64,000 nucleotides of DNA from a virus: IMG/VR virus record IMGVR_UViG_3300021365_000005, positions 33,457-97,456 of that record; one strand, given 5' to 3'. Made by a program: the position numbers and the translations under genes. Positions 1-64,000 of the stretch are shown here, in pieces. Below the pieces are notes generated by a model, which saw nothing but the letters and a program-made list of their open reading frames with translations, had not been told where the DNA came from and did not search any database. Position 1 is the first letter of the stretch. Each line of letters starts with the position of its first letter.

Positions 1-152
1 TACTTTTCCGGTTTTACTTTTACTTTTTCAGGCTTTTGATGTATAGTTGCAACCTTATTTAATAGCGCTGCTACTACATGAGAATCTCCTCCTCGAATTT
101 GGAGCTCTGACAATGCTTTGTGTATTAATGCTAATTCTTCTTTTTCAAACAT
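1..152 (-). CDS. Small phage protein, cut by window edge
   Basis: The reading frame opens with ATG at 152 and runs off the left edge of the window, so only about 50 residues are visible. It begins MFEKEELALIHKAL and turns Lys/Pro-rich towards the edge. It resembles the next small gene (214-381): both have a short charged start, a K-E-E-L helix and an amphipathic second helix, so the two may be diverged duplicates. I do not recognise a function. It sits downstream of the adhesin cassette. Confidence 0.6.
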   Translation of the reverse strand, partial: MFEKEELALIHKALSELQIRGGDSHVVAALLNKVATIHQKPEKVKVKPEK

Positions 153-213
153 AACTATTCCTTTATTTAATTAATATCTAGCTAATATATGACAAAAAGT
201 TTACAATAAAAAA

Positions 214-381
214 TTATTGGGTGATTATTTTTTGCAATTTTACTGCTGTTTGGTAAACTAGCTGAACATCTTTGCCATCAAATTTAGAGTCTGCTACTAG
301 TTTTAATAGGAATTCTAATTCTTCTTTTGATAAAGTTGTTGAAATTTTTTCTTTCTTTTTGTCTTTGGATAATATTCCCAT
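214..381 (-). CDS. Small alpha-helical phage protein (55 aa)
   Basis: A 55-residue frame from ATG at 381 to TAA at 214. A basic start (MGILSKDKKKEK) is followed by two predicted helices around KEELEFLLKLVADSKF and VQLVYQTAVKLQKII. Short proteins of this pattern are common at the ends of fibre modules in uncultured marine phages, but no function is known to me. The coding strand just upstream (about 397-404) reads TATAAATA, the classical T4 late promoter octamer in the correct orientation, which differs from the motif upstream of most other genes here. Confidence 0.6.
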   Translation of the reverse strand: MGILSKDKKKEKISTTLSKEELEFLLKLVADSKFDGKDVQLVYQTAVKLQKIITQ

Positions 382-402
382 AGGTTATAACTCTTATTTT
401 AT

Positions 403-2457
403 TTATACGTGGAAGTAAATTTCTCCAGCGCTATCAACTCTCATGTTTCCATCTACATTTGCTTTTACTGATTCTGCACCATCGGCTGAGCCTGAAAATA
501 CCCCTACAAAGTGGACTTTGGTTGCTCCTAGGTTTGTGGTGAGTTCAGGTGAGCCGCCAGCATAACCCATACCAAAACGGCCTTTATTTCCTATTCCACT
601 ATCATACATTAAAGTGTTACTTTGTGTCGGGTCTTGACCAAAGGTTATACCAAAGTCAAAGGTGTTAAGCTCTGCTCCTTTTCCCATAAGAAAACAACTA
701 TCAGAAATTATTAAGTTTTCAGATTTAAATATAGTAACATTTTCTGCATCGGAAATATTTAGATTTCCTGGTATGGTGATAACGTCGTTTACACTAGTTC
801 CAAAAGCCAAAGTATTACTTTCAAAAGGCCCTGCAAGTAATAGTGCTACGGAATCTTCTTCTGTTCCTTTTGAAAGTCCTCCATTGGCGAAACTTAAAAA
901 TTGGTCATCGGCTCCTACGGCAGAAGCTGTCCAGTCTGTGTTATTGACATTAACCCCTCCGGCAATATCTTCGATAGTAATAGCAGGTGTGGTTGTTGCA
1001 TTTGTAAGTGTTAGGAATAGCCCATCTATAGTTGAACCACCTTCTAATGGAGCTACTGACATTGATGTTACCGTACCTGTAGTAGCCGAATAGTTTGGTA
1101 GGCCTTCTACAACTTTAGTTTTTAATGCACCTAGAGAGTGTTCGTAAAGCAGACCAGAAGTGGTCGCATTTGGATAATGGTGCTCGTACATTAAAGTATC
1201 GTTAGTTGCAAAAGATTCTGAAGGGATATGCGTGTGGCGGGATATTATACTACCGGTAAATCTAGAACCTGATATAGAGGTATTTGCATAAGCTGGGGCA
1301 TTAAAGGACCCTGAAACGATCATAACAGAGATCACACCAGAATCTTTAATTTTTATACCATCGGCATCTAATCCTAGACCTGAAGTGCGTCCTGCATCTT
1401 CCCAAAGCTGTAGCGCCATTGTTGCAGGAGCTTGGAAATTAAAGTGTTGGAAGCCAGAGCCAGTGTTGAATCCCGTGGACATTGTTAATGCCCCGAAAGC
1501 AACCTGTGAAGCGGCTATACCCGTTAGGCCTGAACCAGTACCTGTGAATGATGCTGCTAGGAATCCTTGTGAAGCCGTAAAGTCTGTAGTGAAACTATGA
1601 GAAGCGGTAGCATGTGCTCCCATAACAACTGAACTAGTTGTCTGTGATGTCACAAACTCGTTAAAGTCCGTTCCGTTGTAGTAAAATGTTCCGTCGACAC
1701 CTAGGTCCCCGAAATTACTAGAGCCGGAAGCAATCAACGTAGAAGCTGTTAAATATGATACCTGTAATCCTCCAAATGGTCCTGTATGAGTATGGTCCCC
1801 AGCATTTACAGCACCTACCTGAAAAGGGTTAGTAAGAGGATTGGTGGTCTGTATATCAATATGATTGCTTCCAATATCAATATTGAAATTACCATTAATA
1901 CTACCAGCTTCGTTTGACCCTGCGTCATCAGAACCAAGAGCCCCCACCGAAGTCCATGCTTGAGCGTTGCTCGATGAAACATCTCCTTGTCTATTGGTTG
2001 CAGTTAAATCACTATATGCAATGTCACCAACACCGGTGCCATTTGTGAGCTCGGTGTTGGTATAGTTTGTTGAATGGATTACTTGGCCAGGAACATCGCT
2101 TCCCCATGCATAGTGAACTTCTGTGGTGTTGGTTGTTGTTGAAGACCCACTATAGTGAGGAATACTGTCGTGATCTAGAGTGCCTTCATTAATACTCATA
2201 GTAAAGGCTGTGGCACCTTCTTCTTCTGTGCTTAAAGAAAGTCCTGTTGCAACATCGTACGTGGTGTTGATCCCGCCTAGATCTGATTGGGTGATAGGAA
2301 GGAAATTTCCAGCAGCGTCATGAACTAATACTTTATCTTCTATAGCCCCGCCGTTTGAAGCTAGAGGGGTTACTTGTAGTTCCCCTGTAGGAATTGTTAG
2401 TTGAGTTAACTCCGCGGAGCCTGATTCAACTATTACTTTTTTCCATGTACTTGGCAT
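403..2457 (-). CDS. Tail fibre/adhesin-like structural protein
   Basis: A 684-residue, Gly/Ser/Thr/Asn-rich protein of low charge, typical of beta-structured phage fibre or appendage proteins. It has phrases such as GTGSGLTGIAASQ and TASHSFTTDFTASQ, which recur in related marine phage fibres. It is a paralogue of the next gene upstream (2486-4321): both open with a WKK-(V/I)-I start, share the GINTTY/GTNTTY region, and end with a related domain (FGITFGQ versus VGIQFGE; GRFGMGY versus GRFGVNY). A Shine-Dalgarno GGAG precedes ATG at 2457. The exact virion location is inferred, not shown. Confidence 0.75.
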   Translation of the reverse strand: MPSTWKKVIVESGSAELTQLTIPTGELQVTPLASNGGAIEDKVLVHDAAGNFLPITQSDLGGINTTYDVATGLSLSTEEEGATAFTMSINEGTLDHDSIPHYSGSSTTTNTTEVHYAWGSDVPGQVIHSTNYTNTELTNGTGVGDIAYSDLTATNRQGDVSSSNAQAWTSVGALGSDDAGSNEAGSINGNFNIDIGSNHIDIQTTNPLTNPFQVGAVNAGDHTHTGPFGGLQVSYLTASTLIASGSSNFGDLGVDGTFYYNGTDFNEFVTSQTTSSVVMGAHATASHSFTTDFTASQGFLAASFTGTGSGLTGIAASQVAFGALTMSTGFNTGSGFQHFNFQAPATMALQLWEDAGRTSGLGLDADGIKIKDSGVISVMIVSGSFNAPAYANTSISGSRFTGSIISRHTHIPSESFATNDTLMYEHHYPNATTSGLLYEHSLGALKTKVVEGLPNYSATTGTVTSMSVAPLEGGSTIDGLFLTLTNATTTPAITIEDIAGGVNVNNTDWTASAVGADDQFLSFANGGLSKGTEEDSVALLLAGPFESNTLAFGTSVNDVITIPGNLNISDAENVTIFKSENLIISDSCFLMGKGAELNTFDFGITFGQDPTQSNTLMYDSGIGNKGRFGMGYAGGSPELTTNLGATKVHFVGVFSGSADGAESVKANVDGNMRVDSAGEIYFHV

Positions 2458-2485
2458 TTATTTTCTCTCCATTACTGCTTTTGAT

Positions 2486-4321
2486 CTATGCGTAGATATA
2501 CATATTACCACCTGAATGTCTGATGTTTCCTATCTGATCTGCCTTAGCGTTCGTTGCTTCTGCCTCTGATCCATTTATTACAGCAGCAAAGTGATAGTCG
2601 GCTGCAACATCTTGAGGAGTTTCAGAATTCCAAATGTCAATATCATTATTATAGTTGACCCCAAATCTACCATTACTTCCACTATAGTTGGTTTCCCATA
2701 CTAGCATATTACCTTGCGATGCCGCTTCTCCAAATTGAATTCCCACGTCTGTTGTAGTGGACCCAGATCCAATCAATATAAACTTATCTTTGATTTCTAG
2801 GTTTGTAGAAGCTATTGATGTTAGGGTTCCTTCTACAATTAGATCACCTGCAATTGTAATAGTGTCTGAGGCATCTCCAAAGGTGAGGTTTCCAAGGTTG
2901 GCATTTAATAAAGCCCCGGCTGCAGCAGCTGGTGTGGTTTGACCTGTTCCACCGTGGTCTATAGCAAGAGCTGCGCCTGACCAATTATCATCGTTTATTT
3001 GAACCGCACCACCAAGAGTAATTACCGGGGTATTGCCTCCACTGCTTTCAAGGGATAGACCTGAGACGTTTGAGTCTGCTGTGACAGCCGTTACCGTTCC
3101 CACTTCTGTTGTGAAGTCTAGAGAACTACTTATAAAGCTAGTTATATCAGCAAGGGTTGTGGACTTGATAGTAGCAGTGTCTGCGTCTTGGATTAGGAAT
3201 TTATTTGTTGAATTAAGTGAATTAGCAGCAACATTGTCAAGCGCAGATATAAAACTCGGTGCTAAGTGTTCAGATAGAATAGCCCCAACACCAATTTTAT
3301 CATTAGTAACTGCTCCGGGAGCTATTTGACTAGTTCCTACTCCATCATCTTTAATTCTAATACCTGCACTACCTAGCTGAAGAGTGTTTCCATTTAAGTC
3401 AACAGTAAATGTCCTATCGCCAGAACCATCATAGGAATTAGCGCTAATACCATGACCATCATGAAGAGTTCCCAATCCAGAAATACCCGATCCTGGGATT
3501 CCCGTTAAGTTGGATCCATCACCTGTGAATGTCGAAGCAGAAACTCCACCGCTTGCTGTTACACTTCCTGAAAAATAGTGGCTATCGCCTTCGTTATTTC
3601 CCCAAACTGTGGATCCTGTAATAACCCCAGCTGCAGCGTTCTCAAATGTGTATGCATTAAATGTAAGACTTCCGTCTACTGCAAGGGATCCTGTTATGGT
3701 TGCGTTTGAAGCGGAAATCCCCGTTGTTGCAGTAATCGTACCAGCTATTTCGGAATTCCCTGCAAGGAGTATATTCTCAGTGACGAGCACTGAAGCAGAC
3801 ACGACTGATGCAGAAACTATACCCGTTGTTGTGATATCACCAAATCCTGAGACTATTGATCCTCCAGATAAAGCCCCTACAGAAGTTACATGTGTTTGAG
3901 CTGCATCAAGATTAATTGTGGTTCCATCAATCGTAACTCCGGTGCCTCCTGTGTAGGTCGTATCCGAGTAGTTAGATTCATGAATATTAGAAGAAGTAGT
4001 TGCTGCCCAATTAACGTGTTGATCTTCAAAATAGCCTGAAAGCTGGGAGTGAGTTATTTCTGCTGGTACTACGGAGAATGTGTTGTTTGAACCTGCATCT
4101 TGAAGTCCATCTCCGGGTACGTATGTGGTATTAGTACCAGCAACCGAGCTTTGTGCAATAGATCTTAAGTTTCCACTACCATCAATTGTTACTACACGAT
4201 CACCAGTGCTTCCAGGAGTCCCTGCTGTTATTGCGGTTCCTAGATTTACCCCGACACTAGCTGTGACTGATGCTAGAGTTGCGTCGCTGCCGCTTAATAT
4301 AATTTTTTTCCAAATTGCCAT
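2486..4321 (-). CDS. Tail fibre/adhesin-like structural protein, paralogue of 403-2457
   Basis: A 611-residue Gly/Ser/Thr-rich protein beginning MAIWKKIILSGSDATL. The middle contains the ITASGxISAS type repeats (for example ITATTGISASNATITGS) found in many marine phage fibres, then GDGSNLTGIPG. The C-terminal roughly 110 residues match the C-terminus of the neighbour at 403-2457 in spacing and in key positions (VGIQFGE, GRFGV, NIRHSGGNMYIY). The pair probably arose by duplication. Only a weak GAG ribosome site precedes the ATG. Confidence 0.75.
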   Translation of the reverse strand: MAIWKKIILSGSDATLASVTASVGVNLGTAITAGTPGSTGDRVVTIDGSGNLRSIAQSSVAGTNTTYVPGDGLQDAGSNNTFSVVPAEITHSQLSGYFEDQHVNWAATTSSNIHESNYSDTTYTGGTGVTIDGTTINLDAAQTHVTSVGALSGGSIVSGFGDITTTGIVSASVVSASVLVTENILLAGNSEIAGTITATTGISASNATITGSLAVDGSLTFNAYTFENAAAGVITGSTVWGNNEGDSHYFSGSVTASGGVSASTFTGDGSNLTGIPGSGISGLGTLHDGHGISANSYDGSGDRTFTVDLNGNTLQLGSAGIRIKDDGVGTSQIAPGAVTNDKIGVGAILSEHLAPSFISALDNVAANSLNSTNKFLIQDADTATIKSTTLADITSFISSSLDFTTEVGTVTAVTADSNVSGLSLESSGGNTPVITLGGAVQINDDNWSGAALAIDHGGTGQTTPAAAAGALLNANLGNLTFGDASDTITIAGDLIVEGTLTSIASTNLEIKDKFILIGSGSTTTDVGIQFGEAASQGNMLVWETNYSGSNGRFGVNYNNDIDIWNSETPQDVAADYHFAAVINGSEAEATNAKADQIGNIRHSGGNMYIYA

Positions 4322-4342
4322 GTTGTTTACTCGTTATAGATT

Positions 4343-5524
4343 CTAATATGTTGTTGCGTTAAACCTAGGGGTTCTTTCAGCTATTGAGGTATCCATCGGG
4401 ATTGCGTAGCCTGAACTAGTTCCACTTGCCGAAGGAAATACATATATTCCTGGTAAAGCTGGAGTTGCTAGGGTAACGTCTCCGAAGATATGGGATCCTG
4501 AATTTGGTCCAAATCCCTTCCAAAATTCAAAAGGGGCTGTGGCCTGAGATCCTGATACGAAATATATGGTTCCTCCAGATCCAGTAGCTCCTGACATAGA
4601 TACATCTGATATTGCATACGTTCTAAGAAATGATTGTGACGCTACTACGGATCCTGTTGGAAAGTGAAGAATATTTGTTTTTGGAGCAAAGTCATATGCT
4701 TCATCCGGTCCATCACCTAAAGCCTTAAGAAATCCAGTGTGCGTGACAAAATCTTTATAGTAAGGTTGTGCAGTATAAGAACCAGATCCCCAGTTAGTTC
4801 CAATAACCGAGGCTGTTGTTGAACTTGATGATCCATAAGGAGTCCAAATAGATGAACTTGCATATGTTTCAGAGCTATATTCAGATCCTGTAAAACTATG
4901 GAAAGCTATGCTTCTTGATGGGAAAGATCCTGCAAAACTCATTGTTTCCATTGGAAGGGTAAACTCAACAATAGTTGTGTTTCCAGCAATACTACCACCT
5001 CCTGCTTTGAGTATGATGTTTGTTGCGTTTGTGGATGTGTTGTAAATTGAAAGTAAGTTTGTTTGACCATCTCCTATAAATGCTACAGGAACTTCCCAAC
5101 TAGCTGTTGCTGGAGCAGATGCCGTGGAAGATCCAGTATAAGAACTAGAATCTATTTGCACGATAAGAGCAGGAAAATTTACAGCATTAAATGATGTACT
5201 TATTTGACTTTTAGCTGCAGAAGATAATGAACTAGAATTAAGAAAATTCGTCATATCTACTTTAAATCTATCCCTTTCCATTGCAGTATATGATAGGCCA
5301 CTTCCAGTGTCGTAGATATAATATCCATCAGGATAGTCTGGGGCGGTTACAATAGAATCCCTATTGAAAAACCCAGTTGAGTTTTTAGATGCCTTAGCAC
5401 CTTGCTGAAGGGTTAGAGGTAGCCTGTGTTTTGGTCTAAACTCAAGAGCGTTTGTAGAGTCACCTACTGATGCAGATAACTGTGCCCATGTTTTCATTTC
5501 CCACTTATTTTTGTATAATGACAT
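4343..5524 (-). CDS. Virion structural protein, fibre cassette
   Basis: A 393-residue Ser/Thr/Gly/Tyr-rich protein. It begins MSLYKNKWEMKTWAQLSASVGDS and ends ISIAERTPRFNATTY-like (IAERTPRFN). Its composition and position inside the adhesin cassette suggest a tail-surface or fibre-attachment protein. I do not recognise a named family. A TATATAAATATC motif on the plus strand (GATATTTATATA on the coding strand) lies 17 bases before the start, followed by AAAGGA, so this gene may head its own late transcript. Confidence 0.65.
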   Translation of the reverse strand: MSLYKNKWEMKTWAQLSASVGDSTNALEFRPKHRLPLTLQQGAKASKNSTGFFNRDSIVTAPDYPDGYYIYDTGSGLSYTAMERDRFKVDMTNFLNSSSLSSAAKSQISTSFNAVNFPALIVQIDSSSYTGSSTASAPATASWEVPVAFIGDGQTNLLSIYNTSTNATNIILKAGGGSIAGNTTIVEFTLPMETMSFAGSFPSRSIAFHSFTGSEYSSETYASSSIWTPYGSSSSTTASVIGTNWGSGSYTAQPYYKDFVTHTGFLKALGDGPDEAYDFAPKTNILHFPTGSVVASQSFLRTYAISDVSMSGATGSGGTIYFVSGSQATAPFEFWKGFGPNSGSHIFGDVTLATPALPGIYVFPSASGTSSGYAIPMDTSIAERTPRFNATTY

Positions 5525-5540
5525 TGGTTTTAAATCCTTT

Positions 5541-5552
5541 TATATAAATATC
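5541..5552 (-). promoter_or_regulatory. GATATTTATA late-promoter-like motif before 4343-5524
   Basis: The coding strand reads GATATTTATATA, overlapping the stop codon of the upstream gene. It is one of a family of near-identical sites placed before minus-strand genes. Placing a start of transcription 6-7 bases downstream would give a short leader containing the AAAGGA ribosome site. Confidence 0.5.
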
Positions 5553-6171
5553 AGTTGCCAAGGTAAAAGTCCCCGGAGGCACTATAGAACATACCACCAG
5601 TAACTGGGGTAGGAGTTGTGTCGAATTGGCCTAATATTGTTACCCCCTGGAGGTTTATTACAAATTTAGTGTCTTCAGAGTTATGAGCTCTAACTACAAA
5701 TAAGTCATTTACCCCATCTCCCTGAATGCTTACTTTTGAACTAGTAACTAAAGGAGCAAATAATGATTCAGAAAGATGTAGTTCGTGCTGAGGGTTTATA
5801 ATGTGTAGTCCTACATTATCACCAACAACTGTGAATGGATTCCCAATTATATTACCAAATGCAGGGTTGGCTATAGCAGCAGGAAAAGCCATATTGTCTG
5901 TAACGGTTACTGCAGTAGAGTCTGCAATTGTTATAGCAACTTGGTTTGGCGAATCAACTGCGACTTGAACTTGAACGGTTGTTGCAGGCTCTGTTGATAT
6001 GTTTTCAACGACTGGGGAAGTTGTTATGGTACCACCCTCTAATACACTAACAGCAGAACTTATTGATATAGTGCCACCTGCTAAAATATCATTAATATCT
6101 AGACTATATACAGCAATGTCGGAAACACTTATCGATTCTGAATCGTCATGTATTTCAACCGATTGTAGCAA
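5551..6171 (-). CDS. Fibre-associated structural protein with non-ATG start
   Basis: A 206-residue Ser/Thr/Val-rich beta-type protein ending GGMFYSASGDFYLGN, a terminal phrase typical of phage fibre subunits. There is no ATG near the beginning: the frame opens a few bases after the TAA of the upstream gene (6175-6546), and the first usable codon is TTG at 6171, with ATT as an alternative. The upstream end contains ACGAGATAA, giving a weak GAG ribosome site, so translation is probably coupled to the previous gene. The next in-frame Met lies roughly 90 residues in, which would remove much of the protein. Confidence 0.6.
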   Translation of the reverse strand: MLQSVEIHDDSESISVSDIAVYSLDINDILAGGTISISSAVSVLEGGTITTSPVVENISTEPATTVQVQVAVDSPNQVAITIADSTAVTVTDNMAFPAAIANPAFGNIIGNPFTVVGDNVGLHIINPQHELHLSESLFAPLVTSSKVSIQGDGVNDLFVVRAHNSEDTKFVINLQGVTILGQFDTTPTPVTGGMFYSASGDFYLGN

Positions 6172-6174
6172 TAG

Positions 6175-6546
6175 TTATCTCGTAACTTCTGGAGATAACT
6201 TTATCGAGCCTTGTAGTAATCTAGTTACTGTTGAAGAAGCAGGATCTTCTATTTCAATATCATAAACTGCTGAATCAAATGTGTAGTTCTTTGTAACAGA
6301 TGCTTCAATTCTAAGCTGTATAGTACCACTAGCTGTGGAATTGGTAGTAGCTAGTATAGTCATGCCACTTCCAGTTTCAAATGACCCTCCAACCACAGGA
6401 GCAGCATCTGTTATAGCATCTCGTATATGCATTCGTACTAAATAGCCATTTAGATCTACAACATTAGCACTTGAATCTTTATATGTGAATTGCTTTACTA
6501 CTGTTGTTCCTTGTTCTATGGTAAAATTATAAATGCCGGCTGCCAT
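6175..6546 (-). CDS. Small virion protein, BppU-like beta domain
   Basis: A 123-residue protein beginning MAAGIYNFTIEQGTTVVKQF, with YKDSSANVVDLNGYLVRMHIRD and DIEIEDPASSTVTRLLQG. This layout (fibre start, 'nature of the gradient' strand pair, then a strand ending in a GxI motif) resembles the N-terminal domain of phage baseplate upper proteins (BppU type), although that match is from memory. It has a strong Shine-Dalgarno sequence (TTTAGGAGACCCACATG) and a GTATATTTATA motif 31 bases upstream, so it looks like the first gene of the left adhesin transcript. Confidence 0.7.
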   Translation of the reverse strand: MAAGIYNFTIEQGTTVVKQFTYKDSSANVVDLNGYLVRMHIRDAITDAAPVVGGSFETGSGMTILATTNSTASGTIQLRIEASVTKNYTFDSAVYDIEIEDPASSTVTRLLQGSIKLSPEVTR

Positions 6547-6576
6547 GTGGGTCTCCTAAACGTGATTGTACTTCCA

Positions 6577-6588
6577 TATATAAATATA
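6577..6588 (-). promoter_or_regulatory. TATATTTATA late-promoter-like motif before 6175-6546
   Basis: The coding strand reads GTATATTTATATATGG, 31 bases before the ATG, followed by the AGGAGA ribosome site. It belongs to the recurring motif family and lies in the gap between the phoH-like gene and the adhesin cassette. Confidence 0.5.
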
Positions 6589-6611
6589 CAAAAAAGTACT
6601 AAATGAATACA

Positions 6612-7292
6612 CTATAAAACTTTACCAGGTCTATCTTCATAAGCCTGAAGTATAAGTTTTAGTATTGGGTGTCTGTGATTTTCTAATAACTCGATGGTGT
6701 GTAGTCCAGCTACAGTTTTAATTGATTGCAAAAACTTTAACCCAGACTCTCCTGTAGACTTTAGATCTATTTGATCTGAATCTCCGCAAAACAACATTTT
6801 AGATCCTTTACCTATTCTTTGAAGAATCATTAAGGTTTGTTCATGGGTCAAGTTTTGGGCCTCATCTACAATTATTACAGAATTTGTAAAAGTACGGCCT
6901 CTCATATAAGATACAGGAACTATTTCAATTTGTCTATTACTTATCATAGCGTCTATACGCTCGCGCCTAAGTAGCTGATACATGTTTCCATATACAGGTG
7001 CTACCCATGGATCCATTTTGTCATCAATACCTCCTGGTAGATATCCCAGATCTTCTTTAGATATTGTAGGCCTTGTGATTATTATTTTTTCAACATGTTT
7101 ATCTAAGGCTAGGTTTAGTGCTATTTGACATGCTAATAAGGTTTTTCCAGATCCTGCATTTCCTAGTACGATTGACACATCATTTTCTAAGATTATAGAC
7201 TTTGCTTTTTTTTGCTCTGGGTTTAGAGATAATAAAAACCTATATCCTTTTTTATTATTTTTAGGCTTAACTTTTGAAAAACTTGTAGACAT
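6612..7292 (-). CDS. phoH: PhoH-like ATPase
   Basis: A 226-residue P-loop ATPase. Walker A is GNAGSGKT at residues 44-51 and Walker B is VIIVDEAQN at about 139-147. The sequence ITRPTISKEDLGYLPG and the sensor region LFCGDSDQIDL are hallmarks of the PhoH family, which is related to the helicase core of RecD-type proteins and is widespread in marine phages. The cellular role is uncertain (RNA or phosphate-stress related roles have been proposed). It lies directly downstream of the capsid gene but behind a terminator, with its own GATATTTATA motif and an AAAGGAGA ribosome site. Confidence 0.93.
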   Translation of the reverse strand: MSTSFSKVKPKNNKKGYRFLLSLNPEQKKAKSIILENDVSIVLGNAGSGKTLLACQIALNLALDKHVEKIIITRPTISKEDLGYLPGGIDDKMDPWVAPVYGNMYQLLRRERIDAMISNRQIEIVPVSYMRGRTFTNSVIIVDEAQNLTHEQTLMILQRIGKGSKMLFCGDSDQIDLKSTGESGLKFLQSIKTVAGLHTIELLENHRHPILKLILQAYEDRPGKVL

Positions 7293-7312
7293 TAAGATCT
7301 CCTTTTCTTTAC

Positions 7313-7322
7313 TATAAATATC
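7313..7322 (-). promoter_or_regulatory. GATATTTATA late-promoter-like motif before phoH
   Basis: The coding strand reads GAGATATTTATAG, 21 bases before the phoH ATG and just downstream of the capsid-gene terminator. Initiation 6-7 bases further on would give a leader beginning just before AAAAGGAGA. This placement between a terminator and a gene supports promoter function in the minus orientation. Confidence 0.55.
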
Positions 7323-7327
7323 TCACA

Positions 7328-7360
7328 CAAAAAAAGAGACTCAAATTAATGAGCCTCTTT
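7328..7360 (-). terminator. Rho-independent terminator after the major capsid gene
   Basis: On the minus strand AAAGAGGCTCA, loop, TGAGTCTCTTT forms a hairpin of about 12 base pairs (one G-U pair) and is followed by a run of T. It stands 25 bases after the capsid stop codon and isolates phoH from capsid transcription. Confidence 0.85.
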
Positions 7361-7384
7361 CGTAGAATTATACTAAACTTAAAC

Positions 7385-8893
7385 TTAAAGGATGTTTGAA
7401 ACTGTTAGCTTAGCGTAGAAGTCTTTACGAACTACTTTCTTAGCATAACGTGTCATTACACCTTTACGTGGAGTAAAGTTGTTTGGATCATAAACCAATG
7501 GAGTCATGATTAGTGGGATATATGGAGCGTAAACCGCACCTGTTTCAAGGAATTGATTTCCTCGGAATCCTATAATCATATCTGCAGAGTTCCAATATGG
7601 ATTCTTGTAAACCTTATAACGGTTTGCAAAGTTTCCAATTTTTTCTACACCTGCTGCAAATCCATCTGTATTTCCATCTGTATCTACTGCGAAACTAGGA
7701 ATAGTTTCAAGAACAGTAGCAACATCAGGAGAACAAACGATAAAGTTTGCACCACCACGCATTGTCGCTCTGTGGATCTTATTAGATAGCTTTTGGATTT
7801 CATATCCAATAGTAGCATTGTGTGTACCTAACGTGTAAGCCCAAGGACCTGAAGACGTTTGATATCCCTTAGCAGAAGCATTTGTTGGATCACCGACCCA
7901 AGTGCCGCTAAAGCCAGCAGAAGAGTGTAGCATTTCAAGGATCTCTAGATCGATTTCCATTGCAATGTACTCAGATAACATTGAAGTTAATTCTGCTTCA
8001 GCATCAATTGAGTGATACGCATTTAAATCTTGTGCAAACTCTGGAGTCCATACAACTTTTAACTTACGTGTCTTAGCAACTAAAGCCTCTGACTCTAGAG
8101 AAACCTCTAGTTCTGGAATATTTAGTTGAGCTTCCTCAAGTTCATTTCCAACAGTGTGCTGGGCCTCGAAATCACCACGAAGACCAGCTGCAGTAGATAC
8201 ATCACCATTCTGTTCAAGTTGGTGATAGTGTACTGTTACAACGTCAGTTGCACCAGGCATACCACTGAATGTTACCTCACCGGTTGCTTGATCAAAAGAA
8301 GTAGCAGCGTATTCAGTAGATCCTGATACAGCGTATGCTGAAAGACCCATGTCTAAATCTGCCTTTGTAAAGCCACCTGCATTAAGCTTGGTTCCCTTAG
8401 CAGCTAGAGTAACTGAAGCAGTTGATTGGGGAGCTCGCATAGAGTAAGCAGAACGACCAGGACCAGGATAAAGACCTTTTGTAAAGTCAGTTGTAGCTGC
8501 CTTTCCGTTTGATCCGAATATTGACTGTGTGTTGTCTACTGGGAATTTATCATTACCATATTTGAAATCCAACCAGAAAACTAGACCTGAAGGTAAGTTC
8601 ATTGGTTGTACCGATACGAAATCTTTTGCTGAGATTTCTGCAAAGATACGTCTTACTAGGGGAAGAGCTACGCCATTCCACTCATCATTAGCTGTTGCAG
8701 TGTTGTTTGCCTCAGAGATAAGTTGTTTAGCTTGGTTTTCCAAAAGAATAGCAGTGTTATGTTTATCATATTCACCACCAAGTCCTTCTAAAAGTCCAGT
8801 CTTTTCCCATTTAGTAACGTAGCCTTGTGTTTCATTGCGTTGTGTCGCAAATGCTGCCTTAGAATCTTGCAGCAAGTTTGAAATATTTGACAT
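7385..8893 (-). CDS. 23: Major capsid protein (T4 gp23 family)
   Basis: A 502-residue protein at the T4 gp23 position: after protease and scaffold genes, with the longest head-shell reading frame. It begins MSNISNLLQDSKAAF. A likely prohead-protease site, LISE then ANNT (cut after Glu61), sits where T4 gp23 is cut (after residue 65), so the mature chain would begin at Ala62. Conserved gp23 phrases include VRRIFAEISAKDFVSVQPM and the C-terminal GVMTRYAKKVVRKDFYAKL. It has an excellent ribosome site (TTTAGGAGACAATAATG) and a strong terminator, as expected for the most abundant virion protein. Confidence 0.95.
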   Translation of the reverse strand: MSNISNLLQDSKAAFATQRNETQGYVTKWEKTGLLEGLGGEYDKHNTAILLENQAKQLISEANNTATANDEWNGVALPLVRRIFAEISAKDFVSVQPMNLPSGLVFWLDFKYGNDKFPVDNTQSIFGSNGKAATTDFTKGLYPGPGRSAYSMRAPQSTASVTLAAKGTKLNAGGFTKADLDMGLSAYAVSGSTEYAATSFDQATGEVTFSGMPGATDVVTVHYHQLEQNGDVSTAAGLRGDFEAQHTVGNELEEAQLNIPELEVSLESEALVAKTRKLKVVWTPEFAQDLNAYHSIDAEAELTSMLSEYIAMEIDLEILEMLHSSAGFSGTWVGDPTNASAKGYQTSSGPWAYTLGTHNATIGYEIQKLSNKIHRATMRGGANFIVCSPDVATVLETIPSFAVDTDGNTDGFAAGVEKIGNFANRYKVYKNPYWNSADMIIGFRGNQFLETGAVYAPYIPLIMTPLVYDPNNFTPRKGVMTRYAKKVVRKDFYAKLTVSNIL

Positions 8894-8914
8894 TATTGTC
8901 TCCTAAATTTTAAA

Positions 8915-9826
8915 TTAAATTAAACCGGCAAGCTTACGCATGCGGTCTGAAAAGTTGTTTGATTCTACAATCACCGATTTGTTTGGTGCAGTAGATTTTG
9001 TAGATTTTGAAGCTAAGCCTTCAGTCATTGAAGATTTAGTTCCGCCTTTGCCTACGATTGATTCAGCAAGTGTTGAATAGACCAACTTAACTTCGCGAAC
9101 TGATGCTGCTCTATCGAACGTTTCAATTACACGTAGCTTTTGTGATTCATTCAAGTTATTAGCTCTGAAAAGTTTATTAGAAAATAGTAGCTTAGCATTT
9201 AGTAAGTTAACCTCATTGATCTTAGATCTTAGGAACTTAATAGTAGCATAAGCTTCTTCTAAATCAGATTCACCAACGACTTCTTTATCGTCTTCAGCTT
9301 CTTCATCTTCTTCTCTTAGTGCATTAATAACTTCTTCGAGGTCGAATTCTTCATCGTCCTCTGTTGCATCTTCTGTTACAGGCTCTTCTTCTTCAGCAGC
9401 GGCGTCTTCAGCGACAGGGACTTCGTCCTCATCTGTTTCAGTTCCGGCTTCTAGTTCACGAAGGATAGCTTCTAACTCGAGGTCATCTTCAGATTGTTCA
9501 CCTTCAGCTTCTGCTGCAACTTCTGCATCATCTTCTTCAGGGGCCATTTCTGCGTCTTCGTCATACATACCTTCAACCTCTGTATCTTCTTCATCTGCTG
9601 TGAGTTCTGCAACGGGATCAGTTTCTTCTTCAGAATCCATTGCCATTTCAGCAGTGGGAACTTCTTCTTCTTCTTCGTCTTCGTACTCTTCACGAATTTT
9701 AGTAGATAACATAGACTGGAGTTTGGGCGTAAACGCTTCTTCTAAAGCTAATTTTGCATTTGCAATTGCAGTCTGACGGACTGCCTTAGCATCAGCTATA
9801 GCTTCTTTTAATAGGTCTTTTGACAT
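8915..9826 (-). CDS. 22: Prohead core scaffold protein (gp22-like)
   Basis: A 303-residue, extremely acidic protein immediately upstream of the capsid gene, the position of T4 gene 22. Residues about 45-190 are dominated by Glu and Asp runs, flanked by a helical start (LLKEAIADAKAVRQTAIANAK) and a structured C-terminus. Possible prohead-protease sites include MTE before GLAS and IVE before SNNF near the end. T4 gp22 is degraded to peptides during maturation, and repeated sites fit this. Its ribosome site is AAGGAGAATAATATG. The 110 bases upstream are non-coding apart from a doubtful 23-codon frame. Confidence 0.88.
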   Translation of the reverse strand: MSKDLLKEAIADAKAVRQTAIANAKLALEEAFTPKLQSMLSTKIREEYEDEEEEEVPTAEMAMDSEEETDPVAELTADEEDTEVEGMYDEDAEMAPEEDDAEVAAEAEGEQSEDDLELEAILRELEAGTETDEDEVPVAEDAAAEEEEPVTEDATEDDEEFDLEEVINALREEDEEAEDDKEVVGESDLEEAYATIKFLRSKINEVNLLNAKLLFSNKLFRANNLNESQKLRVIETFDRAASVREVKLVYSTLAESIVGKGGTKSSMTEGLASKSTKSTAPNKSVIVESNNFSDRMRKLAGLI

Positions 9827-9977
9827 ATTATTCTCCTTATATTATAATTAGGAAATAAGACTATTAGGAGTCTCAATAAAATTGTTTTGGATTGCATGTC
9901 TTGCCACATATTACGGATGGGGCATTTTTGCATGCTGGTTTCATAATATAAGTATATATGAATTTATAAAAGCCCAC

Positions 9978-10010
9978 AAAAAAAAGACCAAAGACGCTAA
10001 ATCTTTGATC
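9978..10010 (-). terminator. Rho-independent terminator after the bS21 gene
   Basis: On the minus strand GATCAAAGA, loop TTTAGCG, TCTTTGGTC forms a nine-pair hairpin (one G-U) followed by eight T residues. It lies about 30 bases past the bS21 stop codon and separates that gene from the scaffold and capsid genes. Confidence 0.88.
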
Positions 10011-10037
10011 TAATTTAAGTTTTATATGAAAATTAAC

Positions 10038-10364
10038 TTACATTGCTGTGCCGCCGCCTTGGCTGTCTTCTATAATAGCGGTCCAAATATAACCATCTTC
10101 TAGTTTTTTCTGGGCTTTCCATCTAAACTGCTCGTTACGACAAGCTTCGATTCGGGCTCTTCGTTTAACAGAAGTTGGTTTGGTATATGTTCGGCGATTC
10201 TTATACTCGTCGATTTTACCAGCTTCTTTTAGATTTTTTTTAAAACTTCTTAATGCACCTTCAAGTGCTGCTGAAGAATCGTCTGGCACCCTTACTCCAG
10301 TTCCACTTTTATCTAGTGTGAAGTCACTTCTTTTATAGCGCTTACGCTTTTTATAATCTTCCAT
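10038..10364 (-). CDS. rpsU: Ribosomal protein bS21 homologue
   Basis: A 108-residue basic protein. Residues about 33-80 match bacterial bS21: LEGALRSFKKNLKEAG, then a short charged turn, then RRTYTKPTSVKRRARIEA, aligning with the cellular pattern ALRRFKRxxEKAG..RRREFYEKPSxxRKRKK. A basic N-terminal extension (KKRKRYKRSDF) and a C-terminal tail (residues about 80-108, ending GGGTAM) make it longer than cellular bS21 (about 65-70 aa). bS21 binds the 30S platform next to the anti-Shine-Dalgarno sequence. The gene appears monocistronic: a TATATTTA motif lies upstream and a terminator downstream. Unlike its neighbours it has no Shine-Dalgarno sequence (leader ATAAAGTATACATG). Confidence 0.87.
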   Translation of the reverse strand: MEDYKKRKRYKRSDFTLDKSGTGVRVPDDSSAALEGALRSFKKNLKEAGKIDEYKNRRTYTKPTSVKRRARIEACRNEQFRWKAQKKLEDGYIWTAIIEDSQGGGTAM

Positions 10365-10388
10365 GTATACTTTATTAATTATTTACTA

Positions 10389-10400
10389 TGTAAATATACA
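10389..10400 (-). promoter_or_regulatory. TATATTTA promoter-like motif before bS21
   Basis: The coding strand reads TGTATATTTACATAG about 25 bases before the bS21 start. It is a variant of the recurring late-type motif, with A-C in place of A-T after TTT. The leader downstream has no purine-rich ribosome site. Confidence 0.4.
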
Positions 10401-10439
10401 AAAAAATAGTTGATATAAAAAATTTATTTGGGGTTATTT

Positions 10440-10781
10440 TTAAATAGACCTAAATTTAGGAGATCCTTTTACCGCTTCGTCTTTACCGGAAGCCGTCATC
10501 TGAACTAATAAATACCAATCTTCTTTACCATTAGTTACATAATATGCAGCCCAATCTTCTCCAGAAAAATAGACATCAGCGCCAGTTATATAGCTATCAT
10601 TATCTACACTACCATCTGAAGATTTCTTATCTAATAGAGACTTATACTTACTTGGAAAGTCTTTGAACTCCCATCCACTTTTTTTAAGGTCCTTAGCAAA
10701 TGATGGGAAATCGCTCATTTTTGAGATATCTTTGGGATGTGTATCTGATGATTCGTATAGGAGATTTTTTAATTTTATCAT
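10440..10781 (-). CDS. Putative packaged head protein with capsid-targeting leader
   Basis: A 113-residue protein beginning MIKLKNLLYES. The same leader (M-I-K-L-x-x-L/I-L-x-E) begins three other proteins in this window. In T4, internal head proteins start with a short capsid-targeting sequence that is cut by the prohead protease after hydrophobic-X-Glu; here the cut would fall between LYE and S. The mature part contains aromatic-rich strands (EDWAAYYVTNGKEDWYLLVQM) and no family I recognise. It overlaps the upstream gene by TAATG, implying coupled translation. Packaging is inferred from the leader and from the position between bS21 and the protease. Confidence 0.7.
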   Translation of the reverse strand: MIKLKNLLYESSDTHPKDISKMSDFPSFAKDLKKSGWEFKDFPSKYKSLLDKKSSDGSVDNDSYITGADVYFSGEDWAAYYVTNGKEDWYLLVQMTASGKDEAVKGSPKFRSI

Positions 10782-11068
10782 TATTTTATTTTTTTATTAA
10801 GCCACTTAACACAATATGCAATTAATTCTTTTTTGGCTGGTTTAATATCAGATGGTTCAGTCAGTGGACCTCTACCCCAAGTAAGCCAAGCTTCTTCAAT
10901 AAGTGCTAAACCTGCACCTACATCTCCATCCCCATCAATAGTTTCAACATACTCTTCGTTTATTGGCTCCGATTCCGTTAGAGGATTCCACTTCATTTTC
11001 ATCAATTTAGATGATGGTAGAGTCCCTAGTGCAGAATTCTCTTTTAATATGCCTTTTAATTTTATCAT
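10781..11068 (-). CDS. Putative packaged head protein with capsid-targeting leader
   Basis: I place the start at the second of two adjacent ATGs (11068; the other is 11071), giving MIKLKGILKENS, the leader shared with neighbours; a GGAG lies seven bases upstream. The frame is open further upstream, but that part overlaps the preceding 48-codon gene and has a basic composition unlike the rest. Cleavage would fall after ILKE. The C-terminal part (ALIEEAWLTWGRGPLTE, then KKELIAYCVKWLNKKIK) looks helical and is unrecognised. PLTE before PSD is unlikely to be cut because of the Pro. Confidence 0.65.
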   Translation of the reverse strand: MIKLKGILKENSALGTLPSSKLMKMKWNPLTESEPINEEYVETIDGDGDVGAGLALIEEAWLTWGRGPLTEPSDIKPAKKELIAYCVKWLNKKIK

Positions 11069-11214
11069 CATTTTTCTCCGAAATATTTTGATCCTTTTTT
11101 GGGTTGCCCTTTTTTTGTAGTTACGTATACTGGGTCGTCGGGTTCGAATTGGGCTTCTAATTCTACTAGCTTTCGTTTCCATTCCTGTACGCTAAATGTT
11201 TTATTTTTACTCAT
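11068..11214 (-). CDS. Small hypothetical protein (48 aa)
   Basis: The frame runs from ATG at 11214 to TGA at 11068, giving MSKNKTFSVQEWKRKL and ending KKGSKYFGEK. It overlaps both neighbours: its ATG shares ATGA with the stop of 11211-11471, and its own TGA overlaps the ATG of the next gene. AGAGGA lies before the start. Tight overlaps on both sides and a basic, strongly polar sequence favour a real gene; the function is unknown. Confidence 0.6.
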   Translation of the reverse strand: MSKNKTFSVQEWKRKLVELEAQFEPDDPVYVTTKKGQPKKGSKYFGEK

Positions 11215-11471
11215 AGTCCTCTTTCCGAAATGTAGGCATCAATATCTTCAGACCAATCATCCAAGTCAAAGTTTTTATACTTTTTAACACCAGACTTTTT
11301 AATGTCTTTTGCAAGAGATGTTAGGTATGCTTTTTTTTCATGAGGAGTTAAGTTTTCCTTAGCTGCTGCTATGTTAGCAAGCATTAGGACATCTTTCGAG
11401 GAAAGAGCTTCTCCAAGTAAAATACTAGAAATTTCCTCTCGGATTATTTCTTTTAGTCTTTCCTTATTCAT
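11211..11471 (-). CDS. Putative packaged head protein, LLGE-A site
   Basis: An 86-residue helical protein beginning MNKERLKEIIREEISSILLGEALSS. The N-terminal amphipathic helix ends in LLGE followed by Ala, a good match to the T4 prohead protease rule, so it may be a second type of capsid-targeting leader (compare 48908-49243). The remainder is charged and helical, with a conserved-looking FDLDDWSEDIDAYI segment near the end. It overlaps its neighbours on both sides. No known family was recognised. Confidence 0.65.
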   Translation of the reverse strand: MNKERLKEIIREEISSILLGEALSSKDVLMLANIAAAKENLTPHEKKAYLTSLAKDIKKSGVKKYKNFDLDDWSEDIDAYISERGL

Positions 11472-12205
11472 TATGCCTTGCTCACTGAATCTACGTCAAC
11501 AGCCATCCAATCATTATTGCCGCCTTTAAAGCCTGCTTTTGCCTGAACAACTTTCACAGCCTTTTTAATTGCTTCTGCTGGAGTTCTAGCAATTACCTTT
11601 GACACACCACCAAAAGCAACGCCATTTACATTTGACTTTGCAAACTTAACTTTCCATGTGCCAGAGCCTTCTTTAAGAATAGATCCTAGTTTTGTTGATT
11701 CAGTAAATTCTTCTGCATTTTCTTTATCATCCTTATCTACACTTTTAACTGGGAATTCCTTTCCGTCTACAGTAAACTCGTCTTCGTCATTAGCTATTGC
11801 TTTTGCTCTTTCAGCTCCAAATGCATTACCTTCTGAAATCTCATAATACTTACCTAGCTTGTGGCCCATGTCTTCATAAACAGACTCAAGTCGCTGTTGA
11901 AGTGCGGATAGTTCTCTTGCTGTTTTTTCAAACAACTTAACAGAAGATGCTACTTCATTCATATCACGCTTAACAGTTACAGAATCAAACCAATCGTCGG
12001 TTTCTTGAAGAGCTAGTTGTGTAGCTCCTTCAGACATTTTAACTATGGCTTCAACCATTTCTTTAATTTCTTCGGTTCTATAGATTTTAGATCCAAACTC
12101 GTTGAATGAAGAAACAGATTTAATAATATCTTGTTTTGCTTCTTTTGTTAAGTGCCTTGCTAGGCGATCCTTATTATTCTCGTATAGAAGATTTTTTAAT
12201 TTCAT
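11471..12205 (-). CDS. Putative head core protein with several protease sites
   Basis: A 244-residue protein between protease and scaffold genes. It starts MKLKNLLYEN (predicted cut after Glu9). Further candidate sites are MSE-G (after residue 59), ISE-G (after 125) and ILKE-G (after 179), so the prohead protease could split it into fragments. The middle is a long helical, probably coiled region (residues about 20-120). After residue 180 comes a compact domain, GTWKVKFAKSNVNG then ARTPAEAIKKAVKVVQAKAG. Position and processing pattern suggest an internal core or packaged protein analogous to T4 gp67/gp68 or internal proteins, though sequence similarity is not claimed. Confidence 0.7.
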   Translation of the reverse strand: MKLKNLLYENNKDRLARHLTKEAKQDIIKSVSSFNEFGSKIYRTEEIKEMVEAIVKMSEGATQLALQETDDWFDSVTVKRDMNEVASSVKLFEKTARELSALQQRLESVYEDMGHKLGKYYEISEGNAFGAERAKAIANDEDEFTVDGKEFPVKSVDKDDKENAEEFTESTKLGSILKEGSGTWKVKFAKSNVNGVAFGGVSKVIARTPAEAIKKAVKVVQAKAGFKGGNNDWMAVDVDSVSKA

Positions 12206-12208
12206 GGG

Positions 12209-12841
12209 TTATCTCTTGTTTGGAAGTGCACAGACACACGTTAAGTCACAAAGGACTTCATTTATTATAGTATTAACCCTATCGTACTTATTTAAGGGTA
12301 TTAGTTTATTATTTACAGATTCATTAATTGCAGGAGTCATAAATGCTCCATGGGTAGATGGGTTGCTTACAAAGTCCCAACACACTAATTCAAAGTCGTC
12401 TTGAACTTCTACACCAGCTGCAGATTCTTTTACCGAACCTAGACCTCTTGAGCTAATGCCTAATAGGATGCCAGCTTTTAGAAGTTCTTTTAAAATGTTT
12501 CCTGATGGTGTGCTAAGTACTTCTACTTCACCCATTAGGTCGTTATTTTTCCACCAGATTTTTCTAATGTTATGGGAAACATTGGCCAGGTTAACCACCG
12601 AAGAGTCTGGATGGTCTAGTTCACCAAGTGCTCGGTTTTGAGTTATAAATTGTTGATCATACTTTTTGGCTTCACGTTCTAGTACTGGACGTGGGTATAC
12701 CCTGCCGTTTTGATTTTCAGCACCTGCTCTTTGAAGAATTCCCTTTACAATTACCCTACCACCATTTTTGGCTTCAGACTCATTAATCATTTGGGGTGAA
12801 ATTTTAAATATATTATAATCAACCAGTAATTGTTTAGTCAT
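12209..12841 (-). CDS. 21: Prohead core protease (T4 gp21 family)
   Basis: A 210-residue protease of the gp21/S77 type. The likely catalytic His is in GELDHPDSS and the likely nucleophile Ser in GISSRGLGS, both typical of herpesvirus/phage maturation proteases. Other conserved phrases are RVYPRPVLEREAKKY and VSNPSTHGAFM. I start at ATG 12841, which has TTGGAGCA upstream and overlaps the previous stop (TAATG). INES near residue 20 may be a self-cleavage site. The enzyme removes the scaffold and trims the head proteins before DNA packaging. Confidence 0.93.
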   Translation of the reverse strand: MTKQLLVDYNIFKISPQMINESEAKNGGRVIVKGILQRAGAENQNGRVYPRPVLEREAKKYDQQFITQNRALGELDHPDSSVVNLANVSHNIRKIWWKNNDLMGEVEVLSTPSGNILKELLKAGILLGISSRGLGSVKESAAGVEVQDDFELVCWDFVSNPSTHGAFMTPAINESVNNKLIPLNKYDRVNTIINEVLCDLTCVCALPNKR

Positions 12842-12984
12842 TAGTTGCTCCAAGTTGACTTTTTACGATATAGATCAAAAAAGATTTTTGCAACTTCTTT
12901 TCTGATTACAGCTCTTATTATTGAAATGTCATCAGGGGTTAAATTTTCAGTAATGACTTTGTTGTTGGGCTTTTGGGTTGGCAT
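12841..12984 (-). CDS. Small hypothetical protein (47 aa)
   Basis: The frame runs from ATG 12984 to TAA 12841 and is linked to both neighbours by TAATG overlaps, a strong sign of a real, translationally coupled gene. The protein begins MPTQKPNNKVITENLTPDD and has a basic helical second half (AVIRKEVAKIFFDLYRKK). Its place between portal-side genes and the protease parallels the small T4 genes 67 and 68, but I see no sequence proof of homology. Confidence 0.7.
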   Translation of the reverse strand: MPTQKPNNKVITENLTPDDISIIRAVIRKEVAKIFFDLYRKKSTWSN

Positions 12985-13412
12985 TAGAATTTCCTTAATT
13001 TTTCTGAAATGCCAGACATTCTTTCTGCTATTTTGTATAGAGTTTTTCTAGTGCTTTTCCAATACTTTCCTCTATCAACTCCAGTTTCAGTTTTAAGCTT
13101 TATATTGTTAGTAAGGATTTTATCAATTTCTTTAAGCTTTCCTGCAATCTCTTTAATAGCTCTATTTACTTTTTGCTTGGGAGTAGCAGTCTCGTCTTTT
13201 TTATATGCTCTATAACTAGTTTCACCTAGCATAATTTTAGAAGCTTTTACGAATGTAGACTCTTCGACTTTTTCATAGCCATTTTTTTCAACATCCTCAT
13301 CATCAAGCTCACCAAATGCATAAGGGGTATTATAAGCTTCACCAGCTCCAGTAGAATTGGTTTCGTCCATAATGTCTTTGATCAATTCTTCAAGTTGGCT
13401 ATTTAACGACAC
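12984..13412 (-). CDS. Conserved head-module protein, unknown function
   Basis: A 142-residue helical protein. An acidic N-terminal half (LDDEDVEKNGYEKVEES) is followed by a Lys-rich helical half (KQKVNRAIKEIAGKLKEIDKIL). It contains LGE-T around residue 62, a weaker protease-type site. It overlaps the start of 12841-12984 and the end of 13399-14259. Proteins of this pattern are seen near portal genes in uncultured T4-like phages, but I know of no assigned role. Confidence 0.7.
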   Translation of the reverse strand: MSLNSQLEELIKDIMDETNSTGAGEAYNTPYAFGELDDEDVEKNGYEKVEESTFVKASKIMLGETSYRAYKKDETATPKQKVNRAIKEIAGKLKEIDKILTNNIKLKTETGVDRGKYWKSTRKTLYKIAERMSGISEKLRKF

Positions 13413-14259
13413 GATTTAACTCCTGGGCTAGTTCGTGGGCTCTCATTATAGAAAGTACTTGCTCGTCTTTAATTATTTTCGATTCATTAATAGCCAATAA
13501 CTGAACTATAACTTCTTGAAGCTTTACTTTGATTACTTTGTCTTCGACTTTTGGAAGGTTGGCTCTTAAAGATTTTGTTATTTTGCTAGTAGCTGACTGG
13601 ACATGCTCTTTAAGTTTTCCAGTATTAGAAACATTATTGATATAATTTTTTAATAGGTTTTTTTGGCCTTTATTTAATCCATTATACTTAGAATTAAACT
13701 TTTCTAAAAGAATATTGTATGTTAGCAAACGAACATCTTCAGATTCTGTTTTATAAGTTTCTAAAAGTTTGTCACTTTTGCGGGCTTTAGATTTGGGCTT
13801 AAAAATATGCTCGACTAAAGTATTTCTTGAAGTCATCGTTTTTAAAGGGGACTTAGACTTCATTAAATTCATTTCAAACAAGTTGTATATAGAAGCATTG
13901 ACTTTATAGTCGGATATTTTAGTTGAAAAAAATAGATCTAAATCATAAGTGTTTTTTATTTCACGAATTAAATTATACTTTTCAGACTTAAGCTTTGGTT
14001 GGCTTAGGTTTTTATGCTCTACCAAAACAATATCAACAAATTTATTTGCTTTGGCTTCTGAAGTCATTGCTTCTGTTTTAAGCATTTGATAGTAGTTTAG
14101 CTCTTTTTTAAGCAAAGAAGGTCCACTAAAAAACTTTTTAACTATATTTGCAGCCGGAGAATTGTCTACAGCATTAATAGCATCATTTGTTATCTGTCTT
14201 ACCAGTAACTCGAACAATACGCCTGTATTTTTAAATTTTGAATGTTTTACTTTACTCAT
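13399..14259 (-). CDS. Conserved head-module protein between portal and protease
   Basis: A 286-residue, Lys-rich, helix-rich protein beginning MSKVKHSKFKNTGVLFELLVRQITNDAI. It contains no enzymatic motif that I can see. AINE-S near residue 258 fits the prohead protease rule. The position directly after the portal gene suggests a role in head-vertex or core assembly. A variant AATAAATATC site (reading GATATTTATT on the coding strand, 14292-14301) lies upstream. Confidence 0.7.
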   Translation of the reverse strand: MSKVKHSKFKNTGVLFELLVRQITNDAINAVDNSPAANIVKKFFSGPSLLKKELNYYQMLKTEAMTSEAKANKFVDIVLVEHKNLSQPKLKSEKYNLIREIKNTYDLDLFFSTKISDYKVNASIYNLFEMNLMKSKSPLKTMTSRNTLVEHIFKPKSKARKSDKLLETYKTESEDVRLLTYNILLEKFNSKYNGLNKGQKNLLKNYINNVSNTGKLKEHVQSATSKITKSLRANLPKVEDKVIKVKLQEVIVQLLAINESKIIKDEQVLSIMRAHELAQELNRVVK

Positions 14260-14309
14260 ATTATTTCCACGATGGGTTTCGATGCATCACTAATAAATAT
14301 CTATATATT

Positions 14310-16103
14310 CTATAAAGAGTTATCATCCATTATATTATTTTCACTAAGTAGGTTTTGGCGTTTAGACTTGGCTAATCCTTTTTCATCTAGAGATTTTATA
14401 AAGTTTTCTCTATTAACAGATCTAGTTTCCTTTCCTAATGGGTCTCGGCCTCTTGCTGAGTTTTGGGATACTCCATACTTTGGAGATTTTTTTGGCCTAC
14501 CACCTTCTGTCCCAAATTCTTCGTCGGTTTTAGCAGGGGCACCTTCAGGAGGGCCATCTGACTCTTCTGCGTCTATTGTTGCCAATGCATGAGGGGTTCC
14601 TAGGGTTTCTTGAGATTTAGATGGATCGTTACCTTCCATTTCGATTTGAGACTTTCTAAATGCTTGTTTAGTATCTTCTATTACACCTTCACGTTCACCT
14701 TCTACATCTTCGGAGTTAAGACCAAATACATTTTCATAGATCCAAGATTCTGAAAGCATTTTATTGCTTTTCATAGATTCTGCTAGGTCGACTTTAGATG
14801 ACCATAGTTCCATTTTTTCTTGTTCGGCAATTGTTGACGGATTAGATAATGTTAGTTTAAAGTCTACTAGATCGGCATCTGTATATCCCTGAGAATATAA
14901 ATGGACTATAGCTATTTTGGTTAATTCTGAAACGAATATTTTTTGAAGTCTTTCTATTGTTCTAGCAAATCGAACATCTTCAGCTGCTAACGTAGCTTTT
15001 TCGCCTAGGTTTTCATCATAGCCTAAAAATGCTTTTGGTATTTTTAAAGCAGCAAACATACGATTTCTTAAATATTCAATATCATCGATACCTCCAAAGT
15101 CCATACCAGATAAAGAATCGATTTCAGTTCCAGATTGACCACCTCTAACCGGAAGGAAAAAGTCCTCCATCATATTTTGCATGTTAAATTCTAAATTATA
15201 TTGTCCGGTTGCAGGATCTACAAAAGGAGTTTTTTTCATGCTATCAATAATTCTTTTCATATAGTTGTCAACTTCTGCAGGAGGAATATTTCCGATGTCG
15301 ATTTTAAATACTCTTTTTTCAGGAGCTCTCATGATTCTATGGATCATCATCGCATCTTCCATAAGAGTTAACTGTTTCCAGTTTTTGCGGGCTCCTTCTA
15401 TCATTGACTTACCATATGGGATAAAATTAGCATCACTTAATAGTCTAAAGTGTGCTATTTCATAATTATCATATTCATCTTGCTCTCTATTAACAGCACC
15501 GCCATACTGAGAAGCCCCTGCCATAGAAGGGTCGTGTACAAATTTAACAAGTTCTGGGTTTGAAGGATCTTCGCCGTCAATACGAACCATTTCGTAAGTT
15601 GACATAGGATGAACACCAGTAACTCCATACTTTTCAGTAATATCTAGCTTAAGATAAAAGTCCCCATACTTGCACATGTTTCTAATCCATGGCCACAAAT
15701 TAAATTCAATATTTAATACGTCATAAAAAAGGTTGTTTAGTATTTTTTCAACTTCTGAATTAGTGCTAGTGATTTCTAAAACATTTCCAAATTCATTTTT
15801 TAATGTTGACTCGTCTGCATAAATATCTAATGCTGAAGATATGATTGAATCTTCATCCATTAACTCATAGTCTGTAAATAGTTGCATTCGAATAGCATGA
15901 TAATTTGTATGAATTCCTCTACCTTCGCCACGTTGAGCTTGGTATAAGCGATTAAACCTATCAACCAACCTATTAGAAGCTAGGTCTGAACCTGCCTGTA
16001 TTTTATTAATGTCAACAACTTTAAGACCTTTATCAGCCCTTTGGATAATTGTTGAAGTAGAAAATAATGTTCTTAATCTACCAAAAAATGATTTATCGTT
16101 CAT
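14310..16103 (-). CDS. 20: Portal vertex protein (T4 gp20 family)
   Basis: A 597-residue portal protein, somewhat longer than T4 gp20 (524). Recognisable gp20 features are QRGEGRGIHTNYHAIRMQLFTDYELMDEDSIISSALDIYADEST in the first fifth, FGNVLEITS, the wing segment with WPWIRNMCKYGDFYLKL, and the stem/crown region with FLGYDENLGEKATLAAEDVRFARTIERLQ. The portal forms the dodecameric ring through which DNA enters and leaves. The C-terminal tail is longer and low in complexity (EGAPAKTDEEFGTEGG). It lies between terminase and head-assembly genes, with AAGGAA upstream of the ATG. Confidence 0.94.
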   Translation of the reverse strand: MNDKSFFGRLRTLFSTSTIIQRADKGLKVVDINKIQAGSDLASNRLVDRFNRLYQAQRGEGRGIHTNYHAIRMQLFTDYELMDEDSIISSALDIYADESTLKNEFGNVLEITSTNSEVEKILNNLFYDVLNIEFNLWPWIRNMCKYGDFYLKLDITEKYGVTGVHPMSTYEMVRIDGEDPSNPELVKFVHDPSMAGASQYGGAVNREQDEYDNYEIAHFRLLSDANFIPYGKSMIEGARKNWKQLTLMEDAMMIHRIMRAPEKRVFKIDIGNIPPAEVDNYMKRIIDSMKKTPFVDPATGQYNLEFNMQNMMEDFFLPVRGGQSGTEIDSLSGMDFGGIDDIEYLRNRMFAALKIPKAFLGYDENLGEKATLAAEDVRFARTIERLQKIFVSELTKIAIVHLYSQGYTDADLVDFKLTLSNPSTIAEQEKMELWSSKVDLAESMKSNKMLSESWIYENVFGLNSEDVEGEREGVIEDTKQAFRKSQIEMEGNDPSKSQETLGTPHALATIDAEESDGPPEGAPAKTDEEFGTEGGRPKKSPKYGVSQNSARGRDPLGKETRSVNRENFIKSLDEKGLAKSKRQNLLSENNIMDDNSL

Positions 16104-16114
16104 TTGAATTCCTT

Positions 16115-17689
16115 CTATAGTAGCCAGGTAAGATCTTCATCCTTTCCGGCGATATTTTGTTTCCAAGCATTAGTGCCAGGACCTGTTGCATTACTGTAAA
16201 ACCCAGTTCTACCTATATGATCCATAGCACTTCTATTTAATTCAAGACCTTCATTTCTAAGTTTCAATGCAGAATCTCTAACAAATAGCCCAATGGCAAA
16301 TGCCATTACAAGATCATCATTATAACCACGTTGAGCTTCAGGTCTTGAACCGTTCCAAATAAAAACGAATAACTCTTCTAACAATCTAGAAGACCTTACT
16401 GTACAAGCTTTCTCTCTAAAATAAATATCAAGTTTTGATATTAGGAGTGGTCTTGTTCTAGATGTTGTTGAAAATCCTGGGGTCATTTGAGATCGGTCTT
16501 TTAAATCATAACCTTTAGACAATTGGGTTGCTGCATCAACTACTCCTTCATGTTTATAAGTGTAGTATAAATTTTTATAACCTCTGTCTATTGATGGCTG
16601 CAGTGCTGCCCATCCGACATTATCGTTTTCTACAATTAATAAGGCTTCATTATATTCTGTAGCGACATTAACTAGCATGTTTCCAAATTCTTTCGTACCG
16701 ATCTGGGCTTTATACTCTGCCACTTGTGTTACCGAATCTACATCCATTATATGGAAAGTTGAAAAATCACTCCCGTCGCCTCGAGCTACATCTGCTACTA
16801 CAATATAGCTTTTTGTATAATCAGGCCTTTCCCATATTTGGAATTCTCCGGCTACTCCTCTAGTTTCAATAGGAGGCAAAGCCATATTTTCTTTATACCA
16901 CTCTAGGAGCTCTCCGGAAATTACAGAGTTACCAGAAGTAATAAAGTCACAGTCACATTCTTGGGCAGCATGTTTAGCCCCAAGAAGTTCGTCTTGTTCG
17001 TCTCTCCAAGGTTGATGTCTTTCTGGATGGACCGACCAATGCAGTCTTATAGTATTGAATTTATTATTGGGCTCTTCTGCTTTTACCCATGTTTTATGGA
17101 AAAAATTACCAGTACCATTTGGAGTTGACAAAATAATTGCTTTACCCCCTGTTGCTAGGGTTTGTTGAGAGGATGCCCAGATTTCATCGATTTTATCAAT
17201 AAAGGCTGCCTCATCCATAACCAATAAAGACAGGGCTTCAGATCTACCAGCATCACCAGCAGCAGATACAGCTTTAATTTGTGATCCATTTTCAAATCTT
17301 AAAGATAGTTTGTTATCTTCCGACGCTGCATTTTTTAGCCATGAAGGAAGATAGTGATGCATAACCCTGACTTTAGTAACCAGGTTTTTAGCAACTTCTT
17401 GCTTTGTAGCAATAACTAATGTGTTGAAATCCTCATTAAATGTCATAGCCCAAAGAGCATAACCAGCGGTTAGAGTTGATATCCCCAACTGTCTAGATTT
17501 TAGAATAATATTGTAGTCGTAGTCTTTAAATTCTGTTAAAGATTTTTCTTGAAAAGGAAAAAGATTAAATAGGATTTTACCTCTAGTTGGATGTTGGATA
17601 TAGCAATACTTTCTCATAAAGTGTACTGGATCCTTTGCACACAGCTGATACTCGTCCGCAATGATTTGTTTTATTGTTTTCTTTGCCAT
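16115..17689 (-). CDS. 17: Terminase large subunit (T4 gp17 family)
   Basis: A 524-residue packaging motor. The ATPase domain has KSRQLGIST at residues 64-72 (a Walker A variant in which Lys precedes the loop and the usual GKT is GIS), Walker B LLVMDEAAF at about residue 155, and the coupling motif ILSTPNGTG. The C-terminal RNase H-like nuclease shows VVADVARGDGSDFS, then LIVENDNVG and the late acidic YNDDLVMAFAIG. The protein cuts concatemeric DNA and pumps it through the portal. TATATTTATA lies seven bases before the start. Confidence 0.95.
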   Translation of the reverse strand: MAKKTIKQIIADEYQLCAKDPVHFMRKYCYIQHPTRGKILFNLFPFQEKSLTEFKDYDYNIILKSRQLGISTLTAGYALWAMTFNEDFNTLVIATKQEVAKNLVTKVRVMHHYLPSWLKNAASEDNKLSLRFENGSQIKAVSAAGDAGRSEALSLLVMDEAAFIDKIDEIWASSQQTLATGGKAIILSTPNGTGNFFHKTWVKAEEPNNKFNTIRLHWSVHPERHQPWRDEQDELLGAKHAAQECDCDFITSGNSVISGELLEWYKENMALPPIETRGVAGEFQIWERPDYTKSYIVVADVARGDGSDFSTFHIMDVDSVTQVAEYKAQIGTKEFGNMLVNVATEYNEALLIVENDNVGWAALQPSIDRGYKNLYYTYKHEGVVDAATQLSKGYDLKDRSQMTPGFSTTSRTRPLLISKLDIYFREKACTVRSSRLLEELFVFIWNGSRPEAQRGYNDDLVMAFAIGLFVRDSALKLRNEGLELNRSAMDHIGRTGFYSNATGPGTNAWKQNIAGKDEDLTWLL

Positions 17690-17695
17690 AACCTA

Positions 17696-17707
17696 TATAT
17701 AAATATA
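17696..17707 (-). promoter_or_regulatory. TATATTTATA motif before the terminase gene
   Basis: The coding strand reads GTATATATTTATATATAGG, with its core seven bases before ATG. If it is a -10 type element, transcription would begin almost at the start codon, so the terminase may also be read from upstream transcripts. Confidence 0.4.
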
Positions 17708-17710
17708 TAC

Positions 17711-18091
17711 TTACTCTGGTAAAGTGTACCCTACAACATGAATAAGACCTATTGTTCCTAATACCCCTAAAACTACCCCGAAAGGCCTTTTATCATACCA
17801 TTTATCAACTTTATTAAGTCTATCATCATATAGTTGAATCTGGCTTTCTAATAGAGTAATTTGCTCTTGCTTATATGCAATAACCAAGCTATCTTGTTTA
17901 ATAATAGTTTCAAAAAATTTAATTTCAGATTCTAAACTAATTATTATTAAATTGTTTATAGAATCCTGCTCAACTAAAGTGTCTATAGCTTCGATTATAC
18001 CATCAAGCTCGACTTGAGGTACTGGTATTGTGTCTTGAGCCGAAGTGGCAAATGACAACATGGTTAAGAATAGTACTAATATTAATCTCAT
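17711..18091 (-). CDS. Exported coiled-coil protein with C-terminal membrane segment
   Basis: A 126-residue protein. Residues 1-18 form a signal peptide (MRLILVLFLTMLSFATSAQD) with a likely cut after SA, leaving Gln, a pattern common in Bacteroidota. Residues about 35-90 are a predicted coiled coil and residues about 104-122 a transmembrane segment (FGVVLGVLGTIGLIHVVGY). Export signal, periplasmic coiled coil and C-terminal membrane anchor resemble a spanin-type lysis protein, but there is no lipobox Cys and the neighbours are packaging genes. It overlaps 18088-18399 by four bases. Confidence 0.65.
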   Translation of the reverse strand: MRLILVLFLTMLSFATSAQDTIPVPQVELDGIIEAIDTLVEQDSINNLIIISLESEIKFFETIIKQDSLVIAYKQEQITLLESQIQLYDDRLNKVDKWYDKRPFGVVLGVLGTIGLIHVVGYTLPE

Positions 18092-18399
18092 TTCTTTTTA
18101 GACTTGTATTTGGCTTTAAAATTTTTAGCGGTAGATTTAGCTTTAGTTGTAGGTTTCTTTTTTGCTTTTGCTTGGGCTGTTTTAACTTTTGCTTTTTTTA
18201 GTTTTGTTTTAGTAACCTTTTTTTCAGCAATAACTTTTTCAGTTTTTTCTTTGGTAGCTTTAACTGCTTTTTTAGAGGCTTTTACGTCTTCTTTAAACTT
18301 TTTTTTGGATGCAGATTTTTTATTACTTGCAAATAACATTGTAAGAACGGCAGCAATTGAAGCTCCTACAATTAACACAAACTTAAATATTTTTTTCAT
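18088..18399 (-). CDS. Membrane-anchored, histone-like Lys/Ala-rich protein
   Basis: A 103-residue protein with one N-terminal transmembrane segment (residues 5-24, FKFVLIVGASIAAVLTMLFA) followed by a tail in which nearly half the residues are Lys, interspersed with Ala and Thr (KAKKKPTTKAKSTAKNFK). The tail resembles the C-terminal domain of histone H1 or bacterial H1-like proteins and should bind nucleic acid or acidic polymers. Its position beside the exported protein and the terminase leaves the role open. A possible AGGAA ribosome site lies before the ATG. Confidence 0.65.
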   Translation of the reverse strand: MKKIFKFVLIVGASIAAVLTMLFASNKKSASKKKFKEDVKASKKAVKATKEKTEKVIAEKKVTKTKLKKAKVKTAQAKAKKKPTTKAKSTAKNFKAKYKSKKK

Positions 18400-18409
18400 A
18401 ACATATTTC

Positions 18410-18967
18410 CTATTTAGATTTTAAATCTTTTTTTATTTTATTAACTTGGGTATCAAATTCTTTTTTTAGAGTTTCTTTAGATTTACCTCCCGACCAGTCT
18501 TCAATATCTCCTGCTTCAGTAATATAAGACTTGCTATTTATTGTAGTTAGCCAATCATAATATTCTTCGGTTTTATCCTTTAGCCATGCTTCATTATCAG
18601 ACTTTGACAGCTCTTTTGCAAATTCTTCAAATTTACCAGCGGCTTTAAGTTCATTTTCAAATTTATAAACACAATTAAAGCACATGCCAAATTTTTTATA
18701 CATAGCTTTGTAGGCATGGTGTTGCATTCTAGGATCTCCACACTTTGGGCACTCCATAGGAACCTTTATAGCTTCTCTAGCAGCATCTAGTTTAGATACT
18801 GTTTGTCGAATACCATTTTTTATAGTCCAGGTTTTACCTTTAATTTCCCAAGTATCACCTTCTGATCTAACGATTCTTTTTTTACCATAACCAGTTGAAA
18901 CTTTTGTTTTGTTTGAGGCATTCCCGGAAACCAGGTTCCTCATTCTTTGTATTCCTTTTTTATCCAT
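18410..18967 (-). CDS. Zinc-ribbon protein, unknown function
   Basis: A 185-residue basic protein. A four-Cys zinc site is formed by CPKCGD (about residues 74-79) and CFNC (about 96-99). Before it lies WEIKGKTWTIKNGIRQTVSKLDAAR, a beta-hairpin region that recurs in related phage proteins; after it a helical acidic tail. SYITE-A near residue 152 fits the prohead protease rule. Its stop codon overlaps the start region of the tandem kinase gene upstream (18967). Function unknown. Confidence 0.7.
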   Translation of the reverse strand: MDKKGIQRMRNLVSGNASNKTKVSTGYGKKRIVRSEGDTWEIKGKTWTIKNGIRQTVSKLDAAREAIKVPMECPKCGDPRMQHHAYKAMYKKFGMCFNCVYKFENELKAAGKFEEFAKELSKSDNEAWLKDKTEEYYDWLTTINSKSYITEAGDIEDWSGGKSKETLKKEFDTQVNKIKKDLKSK

Positions 18968-20847
18968 TATAACTTTTTACTTTTTTTAATCCACTTAAGG
19001 GCTTCTTTGTTTTTTACAGGTTTGTTTAAAAATGACATTACTGCTGATTTAGTTCCTGGGGGAAGTTTTTCTATCATGTTGCCATCAGCTTCTACTTTTA
19101 CAAAATTAGAACCAAAGCCACTTTTAAAAGTGTTAAAATTGTCATGAACTTTTTGCCAGGTCCTTTCCACTACCTTATCAAGTAATTTTCGTTCAGGCCT
19201 ATTTGCATTTCGTTGCAAAGCAGTTTCTAGGGTTGTGTTGACATAAACCATATAAGTGTCATAACCTAAAGCCTCAATACTTTTCTTTTTTCCAAAAAGG
19301 GCATTCGAAGATGCACCAGTTCCATCTATTATAATTCCAAGTTTACCATCCAAATAATTTTCTAATTGCTTTTTAGCAATCTTAACGGACTTACCCATAA
19401 GCTTACCATCAAGGCTTCGTTCGGCATCTGTCATGGCATCAGAATCTGCAGGGATTTTGTGCTTCTTTTTTAAGTACTCAAGGGCTTGATCTAGATTAAC
19501 AACTTTAAGCCCTGTAGATGTTAGACTTTTTATTTGTTTAGAAGATGGGTCGTTGAACAACTTGTTGATAACAGTAGATTTGCCAGAGCCTGGGCCTCCA
19601 GCTAAAAATATAGCCTTAAATATGTACTTATCATTGATCCCTTCTGTAAGAGGCTCTTCGATTTTTTCGCCGTCTGGAGATTTACTAGGAATTTCATCTT
19701 TAAAACTTAGAAATTCAATTCCAAGTTTACTTGCTATTTGCTGAATGTGTTTTTTCCATAAAGCGTATGCTTGGGATGACTTATAGTCTTTGGGATTTGA
19801 AGGGGTGCCTTCGCCGGGAAGTCCTGCTGGAAAGAATGAAGGTGAGGTCGATGAGTATGGATCTTGAAAGCTTTGGAAATCCCCATCATTCATTATATAG
19901 TCTACAACTTTCATTCCTAAACGATCTGCCATTTTGGTAGATGCATTTTTGAAGTGAGCTAAGCTATTATAATATGCTGTAGGCCCGTCGTCGACGTCGG
20001 CACCAGTTAGGTTTGTGGAATTACTTTCAATTATAAACTTATCCAACTCTTTCTGGGATATCGTTTCAAGTATGGTAGTAAAGGCTATTTCTTCGCCTAG
20101 AGTTAATGGTTCGTTGGGAATTGTGATTTTTGATTCCCCTAAAGATTTTAGCTTAAGCTGGTCTTGTATCCATTTCTTTCCAATTGGGTTTTTCAAAGGC
20201 TTACTTACTAATCTAGAAACTCCTTTAATTTTATCTGCATGCATTTTATTAAAATTGCCAACCTCTGTGTTGTCGATGATAACAAATGAAGATCCAAATA
20301 GGGATTGAAACTTGCCCATATTGTTTTGAACATCCATCCAGCTTTTTTCTAAAAGGTCTGCTGGCAATACTCTGTCTCTTTTAAGGTTTCTTTCTTGGGC
20401 AACTTTTAGAGAAGTGTTTACAAAAACCATAGAGCAATCATAACCTTGAGCCTCTAATCTTTTTTTACGCTTTGCAATTTTACTGTAGTTTGCTCCAGTG
20501 CCATCTAGTACTAGACCTAGCTTTCCATCTTCATACATAGCTTGTAGTTTTGCTTTCATTCTACGAGCTTTTTGGCGAGCAGCATTGGGATTGTCTGTGT
20601 AGTACTTAAAAACTTTATCCGTCATTTTAGATAGGTTCTTAGGATTAACCCCAGATTTTTTTAGAAACATTTCAAATGCAGGATCTGAATTAACTTGTTT
20701 TAGTCCTGTAGCAGAAGTAGATTTCATTATGTCGGCAACACCAAATACTTTAGATGCGGCGTATGATTTTCCAGATCCAGGACCTCCTGCTAGAAAAATG
20801 GCCTTTAATATATTTGGATCGTAGACCCCTTCATTAACTGATTTCAT
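18967..20847 (-). CDS. Tandem P-loop kinase (zeta-toxin-like), possible head-processed polyprotein
   Basis: A 626-residue protein with two homologous P-loop kinase domains. Walker A motifs GGPGSGKS lie at residues 21-28 and 417-424; both are followed by a TGLK(Q/V)VN strand, a (V/I)(L/I)DGTGA motif (about 113-119 and 504-510), and a (V/Y)VNT(S/T)L strand with arginines after it. The fold resembles zeta-toxin and polynucleotide-kinase type enzymes. Each domain is preceded by a prohead-protease-like site: VNE-G at 6/7 and LTE-G at 402/403. Further candidates at 238/239 (LGE-S) and 274/275 (IIE-S) flank a 130-residue linker. The gene has a strong ribosome site (AAGGAGATAATTCATG) and a late-type motif. 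Substrate unknown. Confidence 0.85.
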   Translation of the reverse strand: MKSVNEGVYDPNILKAIFLAGGPGSGKSYAASKVFGVADIMKSTSATGLKQVNSDPAFEMFLKKSGVNPKNLSKMTDKVFKYYTDNPNAARQKARRMKAKLQAMYEDGKLGLVLDGTGANYSKIAKRKKRLEAQGYDCSMVFVNTSLKVAQERNLKRDRVLPADLLEKSWMDVQNNMGKFQSLFGSSFVIIDNTEVGNFNKMHADKIKGVSRLVSKPLKNPIGKKWIQDQLKLKSLGESKITIPNEPLTLGEEIAFTTILETISQKELDKFIIESNSTNLTGADVDDGPTAYYNSLAHFKNASTKMADRLGMKVVDYIMNDGDFQSFQDPYSSTSPSFFPAGLPGEGTPSNPKDYKSSQAYALWKKHIQQIASKLGIEFLSFKDEIPSKSPDGEKIEEPLTEGINDKYIFKAIFLAGGPGSGKSTVINKLFNDPSSKQIKSLTSTGLKVVNLDQALEYLKKKHKIPADSDAMTDAERSLDGKLMGKSVKIAKKQLENYLDGKLGIIIDGTGASSNALFGKKKSIEALGYDTYMVYVNTTLETALQRNANRPERKLLDKVVERTWQKVHDNFNTFKSGFGSNFVKVEADGNMIEKLPPGTKSAVMSFLNKPVKNKEALKWIKKSKKL

Positions 20848-20862
20848 GAATTATCTCCTTAG

Positions 20863-20874
20863 TATATAAATATC
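20863..20874 (-). promoter_or_regulatory. GATATTTATA late-promoter-like motif before the tandem kinase gene
   Basis: The coding strand reads GATATTTATATACTAAGGAG, the motif leading directly into the ribosome site. A start 6-7 bases after the motif would give a minimal leader beginning at the GGAG. Confidence 0.55.
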
Positions 20875-20876
20875 TA

Positions 20877-21548
20877 TTATATCCCAATTACCTTTCCAAT
20901 ATTTGCTGTTGCTACACCTAACACTTCACCTATGTTTGCTGTCGCAACGCCTATAACGTCATTTGCATATCCAGACGATGCTTCTGTGTAAGTAAGAGTA
21001 ATTGTAGTTCCAAATCCTATACCTGCGTTTAAAGCCGTTCCTGAGGTTGCTGCTGTATTGCTGTAGTCTTTATCATGTTCAACTATAGCGCAAATAAAGG
21101 CATCATCATTTTGTATGTCTGTATTTGCGGTTGAATTAAGGGTAATGTCATTAGTACCTGAAGCATCCCATGAAGCATATTCACTACTATATGCTGTACT
21201 AAAATCTATTGTAGAAAAAAAATCTGAAGTTGCTAATGTTGTGCCCCCATCTCCACCAAAAGCCGTACTTTTTAAAACAATAACATCAGCTGTGTCTCCT
21301 CCAGCTCCTACAATATTAAGTGAAGTATTTGATATTGTTCCAGTTAGTCCACTAGTGTCAAAATAAAGGAATGTTCTTCTCATAGCATGAGTAAGAGAAC
21401 CACGACCAGGAACTGCTGTATATTGAAGAGCAGCTTGGTCGTTTGTAGGAGCTGATACTACACTACTACCATTTTGTCTTGCAGTTGCAAAAATTCTAGA
21501 GGATTGACCTGTAATATATCCTGCTTTAGATGCGTCTATTGTTGCCAT
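20877..21548 (-). CDS. Structural protein with VATANI repeat tail
   Basis: A 223-residue Thr/Ala/Ser/Gly-rich protein. The main part (residues about 15-195) looks like a single beta-sandwich domain: FLYFDTSGLTG, LKSTAFGGDGGTTLATSDF and a late VEHDKDYSN strand. The last 30 residues hold two and a half copies of a short repeat, (N)DVIGVATANIGEV-LGVATANIGKV, a decoration found at the C-terminus of many phage surface proteins. It is the last gene of the large adhesin cassette and overlaps the methyltransferase gene by 13 bases. Confidence 0.72.
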   Translation of the reverse strand: MATIDASKAGYITGQSSRIFATARQNGSSVVSAPTNDQAALQYTAVPGRGSLTHAMRRTFLYFDTSGLTGTISNTSLNIVGAGGDTADVIVLKSTAFGGDGGTTLATSDFFSTIDFSTAYSSEYASWDASGTNDITLNSTANTDIQNDDAFICAIVEHDKDYSNTAATSGTALNAGIGFGTTITLTYTEASSGYANDVIGVATANIGEVLGVATANIGKVIGI

Positions 21549-22096
21549 TTTGGTAGGTAGTAGGTTTTGTTATTAAAGTACATATTTGTAGGAGGATCAA
21601 CAGAATATTGTTGGTAGGTAACATTAGGTATGTTATAGAAGTTATTTTCTTCTTCTAGGTTATTCCACCAAGTAGCTACTCCTCCTTTTTTTACTAGAGA
21701 TGATAATGAAGCAGAAAAGTGTATCATATCATCATCACCAAAGGTATCATAAAATACCCCATCGTATGTTGATAGGGAATTTCTTACATCATACCAACTT
21801 CCTGTTATTATTGTTACGTTAGATTTTCCACTTGCCCAAGCCTGAGCTTTAGGGATCACTTCTGGGTGGTTTTCTATAATAGTATGAGAAGAAATTGAGT
21901 GAGAATGCATATACCCTGCTGAGATACCCATCCCAAATCCTATTTCTAAAATATCTCCACCTCCCTTACAAACATAAGCAGCAGAAGCTGACATTAGAGA
22001 ATCCTCCCAATTCATCATTACTTCAAACTTTACACTTTCTTCGGTGTAATAAATCTTATCGGATTCAAAGGTTAATATTTTATCTATATATGTCAT
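21536..22096 (-). CDS. SAM-dependent methyltransferase, GAMT/RMT2-like
   Basis: A 186-residue Rossmann-type methyltransferase. SAM-binding motif I is DILEIGFGMGISAGYM at about residues 48-63, followed by HTIIENHPEVI (motif II region), a YDGVFYDTFGDD strand at motif IV and a GGVATWWNN strand. The combination LE(I/V)GFGMGI plus HxIIExHP is typical of guanidinoacetate and protein-arginine N-methyltransferase-2 type enzymes, which methylate guanidino nitrogens. The substrate here is unknown. It lies inside the fibre cassette, overlapping neighbours on both sides (TAATG with 22096-23994), so a role in modifying a virion protein or a surface-bound ligand is plausible but inferred. Confidence 0.8.
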   Translation of the reverse strand: MTYIDKILTFESDKIYYTEESVKFEVMMNWEDSLMSASAAYVCKGGGDILEIGFGMGISAGYMHSHSISSHTIIENHPEVIPKAQAWASGKSNVTIITGSWYDVRNSLSTYDGVFYDTFGDDDMIHFSASLSSLVKKGGVATWWNNLEEENNFYNIPNVTYQQYSVDPPTNMYFNNKTYYLPKWQQ

Positions 22097-23994
22097 TAAG
22101 CAATTTCCACATAAGTGCTATCAGGATTAAAGAACATTTTTTTGTTGCTAACGCCTAGAGAATATCCTAAAATTCTAACTAGGTCACCAGAATCAGACGG
22201 TGCAGTTAGAGTAGCTTCCCCACCGGTTTCAGAAGCATATACTGGAATACCTGCTGCATCAGAACCTGCTGTGTAAGCAGATGCTAAAGTAACACATCCT
22301 TTTATAATCATACCATCTCCAGAGTTTCCATTACCTGCGGCGATCGTTGCAACAGCACATAAGTTATAGACTCTGTTGTCAAAGTTTGCGTCGATTAGCG
22401 TCCAAACCCCAGATCGTAAAGTATATATAGCCCCAGCTGTAACACTAGTACTACTAATGCCATATAGTATTTCGGCACCTGGCCCGTAGTCTCCGGCGTT
22501 ATTACCACTAATAGAATGCTTTATACTAGTAGCTGTAATTTCTCCTGTGTCTATAGTGCTTGTGCCATTATCTATATTGCCAAAGCCAGAAGCTATTGTT
22601 CCCGATCCTAAAGCACCTACTGTTGTTATAGCTAATCCATTAATATCGGCTTGGGTTTGATCAGCAGTAGCACTCGCTTCAATAGCATCCAGTTTTGTTT
22701 TGTCTCCATTTGCAAATGCTCCCTCAGAAGGTTTAGGTTGTAGTGTACTTATCGTTACACCTTTAACTCCTGCTAAATCTGTAAGTTCAGAATCCATAAG
22801 GGCACCTGCTGAGGTAACATTTGCCGTATCAGTTACATCTGCGCTAGCTTCGATACCATCTAATTTTGTTTTATCACCATTAGCGAAAGCACCTTCCGAA
22901 GGTGGTTGTTGGGCTGAGTCAGCTTTGGTTCCTTGTGCGGATGTGGCATAGTCTGAAGAATCGAATGCTTTAACTTGTGCTAAGTTAGTCACTTCTGAGT
23001 CCATTAATGCTCCTGCACTGGTTACGTTTGTAGTGTCAGTTACATCTGCACTGGCTTCTATTCCATCTAATTTTGTTTTATCACCATTAGCGAAAGCACC
23101 TTCTGAAGGCTTAACTTGTAGTGTTGAGATTGTTACTCCCTTAACACCTGCTAAGTCAGTTAATTCACTATCCATAAGGGCACCTGCTGATGTGACGTTT
23201 GCTGTATCTGTAACATCAGCGCTGGCTTCAATGGCATCCAGTTTTGTTTTATCGCCATTAGCAAATGCTCCCTCAGAAGGCTTAACTTGTAGTGTTGAGA
23301 TTGTTACTCCCTTAACACCCGCTAAATCTGTTAACTCTGAGTCCATTAATGCTCCTGCAGCTGTAACGTTTGTAGTATCGGTTATGTCTGCTGACGCTTC
23401 TATTGCATCTAGCTTGTCGTGATGTGCAACTGACATTACGCCTGCAATTGTATCAGATGCTTCTGCAATTATTACATTAGTTCCATCTGAGGAGTTTATT
23501 GTGATCTGAGATGCGTGTGTTGTTGCGGTTAAGTTTGTGCTTACGTTTGTTGCTTTAGCAGTGTTAGCAGTGATTGCTGTTTCAACATTTGCTATGTTTG
23601 GTATTGCAACTGTACCCGTAAATGTTGGACTTGCTATAGGAGAATAAATTGTGTTTATGTTTGCACCATTATCAAAATAGTCTGCAGCATATATATTAGC
23701 ACTTGCACTTATATTACCTGAGGCTGTTATGTCGCCTGTGAACGTATGAGTGTCTCCAGCAGAGTCTCCAAACGCGGTAGATCCCGAACTGAATGATGTT
23801 GTCATGTGAGTTACCGATGAGGAAACCACATATGTTTCTGCAGTTAACGTGTCGACTTTAAAGTCGCTTAGTACACTTGAGCCTGATCCATAGAATAATT
23901 TACCCGAATCAAGATTAATTGCTAGTTCGCCTTCTGCAAGACTTGATGGTACGGAACTACCAGTTCCTCTTTTTATTTGTATTGTGTTTGCCAT
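22096..23994 (-). CDS. Tail fibre with tandem repeats
   Basis: A 632-residue fibre. The start, MANTIQIKRGTGSSVPSSLAEGELAINLDSGKLFYG, is the compact attachment-type domain seen at the N-terminus of many phage fibres (related to the major tropism determinant N-terminal fold). Residues about 195-445 contain four units of roughly 57 residues based on TDT.NVTSAGALMDSELTDLAGVKG and SEGAFANGDKTKLD.IEASA. The third unit differs: it carries QVKAFDSSDYATSAQG in place of GVTISTLQ. The final 170 residues form a small globular tip ending FFNPDSTYVEIA. GGAGGAA precedes the ATG. Confidence 0.82.
   Translation of the reverse strand: MANTIQIKRGTGSSVPSSLAEGELAINLDSGKLFYGSGSSVLSDFKVDTLTAETYVVSSSVTHMTTSFSSGSTAFGDSAGDTHTFTGDITASGNISASANIYAADYFDNGANINTIYSPIASPTFTGTVAIPNIANVETAITANTAKATNVSTNLTATTHASQITINSSDGTNVIIAEASDTIAGVMSVAHHDKLDAIEASADITDTTNVTAAGALMDSELTDLAGVKGVTISTLQVKPSEGAFANGDKTKLDAIEASADVTDTANVTSAGALMDSELTDLAGVKGVTISTLQVKPSEGAFANGDKTKLDGIEASADVTDTTNVTSAGALMDSEVTNLAQVKAFDSSDYATSAQGTKADSAQQPPSEGAFANGDKTKLDGIEASADVTDTANVTSAGALMDSELTDLAGVKGVTISTLQPKPSEGAFANGDKTKLDAIEASATADQTQADINGLAITTVGALGSGTIASGFGNIDNGTSTIDTGEITATSIKHSISGNNAGDYGPGAEILYGISSTSVTAGAIYTLRSGVWTLIDANFDNRVYNLCAVATIAAGNGNSGDGMIIKGCVTLASAYTAGSDAAGIPVYASETGGEATLTAPSDSGDLVRILGYSLGVSNKKMFFNPDSTYVEIA
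22665..23410 (-). repeat. Tandem repeat block in the fibre gene (about 171-base unit)
   Basis: Four consecutive copies of a unit of about 171 bases, with a partial fifth, encode the 57-residue repeats of the fibre shaft. Copies are very similar at the DNA level, including AAAGTAGTAC-like synonymous variation, so recent duplication or gene conversion is likely. One unit has a divergent second half. Confidence 0.8.
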
Positions 23995-24417
23995 TTAAAA
24001 TATTCCTCCATCCATATTTCCTATGAATGATGTTGCTGTTATTATTCCACTTGAGCTTATATCGCCTGATGCTGTTATTGAACCCGAGACAATTAGGTTG
24101 GATAGCACATCTGTTGATGCTGGATTAAATCTAAGACCCGAAGTAGTATTGGAATGGTTAACGATATCTCCTGCTGTAATAATGCCACTTGCAGAAACAT
24201 CACCTACTAGGTTAATATCCCCTTGCATTTCTATGGTATCTTGGAAAATTATGGGATTAAAAAATTGGGCATCGCCATTTACATTAAATTGATTAACCTC
24301 TAAATTTAGGGATGATACAATACTACCCGTACCATTAAATAAGGTTGACCCATCAGTATGTAACACCCTTTGAAAAGTGTCCTGTATATTACTTCCGCTT
24401 AAGTTTGGTAACGCCAT
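23995..24417 (-). CDS. Short fibre-type structural protein
   Basis: A 140-residue protein, MALPNLSGSNIQDTFQRVLHTDG, followed by NLEVNQFNVNGDAQF and ISASG-type repeats (VSASGIITAGDI, ITASGDISSSGIIT). It ends IGNMDGGIF, a terminus shared with the fibre at 25282-26970 (IDGGTF). It ends one base from the repeat fibre gene, so the two are probably co-translated. It is likely a short adaptor or fibre subunit; the role is inferred from composition. Confidence 0.7.
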   Translation of the reverse strand: MALPNLSGSNIQDTFQRVLHTDGSTLFNGTGSIVSSLNLEVNQFNVNGDAQFFNPIIFQDTIEMQGDINLVGDVSASGIITAGDIVNHSNTTSGLRFNPASTDVLSNLIVSGSITASGDISSSGIITATSFIGNMDGGIF

Positions 24418-24424
24418 TTACTAA

Positions 24425-24988
24425 CTACTTTCTTTTTTCTAAAACTTTTAGGACTTTGTTTATTACTGGAGACTTTTGAGCAGGCTCTATAGTGTTTTCA
24501 TTTACATATGTTGCTACGATGTTATTTAGTTTGTTGCGCTTAATAACAAGATTAGCCATTGTGATGTCTTCTTTTATTAAAAGTTTAACTAGGTTTAATA
24601 CGTGTTGCTTTTCAGTAATAGTAGGCTTTTGGGATAAGATTTCTATTTGAGATTTAGATTCAAGTACTTTTCGGGATCCCTGAGATTTAACTTCAACAGT
24701 TACCTTTTTAGAAGTTTCTACTTCAAAGGTTGATTCCCATGGAATAAAGTATGTGTCTTCGGCAATCACTTCTAAACGAATGTTTCCACTAGATCGGTCT
24801 TCTAGTAATCCTTTTAGTCTTTTAACAGGGATTTCAACTTCACCCCCTGATGATATTGTACCCTTAAACATTAAATCAAAATCTTCAGATTCGACTACTA
24901 GTCTTGCTTGGGACTTTTTAAGTGAGGCACCTTCGAGCTTTATTTTAGCTGAAAACTTTTCTATTTTGTCAGTGTATAATGTGTACAT
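24425..24988 (-). CDS. Hypothetical beta-rich protein
   Basis: A 187-residue protein beginning MYTLYTDKIEKFSAKIKLEGASLKK. Residues 1-110 are alternating beta strands resembling an immunoglobulin-like or jelly-roll domain (ARLVVESEDFDLMFKGTISSGGEVEIPVKRLKG); the remainder is helical and basic and ends VLKVLEKRK. No enzymatic motif is visible. It lies between fibre genes but is much more charged than fibres, suggesting an assembly or head-decoration role. It overlaps 24969-25268 by 20 bases. Confidence 0.65.
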   Translation of the reverse strand: MYTLYTDKIEKFSAKIKLEGASLKKSQARLVVESEDFDLMFKGTISSGGEVEIPVKRLKGLLEDRSSGNIRLEVIAEDTYFIPWESTFEVETSKKVTVEVKSQGSRKVLESKSQIEILSQKPTITEKQHVLNLVKLLIKEDITMANLVIKRNKLNNIVATYVNENTIEPAQKSPVINKVLKVLEKRK

Positions 24989-25268
24989 GTCTTTTTAATT
25001 CCTCTGCTATTAATTCTATTTCTTTTGTATGATGAGTTATATTTTTAACTTCTTTTTTTTCATCATAAATTTTAATTCCATTCCTATGCATAATTAAACG
25101 GATTAACTTTTTCTTTTTGTCGTCCTTTAACTTGCGAAGCTCTGTGTCGTCTACATAGCCATTATTAGTTACAGAATCGACAATTTCTGATATTTCAGCC
25201 AAGTTCCATAAATGGGGGTTTAGGTCCCATTTAAAATTAGCTTCGTTCCATTTAATTTTAGTTGCCAT
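24969..25268 (-). CDS. Small hypothetical protein (99 aa)
   Basis: A charged 99-residue protein beginning MATKIKWNEANFKWDLNPHLWNLAEISEIV. The first 30 residues are rich in Trp and Asn, the rest helical and Lys-rich, with a His-rich end. No function is recognised. The start codon directly abuts a GATATTTATAT motif with no room for a ribosome site, so it is probably translated from a longer transcript. Confidence 0.65.
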   Translation of the reverse strand: MATKIKWNEANFKWDLNPHLWNLAEISEIVDSVTNNGYVDDTELRKLKDDKKKKLIRLIMHRNGIKIYDEKKEVKNITHHTKEIELIAEELKRHVHIIH

Positions 25269-25281
25269 ATATAAATATCAC

Positions 25282-26970
25282 CTAAAAGGTTCCTCCGTCT
25301 ATACCAGATACACTAAGGGTTCCACTTGCGCTTATATTACCTGACAAACTTAGATTACCTGCTATATCCGCGTTACCGTCTACATCTAAAGCGTCAGCAT
25401 TTACAGTACCATCAAAATAAGCATCTTTCCACTGCCAGGTACCAGAACCTAAATCATAGGTATCATCTGCTCCTGGGTAAAGATTACCATGTAGATAACC
25501 ATCTTTGTATCTTTCTAAAAAGTTAACACCTTGTGTGTTAGCGGTGCTAGTGTTATTTAAGCTGTTGTCACCAGCTCTATAGTTAGCGGCATATAACGTG
25601 TGTATTCTAAAATAACTATTGTTTTGACTTCCTCCTAACGTATATCTTAATTTTGTTGTTCCTTGCCCTGTTCCGCTGTTACCAGTAATTTGTCTTAATA
25701 CAACATTCTCTGAATTGTCTGTAATGTCACAAAGAGTTTGCCATCCATCGTCTGTTTGATACGCTTCTATTTTAACTCTTTGAGGAGTAAAACTAACTGC
25801 CCCAAAAACTATACCTACCCAAGAGCTATATTGTAACTCGTTAGTCCACTCTAAAGTGATAACACCAACACCAGCGGTACTACCATCCGCACCGTTATCA
25901 GAGTACCAGCTACCAGCTGTACTTGAGTGCGCGTCAAAAGCTTTCCCACTGTCAAAATCTGATTCAGCGACAGGGTTGCTATAAGTATAATTTCCAGATG
26001 AACCGCTTCTAGTTTTATATAAACCAGTTACCGTTATACTCGAGTTACTCCACTTATTAAACCCTGCTAAGTCATTTATTATATGAGGTATGTGAACCAT
26101 AGAGGCTTCAGCTGCTGGGTTTAGAAACCCACCGCGTACCACGGTGCCAGTGGTACTTGTGCTAATAGCCTGAAAGTCAGCTCTGCCGTTTATATCTAGG
26201 CTAGTACCTTCTAATTCTGTACCTGTAATTTTACCAGTAGATGTTATCGCTCCGGATCCTATTGTACCTGTAACCGTAAGTAGACCTGCTTTGTCTAAAG
26301 TCATTACAGTAGCTAAGCTTCCACCAGTGTTTGTACCGTGTTTCCAAACCCAGTTGTCGTTTCCAGATCCACCGCCCCAAAGCTCAAAACTAGTGTTCAT
26401 AGCATCGCCATCGGTCTCATCTTGTCTGTGTATTAAGTGTGCTGTTCTATCTTCTGTATATACTCCCCAGTATTCAGTTGAAGCTCTACCAACTTTAAAT
26501 TGAGGACTATTTGGAGCTCCTTGAGATACAGTATATACTTCCAATCCAGCATCCCCTGTTGGGTGGATTATTTGAAGGCCATCTTCACTTTGATCCCAAA
26601 GCATATATGATCCTGCTGTCGCTCCAAAGAATTTAACATCGTGGCCCGTGTCATTTACACCGACGGTGAGATCGCTTGAGATAGGAGATCCTAAAGCTAA
26701 TGTTGTATCACTAGAACCTATAGTTAATGTAACACCTGTTGATCCATCTTCTGCTTTTATATTGCCTGTTTGTTCAAATAAAATGTCTACATTATTAGTA
26801 CCATCTCCGATGTAAATATCAGATGCCCCATCACCTATTAATACATCTCCTACTGCATTGCTAATAACAAGATTATTACCATCTTGGGTTATTGCTCCGC
26901 ATTCAGCGCCTGAACTATTATCAAATACTATATCGCCATCTGCTGGCGTGATTATAATGTCTTTTGCCAT
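25282..26970 (-). CDS. Tail fibre/adhesin
   Basis: A 562-residue fibre. Residues 1-90 carry short Gly/Asp strands (VLIGDGASDIYIGDGTNNVDI) typical of triple beta-helix shafts. Near residues 300-430 is a jelly-roll-like segment (SSWVGIVFGAVSFTPQRVKIEAYQTDDGWQTLCDITDN), resembling a carbohydrate-binding discoidin-type domain. The end carries LSLSGNISASGTLSVSG. The combination suggests a receptor-binding fibre with a sugar-binding module. The ribosome site is AAGGATATAATATG. Confidence 0.75.
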   Translation of the reverse strand: MAKDIIITPADGDIVFDNSSGAECGAITQDGNNLVISNAVGDVLIGDGASDIYIGDGTNNVDILFEQTGNIKAEDGSTGVTLTIGSSDTTLALGSPISSDLTVGVNDTGHDVKFFGATAGSYMLWDQSEDGLQIIHPTGDAGLEVYTVSQGAPNSPQFKVGRASTEYWGVYTEDRTAHLIHRQDETDGDAMNTSFELWGGGSGNDNWVWKHGTNTGGSLATVMTLDKAGLLTVTGTIGSGAITSTGKITGTELEGTSLDINGRADFQAISTSTTGTVVRGGFLNPAAEASMVHIPHIINDLAGFNKWSNSSITVTGLYKTRSGSSGNYTYSNPVAESDFDSGKAFDAHSSTAGSWYSDNGADGSTAGVGVITLEWTNELQYSSWVGIVFGAVSFTPQRVKIEAYQTDDGWQTLCDITDNSENVVLRQITGNSGTGQGTTKLRYTLGGSQNNSYFRIHTLYAANYRAGDNSLNNTSTANTQGVNFLERYKDGYLHGNLYPGADDTYDLGSGTWQWKDAYFDGTVNADALDVDGNADIAGNLSLSGNISASGTLSVSGIDGGTF

Positions 26971-26971
26971 A

Positions 26972-29743
26972 TTATATCCTTCCGCTTATTCGTTTTTTAT
27001 TTGCTGTAAAACTAGTTCTAACACTCTTTCTACCTAGTTTAGTTGCATGGAGATGGTCAGTATGTAAGCTAGCTTTTGACAAAATTACATCTATAGGTAG
27101 AGCTTTAAAGCCTGTGGTTGTTATATCATGGTCATCTACATAATAACCATAAGCTAATTCATATCCCACACTTTGTGATGCCACTGTAAGGGTTTTTGTT
27201 TCCCATGCGCCTTGCGCCGTGCTGGTGTGGGGGATATACTCTACAAAACTATTTGTATATAAAGATCCAGAGAGATATGTTTCTGTACTTGTTTTTATGC
27301 CTGCTCTATCGCCTGCACTATTTATAATATCCCAATCGGAGAGTAATGTTCTAACATTACCACTATCTGTAACCACCCCTTCATTATGTCTTCCACCAAA
27401 CGCGGAATTTTGAATTGATCTTGCTATAAGAACGGGCATTGAACTGTCTGCTACAGTATTAGCTACCCCATCATAATCAGCGTCATTTATCTTTAAACGC
27501 GATCTTAAGTTAACAACAGTGTATGCAGGTACAAAAATACTAGCCATTATTTGGGGAGTTGATTGAGGGGCTACTATAAATTCATGGACAGAAGTACCAC
27601 CTTTTATTAATAAAGTCATTGATCCCCCATACTCTACATACTCATCTTGTCTAAATCCATGTTCTATCCAAAACTGTTTACCTTGCTTAGCACCTGTACT
27701 TACATAAGGTTTATTATGACCGGTAGCATAGTGTCTTATTTGATCTATATCATAATTAGGTGTGTGACCCATGCCCCATATGTGAGAACTTGCATCCCAA
27801 TAATTAGGCATAAATTGAGAATCTAGAAAGATCTCATCAATAGAATCTGTTGCGTATATATATCTATACCTGTCACAATAAATTCTACGAAAAGTAGTCC
27901 TATTGGAGGAACCGGGGTGAATACAATAAGAATTTGCATACCGTATGTCAAAATGTTGAACGGTAGTCATATCATTTTGTCTTCCCAAATTGCTTTTAAT
28001 CCAGTTATAATCCTCTGCCATTCTTAAATACATGTAAGAAATTTCATTGGGTCTTTCATATGCTGCTTCTGTAGACAATGAGCTATAATTATTAGCTGCT
28101 GATATGTGTCCATGGCTCTTTATAAAATGTTGACTACTCCAATGCCATACACCTCTACCAGTTCCTATAGTAACTAGGTTTCTAGCAACCATACCATAAG
28201 GATGTCTCATACATATACTAGGGTACGAATCACCATCTCTAGTTGTATTTGAGCATAAATTATAAGCAGTGTAACTACATCCGTCTATATAATTTTCACC
28301 TGTTTGAGTACAGCCACTGGTAGAGTGGATTGTTGTATTATCGGCAGCTGCTCCTGTGATTTTAGTATCATAATATCCGTTATAACCAGCTATATTAACT
28401 CCCTGCCTAAAATTGGTGCTATCACCGGTATTATACCCTAGCCCATCAAATTCAACATATTTTATTTTGACTCTTCTTGTTGGGGCATTATACCAAGTAT
28501 TAGAAGTCCAATATTTAACATTAAAAAACACTCTAGCAGTGTCTTCATCTGCATAAGCAATATCGTCACCATTAGCAGCACAAGCTTTAATAACTACACC
28601 TCTTGACATTTTAGTTATTAGCCCTCCAATTTTACCATCATATAGAATATCTCTGTCTACAGTTATTGTGGTGCCACTTATACTAGATATAGTATAAACT
28701 AATCGATGCCTCCATACGTTTGTTTCGCCTCCACTAGCATAGGTATAACTATCATCTCCGCAAGCTTCTATATATATTTTATCCCCCGATGAAAAGTCTG
28801 CAGCATTATTAACAACTACTGTTCTTAAATCAGCAGCTCCGGAGTATGTTGCTGCCATGGCGCTAGAAGTCCTTCTTACATGTGAGTCATTTAAGTGATA
28901 TTTTTCGGTGCCCGTTTGGTATACGTATTCGCCAATCAAACTGGGGGCGTTATCTATAGTGCTACCAAAAGTGATTACATTTGTTTTGCCATTTATAGCA
29001 GTTATTTTTAAGACATTTCTATTGTCACCTGTTCCAAAAATTAATAAATACCCCACCCTGAAAACATTTGCATCATCTACTGTTATTGTAGAACCGGAAA
29101 CGCTACTTATTATAGGAGCTTTATTTGTTACTCTTGGATAAACAAACTGTCTAAAATATATTCTATGATTTTCAGTATCTACATCATGTACCCAAAAACA
29201 TTCATCATTCGCTAATCTAAAATCTTCTTCTCTTTTATATATAGAGATAAGATCATTAGCTGTAAAATTGGTTGAATCGTCAACTGTTAAATATGGGGAT
29301 TGTTGAATATGGTTACCATTTAATTCTGTTTTTAAGGTTGGTTCTCCTCCATCTATATCAACACCACACCATTTTCTAGCATCAACTTGTATACCATGTT
29401 GTGCAGAGTTATTTCCTGATATTTTGATTTGAGAACCACTATGCATACTAAGTAAAGCACCACTAGTGGTAGAGCCCTCTACAAATTCACCTGCTGTGTT
29501 GTTAGAATTACTAGTATTTTTAACTGTCATTCTACCGTTAAGGTGCATTATACTACCACTGATAAAATTTAAATTACCATCAATAGTAACATTGTCTGTT
29601 ATAGCAGCAGTAATATCAGTACTAACAGTTACTCTGTGTCCATGAGCAATAACAACTGAATCGTTATTAGCTGGTACAGCACCACCTACCCAAGTTCCAG
29701 TAGCATGCCAATCCCCTGTTTGTGTACTAGTTATCGTTGCCAT
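26972..29743 (-). CDS. Tailspike-like protein with G8-type N-terminal domain
   Basis: A 923-residue protein. It opens with ITSTQTGDWHATGTWVGGAVP, NDSVVIAHGHRVTV and TIDGNLNF, matching the G8 domain pattern (GxWxxGxxP..D.V.I..GH.VTV...). The long middle (residues about 130-700) has no transmembrane or coiled segments and many short Asn/Gly/Ser turns with aromatic strands, consistent with a right-handed beta-helix of a spike or depolymerase. Catalytic residues cannot be named from sequence alone. It overlaps the next upstream frame (29727-29915) by 17 bases. Confidence 0.75.
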   Translation of the reverse strand: MATITSTQTGDWHATGTWVGGAVPANNDSVVIAHGHRVTVSTDITAAITDNVTIDGNLNFISGSIMHLNGRMTVKNTSNSNNTAGEFVEGSTTSGALLSMHSGSQIKISGNNSAQHGIQVDARKWCGVDIDGGEPTLKTELNGNHIQQSPYLTVDDSTNFTANDLISIYKREEDFRLANDECFWVHDVDTENHRIYFRQFVYPRVTNKAPIISSVSGSTITVDDANVFRVGYLLIFGTGDNRNVLKITAINGKTNVITFGSTIDNAPSLIGEYVYQTGTEKYHLNDSHVRRTSSAMAATYSGAADLRTVVVNNAADFSSGDKIYIEACGDDSYTYASGGETNVWRHRLVYTISSISGTTITVDRDILYDGKIGGLITKMSRGVVIKACAANGDDIAYADEDTARVFFNVKYWTSNTWYNAPTRRVKIKYVEFDGLGYNTGDSTNFRQGVNIAGYNGYYDTKITGAAADNTTIHSTSGCTQTGENYIDGCSYTAYNLCSNTTRDGDSYPSICMRHPYGMVARNLVTIGTGRGVWHWSSQHFIKSHGHISAANNYSSLSTEAAYERPNEISYMYLRMAEDYNWIKSNLGRQNDMTTVQHFDIRYANSYCIHPGSSNRTTFRRIYCDRYRYIYATDSIDEIFLDSQFMPNYWDASSHIWGMGHTPNYDIDQIRHYATGHNKPYVSTGAKQGKQFWIEHGFRQDEYVEYGGSMTLLIKGGTSVHEFIVAPQSTPQIMASIFVPAYTVVNLRSRLKINDADYDGVANTVADSSMPVLIARSIQNSAFGGRHNEGVVTDSGNVRTLLSDWDIINSAGDRAGIKTSTETYLSGSLYTNSFVEYIPHTSTAQGAWETKTLTVASQSVGYELAYGYYVDDHDITTTGFKALPIDVILSKASLHTDHLHATKLGRKSVRTSFTANKKRISGRI

Positions 29744-29915
29744 CTATATCCTCGGTATTAAATTGTTCTTGGTATGCAGATACGTTCAATGCAATTTCAA
29801 TTGACACTTCGGTATTAGTATCTGTAATTTTACTAGCCACAGCCTCCATTAAAGACTCATCGTCCACTATAACTATAGTACCATCTATTTTATTGTAAGT
29901 AATATTAATTATCAT
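29727..29915 (-). CDS. Small hypothetical protein (62 aa)
   Basis: A 62-residue acidic protein, MIINITYNKIDGTIVIVDDESLMEAVASK, overlapping both flanking fibre genes (ATG within the end of 29905-31872, stop within the start of 26972-29743). The paired overlaps suggest translational coupling and hence a real gene, perhaps a fibre assembly factor; this role is a guess from position. Confidence 0.55.
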   Translation of the reverse strand: MIINITYNKIDGTIVIVDDESLMEAVASKITDTNTEVSIEIALNVSAYQEQFNTEDIDGNDN

Positions 29916-31872
29916 GTTCTATCTGCTCTATATCTTTTCTGTTAGCGTGAATTACGAAATAGCAATTTGGGGTTTTTAATGTACCGGCGCTAATGTAAAC
30001 TTTATTATTTTTGATTTCTTTTACATATAAATTTTGATGTTTACCTATCGAGGTTAATTGAACTGATAGGGTATTCTCATCAACTAACCATTCCCACTCT
30101 TTGGGTAGATCTATGATATTGCCATTACATTTACCTCTATGGAATACATCGTGCTGTCTACCCTCTAAGCTTCCATATTCTAAGGATCCGCCGGTTGGAG
30201 TGTCTATAACAAATGATTTTGTTGTTGCTCTTAAAGCTCCTACGATGGTTGTGTTACCAACTACATGTAGGGGAACGGTTGGACTCGTAGTTCCTATCCC
30301 AACGTTGCCTCCTGATGGGTTTATCCATGAATTACCATCTGTGATTACTCTAAACGCCTCTGTCCCATCAGGTGCGTATAATGACATTTGAGACCTTTCG
30401 TTTGCTCCTGAGTCTATGCCTGTGATTTTAAATCTTGTAGTTTGCCCATGATTTGCACCTGAACCTATAAAGTTAAAAGATTGAGCATGTCTACTTATTA
30501 CAAAATTCATATTATCACCTACTACATCCTCAGCAGATATGTAGAACCCCTTTGAGCCATTATCTGAAAGTGACGAAAGATACAGTTTTGATTCCGCACC
30601 ATCTACTGTTGGCTTTATCCAAATGCTCCCCCCGTCTACTACTAATTTCTCACTCGGAGAAGTTGTTCCAATACCAACATTATCAAAAAGCCCATCTCCA
30701 CTTGCACTTATATTACCTGAGGCTGTTACTGGATGGTTAAATGTTATTGAGCTGTCTTGGAATTTAGCTGCTATTGTAGATGTGTTAGCATATATCTCTG
30801 TTCTTCCTGCTCCACCTGTTCCTGATTGTCTTCCTATTTCAACTACATCAGTACCAGCACTACCCAATATTAGTTTTTCTTCAGGGTTAATAGTTAAGCT
30901 ATCACTATTACCAACTGTACTTATTGTTCTATCACCGCTAAAATCTAAATTACCGCCAAATATATTAGTACCTGTTCCACTTGCGCTTATATTACCTGAG
31001 GCTGTTATTCCGCCGTTTACAGTAAGGTTTCCTACTACAGCGGTTGGTCCTTGTTTTACTGCTTGAGATGCAGTTGTTGCGATTTGAAAAGATACTGTAG
31101 GAGTTTTTGTGTTCACGCCCACTTCTCCTGATGCAGATACATAGAAAGCTATTTTGTCTTCCGCAATGCCGTTTGAACCTGAAGGTATTCGGAGTTGTAG
31201 ACTTTTACCATCGTCGGGATCAATCTCCCATCTGGCGGCTAGATTTGCAGGGTCATAAGAACCTCCGAAGTTCCCCGAGTAGAACTCTAGAGCAGATCCA
31301 GTTCCCATTTGAATATTTCCGGAAGAAGATAACACTGTATTACCTGTACTAAGAAATGATGACGATATAGCCCATCCGGCTATGCTTGCTGTGCCATTTG
31401 TAAAGTCGACGTTATAATTGCCTGCACCGTCTCCGTCAAACCCAGCATCACCAGAACCAGATATATAAGCTTTAGCTCCTGCACTACTAGTTGCGGAAGC
31501 TGGTACGAATAGTTCATCTGCAGAAAGTGATGCATTTATAGTTGTACCTGCACCGATAACTAATTTGCTATTGGCAGGATCTAAATGGAATAGGGAGGAG
31601 GATATTTCTATGTTTCCAGAAGATCCCGAAATATATTGTGTCGTTGGGGTTCCAATAAAAAATTTACGAGCTTTTATATCTAGCTCGGCGTTAGCTTGAT
31701 TAGCATCAAATCTTAAGTATGATTCCGAGCCCCCTACTAATTCTACGCCTACCCCAGAATATGTTTGTCCGCCAGCAACTGACGAACCCGACCACATCAT
31801 CCAGCCTTTGGTTCCTGTTTCTGCTGAGCCGGAATTAAATCCTTTATATCCTTTACTTCTAATATCTGGCAT
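29905..31872 (-). CDS. Tail fibre with conserved C-terminal domain
   Basis: A 655-residue fibre. The shaft contains repeated ITASGNISASG-type strands and two copies of VGIGTTSPxxx(L/V)xV (NVGIGTTSPSEKLVVDG and NVGIGTTSPTVPLHVVG), a signature of phage beta-helical shafts. The last 95 residues form a distinct charged domain (SLEYGSLEGRQHDVFHRG, then IDLPKEWEWLVDE and YVKEIKNNKVYISAG). The same end is found on many marine phage fibres and may act in folding or trimerisation. It overlaps the small gene 29727-29915. Confidence 0.8.
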   Translation of the reverse strand: MPDIRSKGYKGFNSGSAETGTKGWMMWSGSSVAGGQTYSGVGVELVGGSESYLRFDANQANAELDIKARKFFIGTPTTQYISGSSGNIEISSSLFHLDPANSKLVIGAGTTINASLSADELFVPASATSSAGAKAYISGSGDAGFDGDGAGNYNVDFTNGTASIAGWAISSSFLSTGNTVLSSSGNIQMGTGSALEFYSGNFGGSYDPANLAARWEIDPDDGKSLQLRIPSGSNGIAEDKIAFYVSASGEVGVNTKTPTVSFQIATTASQAVKQGPTAVVGNLTVNGGITASGNISASGTGTNIFGGNLDFSGDRTISTVGNSDSLTINPEEKLILGSAGTDVVEIGRQSGTGGAGRTEIYANTSTIAAKFQDSSITFNHPVTASGNISASGDGLFDNVGIGTTSPSEKLVVDGGSIWIKPTVDGAESKLYLSSLSDNGSKGFYISAEDVVGDNMNFVISRHAQSFNFIGSGANHGQTTRFKITGIDSGANERSQMSLYAPDGTEAFRVITDGNSWINPSGGNVGIGTTSPTVPLHVVGNTTIVGALRATTKSFVIDTPTGGSLEYGSLEGRQHDVFHRGKCNGNIIDLPKEWEWLVDENTLSVQLTSIGKHQNLYVKEIKNNKVYISAGTLKTPNCYFVIHANRKDIEQIEHDN

Positions 31873-31876
31873 AAAC

Positions 31877-33877
31877 TTATCCTATTTCTATAGTCCCATC
31901 AAGAACGTTATTAGATCCATTTATATATAAATTTCCACCTGTCCATTCTACGCCGTTGGTTTGTTTTGTAAAAACTTTATTGCCAAGATTATCATATAGT
32001 TCAAATTTAAAATCAAGAAAATCTACTTGTTGGAAATTATTTGCTACATAAAAATTTATTATGGTATAGTTGGGAGTCCATCCCGTTTGGGCTGATGCCT
32101 TTATGGAAATGTCGGAAAGATACCATCGGCCAAATGGTATTTGAAAAATCAAAGCTATTGTTCCAGCTCTTTGGACATCGATGTCAAATGACAATAAGTC
32201 TTCGTCATATATCAGTTGCAAGTTATCACCTGTTAAAGCATCTAAGACATCAAGGGCATTTCCTCCTGCTTCAGTACCATATGTTATAGTGGTAAGCTTT
32301 AACTTGTCATCACCATCTGTATCAGGATCTATTGCAGAACCCGATGCATATATCCTTATCGATGGAATTCCTGTTACACCGGATTCCCCATCGGGGACTA
32401 TTTCAGAAGCCGCTTTAAGTGTTACAGTGTAGCTTCCAGCACTAGGTATATCGATACCTGCGGTTGGAGACCCATCATTGTTCCAATCAGCGGACGGCTT
32501 CATTCTATATTCTACATAAGCATCATCGCGACCATTAGGATTGTTAGTGTCAAAGTTTTGTAAAAGTTCAGATCCAGATATTACTACTCCATTTACAAAA
32601 ATAGTTCCATTTGATGCGGTGATTGGAGGTTCGGTTGCAGTTAAAGCATTAACCCCCTGAAGGGAACCAGTCCAATAGGTATTAACTATGGTTTGCGTGT
32701 TAAATTCACCTAGATTTTGGGATATTGCATTTGAGTCGTTATTTTCTAATAGTTCGACAACTTCTAAATTTGCATCTTCAACAAATTGCCATTGCTGAAA
32801 TCCTTGGGATCTTTTATAGACCTTAACCGAAGCGATGTCCCCACATATTGGATCTAAATTTGAAATAAACACTTTTGCCCAGGATTCACTATTTGGGACC
32901 TGGGCCTCGAATTGGTATACCCCTTGATGGGTATGCTCAGCAAATATGCCTGTGACCGCAGGAGGATACCAAGTAAAAATATCACCTGTTGCAATAAGGG
33001 TTTGTTGTGACTGGTCATAATATTCTATCTGAACCATCTGTTTTAAAGCCCCAGCTATAGTAGCAACGTTAAAGTTTCCGAAATTATTTACTTCGGTTAT
33101 TTCCGGGAATGGAGGATTGCCGAAAGGGGATCCAACATTAACATGAATGGCATTTGCTCCATTGGTTCCCATTTCTGGCTCGAAGTAGTTTGGAGGTAGC
33201 TCTGATGTACCCCCGTATAAAAGGATATTAGTGCCAACGTCTGTAGTGGTAAAGTATGAAGAAGTTGTTCCAATAAGTCCTGATTGTCCAAATCCTGCTC
33301 CATTACCCTGGCTAAGAAGTTGGTATGAAACATTTGCTAGGCTAGATACAACTTCTGTTGTTCCAAAGCTTCCCGAAGGGGTTAGATAGGTTCTTTCTAC
33401 CTCTTGAATTGTTATTGCCGGGGACTTTGTCATAATTACCCGGGTTTGGTTTTCCCTAAATGGTAGTACATTAAGTCTTTTCTGCCACTTAACGTTAAGA
33501 GTTTTTTGTAGCTCTTGGGACACAGACTTTCCATTTGGTCTTTTTTGAGCTGTGCCTGCTATAGTTATGACTCCACCACCTTGAGGAGTATGCTCATACA
33601 CATATATAGCAACCGCACGACGTTTTGTACCCGGTTCTATGTACATAGCATTTTCATGATAAATAGGTCTGCCGTTTAGATCTGTAACTTCTACTTCTAT
33701 TTTAGATCCGGGAGCCAGTAGATCTTTATTACCTTTAATCATAAACAGGTTTTTACCACCTGTTAGAATATCGGGGACTTCACTTACATCAAAATATGTC
33801 GAATCAGGATCTGTGTCCGCTATTAAATATTGGCCTTGAGACAAATATTTAGGTTGGTTCAGTTTAATGAACGGCAT
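31877..33877 (-). CDS. Large tail/baseplate structural protein
   Basis: A 666-residue protein beginning MPFIKLNQPKYLSQGQYLIADTDPDS. The early part has immunoglobulin-like segments (GSKIEVEVTDLNGRPIYHENAMYIEPG), followed by a long beta-rich region with YKRSQGFQQWQFVEDANLEVVELL. It is less repetitive than the fibres and heads the right adhesin cassette, suggesting a baseplate or fibre-network connector. A GATATTTATA motif 46 bases upstream and GGGAG before the ATG make it the probable first gene of the transcript. Confidence 0.7.
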   Translation of the reverse strand: MPFIKLNQPKYLSQGQYLIADTDPDSTYFDVSEVPDILTGGKNLFMIKGNKDLLAPGSKIEVEVTDLNGRPIYHENAMYIEPGTKRRAVAIYVYEHTPQGGGVITIAGTAQKRPNGKSVSQELQKTLNVKWQKRLNVLPFRENQTRVIMTKSPAITIQEVERTYLTPSGSFGTTEVVSSLANVSYQLLSQGNGAGFGQSGLIGTTSSYFTTTDVGTNILLYGGTSELPPNYFEPEMGTNGANAIHVNVGSPFGNPPFPEITEVNNFGNFNVATIAGALKQMVQIEYYDQSQQTLIATGDIFTWYPPAVTGIFAEHTHQGVYQFEAQVPNSESWAKVFISNLDPICGDIASVKVYKRSQGFQQWQFVEDANLEVVELLENNDSNAISQNLGEFNTQTIVNTYWTGSLQGVNALTATEPPITASNGTIFVNGVVISGSELLQNFDTNNPNGRDDAYVEYRMKPSADWNNDGSPTAGIDIPSAGSYTVTLKAASEIVPDGESGVTGIPSIRIYASGSAIDPDTDGDDKLKLTTITYGTEAGGNALDVLDALTGDNLQLIYDEDLLSFDIDVQRAGTIALIFQIPFGRWYLSDISIKASAQTGWTPNYTIINFYVANNFQQVDFLDFKFELYDNLGNKVFTKQTNGVEWTGGNLYINGSNNVLDGTIEIG

Positions 33878-33922
33878 TTATAATACTCCCGATATATACT
33901 TCCACCTATGAGGGGAATCTAA

Positions 33923-33932
33923 TATAAATATC
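33923..33932 (-). promoter_or_regulatory. GATATTTATA late-promoter-like motif before the right adhesin cassette
   Basis: The coding strand reads GATATTTATATTAGA, in the gap between the replication-side nuclease gene and the adhesin cassette, where a new late transcript would be expected. The gap otherwise contains only the ribosome-site region. Confidence 0.55.
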
Positions 33933-33934
33933 AT

Positions 33935-36900
33935 TTAAAATGTGATTTTGCTAAAGTCATTAGTTACATTGATTTCAAATAGATTATCAGCCACATCTCG
34001 TAATGCATCTAAATGTGATATAACTAAAATGAACGAAAACTCAGATTTTAAATAGTCAAACAACATAAACATGCTATTAAGGTTCTCAGAGTCTAGAGTT
34101 CCAAATCCTTCGTCGATTGCTAGGAAGTTTGGTCTTGGTAGGTTTGAAACATTAATTAAGGCAACTCTAATCGCTAAGGACGATATAAACTTTTCCATTC
34201 CAGAAGTTAATTCTAGTGGCCATGAGCTTTTATCATATTTAATAAATGTTAAAATGTTTTTGCCATCTGTTTCAAACACAATTGTAAACTCTACAAGTTG
34301 TGCTAGGATCTCATTTACTTCGTCTTGAATTAAAGGAAGCACTTCTGAAATAAGCTCATAAGGTACACCATCTCTTTTTATTGCTTCAAGATAGTATTCG
34401 TATGCTTTTAGCTTATTTTCAACATCATTAGCATTATCAATAGATTCTTCTATTTGGGCTATTTTTGTTCTTGCAAGCTCACGTTGTGTGTGCTTTTGTT
34501 TTATTATTGATTGAAGATCCTCTAGATATGCTGTGGCTATTTCAAGATCACCTTCTATAGTAGAAATTTCATTAGCAATTATTTCATTATGCTTAAGATC
34601 TCTTTTGTTTGCATGATACTCAGAGATTTTATTAGCATTGATTGCCATAGTTGACTTTAGATTGTTAATTTTAGACTCTATATTGGTTCGGTCCACCTTA
34701 ATACCTAATTGACTAGTTTTTATATCCCCTAAACGAACTTTTAAGGTATCATAGCGAGATTTATTTTCAATATGTGGTAATAAGTCTTCTATCGTAGTTT
34801 GCAATTTTGCAATCTTTTTCGAATACTCATCAGCATTTATTTTATCAGAGGCCAAATCAACTTTTGCTTGCTGTGCTTGTTTAACAAATGGATTATTAAC
34901 ACAATATGGACAATCAGGATCGTAAGAATGGTTTTCAAGTTCGCATACCAAGTTCTTTTTTTGTTTGGCAGAAGCTAATAGGATTTTTAACTTGACGTCG
35001 GTGGTGTCTTTGTCGGATATAGCATCATAATACTCGGCGGCTTTAGAATTTACTAAATCAAGATCTATATGAGCAATTTCATTTGCAATTTCTAAATAGG
35101 TTTGTTTGTTGGCTTCTGTTTTAGGATCGAGATCGGACAGAAGGGTATGGCTATTTTCTATGGCCTTGACTAAGCTCCCAGACTCTTCTATAAGTTGGTC
35201 AATGTCTACAGGGGAAATTGTTTGACGAAGTTTTTTTGACTTGTTTAGAATTTTACCAGATAACTCTTCTATTGTTTTTTTGAATTTTTTTTCTGTAACA
35301 GAAGCCGTTGCATACTCTGTTGAAGCTTCCTGTAGATCTATTCCTGCATCGACTAACTGCTGATCATAATCCATTTTCTTAAATTCCCTTAGGGAAACTT
35401 GGACATCTCGAATTTCTTCTGTTGCAAGACTATAAATTTCTTCGAAAACTGTTATGTCCATAAACTGGGCTAACAGGTCTTTGCGTTCGGTCTGGGACTT
35501 GTTTATAAACCCTGTATTATTGTTTTGTACAGAAAGGGCTGTTAGCTCAAAGTCTTCATACTTGCCAACGTAACCTCTAATATTTTTATTGGTGTCTCTT
35601 CTTTGTTCACCATTTAACGATACCTCAGATCCATCTTCACCTATCATCCAAAAGTTAACGTCGACCTTGACGTTTGATTTTCCAGACTTTACTCTTTTTG
35701 CTTTTCGTTCGACAAAAAAGTCTACCCCATCTACTTCAAAGTTAAATTTACAGTAAAAGTTTAAAGACTTGTTGTTCATAACGTCTTCAGCCTTTTTAGT
35801 TCTGCTGCACTTATCGAACAAACAAAATGCTATTGAATCTAAAATTGCAGACTTGCCTGAGTGGTTTGCAGCAAATAAACCCATCAACCCAGACGCTTTG
35901 TCAAGGTCAATACTATTGTCAGGACCATAACTAAACATGTTTGAAAATTCAAACTTTTTAGCTTTCCAAAAAATATTTCTTGAGATTTCTACTGGAGCAA
36001 GATCCTTGTTTAGAGCACGATTAATATTTTTAACCCTATCGATTATAACAGGATCAGCAGAAAAATTTCTTTCTATATACTCTCCAATTAACTCATTTTG
36101 GTATTCAACATCCCTGACATTATTGACTAGGGCTTTTGAAGTTTTATTAGTGGCTGTACCGGCTACTTTATCTAGCTTAACAACCATTGCATCGGCAAAT
36201 GTTGCTTTTTTCCTAACAGAGCTTAGTAAAGTTTTTAGTTCTGCTTCGGTGGTGTTAGTGGTTCTAATTCTTAGTCTAGGAAACTTAGGAATTGTTTTAA
36301 TGTTAGGTAACACCCCATCAGTAATATCAATGGTATAGAAGCCATGATCGTTATGGATATGAGTAAAGCTGCTAGACAAGTCAGCAGTGTTCCAAGTAGT
36401 ATAGCCATGGTTCTCATAGGCTTCTCCGAAGTTTTGTTGGACTAACGATCCTGGATAATGTACCCTTTTGTCAATGTCCAAATATTGATGTTTGTGAATG
36501 TCTCCGAGTAGAACTAGATCATAGCCAGCAAACATACCAATGCCATGATTTAAATTTGTAACCTTAAACCCCCCGTCAGTCATAGACGAATCTACTGCAC
36601 CATGAAAAAATGCAACTTTAAGTTTATCATCAGGTATGTCTTTTGCTTGAATATAGTTTTCATGATTGTCAGCAATATCAAATACACTAAGATATAAGTC
36701 TGCTGCTTCATACACTTCAGTTTTATCTAGGTAGTGTAGATTTGGATGTTTTAGGCTATCATATATAGGTCTTAAAGCATCCATTCGACTTTTGTTGTTT
36801 AAGTTCATATCGTGGTTGCCACGAATAAAAACTGTGGGTCGCCGATCTGCAAGCTCTCTTAAAAATTCAGAAGTTAAGTCTATAAGTTCTGGGGACATGT

Positions 36901-37087
36901 CAATTTTATTATGCACAATGTCTCCGGCTATATATACAATAGATTTTTCTGGTAGTGCGTCTACAGCTTTATAAACCTCGGTAAATATTTTTCTATATTC
37001 ATCGTGGCGATTATAATTCCTAATATGTATGTCTGCAATATGAAATATTTGCTCTACAGAGCTTATACCAATATTAAGCTTTTGCAT
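33935..37087 (-). CDS. Fused SbcD-SbcC (gp47-gp46) recombination nuclease
   Basis: A single 1050-residue frame. Residues 1-340 are a complete Mre11/SbcD phosphoesterase: HIADIH (D19, H21), AGDIVH (55-56), RGNHD (90-93), FFHGAVD (H162), LLGDIHKH (195-200). Residues about 371-1050 are a Rad50/SbcC ATPase: Walker A FAANHSGKS (405-413), long coiled-coil arms, a CPYC zinc hook (726-729), the ELTSGMEKF signature and Walker B FLAIDEGFGTLD near 990. In T4 these are two genes (47, 46) whose products trim DNA ends for recombination-dependent replication. Here they are one chain with no stop or frameshift. It overlaps the primase gene by 14 bases. Confidence 0.95.
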   Translation of the reverse strand: MQKLNIGISSVEQIFHIADIHIRNYNRHDEYRKIFTEVYKAVDALPEKSIVYIAGDIVHNKIDMSPELIDLTSEFLRELADRRPTVFIRGNHDMNLNNKSRMDALRPIYDSLKHPNLHYLDKTEVYEAADLYLSVFDIADNHENYIQAKDIPDDKLKVAFFHGAVDSSMTDGGFKVTNLNHGIGMFAGYDLVLLGDIHKHQYLDIDKRVHYPGSLVQQNFGEAYENHGYTTWNTADLSSSFTHIHNDHGFYTIDITDGVLPNIKTIPKFPRLRIRTTNTTEAELKTLLSSVRKKATFADAMVVKLDKVAGTATNKTSKALVNNVRDVEYQNELIGEYIERNFSADPVIIDRVKNINRALNKDLAPVEISRNIFWKAKKFEFSNMFSYGPDNSIDLDKASGLMGLFAANHSGKSAILDSIAFCLFDKCSRTKKAEDVMNNKSLNFYCKFNFEVDGVDFFVERKAKRVKSGKSNVKVDVNFWMIGEDGSEVSLNGEQRRDTNKNIRGYVGKYEDFELTALSVQNNNTGFINKSQTERKDLLAQFMDITVFEEIYSLATEEIRDVQVSLREFKKMDYDQQLVDAGIDLQEASTEYATASVTEKKFKKTIEELSGKILNKSKKLRQTISPVDIDQLIEESGSLVKAIENSHTLLSDLDPKTEANKQTYLEIANEIAHIDLDLVNSKAAEYYDAISDKDTTDVKLKILLASAKQKKNLVCELENHSYDPDCPYCVNNPFVKQAQQAKVDLASDKINADEYSKKIAKLQTTIEDLLPHIENKSRYDTLKVRLGDIKTSQLGIKVDRTNIESKINNLKSTMAINANKISEYHANKRDLKHNEIIANEISTIEGDLEIATAYLEDLQSIIKQKHTQRELARTKIAQIEESIDNANDVENKLKAYEYYLEAIKRDGVPYELISEVLPLIQDEVNEILAQLVEFTIVFETDGKNILTFIKYDKSSWPLELTSGMEKFISSLAIRVALINVSNLPRPNFLAIDEGFGTLDSENLNSMFMLFDYLKSEFSFILVISHLDALRDVADNLFEINVTNDFSKITF

Positions 37088-37991
37088 ATAGCTTATACTC
37101 CATTAATTTTCCAAAAGTCAATTTAGATGACTTGGATATTAATTCTAAAACTTTAGATCGACCTAGATCTGATGGGTCTGAATCCTGCATGTCAACCATG
37201 TGGACTTCAATATTATTATTCATAAGAAATTCTGCATGCTCTAGGGATTTAGCCCTTGCATCTGAGTCTAGTAGTAAGTTAACTCGCTTGACTCTATTTT
37301 GCAATATTTTATATCTTAAAGACTTCTGAATCATTTTACCAAATAGAGGTATAGCATTTTCCCCAACTGTTAAAGCATCAAAAGGACCTTCGACAATATT
37401 AATAGGTTCTGTCCAATTAACCAATAAGTCATATCCAATAATGTCTTTTGAAACTTTGGGATTTTTATGTTTAAAATTGGTATCATAAAATGATCTTGCG
37501 GTGAAGTAATTAAGTTCCCCTGAGCTATCGAAGCTAGGTATGATTATCATTCCGCCGTATTCTCCAGACTCGCAATATCCTATTGAGTATCTAAGAATAT
37601 CATACTTAGATATACCTCTGGACTTAAGATACTTTACAGCATTTCTAAAGTCCGGGCTTTTCATATTGCCTTCTAGAATAGGAATATACTCTAATGGCAG
37701 TGCAATAAATGTTGGTTGCTTATCGACGTGGAATTGGTCTACTTCACCGACTAGTTTAGTTAAGTCTTTTATTTTTTGATATGATGCCTGCAGGGACTTT
37801 AAAATGTTTACAAGCTTTCGACCTTTTTTACCGCATACCCAACACTGCCACTTTTGATTGATTATGTTTACAGACAGCTTTGGTTTTGGGTGGTGGCAGT
37901 ACGGACAGTTAAACCATATGTCACCATGGTTTTTATCGTGACCTTTGCCCAGAACACTTTCAAGAATATGCTTTATCTTTTGTTTAATCAT
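37074..37991 (-). CDS. DNA primase (DnaG-type)
   Basis: A 305-residue primase. The N-terminal zinc finger has C29-P-Y-C32 and C50-W-V-C53. The TOPRIM domain carries INIVEGPFDAL (catalytic Glu201) and LLLDSDARA (Asp242, Asp244). The layout matches T4 gp61-type and small DnaG-like phage primases, which make RNA primers with the replicative helicase. The 14-base overlap with the recombination nuclease gene suggests shared expression of replication proteins. Confidence 0.93.
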   Translation of the reverse strand: MIKQKIKHILESVLGKGHDKNHGDIWFNCPYCHHPKPKLSVNIINQKWQCWVCGKKGRKLVNILKSLQASYQKIKDLTKLVGEVDQFHVDKQPTFIALPLEYIPILEGNMKSPDFRNAVKYLKSRGISKYDILRYSIGYCESGEYGGMIIIPSFDSSGELNYFTARSFYDTNFKHKNPKVSKDIIGYDLLVNWTEPINIVEGPFDALTVGENAIPLFGKMIQKSLRYKILQNRVKRVNLLLDSDARAKSLEHAEFLMNNNIEVHMVDMQDSDPSDLGRSKVLELISKSSKLTFGKLMEYKLYAKA

Positions 37992-38028
37992 GCCCTCTTA
38001 ATATAAGAAATAACTACGAGAAAAAAAA

Positions 38029-38475
38029 TTATTTTGGAAGGTTTGTTTCAAAAATTAAGGCTTTAGATCTGTCTGTGAATTTAACAGAAACGAACTTACG
38101 AGAGCCTACACAATCATTATAATAATCATCCCGTATCATAACATTTGCTTTATGTTGAATGTTTTCTTCCATGTAGTTTACCTGGCCTTTGGTTTCTCCT
38201 AGAAATAGAATCTCAAACTTAAAATTGTCATACCCAAACTTTTCTATTGCAGAATTAACAGATTTAGACGATCCAACGTAAGTCCTCCAGTCAGATTCCT
38301 TTCTAACAACCTTTCTTCGGGTTTTGCCCTTTACTTTAACTCTTCTTGTGGTTCCGAAGTACTTTCGGCCAATATACTTTTTACCATTTTTACTATTGGT
38401 AATTATATAAACAAAACCGAAAAATCCTTGGGGAACTTCAGACAGAGGTTTGCCTTTGTACTTCCAGTGACTCAT
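38029..38475 (-). CDS. GIY-YIG endonuclease
   Basis: A 148-residue protein. The GIY-YIG core is GFVYIITNSKNGKKYIGRKYF at residues about 20-40 (variant GFVY in place of GIYY), followed by a basic segment and the conserved Glu region YMEENIQHKANV. The start MSHWKYKGKPL is shared with a family of free-standing GIY-YIG nucleases common in T4-like phages. Such enzymes cut DNA and include homing-type and host-DNA-degrading members; the target cannot be told from sequence. It sits alone between the primase and tail modules. Confidence 0.88.
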   Translation of the reverse strand: MSHWKYKGKPLSEVPQGFFGFVYIITNSKNGKKYIGRKYFGTTRRVKVKGKTRRKVVRKESDWRTYVGSSKSVNSAIEKFGYDNFKFEILFLGETKGQVNYMEENIQHKANVMIRDDYYNDCVGSRKFVSVKFTDRSKALIFETNLPK

Positions 38476-38481
38476 TATTTA

Positions 38482-39282
38482 TTATGTATCAAACCTAACG
38501 ACATATGAAGTGTCGAACTTTTCTGACTTTTTTATTGCTTGGCCTAGTTTTCCAATTGCAAGTAGATTGCTGTTGTCGTCATATAGACCAACCGTTGTGA
38601 CATAGGGATTAAACGCAGATGAGCTTACAAAACCAGCTACCGAGCCGGAGGCTATGTCACTCAGAACTGACTGATTAGTAGTGGCATTAAACTCATGCTT
38701 AGTAGCGTTGCACATATACTCATGTTCTTCTATTACATGGGTGTTTTTAAATTTTAATGTTGAAGTGAAAAGGGAATCGGAGGTTGAATGTAAAACAACT
38801 ATCCCAGAGGAATAAAATATATTACCCATTTGTGTGTCTCCTATCATCAAATTTCCATAGCTGTCGTCTTCAAACGTTCCATCATCTTCAATGCTAAGGC
38901 TTCCAGGTTTTATTCCATCACCTATCATTAGGTGGGGTATCGAAATAACCTGGAAGTCACCTAAGGTCTCCAAAAGAATCCTGGATGAACCTTTAAATGT
39001 CGGGTCGACATGACCTTGATAGCCACCGCCTTCACCAGGAGGGCCTTCGACTTTTTTATAGAAATTTGTGTTTATAGAGCTATAAATGTCTCGCTTGTTA
39101 TAGCCATTAGTAGTTGCAGTGTCAGCAAGACCATACTCTTCTGTATTCTTTTTTCCTTGATATACAAATACTTCAAGACCATCAAAACTTCCCGAAGCAC
39201 CAACAAGACTTATTTCATAAGATTTGTGAGCAGTGTGTCGGGTTATGTTTTTAGTAGCTATGGTTTTGAAAGCTCCAGCCAT
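38482..39282 (-). CDS. Tail/baseplate structural protein (paralogue of 39293-40402)
   Basis: A 266-residue structural protein. Its last 45 residues, AFNPYVTTVGLYDDNSNLLAIGKLGQ, parallel those of the upstream gene (SYITTVGLYDEQHELLAVAKLSK), and both contain a His/Asn-rich segment just before it (ATKHEFNATTN versus ARNTEHLHTRTYF). The shared domain suggests two subunits of the same appendage that arose by duplication. Ten bases separate the genes. Confidence 0.7.
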   Translation of the reverse strand: MAGAFKTIATKNITRHTAHKSYEISLVGASGSFDGLEVFVYQGKKNTEEYGLADTATTNGYNKRDIYSSINTNFYKKVEGPPGEGGGYQGHVDPTFKGSSRILLETLGDFQVISIPHLMIGDGIKPGSLSIEDDGTFEDDSYGNLMIGDTQMGNIFYSSGIVVLHSTSDSLFTSTLKFKNTHVIEEHEYMCNATKHEFNATTNQSVLSDIASGSVAGFVSSSAFNPYVTTVGLYDDNSNLLAIGKLGQAIKKSEKFDTSYVVRFDT

Positions 39283-39292
39283 TTTTAGAGTC

Positions 39293-40402
39293 CTAGTATT
39301 CTAAGCGGACCCTAACCAAAGCTTCTCTATTAAATGATTTTAATAAAGGTTTGCTAAGCTTAGCTACTGCCAGAAGTTCGTGCTGTTCATCATAAAGACC
39401 TACTGTTGTGATATAGCTTTTTGGGTTACCCACCATTGACGAATGTAAAAATGTTCCATCTTGGGTTGTTTGCTTAACGTATGTAGGGTTAGATGAGAAA
39501 TTAGCAGCATATGAAGGGATTCTACAAAAGTAGGTCCTAGTGTGTAGGTGCTCTGTATTTCTTGCTTTAAAATGCGCTCCACCCTTAATAGCGTTGAAAA
39601 GCCCCAAAGCTGCAGTTTTTTTCATTGATGTGCTTGAAGTATATGGTGCTGAGTAAGCCCCATAATGATACTGAGATAAATCAATTGACATTCCTGTTGT
39701 GGCATCTATATTTGAAGCATTGAAAACCATAACTCCGTAGTTTGGATAAAACTTACCATATGAAGTGTAGGTTGGAGATGCAGCAGCACCACCAGCAATA
39801 GAACCAGATACTATATCAATAGGACCATCACCAAGGTCGTTGCTACCAGTACCAACAAATGCATCTACAAAAGTGTGGACTGATGAACCCGAAATTTTTA
39901 TTTCCCAGTTACCAGAGTCTGCACGTTCTTTTAATTGGTTTCGACCTATATTAATAACGTAAATAGAATCTGTAGATCCTGATATATCAAACTTGAAATC
40001 TGCGTCTGTAGCATTTTTATCTTCTAGAAGAGCTGCATATTGAGAGTAAATAGCTTTAGTAGGAGTAAGTCCACTAGTTTGGCCTTCTAGAGATGATTCT
40101 CCTTTACCAGCAAAGTCCCCGAAAGCTACAGAAAATTGAGATACTTGGGTTGGATCTGCAATTGGATCTGCGCGATAGACATCAAGGTAGTATTCTCCTG
40201 AAGTTGCGTATTGTGTAGACGAGGTGTGCATTTCTGAGCCTGTTAGTGTTGTGTCTCCACTTGCCCACATTGCCGAATTTACTCTGTCACCTACTGGGTT
40301 TAATTGGATGTCTCCACCTAAAACGTCTCCAGCTTCATTTTGAACGACTGTGAAGTCAATGAATGAAGAATTTCCTGCTGTTACTGTTGTTATTGATGCC
40401 AT
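39293..40402 (-). CDS. Tail/baseplate structural protein
   Basis: A 369-residue Gly/Ser/Thr/Asp-rich protein beginning MASITTVTAGNSSFIDFTVVQNEAGDVLGGDI. A VGLYDEQHELLAVAKL C-terminal domain is shared with 38482-39282. There are no catalytic motifs. Position in the run from sigma factor side to baseplate suggests a neck or baseplate-periphery protein; the exact role is unassigned. A weak GAG precedes the ATG. Confidence 0.7.
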   Translation of the reverse strand: MASITTVTAGNSSFIDFTVVQNEAGDVLGGDIQLNPVGDRVNSAMWASGDTTLTGSEMHTSSTQYATSGEYYLDVYRADPIADPTQVSQFSVAFGDFAGKGESSLEGQTSGLTPTKAIYSQYAALLEDKNATDADFKFDISGSTDSIYVINIGRNQLKERADSGNWEIKISGSSVHTFVDAFVGTGSNDLGDGPIDIVSGSIAGGAAASPTYTSYGKFYPNYGVMVFNASNIDATTGMSIDLSQYHYGAYSAPYTSSTSMKKTAALGLFNAIKGGAHFKARNTEHLHTRTYFCRIPSYAANFSSNPTYVKQTTQDGTFLHSSMVGNPKSYITTVGLYDEQHELLAVAKLSKPLLKSFNREALVRVRLEY

Positions 40403-40414
40403 GTTATTACTCTA

Positions 40415-41044
40415 TTAAGCGTCTACTGGTTTCTTAGTTACACTTATTGTAACCGTTTGGGTTATACCTGTTGCATTACCTATAACGGTTAGTGTTGTAG
40501 TTTTGTCGGTTGTTTCTGAAAGATTCAAGCCGTAAATATGAATATCAGCCGAGCCATCCTGTACAAAGAAATTCTTAGATATTGATCCGCCTTCTTGGGT
40601 GTTAATATCATCACCCCTAAAGGAAACCAAAGTGCCATCAGATATAATAGCAGTATAGAAAGTGTCTGCAAATGCAGTACCCGAGCCTGCTATTGAGGTC
40701 TTAGCGTTTATTGTACCATCACCATTATAAGTAATCGTAAATATAGCATTGGCAGGTGATAGTTGTAGGAATGGTAGCTTTTGAATGTTCTTTTCTAGAG
40801 TCATAAGTTTAAACCTCATTACTTTAGATTCGTCAGGAACAGCTTCTACCATAGGCATATTTTCAATTGCTTGGCCATAAAAATTAGTTCCTTTACCATG
40901 GTTTTCATCCCATAATGTGTAGTCGACTTCGTCATCTGCAAGTGCAAATTTAGTAATGTTGAAATTTCCAGCTGCAAGTTTTTCACGGCCTCGTTTTGTC
41001 AATATAGCATCGACGGTAATTGTTGATTTGTCTAAATATCCCAT
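40415..41044 (-). CDS. Structural protein of the baseplate/tail module
   Basis: A 209-residue protein beginning MGYLDKSTITVDAILTKRGREKLAAGNFNITKFALADDEVDY. This opening (short, then TxRGREKLAxG..I.KFALADDEVDY) is a widespread marker of T4-like marine phage tail-region proteins. The C-terminal half is an immunoglobulin-like beta domain (TLTVIGNATGITQTVTISV). A late-type motif and a strong AAAGGAGA ribosome site precede it, so it may begin the transcript of the appendage genes. Confidence 0.75.
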   Translation of the reverse strand: MGYLDKSTITVDAILTKRGREKLAAGNFNITKFALADDEVDYTLWDENHGKGTNFYGQAIENMPMVEAVPDESKVMRFKLMTLEKNIQKLPFLQLSPANAIFTITYNGDGTINAKTSIAGSGTAFADTFYTAIISDGTLVSFRGDDINTQEGGSISKNFFVQDGSADIHIYGLNLSETTDKTTTLTVIGNATGITQTVTISVTKKPVDA

Positions 41045-41060
41045 TATGTCTCCTTTGGTA

Positions 41061-41072
41061 TATATAAATATC
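41061..41072 (-). promoter_or_regulatory. GATATTTATA late-promoter-like motif before 40415-41044
   Basis: The coding strand reads GATATTTATATATACC, followed by AAAGGAGACATAATG. The distance from motif to ribosome site is nearly the same as in the tandem-kinase and phoH leaders. Confidence 0.55.
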
Positions 41073-41083
41073 TTAAATATTGA

Positions 41084-44000
41084 TTATCTAATTTGTATAT
41101 CACCCAGAGCCGTAAGTGGGCCTTGAGTTGTTGTTAATTCTACAGGATTTGTTTCAACTACTTCGATTGCACATCTAATATTTGTGCTTGCGTCGAATAA
41201 TCCTTTACCTGTAACTTGCGGATCGTTTGTTAAGTTTATGACTCCACCTATAGATCCTGGGGCTTTACCATATTTAGACCCACCATATCTCTGATTATTA
41301 ATGGCTGTTGGTAAAAAGTCTTGAACTGCTACCGACGTTTCGGTTCCATTCGTTTCTTGGGTTATATAGCGCTTGCTTGTGGTTGTGCGATCATAAACTG
41401 GTACGTCTGCTGATGCCATGTTACTTATGCCATATCCCGTAGCTAAAGAATCATCAAAGCTATTTGGAAAGTGTGGGGTAGCACTAACATGGGTATCTCT
41501 GTCATAAATCATATATGTTTTAAACACAGCTTCATATGGTTCCGAATATTCTTTACTAAATACAGGCTTAAAAGTTATAGCTTCTGTTTGTTCATATGTA
41601 AGATTGGCAAAAGACTCGGACACTCTGGCTATTGTTGGTCTTTCCAAAAGATTTGGCTTAATTAATATTCCTGTTTGTTTATTAGCTCTTGCAGGAAGTA
41701 GCGACTCGAGTTGTAAAAATAACGAGCTATCAAAATACTTTAGTACTTTGAGGTAAGCAGCAAAGGTTGGACTTGCTTGGTATTTTTGCCAATAAAAGTT
41801 ACTTATGCTTCTTAGTTCTTTATATGTTTTTCTGTAGGCATCCCTAGGATTCCCAACAAAGTCGTCAAACTTCGCTCCGCCTATTGCGTGGGATATGTCG
41901 AGGTCTATATCGTCATTAGGGGAAAAGAATACCCCAAGCAGCGGTGAGTCTGGTGCCGATAGTTCTATCGAGCTTGAAACCACCGAACTATCTACGTAGA
42001 AACTTCCAGTAAAAGTTGAATCATCAATTCTTATTTTATCTGAAACTGCTCTTGTGCCAATAATTTCAGGAACCACAGTATAGAATGTTTCTTCTTCATA
42101 TTGCCAGTCTGCTGCTGTGCCAGTATATCCACTTCCTGATAATGTCATAGTCTGGCCGGTTGAACCTGTCCATGGAGTAGCAGAAACATTTTGGTTTGGA
42201 TGTGAAGAGGAAATAAGTGCGGTTGCTAAACTAGAAGTAGCCCCAGTAGATCCTAGTGGCCATCTGGCTACTAGATCTGTATATGATGATGTATAAGTAT
42301 TACCTTCAATAGATAGGGGAGAAAGTACGTGATTATTAAACGCCTCGTCGCTTAGAATTGTATTATCTGAAAATGCCCAGTATCTCAACTCTTGCATACT
42401 CCCAGTAAACCCAGGAAGGGTTCCTGCCGCAACTATAGAACCTGAAGCCATTTTCCACCCCGCTGCTCCTGAATCATATGGGTCGTGATTCCCAAGAGTT
42501 AGAGTTGTTACGTTTCCGTTTTCATCCCAGGAATGGTTATATATGTCATATCCACCAGACCCCATATCCCATGCTATTTTTTCCTCATGAGTTATTCGGC
42601 CATTAGAGTGGTCAGCTGATTTTTTTAAATGGAAGTTAAAAGTGTCTGCAGAACTTATTCCAAACTGAATATTCCACCAATCATTATCGAATAGTGGGTA
42701 GTAGCCAGATGATGTTGCTTCTAAATGTGTTGCAGCTGATTGGGTCTGGGCACCTATCCAAACTCTTCCATGATTATAGTATGCCGAAGATGTGTTAGAT
42801 GCAGACGGATGGGCTTCCAGTTCTATTCCCCATTTGGAGTAACTGCTATGGATTAGAATTGAGCTTTGTGGTTTGGTGGCATTAAATCTTAGCTCAATAA
42901 GGTCTGGCGCTTTGTCTGTTGACATGTGACTATAATTGTCGGCTTCTAACATTGACCAGGGAGCTTCTACAAATTGGCTACCATTGAAATTAAGAGAGTA
43001 TCCTGATTTCTCATACTTAATGTATTGCTTGGTCGACATCTCCTTAGGAGTTCCGCCATACTCTTTTATACGCAGCACCGTTGGTGGAAGTCCATAGGTA
43101 TTAACCAAGGCCCTAACAGATCTTTCAGTTCCTTTTGAGCTAAGAAGATGTGGTAGGTTATTTAGAGTTCGAGACCAAACTTCTTTGGTAATGTCTTCAG
43201 TAGGCATTGACGAAGCATTAACAAATGTTTGGGTACTTCCAGAATCTGTTGCTTGGTAGTTTCCAGATTCGTCAGTTCCTAGCTTGTAGGCCCAAAGGTC
43301 GTCGAAGTTATATCCATTAATGCCATTCCAGCCTAAAGACTTTAGAACATCCCAAACTAAATCTTTGGATAGACCTAAATAAAGTTCATTTTGCCGATCA
43401 TGAATCATATCCATGTGGTCTATATAGTTGTAGACATGGTCGAAGTTTTGGCCTATCATATTTACAAACATCATATAGTTTGCATTTTCAGGGTCTAGCC
43501 TTATGTGAGCAGGAATTGTTTTTTCTAGGTTATAGGAATTATCTATGTCATAGTCAAGAGCTTCTGCTGTTTGGGTTGTGAACCACGCTATAGCTTCTGA
43601 CGATGTTGAATGAAGTAGGGTGTGGGGTTTTGCCGAAGTTGATTTGGGCCATGTAGAAGCATTAAAAACCCCATAAGATCCGTTTTCATATGAAGATGAC
43701 TCAGTATATAAGTAGTTTTCATAGGCATCAAATTTAGATACAATATTATTCTTTTTTGTTACAAATTGGATTCGATTAATTTCTGCAGCTGGAGAAGCTG
43801 AAGAACTTAAAACTGCTGATTGGGAATCATAATATTCTATTAACTGAATTTTATATTTAAAATTATCGAGTCGCTCTTTAGCAGAACTAAAATGAACAAA
43901 GTTAGCATATTTTCTATAGTCTATTCCTAACACTGCCGATTTCGCTGCAGAAGAACTAAACATAGAATTTAATAATTCATTTTTAACTCCTTCATTAGAG

Positions 44001-44794
44001 CCAAGAAGGGATTCCCAGGTTTCATACTTGGAAGACAAAGGTCCTTGTGCTGTCTCAGCGTTGATTGTGAAATCAGGAAGAGCCATTACATTAAGATCCT
44101 CGACATAGACAGGTTGAGGAATTGTAAAGTCAAATTTTCTTGGCTCAGTTATTTGGATTTCTATTTTAGCTCTTTGTCCCGGTCTTATATTTTTAGGAAC
44201 CCCATTTGCCAATTTTACTGCTATTTCGGAATTTCTATATACTCCTTCAGATACGTTTTTATTATCCCGAATGTGAAAAATAGAACCATCAGCTAATGAC
44301 AACACCAAATTATTTAGAGGTAAAATTTTATCTCTAAAATTATTAAGTTCTGTTTGATATATAGATTTAGCAGATGCAGCTTCTGAAGTAACTCCTCCTA
44401 TTGAAACATTGTCGTGGACACCCAAAACAATTTCATCTTTTTTGGGAGAAATTGTTTTTATATAGAACTCTAGGACTCTTGTTGAAAATAAGTCTTTAGG
44501 CGTTGCATGGGTATACAACTTTAAAGAATATGCCCCAGGGTTTTCATTTTTAGGATGTAATACGTCTTTTAGATTAAAGTCTATAGTTACTTTACCATCA
44601 CCGTCGACATTAAAGTTGCCATTAGGATTAACCAAGTAATTAGATAACTTTGAATGATCTACTAGAGATTCCCCAACCATAAGTTGCCATCTAAAAAATA
44701 TTCCTGCACCGTTGTTTGTGTTTACACTAAACCTTTCATAGCGGCTTAGCACGTCTTCTATTCCTGGTACGTCGTATTTATTTATAAGGTTCAT
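41084..44794 (-). CDS. Giant tail/baseplate structural protein with LamG-like domain
   Basis: The largest frame in the window (1236 residues). Near residues 590-720 is a concanavalin/LamG-like jelly roll (SGYSLNFNGSQFVEAPWSML, then IELRFNATKPQ and WWNIQFGIS), a fold that often binds glycans. The C-terminal part has QLESLLPARANKQTGILIKPNLLERP, a phrase typical of very large marine phage tail proteins. There are no transmembrane segments. It is probably a peripheral baseplate or long-fibre proximal protein. It ends the run of overlapping genes with 44794-45513. Confidence 0.75.
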   Translation of the reverse strand: MNLINKYDVPGIEDVLSRYERFSVNTNNGAGIFFRWQLMVGESLVDHSKLSNYLVNPNGNFNVDGDGKVTIDFNLKDVLHPKNENPGAYSLKLYTHATPKDLFSTRVLEFYIKTISPKKDEIVLGVHDNVSIGGVTSEAASAKSIYQTELNNFRDKILPLNNLVLSLADGSIFHIRDNKNVSEGVYRNSEIAVKLANGVPKNIRPGQRAKIEIQITEPRKFDFTIPQPVYVEDLNVMALPDFTINAETAQGPLSSKYETWESLLGSNEGVKNELLNSMFSSSAAKSAVLGIDYRKYANFVHFSSAKERLDNFKYKIQLIEYYDSQSAVLSSSASPAAEINRIQFVTKKNNIVSKFDAYENYLYTESSSYENGSYGVFNASTWPKSTSAKPHTLLHSTSSEAIAWFTTQTAEALDYDIDNSYNLEKTIPAHIRLDPENANYMMFVNMIGQNFDHVYNYIDHMDMIHDRQNELYLGLSKDLVWDVLKSLGWNGINGYNFDDLWAYKLGTDESGNYQATDSGSTQTFVNASSMPTEDITKEVWSRTLNNLPHLLSSKGTERSVRALVNTYGLPPTVLRIKEYGGTPKEMSTKQYIKYEKSGYSLNFNGSQFVEAPWSMLEADNYSHMSTDKAPDLIELRFNATKPQSSILIHSSYSKWGIELEAHPSASNTSSAYYNHGRVWIGAQTQSAATHLEATSSGYYPLFDNDWWNIQFGISSADTFNFHLKKSADHSNGRITHEEKIAWDMGSGGYDIYNHSWDENGNVTTLTLGNHDPYDSGAAGWKMASGSIVAAGTLPGFTGSMQELRYWAFSDNTILSDEAFNNHVLSPLSIEGNTYTSSYTDLVARWPLGSTGATSSLATALISSSHPNQNVSATPWTGSTGQTMTLSGSGYTGTAADWQYEEETFYTVVPEIIGTRAVSDKIRIDDSTFTGSFYVDSSVVSSSIELSAPDSPLLGVFFSPNDDIDLDISHAIGGAKFDDFVGNPRDAYRKTYKELRSISNFYWQKYQASPTFAAYLKVLKYFDSSLFLQLESLLPARANKQTGILIKPNLLERPTIARVSESFANLTYEQTEAITFKPVFSKEYSEPYEAVFKTYMIYDRDTHVSATPHFPNSFDDSLATGYGISNMASADVPVYDRTTTSKRYITQETNGTETSVAVQDFLPTAINNQRYGGSKYGKAPGSIGGVINLTNDPQVTGKGLFDASTNIRCAIEVVETNPVELTTTQGPLTALGDIQIR

Positions 44795-45513
44795 TAGTAG
44801 CTCTTAAATGCCGGATCTATTATTTCGTCCAGTGCAGAAGGTTTATAAATAATATTTCTTAGGTCTAGGGTAATGATTAAATCATTTCCGTCATATACCA
44901 ATGGGGATTCAGGTACTACATCTTCAAGCACCTTTATTCCTGTTGTGTATTCTAGGGTTACTCCTGCTGAATCATCATTTCCATCCCCAGCTCTACCTTC
45001 GTCAGATTCTATATTGCCATCGACGATGGGTGGAACCTGTTGTGCTAATGGTAACCAGATCCGACCTTCACCTTCGCCAGTATCATCGGGGTCAATAAGT
45101 GAAAAAGTTGGAGGGTTCCCGTCATTAGGACCTCCGTCAGCTACGACTTCAATTTTTACCGAATAGTTTCCAGGGGTAACGGCTACTATTTTAAGTGCTG
45201 CCGTGTTGCCTGAAGCGTCTCTAAGAAGTATAACATCTGGGCCAAGGTCCATGGGAACATCGGCCAGATCACTAAAGTATGATTCTAGGTTGTTTCCTCC
45301 ATATTGCTCATAGTTTAGGTGAATATAGCTTTTATTTTCATCAGCCTCATACCTCATTCGGGTAGTATTGTCATCTGAAGTTCTTGACGAATCCATATCA
45401 TAAAACAGGTCTGTATTGTACCACCCAGCATCCCCAGTGCCTCTTGTTGCAAGAGTTCCAGGTTCTACCCTAGTTTCACCGTAAAAGTAATATTCCCCGT
45501 TTACAATAGGCAT
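44794..45513 (-). CDS. Acidic tail/baseplate structural protein
   Basis: A 239-residue acidic, Gly/Asp-rich protein (MPIVNGEYYFYGETRVEPGTLATRG). A middle beta region (KIVAVTPGNYSVKIEVVADGG) is followed by a Glu/Asp/Gly-rich linker and ends ITLDLRNIIYKPSALDEIIDPAFKSY. It shares one-base stop/start overlaps with genes on both sides. No named family; its place between gp6-like and giant protein genes suggests a baseplate component. Confidence 0.68.
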   Translation of the reverse strand: MPIVNGEYYFYGETRVEPGTLATRGTGDAGWYNTDLFYDMDSSRTSDDNTTRMRYEADENKSYIHLNYEQYGGNNLESYFSDLADVPMDLGPDVILLRDASGNTAALKIVAVTPGNYSVKIEVVADGGPNDGNPPTFSLIDPDDTGEGEGRIWLPLAQQVPPIVDGNIESDEGRAGDGNDDSAGVTLEYTTGIKVLEDVVPESPLVYDGNDLIITLDLRNIIYKPSALDEIIDPAFKSY

Positions 45514-46547
45514 TATTCGTACACTCTAAACATATCATCTAAGACGTGGTAGTCTGATGTTCCGTTGTGATCCACTCTAATGTGAAACTGATACAGCCTG
45601 TCTGGATATAGCCCACTTAATTTTAGATTCGCAAAGTTCCCTGTAGCATCGCAACTAATTTTTGTGTATGTTGTGTCAAAAGGAACTACCGTTTCCCCTG
45701 TACGAACATCGACTAGGGAATAGTAACTAGAAGTTGGTAGGTATTCTACAGTAGCCGGAGATGATGATGTGTATGTTGCAGCAGGGTATTTTTCTCGGCC
45801 TATAAATCTAAACTTTGGAGTTGTGTTAATTTTATATGTGCCAAGATTTGTATCTTGATATATGTAGTGATCTTTTGTTAGATCTAATGCAGATAATGAT
45901 CCGGTTGCAAATGCCGAATCGTCATAATGAATTTCAAGACGTGGCTTATATATTGTAGAAGTTTCTGCAGAATAAAAATTAACAAACCCATAGTCAATAC
46001 TATTAGTTTCATTTGTCGAAGCTCGGGCTAGTAATAGTCCTTTGTCCGTTGCAACACTTACTTCTACAGCTTTTACTAATGTAGTAACATCTATTTTTAA
46101 ATCTTTAATTCTATCAGATTCAGAAATTGAAGTAAGGGCTCCTAGGGAATGTGGATAAACCTTGCCATCCCATAGAGATGTAGATGACGAAGGATAACTC
46201 CAGCAAACACCCTCTTCTGTTTTAGGATTGTGGGTTGATCTACCAAGACCCGGAGACCATGGGGCTGCATTGTCTCCAATTACATATGAAAATGAATTGA
46301 TTGGTGTGTTTTCATTAGCCACATATAAATTAAGCTTATAGGCTCCTACAGTTATGTCTTCGGTAACTAAAGATGCGCTATTTGCATTTAGACCAAAGTC
46401 CATTAATATTTTAGTGTTAAATGTACCAGAAACTTCAGAGCTATTAACAGTTTTATTAAGTTCCAAAATTTCATCCCTTGAAGTATTCATCGTAGGATAG
46501 CGTGAGTAGACTGTTGCTGAGTGCTTGGGGAATATTGAATATATCAT
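45513..46547 (-). CDS. Baseplate/tail protein with DNRLRE-like and Ig-like parts
   Basis: A 344-residue protein. Residues 1-190 read like a DNRLRE-type beta-sandwich (SIFPKHSATVYSRYPTMNTSRDEILELNK, then ILMDFGL, YKLNLYVAN and IDVTTLVKAVEV). The C-terminal 100 residues look immunoglobulin-like (FRFIGREKYPAATY, then FANLKLSGLYPDRLYQFHIRVDHNG). It lies immediately downstream of the gp6-like gene, suggesting that it is attached to the wedge. Assignment is by composition and position. Confidence 0.7.
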   Translation of the reverse strand: MIYSIFPKHSATVYSRYPTMNTSRDEILELNKTVNSSEVSGTFNTKILMDFGLNANSASLVTEDITVGAYKLNLYVANENTPINSFSYVIGDNAAPWSPGLGRSTHNPKTEEGVCWSYPSSSTSLWDGKVYPHSLGALTSISESDRIKDLKIDVTTLVKAVEVSVATDKGLLLARASTNETNSIDYGFVNFYSAETSTIYKPRLEIHYDDSAFATGSLSALDLTKDHYIYQDTNLGTYKINTTPKFRFIGREKYPAATYTSSSPATVEYLPTSSYYSLVDVRTGETVVPFDTTYTKISCDATGNFANLKLSGLYPDRLYQFHIRVDHNGTSDYHVLDDMFRVYE

Positions 46548-46550
46548 ATT

Positions 46551-48401
46551 TTAGAATCCTACAATTTTACCACGTATATCTTTGTCTGGATATTTTATTT
46601 CGAAAATACAAGGGTCTTGAGAAGGGTATACTACATTGTTTATGGTGGCTGAACCTATGTTGTAAGAATTGCCAGAATATCCTGAGTCTGCACTAGCATT
46701 ATTTTTAATTTCAATTTTAGACACTGCCTGAACTCCTTTAACCACACTCATTTTAGCTACCAGATCTCCAATCATTATAGGTTGGTTGAATTGCCACTTA
46801 TCGATATCAAAGTATTTTTTTATCATATCAATCGTTTGGGCTAAAACTTCCTTTCCATTAAAGCTTGGAAGAATTACAATTTCAAAATCAATACCGATGT
46901 TAATTGGAAACCCATCCTTAATATTAATACCATCAGTTAATATTCTATATTGACTTAAGTATGTTTGTAGATTTTTTTTAGTCGTAGTATTAGTAGTAGC
47001 TAAATTATTTGAGTTATCATAGCTTAATACATATAGGTTTAAGGCCAAGGGGTTTGGCTCTGAAGAATTGCTTATTTTGTCGTCAGATGCTATATATGCT
47101 TTTGCTATAGAACCAAACTTTGGAGGCATAGCATAAACCCTTGAAATATAATCTTCTTTTGTAACTGCACGATTTTGGGATGCATAAGCTCCAAGAGCAT
47201 TTTGGCGAATTTCTTCGTTTGTTTCTGCTGAGCGGCCTCCTGTTGCAGGACTTTCATTTGTTATTGCTATTGAATCTTTTACTGTGGTTACAACTGAAGA
47301 GTCTAATCCATCCTCATCAAGATTTATAGTTTTATTTATAATCTTATTAAGAGCTCCTGAAGTTACGTTAGAAGCTATACCTCCACCCCTAAGATATTTT
47401 ATAGTTAAAGCCTGAGCAGGTGCTTGGCCATATGCTCTAGTGTGCATCATATTGGCTGGGTCAAAAGACACATCTATCTGGGCAGCATTTCCAATCTCTA
47501 ATACATTTCCTATAGTAGATGGATTAGGAACAATTAAGTCGTCAGGGGATGTTGAAACCCCTGCCCCAAAGTTTAATTCTGTATAATTATCTTTGTTGAT
47601 CCTAGTTGTAAATCGTCTTGCTGTTCGTCTTAATTTTAGTAGATATGGAGAATCGTCTGAGTCGGCAGCTGTTGTTGGGTCTACAGAAGCTTTATTCGAC
47701 ACTTGCTCAAATATTGTATCTTGAGCTAAGTATGGAACTTCATACCAAACGTTGCTGTCAGAGTCAATTACCGATTCAATAGCTATTACATCATTAGCAT
47801 CTAGCTTAAACTTATCAAACTTTGTAGCTTGGGTTGGCGTATACGTTTCGGTTTCAGATTGTCCTGAAATAGCCTTGACTTTAGTTTTAATTAAAAATGC
47901 ATCGGGATCTGTGCCAGATAAACTAAATACAGTTACATCGGTTTTTGCAGATCCTGTATTTGCAAAGTTAGCATCTTCTAGAGTAGTAAAGGTAATCCCG
48001 GTTTCATCCCCTGACACTTCCATTCCCTGAGGAATTGTTAAGGCATAATTCATATTAGGAACTTTTGCTCCTGTAGAGCCTGTTGCAGGCACCCATAGAT
48101 AAACACTTAATTCAACGTGTGCAGGGCCTGTTGCTTTGGCTTTGTACCCAAGAGAATTTGCGATGTCTAAAATATTAGAACGTTCTTGTGCTGCAGATAA
48201 TAAACTTTCTTTTAATTGGTAGTCTGTGTAATATGATAAGACATCACCTACATAGGCACCCATTTCCATAAACATCATACCAGGGGATGTTTCGTTAAAA
48301 TCGTTGTATGTGTCTGGGAAGTAGTTTTTTGCAAAATCTATAAGACCTTCCCTGAAGTCCCCAAAGTCTCTTCCTAAATATTTAACTTCTTTTTTATTCA
48401 T
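46551..48401 (-). CDS. 6: Baseplate wedge protein (T4 gp6 family)
   Basis: A 616-residue protein close in size to T4 gp6 (660). The N-terminus GRDFGDFREGLIDFAKNYFPDTYNDFNETSPGMMFMEMGAYVGDVLSYYTD is a strong gp6/baseplate-J hallmark. The middle carries GGRSAETNEEIRQNALGAYASQNRAVTKEDYISRVYAMP, and the C-terminus the QPIMIGDLVAKMSVVKGVQAV segment. gp6 dimers form the inner ring of the baseplate. It lies next to the gp25-like gene as in T4-type order. Confidence 0.93.
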   Translation of the reverse strand: MNKKEVKYLGRDFGDFREGLIDFAKNYFPDTYNDFNETSPGMMFMEMGAYVGDVLSYYTDYQLKESLLSAAQERSNILDIANSLGYKAKATGPAHVELSVYLWVPATGSTGAKVPNMNYALTIPQGMEVSGDETGITFTTLEDANFANTGSAKTDVTVFSLSGTDPDAFLIKTKVKAISGQSETETYTPTQATKFDKFKLDANDVIAIESVIDSDSNVWYEVPYLAQDTIFEQVSNKASVDPTTAADSDDSPYLLKLRRTARRFTTRINKDNYTELNFGAGVSTSPDDLIVPNPSTIGNVLEIGNAAQIDVSFDPANMMHTRAYGQAPAQALTIKYLRGGGIASNVTSGALNKIINKTINLDEDGLDSSVVTTVKDSIAITNESPATGGRSAETNEEIRQNALGAYASQNRAVTKEDYISRVYAMPPKFGSIAKAYIASDDKISNSSEPNPLALNLYVLSYDNSNNLATTNTTTKKNLQTYLSQYRILTDGINIKDGFPINIGIDFEIVILPSFNGKEVLAQTIDMIKKYFDIDKWQFNQPIMIGDLVAKMSVVKGVQAVSKIEIKNNASADSGYSGNSYNIGSATINNVVYPSQDPCIFEIKYPDKDIRGKIVGF

Positions 48402-48411
48402 CTAAGTTACT

Positions 48412-48903
48412 CTATGCAAATACAACTACTGTTTGTAAATCTACTTCATTATCAAATATAATATAGTCAAGTTTAATTCTAATCTCATTATTATCTATAC
48501 GCTCGGTATTAATATCTACAGCTTTAATAGTTACATAGGGTAACCATACAGAAACTTGGGTAAAAATAGTTTCATGTATTTCTTTAATAACCGATGGGGT
48601 TATGTTTTCGAATAACAAGCCTTGAACTCCTATACCAAAATTTGGATGGTAAAATCTTTCACCGGGATTAGTTAGAACTAGATTTCTTATATTGGCCTGC
48701 ACTTGTTCATTCGTTGTGTAGGTAGAATTGAACACACCACCTTTAAACTTAGAAGCCCCTATTTCTTGGTCTGCAGTTTCTAGGGATCCTGATTGGGGTG
48801 AGGGATACTTTCCTCCGTCAGCTGGAGTCATTGGTAACCCAATGCCAATAGCAACGTCAGGCTCAAAATCTAAAGGATTATATCTATGCTCAGGTCTATT
48901 CAA
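48412..48903 (-). CDS. 25: Baseplate wedge protein (T4 gp25 family)
   Basis: A 163-residue protein. The core (residues about 60-160) is a gp25/lysozyme-like wedge: QVQANIRNLVLTNPGERFYHPNFGIGVQGLLFENI, then a short helix and IKLDYIIFDNEVDLQTVVV. The N-terminal 55 residues are an extra, Pro/Gly-rich extension relative to T4 gp25 (132 aa). gp25 joins gp6 and the sheath to start sheath polymerisation. It ends 11 bases before the gp6-like gene. Confidence 0.92.
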   Translation of the reverse strand: MNRPEHRYNPLDFEPDVAIGIGLPMTPADGGKYPSPQSGSLETADQEIGASKFKGGVFNSTYTTNEQVQANIRNLVLTNPGERFYHPNFGIGVQGLLFENITPSVIKEIHETIFTQVSVWLPYVTIKAVDINTERIDNNEIRIKLDYIIFDNEVDLQTVVVFA

Positions 48904-48907
48904 TTAT

Positions 48908-49243
48908 TTATTTCGTCATAGCTTTTACCAATTGGGAATAATCCCTGGTAAATGCCTTCTCTAAGGATTCGTCTTTTTGTACTGTTGGATTAGCTAACAA
49001 GGTGTTCATTCCAGGATTAACCCCACCACCTTGCATTGCTGCAAATGTAGCTCTAGCGTCTTTGCTATCAAAAGTTCCCATTGACTTCCAATCTCCATTA
49101 TCTTTCGTTTGGCTTAGTGCTTCATTTAAAGATATTGGTGCTTCGGGTTGTTTTTTTACTTCTGTAAGAGCCGACTTAACAGCTTTTTTAACCTCAGACT
49201 TAACTACAAGTCTGATGATTTCAACTAGTTCTTTCTTTTTCAT
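48908..49243 (-). CDS. Protein with helical leader and LNE-A site
   Basis: A 111-residue protein. Its start MKKKELVEIIRLVVKSEVKKAV resembles the helical leader of 11211-11471 (MNKERLKEIIREEISS), and SLNE-A near residue 40 fits the prohead protease rule. This would make it an outlier: a candidate packaged protein encoded within the baseplate module. The rest is Gly/Asn/Thr-rich (MQGGGVNPGMNTLLAN) with a basic helix at the end. An AGGAA ribosome site and a TATATTTATA motif precede it. Confidence 0.65.
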   Translation of the reverse strand: MKKKELVEIIRLVVKSEVKKAVKSALTEVKKQPEAPISLNEALSQTKDNGDWKSMGTFDSKDARATFAAMQGGGVNPGMNTLLANPTVQKDESLEKAFTRDYSQLVKAMTK

Positions 49244-49262
49244 GTAAATAGGTTCCTATAGC

Positions 49263-49272
49263 TATAAATATA
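49263..49272 (-). promoter_or_regulatory. TATATTTATA motif before 48908-49243
   Basis: The coding strand reads TTTATATTTATAGC, 20 bases before the ATG of the helical-leader protein and ahead of the gp25 and gp6 genes. Confidence 0.5.
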
Positions 49273-49297
49273 AAGTTATTAGGTAATTAGATATGGT

Positions 49298-50347
49298 CTA
49301 TTGCTTAAGAGCATTTAGTTTAGTTGTTATTGTTACTAGCTTAGGAATGACAGTGGGGTGTAGGGGTATGGGAGTGGATGGTCCTGGAGCAAACACCTGC
49401 TGAGACATTGTAGAAACTTCGGATATTAGATCTTCGAGGATATCACAGAGTTTGGTTATATCAGCTTTCCATTCTGGCGTTGAAATAGATACTCCCTTGT
49501 TTCCAGATATCACTACATTGTCTTCCGTAGAATTTATTATGATTTTATTAGAAGATAGAACTATTTGGCTTGCTCTATATTGATTAGGCTTTTGATATCC
49601 TATAGGCAACTTATTAGAAGTCTCGAAGTCTAATTCTTGGGCAGACGATAAAATTATATTTGAAGACCCATCATTTAGGTTTTCAGATCTAGTCATTCCA
49701 GAAGTCTCTTCTATTCCATTTGAAATAATAGTTATTGGATCACCATCAGTTCCGGTACTATTCCAGAATGTTGGATCTTCAGAGCCATTAGAGGTATTGC
49801 CAAATCTTATAGAATTTCCCCATCGGCCCTGAATTATTCTGTCACCTTCAAATGCAACTAAGGCAGGTATAAAAATAGGTGGTGCATAGTCTCCGACATT
49901 AGATTCTTCTTCAGCACCCATGTTTCCTGTAAATGTAGTAAATGGGTTTGGTTCTAAAGTAGTAGCTCTTCCAGGAGCAGCATTGTTACTAATAGCATTA
50001 AAGATTCCGACAGTTGAAGTGTAGTATAAAGCCCTAGCATGTTTACTAGAAATTATTCCAGGATTAGGGGCTTCTACTATTAGTACTGCCTCGCCTATCA
50101 AGGGTATTTTTAGATCGGTAGGATCAATTGGATTATACCATGACAAATTTTCTAAAGGAGTTCCTTTTTCGGTATCGTATCTTCGTCCTTTAATAGCTCC
50201 TATCGAAACCTCGGCAGTATTTTTATATGAAGGATGACTTTCACTTAAGATAACATCCATGACTTCTACTGGGAACGAGGTTCTTTTAAAGCCTTCTGGG
50301 CCAGCACTAGATGCTTTTTTAGATGTAGCTGAAAAAGGCCTAGCCAT
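49298..50347 (-). CDS. Baseplate hub, gp5-like OB-fold protein
   Basis: A 349-residue protein. The central segment FEGDRIIQGRWGNSIRFGN followed by GDPITII is typical of the OB-fold of gp5/VgrG-type hub proteins. The C-terminal part has short strands with regular polar spacing (SSNKIIINSTEDNVVISGNKGVSIST) like the start of a spike beta-helix. No lysozyme domain is apparent, unlike T4 gp5. It lies beside other baseplate genes. The hub forms the centre of the baseplate and carries the membrane-piercing tip. Confidence 0.75.
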   Translation of the reverse strand: MARPFSATSKKASSAGPEGFKRTSFPVEVMDVILSESHPSYKNTAEVSIGAIKGRRYDTEKGTPLENLSWYNPIDPTDLKIPLIGEAVLIVEAPNPGIISSKHARALYYTSTVGIFNAISNNAAPGRATTLEPNPFTTFTGNMGAEEESNVGDYAPPIFIPALVAFEGDRIIQGRWGNSIRFGNTSNGSEDPTFWNSTGTDGDPITIISNGIEETSGMTRSENLNDGSSNIILSSAQELDFETSNKLPIGYQKPNQYRASQIVLSSNKIIINSTEDNVVISGNKGVSISTPEWKADITKLCDILEDLISEVSTMSQQVFAPGPSTPIPLHPTVIPKLVTITTKLNALKQ

Positions 50348-50690
50348 TTGTAGTAGTCTCGTCTTCCATTTGGTTAACAGTATCTAAAAGCTGGCGCTTT
50401 TCCTCTTCAGATAATAATACTCCATTTGCAGAATCGCTAGCAGACCTTGACATAGCTCTTTGAACTATTGCTGCCATTTTTATAAGATGGTCGTCATTCT
50501 TTACACTAATATCCATATACTCAGCTATTAGAGGCACAATTACTGTGGCATCCCCTATATTTTTAATCATAGGTTGTAAGTCCTTTATTAAGCTGTTTAT
50601 TTGGACTTCTTTCTTTTTTGCATTGGTATAAATGTCGGATAGTAAGCCCGAGAAATTTTTACCTTTAAATACTTCTTGTTCGCCGTTCAT
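50340..50690 (-). CDS. Hypothetical baseplate-module protein
   Basis: A 116-residue helical protein, beginning MNGEQEVFKGKNFSGLLSDIYTNAKKKEVQI. This opening is seen in small proteins next to hub genes of related phages. The remainder is helical with a Glu-rich end (LSEEEKRQLLDTVNQMEDE). It overlaps the hub gene by 8 bases and has a late-type motif and an AGGAGA ribosome site, so it probably heads a baseplate transcript. Confidence 0.68.
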   Translation of the reverse strand: MNGEQEVFKGKNFSGLLSDIYTNAKKKEVQINSLIKDLQPMIKNIGDATVIVPLIAEYMDISVKNDDHLIKMAAIVQRAMSRSASDSANGVLLSEEEKRQLLDTVNQMEDETTTNG

Positions 50691-50704
50691 AAGATTCTCC
50701 TATG

Positions 50705-50714
50705 AATAAATATC
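50705..50714 (-). promoter_or_regulatory. GATATTTATT motif before the baseplate transcript
   Basis: The coding strand reads GGATATTTATTCATAGGAG, immediately after a terminator hairpin (50725-50754) and directly before the ribosome site of 50340-50690. The terminator-motif-gene order is the same as at phoH. Confidence 0.55.
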
Positions 50715-50724
50715 CTTACACAGG

Positions 50725-50754
50725 AAAATGCCCCGATCATTACTGACCGAGGCA
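50725..50754 (-). terminator. Rho-independent terminator after 50797-51021
   Basis: On the minus strand TGCCTCGGTCA, loop GTAA, TGATCGGGGCA forms an 11-pair hairpin (two G-U pairs) followed by TTTT. It separates the small membrane protein gene from the baseplate transcript. Confidence 0.85.
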
Positions 50755-50796
50755 CTTTGTTATAACTTATTCCTCTAAAGGAATTTATTTATGTAC

Positions 50797-51021
50797 TTAC
50801 TTCTTAATAAAAAATGAGCAAACAAACAAAATAGCAACTAGTCCAGCAAAGCCGCTTTCGCCAACAGACTGGATAATTGATGTTAGGTTTGAAATTACAT
50901 CCAGACCGAATACTCCTGTACCGGTAAGGACTTGGAAAAGAATAGTAACTGGAAGTAGAGCTGTTAAAAGCGCAAATAATCCTCCGAGAAATCCATTCAT
51001 GTATTTAAATACAGAATCCAT
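50797..51021 (-). CDS. Small double-spanning membrane protein
   Basis: A 74-residue hydrophobic protein with two transmembrane segments (residues about 8-33, FLGGLFALLTALLPVTILFQVL, and 52-72, VGESGFAGLVAILFVCSFFI). A related short protein, with the same MDSxFK start and LLPVT segment, occurs in T4-like marine phages. Size and topology would suit a holin, but no functional evidence exists. It is closed by a good terminator and has an AGGAGA ribosome site, indicating substantial independent expression. Confidence 0.75.
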   Translation of the reverse strand: MDSVFKYMNGFLGGLFALLTALLPVTILFQVLTGTGVFGLDVISNLTSIIQSVGESGFAGLVAILFVCSFFIKK

Positions 51022-51065
51022 AGTTATATCTCCTATTTATAAGTTTTGTGACAATATTGTCGTGA

Positions 51066-51845
51066 TCAAATCGTATTACCATTTTCAAATTGTTTAAATA
51101 AACGGGTATACTCTGATTTAATTTCATTCACCACTTTAGTAATGTATTGGGTTTTAGTTCCAGTCATTTCTCGGATCATAATGTACAAGGCTTTCTTGTT
51201 ATAGTTCTCGATGTTTTCACGGTTCTTAAATAGCTCTAAGACAGCATAAGCTATGCTTTGGTCTCTTTTAATTTTATATGTTGATTCTACTTTAGCATCA
51301 TAGTATTCGATAAAATGATCCAGGAAAGCTAGTATAGATTCTTGTCTTTCAGTTCTTACAATTTCATTAACAACATTACGATTATTGTCAATAGCTTCTT
51401 GTGGGATTCTAGTTATAAGACGCTTGTAACTTTTATTATTATTTTGTATAAGATAGTTTTTTGCTACGATACTAAAGTATGAGAATGCTCGGCCTTTGTC
51501 TGGTGTATACTTATTTAGTTTTTCTAGTAGGAATGAAATAACTTCATACTTAACATCTTCAGGAGAACCATCCATGTAATAAAATTTAAATCTATGAATT
51601 AGATTTTCAGCCATTTTATATAGTGGATAGTGTATGTGTTCTTTGTAAATCCTATTTCGTTTTTTACGATCCTCGTCAATATTATAAGCTACGATTGCAG
51701 CTTCAGTAACAGGAGTAAAGTACATTTTATTTTTTCTAGGTCTTCCCCTTCGCCCGGGCCTAAGGTACTCTGCTTCAAAAGCAGCTTGTAGCTTGTCATG
51801 GTCTTCATAAAATTTAGATATTGGACTAGTCTTTGTCTGTGCCAT
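51066..51845 (-). CDS. 55: Late sigma factor (T4 gp55-like)
   Basis: A 259-residue protein, larger than T4 gp55 (185). The sigma-70 region-2-like part is DVKYEVISFLLEKLNKYTPDKGRAFSYFSIVAKNYLIQNNN, in which the KYTPDKGRAFSYFS motif matches region 2 of gp55-type and ECF-like factors. The N-terminal 40 residues carry a basic RRGRPRKNK stretch. gp55 directs host RNA polymerase to late promoters. The GATATTTATA family found before late genes in this window is the natural candidate for its target. Confidence 0.85.
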   Translation of the reverse strand: MAQTKTSPISKFYEDHDKLQAAFEAEYLRPGRRGRPRKNKMYFTPVTEAAIVAYNIDEDRKKRNRIYKEHIHYPLYKMAENLIHRFKFYYMDGSPEDVKYEVISFLLEKLNKYTPDKGRAFSYFSIVAKNYLIQNNNKSYKRLITRIPQEAIDNNRNVVNEIVRTERQESILAFLDHFIEYYDAKVESTYKIKRDQSIAYAVLELFKNRENIENYNKKALYIMIREMTGTKTQYITKVVNEIKSEYTRLFKQFENGNTI

Positions 51846-52107
51846 ATTTATTCTCTAGCTTATCCATAACTTTTTTTAGATCCTTGAATATAGATCCAAT
51901 TTCATCGTCAGCTTCAAAGCCGCCTTTATGATCTATTCGCTTCATTTCAGAAAATGTTTTATGGAGATCGCCATAAAGTTCAACCATTGTGTTGTATAAA
52001 GATTCACAATCAGAAACAGCCGCGTCTAGTTTTCGAAGCAAATTCCAAATTATGAATGCAGAAATAATTGCTTCTACTAGAATAAATATTGATAGTAATA
52101 AAATCAT
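51826..52107 (-). CDS. Single-span membrane protein (93 aa)
   Basis: A 93-residue protein with one N-terminal transmembrane segment (residues 3-23) and a cytoplasmic or periplasmic helical tail with Glu/Lys heptad-like spacing (IFKDLKKVMDKLENKY). Similar membrane-anchored coiled proteins are found next to gp55-like genes in T4-like marine phages; function unknown. It overlaps the sigma gene by 20 bases and the HD gene by four. Confidence 0.7.
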   Translation of the reverse strand: MILLLSIFILVEAIISAFIIWNLLRKLDAAVSDCESLYNTMVELYGDLHKTFSEMKRIDHKGGFEADDEIGSIFKDLKKVMDKLENKYGTDKD

Positions 52108-52850
52108 TCGCCGAACAAGTCCTTAAATAGGTCATTTGCTTTTTCACTAGCTACAGAAACAGTTTTCTTTTTATTGCCACGAGGAAGATTACTAGGCTTG
52201 CTAGATCTAGATGCCTTTGCAGTGTCATGCTCTATTCTAGATGCCATGTGATCTGCGTGGTGAAGAAGTATTGGCAAATGGTTTTGTAATTCTTTTTGAG
52301 GATTGTATGTCTTAAAATAAGCCTCATTAGCTTGGTCATATAATCCATCATGGCATCTAATAGCTATTGCTTCATTAACCGTAAAAGGAATTCCAAAGTC
52401 TTGTAATAAAAATAAGCTTCTATCTGGTACAGTCATATGTCTTAACTTTGGATGATAGTCATATATTTTACCTTGGTTTTTTCTATGCCACTCCGAAGGG
52501 TTAGGAATGTAGTATGGAAATTCGCGATCGCCAATTTTACCAAGGTCGTGATTCAATGCAGAAAACATAAGTTCCTCTTCAGTAAAGTCAGAAGATATTG
52601 CTCCCATTAAGTTCCACGACTTGTGGAGTTCTTTAGCACATTTAATAACTCGAAGGACATGATCTACATAACCACCCTCAAAACAATTATGATAATGTTC
52701 TAATCCTGATGCAGGTGCTATAACCATTCTTTCTTCAAAAAAGGAATACATAGCAAGCAGGTTATCTTTTCGAGTTCCACTAAATTCAGTGGAAATTATT
52801 TCCTGAAGCTCTGCCCAATTGTCTAAAAGTTGTTTGTCTGTTAATTTCAT
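52104..52850 (-). CDS. HD-domain phosphohydrolase
   Basis: A 248-residue protein. The metal-binding HD signature is present: GGYVDHVLRV (first His), NHDLGKIG (His-Asp), HDG in CHDGLYD and ILLHHADHMA (late Asp). HD proteins hydrolyse phosphate esters of nucleotides or nucleic acids. The C-terminal tail is basic and ends NDLFKDLFGE, a short acidic-aromatic peptide that might bind a partner. Substrate unknown. It lies between the ClpP-like and sigma genes. Confidence 0.85.
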   Translation of the reverse strand: MKLTDKQLLDNWAELQEIISTEFSGTRKDNLLAMYSFFEERMVIAPASGLEHYHNCFEGGYVDHVLRVIKCAKELHKSWNLMGAISSDFTEEELMFSALNHDLGKIGDREFPYYIPNPSEWHRKNQGKIYDYHPKLRHMTVPDRSLFLLQDFGIPFTVNEAIAIRCHDGLYDQANEAYFKTYNPQKELQNHLPILLHHADHMASRIEHDTAKASRSSKPSNLPRGNKKKTVSVASEKANDLFKDLFGE

Positions 52851-52851
52851 A

Positions 52852-53472
52852 TTAGCCTATTTCGTCGATGATCCCAACTGCCATGGCTTCTTGAGCCGTG
52901 AAGTATTTGTCATGGGAAGTTTCTTGAGTCCACCACTTAGCGGGCTTTTTTGTATACTCTTCTAAGATCTCACCGATCATTATATCAATCTTAGTATAGT
53001 GTTCTGCAGTAGATTTTAAATCTCCAATTTTACCTGATGTAGTTCCCATACCTTGGTGCAACATTATTGAGGATCTTTTAGAAGCATATCGGGTTCCGGT
53101 ACCTGCAGCTAGTATAAGTGCTCCTGCTGACATTGCTTTCCCTCTGCAGATAGTATTAACAGGAACGTCTAGATTTTCCATATAGTCTATAATACCTAAG
53201 GCAGAAAACGCACAGCCGCCGAATGAATCTATAACTAAATTTATTGGAAGAGTTGCTTCAGACTCGTCTCTATTATTCATAACCATTCGACACTTAACGA
53301 TAATATCCGCTAGACTAAATTCGTCAATAGGACCTGTAAGGTAGACCAGAGAATCTTTAATTGATAATCCATTTTCCAATTCACTTAGATCTGGAGGAGT
53401 TTTCTCAATTGTTATTTCAATAGGAGTCTCGTCTTTTTTTAAGACTTTTTCTTTATATAAATCTTCTGACAT
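52852..53472 (-). CDS. ClpP-like serine protease
   Basis: A ClpP-family protease of about 206 residues. With ATG 53472 as start, the catalytic Ser is Ser115 in GKAMSAGA and the His is His139 in IMLHQG, with IDSFGG as the ClpP oxyanion-region motif. An in-frame TTG nine bases upstream would add MIN. The N-terminal 35 residues differ from cellular ClpP. Phage ClpP homologues may work with host ClpX/ClpA or act in maturation; no ATPase partner is seen here. Pairing with a tmRNA in the same genome is noted because host ClpXP removes tagged proteins. Confidence 0.87.
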   Translation of the reverse strand: MSEDLYKEKVLKKDETPIEITIEKTPPDLSELENGLSIKDSLVYLTGPIDEFSLADIIVKCRMVMNNRDESEATLPINLVIDSFGGCAFSALGIIDYMENLDVPVNTICRGKAMSAGALILAAGTGTRYASKRSSIMLHQGMGTTSGKIGDLKSTAEHYTKIDIMIGEILEEYTKKPAKWWTQETSHDKYFTAQEAMAVGIIDEIG

Positions 53473-53473
53473 G

Positions 53474-53686
53474 TTAATCAAGTAATAATTTTAGTTGTTT
53501 AGGATCTCCAGATTCTTCTGGCATTCCAAAGGTCTTTTTTATTGAATTGCTATCATACCCCAATGCATGAGCCATTCGAATACAATTTAATTTAAAAGCC
53601 TCAAGGGATAAATCATGTTGAACTTCAAATACGATTCTTTGGGCCTCTATTGATTCCACAGAACGTTCATAAATTAATTTATCCAT
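53474..53686 (-). CDS. Small hypothetical protein (70 aa)
   Basis: A 70-residue helical protein (MDKLIYERSVESIEAQRIVFEVQHDLSLEAF), ending two bases before the ClpP-like start, so it may be co-translated. No family recognised. The upstream gap (53687-53758) contains CTAAATATAC, a weak relative of the late-type motif. Confidence 0.62.
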   Translation of the reverse strand: MDKLIYERSVESIEAQRIVFEVQHDLSLEAFKLNCIRMAHALGYDSNSIKKTFGMPEESGDPKQLKLLLD

Positions 53687-53758
53687 CTCACATACTCCGA
53701 TTTTTTATTGTTATCTAAATATACGAAATAAATGTTGAATAAAAAAATAAATAGAAGG

Positions 53759-54370
53759 TTAGTTTGCCATAAAGTCTTCAAAAACAAATTTCTTTGGAAA
53801 CTTACCCAATGCAATGCGTTGAAGTTTTTTTATTTCTTGCATTATAGGTTTTTGGTCTTTTTTAAACCTTGTTTTTGCTAGTTTTTTCTTTAGCTTGTGA
53901 AGTTGAACTGAAGCATGGCTTCTAGCTCGCTCCTTGTCTTTTTTGCGAATCCTTTTTTTAGGTTCGACCTTAGTTGGCTCTAGAGTCCCTTTTAAATCTG
54001 GTTGCTCTACACCTCGGAAGAATACACTACCATCTTTATCTACAAACTCAACCATAAAGTGCCATCCCTGAGGTCTTCCGGAAGATGTTCTTTGCGAAGA
54101 TATATCAGGAGGACCTACCTGTTCTTGTACACATGCGGAACATACTATGCTTGCAGCTGAAAGTCCTGCTACACAGTCTTGTCCACATTCTTTGCAAGCC
54201 ATGTATCTATATGTAAGTGCAGGGTTTTGATTCCACTTAGTTCCTAATGCATATCTTATTGGATATTCACATAAGGCATCAAAAGCTTTTTGGTCTTTTG
54301 GAGGAGCCTCTTTTTTGCGACTTCTAGATCCTTTAATCTTTGGGATTTTATTTGATTTCTTTTTCGCCAT
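53759..54370 (-). CDS. Zinc-ribbon basic protein
   Basis: A 203-residue protein. A basic N-terminus (KKKSNKIPKIKGSRSRKKEAPP) is followed by a zinc ribbon (CKECGQDC and VCSACVQ, residues about 59-85) and a C-terminal Lys/Arg helix (HKLKKKLAKTRFKKDQKP). The zinc ribbon and charge suggest nucleic-acid binding, but no specific role is known. It overlaps the membrane protein gene 54348-55319 by 23 bases. Confidence 0.72.
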   Translation of the reverse strand: MAKKKSNKIPKIKGSRSRKKEAPPKDQKAFDALCEYPIRYALGTKWNQNPALTYRYMACKECGQDCVAGLSAASIVCSACVQEQVGPPDISSQRTSSGRPQGWHFMVEFVDKDGSVFFRGVEQPDLKGTLEPTKVEPKKRIRKKDKERARSHASVQLHKLKKKLAKTRFKKDQKPIMQEIKKLQRIALGKFPKKFVFEDFMAN

Positions 54371-55319
54371 ATAAGTTTTTCTTTATTTCTTTAATTTTTT
54401 TCTGTTTATCAGCCATACTAATGTTTCCTCCTTTTGCTATAAGATCTAGAGTTAGTTCTATTACTTTATTTTGTCTACTATCTATTTTGTTTACAACAGG
54501 CTTTTTTACTACAGGATCTTTTACGACTTTAGGAGCTTTTAAAATTTTAGTCTTTTCAAGTATTGGGGTTTTACCGAAAGCTATATTAGCAACTACAACT
54601 AAAGCTATAGCTAAAGGATCAAATACGAATATAATTAATAGCATAAACCAATTAATAATTGAATCCATAGGTTTATTAATAAGAGTTGATACGTATTTTA
54701 ATGGGCCAAGTTCTCGAGTTGTCTCGTCATTAATTTTCAGATCTAAAATTTGAATGTCAATAGCTGATATCGAATCTGATGCTACTGCATATGCCACCCT
54801 AGCTTCTTCCAATTGACTTTGTAAAGCTTTTCGCTGTCTAGATGACGTGGTAGTTACCAAAAGCCCTGACTCTCTATCTACATATTGTATTGCTGTAGGA
54901 TTAGCCAAAGCCTCTGACCAAGTTATGATGTTCGTATTTAGAACTTCGGAGTCTCTAACGAACCTGTTTTGCTTTGATTCCAAAATGGCAATTTCATTTG
55001 AAGTAATGGCTTCTTTAGCAGACGTTTCTTGATAAGCTCCAGATAGGAATCCATATATACCAGCTGAAGTTATGGCAATTAGAACTACCATAGCAACAGA
55101 AAGGTATGTTCTTAAAAATACATTAACCCTGTCCCAGTATTGATATAAAGCTGATGCAGTTACTAACTTGGCAAACTCTAATGAAGAGGCCATTATAATA
55201 ACTGCGGTAGATGCTCCTGCAAATAGATTACTTAATCCATATACCGAATAGAATGCAGCGGATGCCGAAACAAATAGTGCCGACATTGCTACAACATAAG
55301 GAAACAAATTAAATTTCAT
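54348..55319 (-). CDS. Multi-span membrane protein with coiled periplasmic or cytoplasmic region
   Basis: A 323-residue protein with four predicted transmembrane segments (about 8-28, 32-52, 75-95 and 215-245). Between the third and fourth lies a 110-residue charged helical region, and the C-terminal tail is Lys/Pro-rich (KAPKVVKDPVVKKPVVNK). Related proteins of this layout are found in T4-like marine phages and are unassigned. The start codon directly abuts TTATTTATA, so the nearest late-type motif is too close to serve it. Confidence 0.72.
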   Translation of the reverse strand: MKFNLFPYVVAMSALFVSASAAFYSVYGLSNLFAGASTAVIIMASSLEFAKLVTASALYQYWDRVNVFLRTYLSVAMVVLIAITSAGIYGFLSGAYQETSAKEAITSNEIAILESKQNRFVRDSEVLNTNIITWSEALANPTAIQYVDRESGLLVTTTSSRQRKALQSQLEEARVAYAVASDSISAIDIQILDLKINDETTRELGPLKYVSTLINKPMDSIINWFMLLIIFVFDPLAIALVVVANIAFGKTPILEKTKILKAPKVVKDPVVKKPVVNKIDSRQNKVIELTLDLIAKGGNISMADKQKKIKEIKKNLYGEKEIK

Positions 55320-55337
55320 ATAAATAAGTATATTAAT

Positions 55338-56006
55338 TTAGGCTTTAGAGTTTAACTTGAAAATGTATGTATGAAAAACAGTTTCGCCTATAGTCTTAAC
55401 CCTGTGTTCACATGGAAGTTTACCTTTATTAACAAAGACCTTTTTTATTATATCTAATGCTTTAAGGTCGTGAGAGGTTATGGCTAATGACCCGCTAATA
55501 ATTGAAACGGTTAACGAGTCCAGCTTATATATACTGGCGGGTAGTTGTTCAGGACCTTTATTACTGGTTGGTATTAATGGAAGCGCTGACGTTAATCTAT
55601 CAATATAGAAATCTAACTCTAAAGGGGCTAAAGTTGAAAACCAATTTTCAAAGATCCGCTTATCATTTCCGAAAATAACTGATTTGTCTTCTGGTTGTAA
55701 AAGATCCCAAGCTTCTCCTGGGTCATATTCAGTATTTCTCTGAGACCACTCTATATACCCATCCATTTCCTCTTTAGTCATAGTAGCAGCAGTAGATATC
55801 CAGTCAACAACAACGTCATCATTTTGGCTATTAGTATTTGTCTGAGATAACTCATATACCAACTCATTAAGGAGAGAATTATAAAATGACTTACCTGATT
55901 TCTCTACAAAGATCTGCTTAAAGTCTTCTTGGCAAAACTTCCACATGGCTTTATTGTCTTGTACGTCTTTAAATTTCCAAATCATTGCTTCGTCAAAATC
56001 ATTCAT
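55338..56006 (-). CDS. Hypothetical protein immediately downstream of the tmRNA
   Basis: A 222-residue acidic protein (MNDFDEAMIWKFKDVQDNKAMWKFC). No motif is recognised; helical and beta regions alternate, and LPCEHRVKTIGETVFHTYIFKL forms a terminal beta hairpin. It has a good ribosome site (TTTGGAGAATTATAATG). The 5' side is occupied by the tmRNA gene, so the mRNA may derive from the same transcript. Confidence 0.65.
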   Translation of the reverse strand: MNDFDEAMIWKFKDVQDNKAMWKFCQEDFKQIFVEKSGKSFYNSLLNELVYELSQTNTNSQNDDVVVDWISTAATMTKEEMDGYIEWSQRNTEYDPGEAWDLLQPEDKSVIFGNDKRIFENWFSTLAPLELDFYIDRLTSALPLIPTSNKGPEQLPASIYKLDSLTVSIISGSLAITSHDLKALDIIKKVFVNKGKLPCEHRVKTIGETVFHTYIFKLNSKA

Positions 56007-56024
56007 TATAATTCTCCAAATATG

Positions 56025-56330
56025 TTCCGCCTTCCTCCGGGCTTTAATGATACGACTAGAATAGATCTAATCTTGCCCTGTTAATACCAGCAGCTCCGGG
56101 TACCTTATTAGGCAGCCATTGCTAGTTCAACTTGTTCGCCAGTTAATTGCGTTGTGATCTTCTGAATGCTCTTATCATATGGTCAAATCCAAAATCACCC
56201 CCATATTATATCTATTTGAATATAATTCATTAGATATTGATCATATTATATCTAATTGAATATAATTCTTTGTGGAGGTGGGGGGAGTCGAACCCCCGTC
56301 CCGATATGTAGCTGACACTCATACTTCGAT
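56025..56330 (-). ncRNA. ssrA: Permuted two-piece tmRNA (ssrA)
   Basis: In transcription order: first the acceptor piece, ending GGACGGGGG, loop TTCGACT, CCCCC, then CACCTCC and discriminator A at 56273; then a 70-base intervening segment; then the coding piece starting GGGGGTG at 56202 followed by ATTTTGGATTTGAC. GGGGGTG pairs with CACCTCC in all seven positions with a G-U at the third pair, the alanine identity element. The tag frame begins GGC at 56140 (preceded by TTAACT): Gly-Glu-Gln-Val-Glu-Leu-Ala-Met-Ala-Ala, then two TAA stops at 56105-56110. CCATATG in the coding piece pairs with CATATCGG in the acceptor piece (one bulge), and CATTC with GAGTG, matching helix P2. CCA is not encoded. 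The outer ends are estimates. Confidence 0.86.
56202..56268 (-). repeat. Direct repeat in the tmRNA intervening segment
   Basis: Two copies of a 27-base AT-rich unit (56202-56228 and 56242-56268) differ at one position. Between and within them TTAGATAT and ATATCTAA form an eight-pair hairpin. The segment lies between the acceptor and coding pieces of the tmRNA and would be removed on processing. Confidence 0.75.
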
Positions 56331-56334
56331 CATC

Positions 56335-56344
56335 TATAAATATA
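56335..56344 (-). promoter_or_regulatory. TATATTTATA promoter-like motif for the tmRNA
   Basis: The coding strand reads CTTATATTTATAGATGATCG, directly before the acceptor piece. As there is no protein start here, a translation-related role of the motif is excluded at this site, which supports a promoter role in the minus orientation. Confidence 0.55.
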
Positions 56345-56348
56345 AGGT

Positions 56349-56702
56349 CTAGCTCATTAATGCTGAGAGTTTCTTATGTTTATTATATAGTTTATTCACG
56401 ATCTTGAGATCGGTGTTATCCTTCAGCTTTGTAGATCGATATTTCATTAGAATATCAAATACTTGTTTAGCATCAGATTTAATATCAGCAGAGTCAAAGT
56501 TTCTTAAGCCAGTCGACCTTTTAATATTATCATGGATCAGAGCTAGTACTATATCTAATTTTTTAATAGTAGAATCTGAATCATTCTCATCCTCTAGAGA
56601 ATTCATAAAGGTGTTTAGGGTTCCAGTTAAATTTGAGTTACCCCTTTTCCTCCACTCCTTTTTTTCTAGAGGCTTTTGTTTTTGCTTTTTTGGCATTAAC
56701 AT
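56349..56702 (-). CDS. Small basic hypothetical protein
   Basis: A 117-residue protein with two nearby ATGs at 56702 and 56696; AGGAT lies before both. A Lys/Arg-rich N-terminus (MPKKQKQKPLEKKEWRKRG) precedes a helical region (TIKKLDIVLALIHDNIKR). It overlaps the end of the membrane protein gene 56638-56856 by 65 bases in another frame, which is unusual; this long overlap weakens confidence. It ends just before the tmRNA promoter motif. Confidence 0.55.
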   Translation of the reverse strand: MLMPKKQKQKPLEKKEWRKRGNSNLTGTLNTFMNSLEDENDSDSTIKKLDIVLALIHDNIKRSTGLRNFDSADIKSDAKQVFDILMKYRSTKLKDNTDLKIVNKLYNKHKKLSALMS

Positions 56703-56856
56703 TATCCTGGGTTTTTGTATACTCTTTGAGGATGTCGATTATGACATGTTTATCTAGCACGGTAGTTGTCATCTGAGACAACTTACTTCGAAAATAAAAA
56801 TAGCTCCAAAGTCCACCTATCGTAGCTCCGCTTATAAATACCATTATACTATTCAT
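56638..56856 (-). CDS. Small membrane protein (72 aa)
   Basis: A 72-residue protein with one N-terminal transmembrane segment (MVFISGATIGGLWSYFYF) and a Lys-rich C-terminus (KKAKTKASRKKGVEEKG). It overlaps 56849-57184 by eight bases. It may be a phage membrane-anchored factor, but no function is recognised. Confidence 0.6.
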   Translation of the reverse strand: MNSIMVFISGATIGGLWSYFYFRSKLSQMTTTVLDKHVIIDILKEYTKTQDNVNAKKAKTKASRKKGVEEKG

Positions 56857-57184
56857 AAGTTTTACTCCATTGACTTACAGGTGTTCCAGTACCAGCATCT
56901 AACATACCCATACGTCGAGCAGTGTTATATTGGTATTGGGCATCTTTAAGTGTGTCCATGATACGTGACGCTTCAGAAGCTGTAATTTCAAACTCCCGAC
57001 CTCCAATACATAACGAACCAATCAATGGTTGTTCAGCAGGAGGTGTAGGTCTTTGAGCTTTCATTCCTTTAGCCAGTTTAAAGTTTATACCATTCCATAG
57101 TTTTCCATATTTGTCAGGATTAAACTTTGGTTTGGATCGTTCCCTATTGGAACCTTGTTTGTAAGAATTATTATTCTTTACCAT
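56849..57184 (-). CDS. Hypothetical protein (111 aa)
   Basis: A 111-residue protein: a basic Asn/Lys-rich N-terminus (MVKNNNSYKQGSNRERSKPKF) followed by a small folded part (IGSLCIGGREFEITASEASRIMDTLKDAQYQYNTARRMGM). No family recognised. The 157-base gap upstream (57185-57341) is AT-rich with no further gene; it probably holds a promoter, though I cannot define it. Confidence 0.62.
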   Translation of the reverse strand: MVKNNNSYKQGSNRERSKPKFNPDKYGKLWNGINFKLAKGMKAQRPTPPAEQPLIGSLCIGGREFEITASEASRIMDTLKDAQYQYNTARRMGMLDAGTGTPVSQWSKTYE

Positions 57185-57341
57185 TTATTAAAAATTTAGA
57201 TTATTAAAACAACACCCGGTTAACATACTTGTTATTATATTAGTATATGTTAACTTATTATTAAATTTGTATATTTTATTACTTGAAAGTAAGTAGAATA
57301 ATTACATTGTAAATATAATACATAAACTCCACATAAAAAAA

Positions 57342-57611
57342 TTATTCAAGAGGTTTATTTTGAATTCCTTCAACTAATTCGTCAACTACCAACTCTGCTT
57401 GGAGATTCTGGAGTGAAGCACATCTTTCATACTCTTCTTTAGCTAAAAAATGAGCTATAAGGCCTTCGATAAGTTTGGTAATAGGAAAGTCTTGGCTGAA
57501 TGCCGTGCTACCATGTTCTACTAACATAAGGTAAGCTTGTTCAGCAGCCATATCCGCAATATATTCGGTTATTTTAGGAAATTCTGTTTCGTCAAATGTA
57601 TGATTCATCAT
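57342..57611 (-). CDS. Acidic hypothetical protein (89 aa)
   Basis: An 89-residue acidic helical protein (MNHTFDETEFPKITEYIADMAAEQAYLM). The start codons (57611 and 57608) abut a GATATTTATATATG motif with no ribosome site, so expression from that motif would be leaderless at best. No function recognised. Confidence 0.62.
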   Translation of the reverse strand: MMNHTFDETEFPKITEYIADMAAEQAYLMLVEHGSTAFSQDFPITKLIEGLIAHFLAKEEYERCASLQNLQAELVVDELVEGIQNKPLE

Positions 57612-57622
57612 ATATAAATATC

Positions 57623-58093
57623 TTATTGAACTTTAGAAATGTTTTCTTTGTTGCTAAGGTATTCTACAACTGATTTCCAATTCATTTCGGTTCCAAAGTG
57701 AATATGTTCGCCCTTAAAATCTTCTACGCCATTCCAAACGTTGTCGTCGATTAAATAATCGCCACGAACCAAACCTTTGTTGTGAGTTAAGATTAATTTC
57801 TTCCTAGCTTTTTCTCCTAGAACGTTGTCGACCCATAATCTCTTGTCGATCCAGCTTGAAGGATTCCTCCAGCTCGGAGATGAGCAGATATAAACATCGA
57901 AATGTTCGTTAAGCCAATTAAAAGCATCGAGTGCTCCAGGCATAGGTTCTAAATCCCGGTAAAAACCAGGAATTCCATGGCAGTCATAGTGTTTATCCTT
58001 TAGCCATTGAGGCATAAGTGCCGCTTTCATATCATAATCGCATAGGACTCCGTCCATGTCGACTAAAACTATTTTTTTATTTTTCATTTTCAA
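57623..58093 (-). CDS. HAD 5'(3')-deoxyribonucleotidase
   Basis: A 156-residue HAD-family phosphatase of the NT5C type. Motif I is VDMDGVLCDY (Asp12, Asp14), followed by FYRDLEPMPGA, a CSSPSW motif II strand, and LIDDNVWNGV (acidic motif). It dephosphorylates deoxynucleoside monophosphates and so can shape nucleotide pools in infection. It overlaps 58077-58568 by 17 bases, in the nucleotide/lysis cluster. Confidence 0.88.
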   Translation of the reverse strand: MKMKNKKIVLVDMDGVLCDYDMKAALMPQWLKDKHYDCHGIPGFYRDLEPMPGALDAFNWLNEHFDVYICSSPSWRNPSSWIDKRLWVDNVLGEKARKKLILTHNKGLVRGDYLIDDNVWNGVEDFKGEHIHFGTEMNWKSVVEYLSNKENISKVQ

Positions 58094-58568
58094 ATTTTCT
58101 GATTAAATCTACGTGAAATTGTCTAGGGTATTCATTCTCATCTTCTACAACCCAAAATGATTTGCCATAAAAGCCCCCTATAGTGACAGTTCGATCACAC
58201 CAAGGTTCAAGGATTTCATTAAAACAGTCAAGACGATAGACTTCGTCATAACATCTAAGTAAAACCTTCATACCTTTTGCTAATTTTACCTTACGATTAG
58301 CTAATATTTCGGAAAATATTTCGTTTGGTATAAAACTTTTGTCTAGCTTTGGGCATTTTAGACTTGAAGTTGGATTCCAATGTGAAGCAAGAGCAACTCT
58401 TACCACCATAGATTGTTTTACAACGCCAATTATTTCTAAAACCTTGCGTCTTGTTGCCTGTTCGGACCTGCCGATTTGCAAAGCTACTTTTTTTATTACT
58501 TCACCATCAATATCTTCGTTGACATGAGGAAGTATTTTGAGAATTTCTTCGTTTTTCCAGTAATTCAT
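58077..58568 (-). CDS. Hypothetical protein, possible N-terminal HTH
   Basis: A 163-residue protein. Residues about 20-55 (DGEVIKKVALQIGRSEQATRRKVLEIIG) resemble a helix-turn-helix of the Myb/SANT or sigma region 4 type, often DNA-binding. The C-terminal part looks like a small beta barrel (KLAKGMKVLLRCYDEVYRLD, then VTIGGFYGKSFWVVEDE). No named family. It overlaps the neighbouring genes. Confidence 0.6.
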   Translation of the reverse strand: MNYWKNEEILKILPHVNEDIDGEVIKKVALQIGRSEQATRRKVLEIIGVVKQSMVVRVALASHWNPTSSLKCPKLDKSFIPNEIFSEILANRKVKLAKGMKVLLRCYDEVYRLDCFNEILEPWCDRTVTIGGFYGKSFWVVEDENEYPRQFHVDLIRKFENEK

Positions 58569-59032
58569 TATCTGTCTAATTGCTTATTAACCTTATCCCA
58601 ATATTTTTGGGTGGCTTTTTTTGTTAGTCCTCTTGGACCTCCGTTCCAACACCTAGCTTTTGCTTCCGGAGAAGTTAGTTTATAGTGTTCACAGTAGATA
58701 TTGAAAATTTCAATGGACTTAATTCTGTTCCATCTATCTTTCATTTTGTATTTGGTGGTGTCGCCTCTGTGTTTAAGGATTCTATTGACATCCCTTATCA
58801 TTGTTCTCCTGATCTGCAAACAACCAACGGCATCTTCTGATGAACAATAGGCTGAATCATTGCCAGAACTTTCAACGTGTATAAGCGCATATACTAGACT
58901 ATCATTTTCGATATGGACTAATGTATGGGGCTTAGCTTTAAGTGGCTGTATTGGACTCTGCAATGGCTTAATTACAACCCCTGCAGAGCTTATTAAAAGC
59001 ATAGCAAATCCTAATAGGATAAATCGCTTCAT
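58568..59032 (-). CDS. Exported lysozyme/transglycosylase-like endolysin
   Basis: A 154-residue protein with a signal peptide or signal anchor (residues 1-20, MKRFILLGFAMLLISSAGVV) and a lysozyme-like domain. The catalytic Glu is probably in ALIHVESSG (about residue 54), followed by VGCLQIRRTMIRDVNRIL, DRWNRIKSIEIFNIYCEHY and ARCWNGGP. This combination is typical of SLT-like lytic enzymes from phages of Bacteroidota, which cut peptidoglycan. It would reach the periplasm by its own signal. One-base overlap with 58077-58568. Confidence 0.85.
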   Translation of the reverse strand: MKRFILLGFAMLLISSAGVVIKPLQSPIQPLKAKPHTLVHIENDSLVYALIHVESSGNDSAYCSSEDAVGCLQIRRTMIRDVNRILKHRGDTTKYKMKDRWNRIKSIEIFNIYCEHYKLTSPEAKARCWNGGPRGLTKKATQKYWDKVNKQLDR

Positions 59033-59328
59033 AGATTAACTGAAACGATAGCTGCTTCTAATAGAGAATCTAGTTCGGCTTCCAGTTTAGAAGCGAGTTT
59101 GTCCCTGAAAGGCTTATTACTTTCGTTAGTGACTAAGACAGATTCTGGACGAGAGGGTCTGAACCAAATACTAAGTTTAGTTTCAGGATTACTGAAGACA
59201 ATTTCCGAACCTTCGTCGTCGGTATCATATCCGAGTTCCTCCATGTGTTCGATAAGGAAGTATTTAATTACTCCTAATTTATGTTTCTTAGTAGATTTAG
59301 AAGATTTTGTTATTACAGGTAAGTCCAT
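59029..59328 (-). CDS. Small hypothetical protein (99 aa)
   Basis: A 99-residue protein, MDLPVITKSSKSTKKHKLG, then an acidic middle (ELGYDTDDEGSEIVFSNPETKLSIWFRPSRP) and a helical end. It is the first gene behind early-type promoter A and overlaps the lysozyme gene start by four bases, so promoter A may express the nucleotide/lysis cluster. Function unknown. Confidence 0.65.
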   Translation of the reverse strand: MDLPVITKSSKSTKKHKLGVIKYFLIEHMEELGYDTDDEGSEIVFSNPETKLSIWFRPSRPESVLVTNESNKPFRDKLASKLEAELDSLLEAAIVSVNL

Positions 59329-59360
59329 TTTTTAGTGGGTTTTAATGTTTAATAGTTAAT

Positions 59361-59428
59361 TGATGTACATAGCTAATATACAGCTTTATCTGTAGAAGCT
59401 ACGAGGATAATCGTTAAAGTTCGTTAAG
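59361..59428 (-). promoter_or_regulatory. Early-type promoter A
   Basis: The coding strand has two TTAACG-type blocks (TAACGAACTTTAACGA), then CGTAG, then GTATATTAGCTATGTACA near the gene start. The same order and spacing occur in promoters B, C and D. It overlaps the end of the small gene 59414-59521 and stands before 59029-59328. Confidence 0.6.
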
Positions 59429-59521
59429 ATTAAAGACGATTATAATAAAAATAGTTCCAAGGGTGATTAAGCCTGTGTAGTAGATAATTGAATCTACAAT
59501 CGAGTCGAATGAATTTTTCAT
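59414..59521 (-). CDS. Small membrane protein (35 aa)
   Basis: A 35-residue frame from ATG 59521 to TAA 59414 encodes MKNSFDSIVDSIIYYTG followed by a 17-residue hydrophobic span (LITLGTIFIIIVFNLN). The ATG follows the stop of 59523-59765 by one base, a tight arrangement. Very short membrane peptides are common among early phage genes. Its end overlaps promoter A. Confidence 0.6.
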   Translation of the reverse strand: MKNSFDSIVDSIIYYTGLITLGTIFIIIVFNLNEL

Positions 59522-59522
59522 A

Positions 59523-59765
59523 TTAACTTAAGATTGTTAAAAGTGATTTAGGACAGTTGATTTTTCTATTAGCTCCATTTTCTTTAATGATGCAATTGAC
59601 GGTATTAACTTTAGTAACCAGAAATTTAATTCCATGGTATTTAGGTTTGTTAATAGCAACGACAGTACCAATATTGAAAGCGTTATAGGATAGTAGTTTG
59701 ATCTGAGTGTTGATGTCAGACTTAAGCTTTTGAAGCTCGTTTAAGTTTAAATTTTTAATGTTCAT
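59523..59765 (-). CDS. Small early protein with SH3-like fold
   Basis: An 80-residue protein: a helical start (MNIKNLNLNELQKLKSDINTQ) followed by a probable SH3/KOW-like barrel (FNIGTVVAINKPKYHGIKFLVTKVNTVNCIIKENG). A shorter protein of similar design is behind promoter D (63412-63582). Lies right behind early promoter B. Function unknown. Confidence 0.68.
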   Translation of the reverse strand: MNIKNLNLNELQKLKSDINTQIKLLSYNAFNIGTVVAINKPKYHGIKFLVTKVNTVNCIIKENGANRKINCPKSLLTILS

Positions 59766-59789
59766 TAGTATAGTGGGTTAAATGAATGA

Positions 59790-59858
59790 TTGATTGACAT
59801 AGTCAATATACGACTTATACTACAAATACTACGATGTTCCTCGTTAAAAAACGTTAAA
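59790..59858 (-). promoter_or_regulatory. Early-type promoter B
   Basis: Coding strand: AACGTTTTTTAACGA, then ATCGTAGTA, then GTATATTGACTATGTCAATCA, leading into 59523-59765. It contains the inverted repeat TTGAC-TAT-GTCAA just after the TATATT element. Almost identical to promoter D. Confidence 0.7.
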
Positions 59859-59876
59859 ATTTTTAAATTATTTTTC

Positions 59877-61196
59877 TTATGTAGTTCTTTCGGCCCCGTG
59901 TATAACTTTAACAGTTGGGAATCTTAAGGACCAATCCCCATCCTGGTTCTGAGTCTCTTCGAAGTATGCTACAGTAATTAGTTTGCCTATAATGTCCTTA
60001 GGACTTTTATGGTAGCGTATACGTTCTTGTTGACTAAAGCCAGATCCCACCGCCACTTTAAATCCTTTGTGCTCGATAAATACCTGGGCAAGCATATCCA
60101 TTTTAACTTCTTTACCATCTCTGATAACCCTGTGCTCTCTGAAGTCGCATCCTGTAACTTCATACTCTGCATCATGGAATGTTTTAACCTTAAGAAGATT
60201 GTTAGAACGTTTGCCTTCATATCCTACATTTTTACGAATCATGAATCCTTCCCACTGATTATCCTTGGCCATATCTTGCCATGTTTCAAAGTGCGAATCG
60301 CTTCGTAAAGGAAAGTGCTCTACGTATTGAAGTGTGTCTCCATCCGACGAGTCCACTATAGAACTAGCAACTCTTAGTCTTTTTTCTAGAGGCTCATCAC
60401 CTACTTTATCGTCAAAGGTTTTTTTAGAAATACAGTCGAAGATTTTAAATTTAGGATTCTGGATAGTGTGGTCCTTGCGTCTAATCTCTTTCATAATTGC
60501 CTGGAAGTCCTCGTTGTCCAGATCATTACATATACAGATCTCGCCATCTAAAACAATGTTAACCAAGTTAAGAGCTTCTATATCTTTAACAACTTTATCC
60601 AAGGTATCAAAGACTTGGCCTTGACGCGATCGTAATTCCACCCGCCCCGTCGCATCCACAACAGCAAGGCAGCGCACCCCATCAAGTTTACGAGAAGCAT
60701 ACCAAATAGCATCGGCATCACGATTAGAGAGATCCACAAGTTTAGGTTGGTAGACATTAGCCAATGCAGGTTTAAATGTGGGGATCCACCCAGGCACAAT
60801 GGCATTAAACACCCCATCACTAGCACGCACTTCTAAGTTGCGGTCAACCACACTAAAGATTAAATCCTCATATGCTTTGTTTAGAAATACGTAGCCATTG
60901 ACTTTTGCAATAGCATCATGTCCGGTGTAGACCCTGTTATTGAGATCATCTAGTAACTCGAATATGTTGGCATAGCCATGTGTGACATCCAGAAGATCCG
61001 GATTAGCTCGACATGTTTTAGATGTAACATGGTAGACCCGGAATGGATCATAAGTGTATTCGACGAGCTTAACCAGGAATGAATGACACTTGTAGATGTG
61101 TATAATTTCTTTCTTGACCGTGGTCTTGGAATTGGCTTTCATTTCACGAACAAAGTCGGCAGCCAGCGACCAGTTGTCTTTAGGGTGGTTTATCAT
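59877..61196 (-). CDS. ATP-dependent DNA ligase
   Basis: A 439-residue ligase. Nucleotidyltransferase motif I is YASRKLDGVR with the adenylated Lys at residue 170; motif III is FKIFDCI, motif IV WEGFMIRKN and motif V LLKVKTF; a C-terminal OB-fold region follows (DMLAQVFIEHKGFKVAVGSGF). It seals nicks during replication and repair. The first roughly 200 codons (60600-61196) have clearly higher GC content than the rest, and the composition shift falls inside the gene. It overlaps 61193-61570 by four bases. Confidence 0.93.
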   Translation of the reverse strand: MINHPKDNWSLAADFVREMKANSKTTVKKEIIHIYKCHSFLVKLVEYTYDPFRVYHVTSKTCRANPDLLDVTHGYANIFELLDDLNNRVYTGHDAIAKVNGYVFLNKAYEDLIFSVVDRNLEVRASDGVFNAIVPGWIPTFKPALANVYQPKLVDLSNRDADAIWYASRKLDGVRCLAVVDATGRVELRSRQGQVFDTLDKVVKDIEALNLVNIVLDGEICICNDLDNEDFQAIMKEIRRKDHTIQNPKFKIFDCISKKTFDDKVGDEPLEKRLRVASSIVDSSDGDTLQYVEHFPLRSDSHFETWQDMAKDNQWEGFMIRKNVGYEGKRSNNLLKVKTFHDAEYEVTGCDFREHRVIRDGKEVKMDMLAQVFIEHKGFKVAVGSGFSQQERIRYHKSPKDIIGKLITVAYFEETQNQDGDWSLRFPTVKVIHGAERTT

Positions 61197-61570
61197 TTAG
61201 TAGAGGTATCGGAGTGAACGTATTCAATAATGGTTTCAACAGGAAGATCGTAGAGCTCCGCTAGATAGTGGAGACCATTGCCTTGCTTGTAGAGCGATCG
61301 GGCTTCATTGACTTGGCCGGCGTTGAGTTCGCTATGTGGAAAGTACTTGGCATCCCATTCCGGAAACACTTTGAAGAGTTCAGGAGGAAATGGTTGCCGT
61401 CTAGTAAGAAGAGTGTTCAGAGCATGTTCGCAACTCTCACAATGAAGGTTAAGACTTTCGGGTAGGTCTATGTCCAAATCGTGGAGTAGTGAGCGTCGGG
61501 CCTTGAGCTTATCAGTGAGGGTGGTTAAAAATTCCCTTTGAGAGATGTAGTCTAGTGGTGCTGTTGTCAT
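61193..61570 (-). CDS. Hypothetical protein, possible HTH (GC-rich patch)
   Basis: A 125-residue helical protein. Residues about 83-115 (LNAGQVNEARSLYKQGNGLHYLAELYDLPVETIIEYV) resemble a helix-turn-helix of the type that starts with a conserved x-x-A-R-x-L-Y-x-x-G. CESCEH near residue 45 is a possible metal site. It lies within the GC-rich patch upstream of the ligase gene. Function unknown; DNA binding is a guess. Confidence 0.65.
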   Translation of the reverse strand: MTTAPLDYISQREFLTTLTDKLKARRSLLHDLDIDLPESLNLHCESCEHALNTLLTRRQPFPPELFKVFPEWDAKYFPHSELNAGQVNEARSLYKQGNGLHYLAELYDLPVETIIEYVHSDTSTK

Positions 61571-61574
61571 GGTT

Positions 61575-61796
61575 CTAGTAATATTTTATGATGTTGCCGT
61601 TTTTGGTGATGAGATTAATACCTAGTTCTATTTCAATTTTGCGGAAGTCCAATCGGCCCATATGAATGGCTTGTTGAAGCGCCGTCGCAAACACAGGATA
61701 AGGTAGCGCGAGGTCACTCCGTTCGGTAAACCACTCATAGAGCAATTCGGCACCTTGTCCGGTGTTCTTGAATGTTATGTATTGGTCTCGGGTCAT
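61575..61796 (-). CDS. Small hypothetical protein (73 aa)
   Basis: A 73-residue protein, MTRDQYITFKNTGQGAELLYEWF, with a terminal RKIEIELGINLITKNGNIIKYY. It is separated from its neighbours by zero and four bases, and shares their higher GC content. No function recognised. Confidence 0.65.
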   Translation of the reverse strand: MTRDQYITFKNTGQGAELLYEWFTERSDLALPYPVFATALQQAIHMGRLDFRKIEIELGINLITKNGNIIKYY

Positions 61797-62081
61797 TTAG
61801 AGTTTAGGCTCGTAGAGTCGCCACCACTTATTGAGGATCTTGAGTGTGCGCTTCCGAGGTTCTTGACCTTCTTGGACACAGATCATGAGCTTGCGAAGTT
61901 GGGTGACGTGAAGACACGTGGTGGGTGTTGAGGGATGGTACCCGATCCTAGTGATGAGACTCTCAATCTTCTTCATGAAGTTCACAACAAGAGCCTGTTG
62001 GTCCATGTCCGAGATCTCACTGTCGGTGTACCAATGGCGGGGATCCGCCTTGGGTAGGCCATTGTCGTCGCGTTCAAACAT
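61797..62081 (-). CDS. Small hypothetical protein (94 aa)
   Basis: A 94-residue helical protein beginning MFERDDNGLPKADPRHWYTDSEISDMDQ and containing CLHVTQLRKLMICVQEG. Both ends abut neighbouring genes. Located in the GC-rich patch. No function recognised. Confidence 0.65.
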   Translation of the reverse strand: MFERDDNGLPKADPRHWYTDSEISDMDQQALVVNFMKKIESLITRIGYHPSTPTTCLHVTQLRKLMICVQEGQEPRKRTLKILNKWWRLYEPKL

Positions 62082-62314
62082 TAGTTGTGTTTCATACCTG
62101 TCATGACCCCATAACCTTTGCGAGCGGAGAGTCGGTTAATATTGTCGGCCACCTCTTTGGGTAGCACTTGGATTGTGTTGCCGGTTTTATGATTGCTTAT
62201 AGCCACGCATCCATAAGGTTGAGTGGTGCTACAGTTCACACACGTGTGGTAGCCCAAAGCGGTGCGGCCGGCAGGGATAGTGGCTTTACAGCCGCATTTA
62301 AGGAGAGTGCTCAT
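62081..62314 (-). CDS. Small zinc-finger-like protein (77 aa)
   Basis: A 77-residue protein with CGCKATIPAG and HTCVNC, a C-x-C...C-x-x-C arrangement suitable for a zinc site, then a basic tail (NINRLSARKGYGVMTG). It overlaps genes on both sides by one and four bases. Probably binds metal and perhaps nucleic acid; the role is unknown. Confidence 0.68.
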   Translation of the reverse strand: MSTLLKCGCKATIPAGRTALGYHTCVNCSTTQPYGCVAISNHKTGNTIQVLPKEVADNINRLSARKGYGVMTGMKHN

Positions 62315-62544
62315 TGGTCTTCGTCTACTGTGATGAATTGGTTAGAGTAGTCTATGCCTTCGAGAATATCGATAGCATGCTCGAGAGCTGCCGTCATGTT
62401 GTTTACAAGCGACTCTAGTCCACTGCTTCTAACACAGTTATTGATTTCGTAGCACATATCATTTGTTTCGTTGATAGCTCTAACTGCTTGTTTTAATTCG
62501 GGGACACATCCCCAACCGTCTTCGGTGGTTTTTATTTTACTCAT
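62311..62544 (-). CDS. Small hypothetical protein (77 aa)
   Basis: A 77-residue acidic helical protein (MSKIKTTEDGWGCVPELKQAVRAINETNDMCYEINN). First gene behind early promoter C, which lies within 20 bases. It heads the run of tightly packed genes ending in the ligase. No function recognised. Confidence 0.65.
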   Translation of the reverse strand: MSKIKTTEDGWGCVPELKQAVRAINETNDMCYEINNCVRSSGLESLVNNMTAALEHAIDILEGIDYSNQFITVDEDQ

Positions 62545-62561
62545 TTGTTATGGGTTTGAGT

Positions 62562-62630
62562 GATTAATGAACATAGTCAATATACAATATAATTTGCAAA
62601 GACTATGAGGAATTTCGTTAAAGAACGTTA
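62562..62630 (-). promoter_or_regulatory. Early-type promoter C
   Basis: Coding strand: AACGTTCTTTAACGAA, then CATAGTC, then GTATATTGACTATGTTCA. It is the least symmetrical in the palindrome but keeps the same order and spacing as B and D. It overlaps the last codon of 62628-62978. Confidence 0.62.
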
Positions 62631-62978
62631 GTCTAGGTATGAATCAGATTTATAGAAAGGATCAGTGTTCTGGGCTTCGGCCTTCTTGGCGAACCATTCA
62701 GGAGAGTAGGGTCCTTCGTTCTTAAAGGACACAAGGCAGCGTCCTGTGGTGGCACTGTAGCTTCCTATGTCCTTTATTCTGGGTAGTAGGCCTCCGTTCT
62801 CTTGAACAAGTTCCTGGAGGAATTTATTGATGGGCTCTTGCATGGCTTCGCCATATCCCAAAGGATTTGAACTTAGCACCGGGATGTATTTTGGGTCCAT
62901 CTCCCTGTAGATCGTGACCTTGGGAAATAGCCTTGTGTAGTTCTTAGTGCTGGTAATTGGAGTGTGGATTTTATTCAT
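62628..62978 (-). CDS. Hypothetical early protein (116 aa)
   Basis: A 116-residue protein beginning MNKIHTPITSTKNYTRLFPKVTIYREMDPKYIPVL. A Gly/Pro-rich middle and a C-terminal RCLVSFKNEGPYSPEWFAKKAEAQ. No family recognised. It overlaps 62971-63189 by eight bases and belongs to the promoter D transcript. Confidence 0.65.
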   Translation of the reverse strand: MNKIHTPITSTKNYTRLFPKVTIYREMDPKYIPVLSSNPLGYGEAMQEPINKFLQELVQENGGLLPRIKDIGSYSATTGRCLVSFKNEGPYSPEWFAKKAEAQNTDPFYKSDSYLD

Positions 62979-63189
62979 TATTTTTATTTATTATGTTCTC
63001 TATGAAAGTCCTTTGGGTGTCCCGTACTTCTTTGTCGAATTCGGTTGCAGATAGTGAACTCGAGCCTTTGGCTTGGTTCTTAGATTCCTGGATCATTGCG
63101 TGGGCTTTTGCCATTGTGAGTTCCCCTGAAAGAACCCTTTTTAATGTGTGGGCCTTGAATTCGAGGAAGGTTTTTAGGTGCTCATTCAT
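62971..63189 (-). CDS. Small helical protein, paralogue of 63186-63398
   Basis: A 72-residue protein with LKTFLEFKAHTLKRVLSGELTMAKAHAMIQE, which matches the neighbour's LKFIEFKANTLKRAAAGEITPRMANILIQ. Tandem duplication is clear. The pair overlaps by four bases. The helical, charged sequence gives no functional clue. Confidence 0.7.
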   Translation of the reverse strand: MNEHLKTFLEFKAHTLKRVLSGELTMAKAHAMIQESKNQAKGSSSLSATEFDKEVRDTQRTFIENIINKNNE

Positions 63190-63398
63190 TTTTTATATCT
63201 TTGGCTTGCTTCGTCCAGTAGCTCCTGGAGGAAGTCTTTTTTAGTTAAGTGGCTTGCGAGGATAGCAGCATCTAGTGCAGGCTGAATTAGTATGTTGGCC
63301 ATACGAGGAGTTATTTCTCCTGCGGCTGCTCTTTTGAGCGTGTTGGCCTTGAACTCTATAAACTTTAGTACTTCGGGATTGACCTTTCGTGGGTTCAT
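63186..63398 (-). CDS. Small helical protein, paralogue of 62971-63189
   Basis: A 70-residue protein beginning MNPRKVNPEVLKFIEFKANTLKRAAAGEITPRMAN. Same family as the next gene, and slightly more basic. Part of the early run behind promoter D. Function unknown. Confidence 0.7.
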   Translation of the reverse strand: MNPRKVNPEVLKFIEFKANTLKRAAAGEITPRMANILIQPALDAAILASHLTKKDFLQELLDEASQRYKK

Positions 63399-63411
63399 GA
63401 TTCTATGTGTT

Positions 63412-63582
63412 TTATTTAGTGATGTTGTTCTTCCAAGTTTTGACTGATAGTCTTGCTTCTAAGCCATCCTCATCAATTATAATGATGTCTCTCATTAGCA
63501 CTTTTGTGACTATGCCTCTGTACGCTCCATCGTCATAGTGAAGCTTGTCACCTATTTTGAAATATTTAGAAGTCTTAGACAT
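63412..63582 (-). CDS. Small SH3-like early protein (56 aa)
   Basis: A 56-residue frame from ATG 63582 to TAA 63412. Residues about 8-45 (FKIGDKLHYDDGAYRG, then IVTKVLMRDIIIIDEDG) look like a KOW/SH3-type barrel, comparable with the larger 59523-59765. First gene behind promoter D. Function unknown. Confidence 0.68.
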   Translation of the reverse strand: MSKTSKYFKIGDKLHYDDGAYRGIVTKVLMRDIIIIDEDGLEARLSVKTWKNNITK

Positions 63583-63591
63583 GTGTATGAA

Positions 63592-63661
63592 TGATTGATT
63601 GACATAGTCAATATACGACTTATCTGGCCATTACTACGATGTTAATCGTTAAAAAACGTTA
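63592..63661 (-). promoter_or_regulatory. Early-type promoter D
   Basis: Coding strand: TAACGTTTTTTAACGA, then ATCGTAGTA, then GTATATTGACTATGTCAATCA, ten bases before the 56-codon gene. It is nearly identical to promoter B over about 70 bases except for the spacer. The TTGAC-TAT-GTCAA palindrome could be an operator. Confidence 0.72.
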
Positions 63662-63673
63662 GGAGCCTGAACC

Positions 63674-63919
63674 TTATTTGGTGAGCTTGGTGAGCTGCTT
63701 GTGAAGAAATGCTATTTGATTCCTCAATGACTTTGCGGGTACTGGTTGTAGATTCCCAATTGCCTTTTCGATGGCGAGTCCATTACTCTGATCAAGGAGT
63801 AGTTTTAGGAGGTCCCCAAACTCTTTGACTGCTTGGTCGTTCACCGAGGGAGCTTCCTGGAGTGACCCTTTGCTCTCTAGTGGGCCAGAGGCCTCTAGTA
63901 TGTTTGTTAGCTTTATCAT
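63674..63919 (-). CDS. Putative packaged protein with capsid-targeting leader
   Basis: An 81-residue helical protein beginning MIKLTNILEASG, the leader shared with three genes near 10.4-12.2 kb; cleavage would follow ILE (before A), with a second site LQE-A at about residue 22. Despite its position among early-type genes, the leader suggests packaging in the head. The mature part has ALHK-type helices (LRNQIAFLHKQLTKLTK). Confidence 0.65.
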   Translation of the reverse strand: MIKLTNILEASGPLESKGSLQEAPSVNDQAVKEFGDLLKLLLDQSNGLAIEKAIGNLQPVPAKSLRNQIAFLHKQLTKLTK

Positions 63920-63929
63920 TTCTTTATTT

Positions 63930-64000
63930 TTAGTACAAATCTTTTAATGCACTTCTTAACAATTTAATTATTTCCCTGTCTTTTTTATTAGTACTACCTG
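63930..64000 (-). CDS. C-terminal end of a gene continuing beyond the window
   Basis: An open frame entering from the right edge ends with TAA at 63930. The visible end reads GSTNKKDREIIKLLRSALKDLY, a charged helix. It lies 10 bases upstream of 63674-63919. Too little is visible to name it. Confidence 0.5.
   Translation of the reverse strand, partial: GSTNKKDREIIKLLRSALKDLY

Follow-up and report, generated by a model that had tools for sequence, protein, structure and literature searches.

The minus strand of the window (the whole stretch of 64,000 nucleotides that was analysed, which lies in a virus record of 97,456 bases) carries a permuted tmRNA gene at positions 56037–56332. tmRNA releases ribosomes that have become stuck and tags the incomplete proteins on them for destruction; it acts at stalled ribosomes and does not choose among proteins. 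That the locus encodes a permuted (two-piece) tmRNA carried by the phage and bearing a tag of its own was supported at the sequence level, because two programs recognized it, its helices co-varied and its tag was conserved in relatives. The locus is most probably a working gene of the phage that encodes a circularly permuted tmRNA, which would perform both rescue and tagging.

ARAGORN, named as a check in the original prediction, called a permuted tmRNA at 56017–56363 (minus strand) with the tag GEQVELAMAA, the sole RNA gene that it reported in the window. The sole Rfam match in the window was to the RF04321 tmRNA_permuted model at 56320–56108, with 59.5 bits (gathering score 47) and an E-value of 5.2e-9 computed over 64 kb and 4227 families. 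The threshold was passed over the whole model length, which supplied the covariance-model match that the prediction called for. The lineage-specific Rfam models named alongside ARAGORN gave no such match. The window gene scored 21.5 bits with alpha_tmRNA (RF01849, cut-off 50), 25.7 bits with cyano_tmRNA (RF01851, cut-off 70) and, as the best of the three, 40.5 bits with beta_tmRNA (RF01850, cut-off 84). Scores below all three cut-offs leave the permuted tmRNA without an assigned lineage.

Along the minus strand, the acceptor piece is followed by the intervening segment and then by the coding piece. The acceptor piece begins with the 5' strands of three P2 helices, P2c (TGATC, 56328–56332), P2b (TGAGTG, 56316–56321) and P2a (CATATCG, 56302–56308). 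It continues with GGAC and the T-arm (GGGGG TTCGACT CCCCC) at 56281–56301, covered by the Rfam match, with the T-arm itself at 56281–56297, and ends with the acceptor stem 3' strand CACCTCC and discriminator A (56273–56280). CCA is not encoded, as CAA follows the discriminator. The intervening segment of 70 nt (56203–56272), in which an AT-rich inverted repeat occurs twice, is presumably cut out of the precursor; no further exact copy of the repeat, considered as a dispersed element, was found within the window. The coding piece opens with the acceptor stem 5' strand GGGGGTG (56196–56202), complementary to CACCTCC and contributing to the G3-U70 pair, and with the D-loop region ATTTTGGATTTGAC (56182–56195), also covered by the Rfam match. 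The 3' strands of P2a (CATATG, 56176–56181), P2b (CATTCA, 56163–56168) and P2c (GATCA, 56155–56159) come next. The tag frame GEQVELAMAA (56105–56140) has the resume codon GGC, is preceded by TTAACT and is closed by TAA and a second TAA. A pseudoknot 3' of the tag (56037–56089) is formed by S1 (TGGTAT/GTATCA) and S2 (GGGC/GCCC), and its loop holds an additional hairpin, GATTAGA..TCTAGTC.

The original prediction had placed a T-arm and CACCTCC with discriminator A 70 bases ahead of the tmRNA 5' end, and all of these elements were found where it had put them on the minus strand. The acceptor strands paired at seven of seven positions with G-U at pair three, as had been claimed, and the P2-type pairing described between the pieces was resolved into the three helices located between 56155 and 56332. 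The frame ending in AMAA and two stops after TTAACT was present in the window; the second stop codon was not conserved among relatives. The piece order, the G3-U70 pair together with the T-arm, the joining of the pieces by P2 and a tag with a hydrophobic, degradation-signal end are those of a permuted tmRNA.

A tag-frame pattern search of virus contigs revealed the tag family GE[QH]VE[LM]AMAA in 66 IMG/VR contigs, in which the conservation of the tag is partly built in since the pattern fixed most tag codons. ARAGORN called nearly all of the 66 stretches permuted tmRNAs, with the reported tag sometimes starting at E, and the gene was complete in 63 copies. A tag-independent scan using the T-arm and acceptor alone led again to this tag family, in L004, L015 and L020. 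The tag pattern had no match in 84,980 bacterial and archaeal genomes. Within the limits of the pattern, the tag residue changed at codons 3 (Q/H) and 6 (L/M), and silent changes were seen at codons 6, 7, 9 and 10. The expected conservation of the tag frame in relatives was found, as were compensatory changes across 44 distinct genes of the family.

Covariation was evaluated in these 44 genes against a control in which 3' strands were swapped between sequences, and the tested helices lay outside the search pattern that had collected most of the sequences. All six pairs of P2a were formed in 38 of the 44 own sequences vs 13% with swapped partners, and five of five P2c pairs in 40 of 44 vs 46%, a control that handles base composition and, only incompletely, kinship. 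P2c occurred as TGATC/GATCA, TGACC/GGTCA, TGAAC/GTTCA and TGAGT/ACTCA. P2b was a weak test, with a mean of 6.3 pairs vs 5.6 for swapped partners. The acceptor stem was found as GGGGGTG/CACCTCC, GGGGATG/CATCTCC and GGGGCTG/CAGCTCC with G3-U70 invariant in all 44 genes, and the T-stem was found in seven different complementary versions. Pseudoknot stem S2 appeared in the family as GGGC/GCCC, GAAGC/GCTTC, GAGGT/ACCTC, GAGAC/GTCTC, AGGAT/ATCCT and GGGT/ACCC. The support for the pseudoknot is comparative only, as a free search on single sequences gave results barely above shuffled ones and not significant.

The intervening segment varied strongly in length. It was about 18–22 nt long in 47 of the 63 copies, and in 15, one of which is the window gene, it had AT-rich hairpins and measured 68–70 nt. 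In L051 the short form was present although its next gene is 89% identical to that of the window, which indicates that the segment is easily gained or lost. In L057 the segment reached 90 nt and contained a complete tRNA-Ala(UGC). A dedicated scan for nested tRNAs returned mostly tRNA clusters, and a complete tRNA-Ala(UGC) inside the intervening segment was detected only in L057 (3674–3748, minus strand), L267 (4786–4860, minus strand) and L269 (4462–4536, plus strand). A paper on a tmRNA database describes one nested tRNA-Ala, termed unique, in a nominally archaeal and possibly misbinned MAG, GCA-2688965 sp002688965.2 (PMC11915505). By its described architecture this case resembles L057, L267 and L269, with a tRNA in the intervening sequence where the window has two hairpin repeats instead. 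Because three virus contigs show the same architecture, the archaeal-MAG case may be of phage origin, possibly from a misbinned phage contig, which would offer a simple origin for this puzzling permuted tmRNA.

L267, L269 and L271 encode a 37-residue tag, such as GTQIKSVKAGIFASLAAIRLLATETVATEESVYAMAA, almost four times as long as that of the window. L271 is without a nested tRNA, and its tag core was marked at 8512–8546. The 37-residue tags share a conserved VKAGIFA[ST]LAAIR[LF]L ahead of an AMA[AV] end, and the genes are followed by a terminator-like hairpin and a T run. In each pair dN was lower than dS, which for a frame of this short length points only weakly to selection. The relatives with a nested tRNA or a 37-residue tag raise fresh questions on processing and on the role of the tag.

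Other viral tmRNAs were also noticed. In L259, L260, L261 and L265 the tags of permuted tmRNAs were 29 residues long, ANDNALNNVTFVNFGKQKSVVNEDFALAA for example, and most of these contigs have tRNA-Ala and tRNA-Asp genes close by. The 102-kb virus contig L018 carries a betaproteobacterium-like permuted tmRNA at 4141–4502 (plus strand; beta_tmRNA, 166 bits), which reached 146.8 bits with RF04321, against which the window gene was low at 59.5. The tag ANDAQFALAA was found in more than 10 further virus contigs, and L012, L022 and L038 share another viral tag family, GNN[FY]EM[KR]AAA; in L038 the end of a tRNA-Ala gene directly precedes the tmRNA.

The tmRNA occupies a 342-base gap between two ORFs, all on the minus strand. 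The upstream gene (56349–56702, minus strand, 117 aa, no function assigned) has its stop just ahead of the tmRNA, and the downstream gene (55338–56006, minus strand, 222 aa, no function assigned) has GGAG before its start. No promoter stood out over shuffled sequence. The contig encodes a T4-type major head protein, head maturation protease, portal, terminase and baseplate wedge (PHROG, E-values of 1e-22 to 1e-70), and thousands of T4-like phages have proteins matching its capsid and portal, which places it among them. The nearest isolated phages by capsid and portal were Flavobacterium phage immuto and Microcystis phage Mel-JY01 (47–52% identity), and the permuted tmRNA model had no match in either. 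No near DNA match was found among isolated phages; the distant search returned just a conserved T-loop stretch. The tmRNA was the only tRNA-like gene detected in the record, in which no tRNA genes were found. Elsewhere in the window, a 1050-aa ORF (33935–37087, minus strand) matched SbcD-like (residues 14–348) and SbcC-like (302–1048) families and apparently, from these matches, fuses the equivalents of T4 gp47 and gp46.

Homologues of 54348–55319 and 56849–57184 flank the tmRNA in G006, G007 and G009. In G011 the tmRNA lies next to a homologue of 52104–52850. The tmRNA lies beside the same genes in relatives having capsid, portal, terminase or baseplate genes in common. This shared position in diverged relatives argues for an old phage gene that was probably inherited vertically within the phage group for a long time.

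From established tmRNA biology, we infer processing into two RNAs, charging with alanine and ribosome rescue. One precursor would be transcribed, perhaps together with neighbouring genes. RNase P would cut at G56202, trimming after A56273 would fall to tRNase Z or exonucleases, and the intervening segment would thereby be removed. A host enzyme would add CCA, and the two RNAs would be held together by P1 and P2, the acceptor piece being charged by the host alanyl-tRNA synthetase. SmpB was not found in G000 nor in eight other phage or virus records, and the phage tmRNA presumably uses that of the host. With host SmpB it would enter ribosomes stalled on broken mRNA and add Ala and then GEQVELAMAA. 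The stop codon would release the ribosome, with the product marked for host proteases. The likely benefit would be that ribosomes are kept available while mRNA is degraded during takeover.

A phage tmRNA could instead act as a decoy that blocks host trans-translation by tying up SmpB of the host, alanyl-tRNA synthetase or stalled ribosomes. There is a precedent in phage DS6A, as a molecule like its TLD-only tmRNA has been shown to inhibit tmRNA (PMC4131195, PMC11915505). We consider this improbable for the window gene, since a decoy does not need a tag and the relatives nevertheless keep an open frame ending in AMAA with silent changes. Somewhat less probable still is that the tag itself is the main use, for host protein degradation or recognition by another partner, over ribosome release; the tag is specific to the family and a tag of 37 residues is conserved in relatives, but tmRNA acts on stalled ribosomes regardless of the protein, and selectivity was without sign here. 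Tagging of host proteins has been proposed (PMC9004378). A functionless passenger or a decaying copy from a bacterial host, as could arise from ssrA fragments captured by phages at integration (discussed in PMC9004378), is highly improbable given 63 complete copies, co-varying helices, the same place in diverged phages and a tag pattern in none of the bacterial genomes searched.

Two-piece tmRNA in marine T4-like phages is already known, and the novelty suggested for far-T4 phages in the original prediction did not stand. The T4-like methylophage Melnitz was reported in 2022 to carry a two-piece tmRNA, with 53 two-piece structures counted among the phage genomes then available (PMC9004378), and an SsrA is annotated in the Pelagibacter phage Mosig (MT647606.1). 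Melnitz has in common with the window a T4-like phage, a permuted two-piece tmRNA and the absence of integration signs. Its ssrA groups with alphaproteobacterial/SAR11 tmRNA, whereas the window gene is under the alpha cut-off; it has a predicted glutamine riboswitch in the 3' domain and lies upstream of a transcription coactivator gene (PMC9004378), whereas the window had no Rfam riboswitch match and its tmRNA neighbours no match to such a gene. Mosig, also T4-like, shares a permuted tmRNA, a tag starting with GE and an inverted repeat in the intervening segment. Its tag is GEDNFALAA and not GEQVELAMAA, its genomic neighbours differ, and at 67.6 bits it is over the alpha_tmRNA cut-off, in contrast to 21.5 for the window gene. 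What appears to be new is the viral lineage, in which no lineage cut-off was passed, the tag is absent from the 84,980 genomes and relatives with a nested tRNA-Ala or a 37-residue tag occur.

The host evidence for the window phage conflicts. Tags of the form GE..YAMAA occur mostly in Bacteroidota and share the GE start and AMAA end with the window tag, but they are nine residues long and encoded in one-piece genes, whereas the window gene is permuted with a 10-residue tag. The GE-starting tag of Mosig, a Pelagibacter phage, counts against a Bacteroidota-only reading. Low-GC relatives with the same tmRNA (GC about 0.27–0.29) include L055, L056, L063, L083, L095, L103, L105, L113 and others. In low-GC relatives a Shine-Dalgarno motif preceded 2 of 159 ORFs, and the near-absence of the motif suggests Bacteroidota hosts for this subgroup; in Flavobacterium phage immuto it preceded 1 of 25 ORFs (4%). 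A Bacteroidota host for the window phage itself was unsupported, as the motif reached 37–40% vs 4% in immuto (37–51% across the window phage, G007 and G009 together). A Bacteroidota-type promoter, TANNTTTG, was uninformative as host evidence.

It is possible, though we hold it tentatively and think it rather doubtful as a whole, that these genes form a fourth, virus-borne two-piece tmRNA lineage, inherited with the T4-like group and working at least partly in Bacteroidota that have a one-piece tmRNA, whose GE..AMAA tags it would imitate with a molecule of different build; as a complete tRNA-Ala gene can sit in the intervening segment, a precursor could then yield two tmRNA pieces and a tRNA. 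The viral tmRNA family is large and coherent, and through it the reasons for ribosome rescue in lytic phages can be tested.
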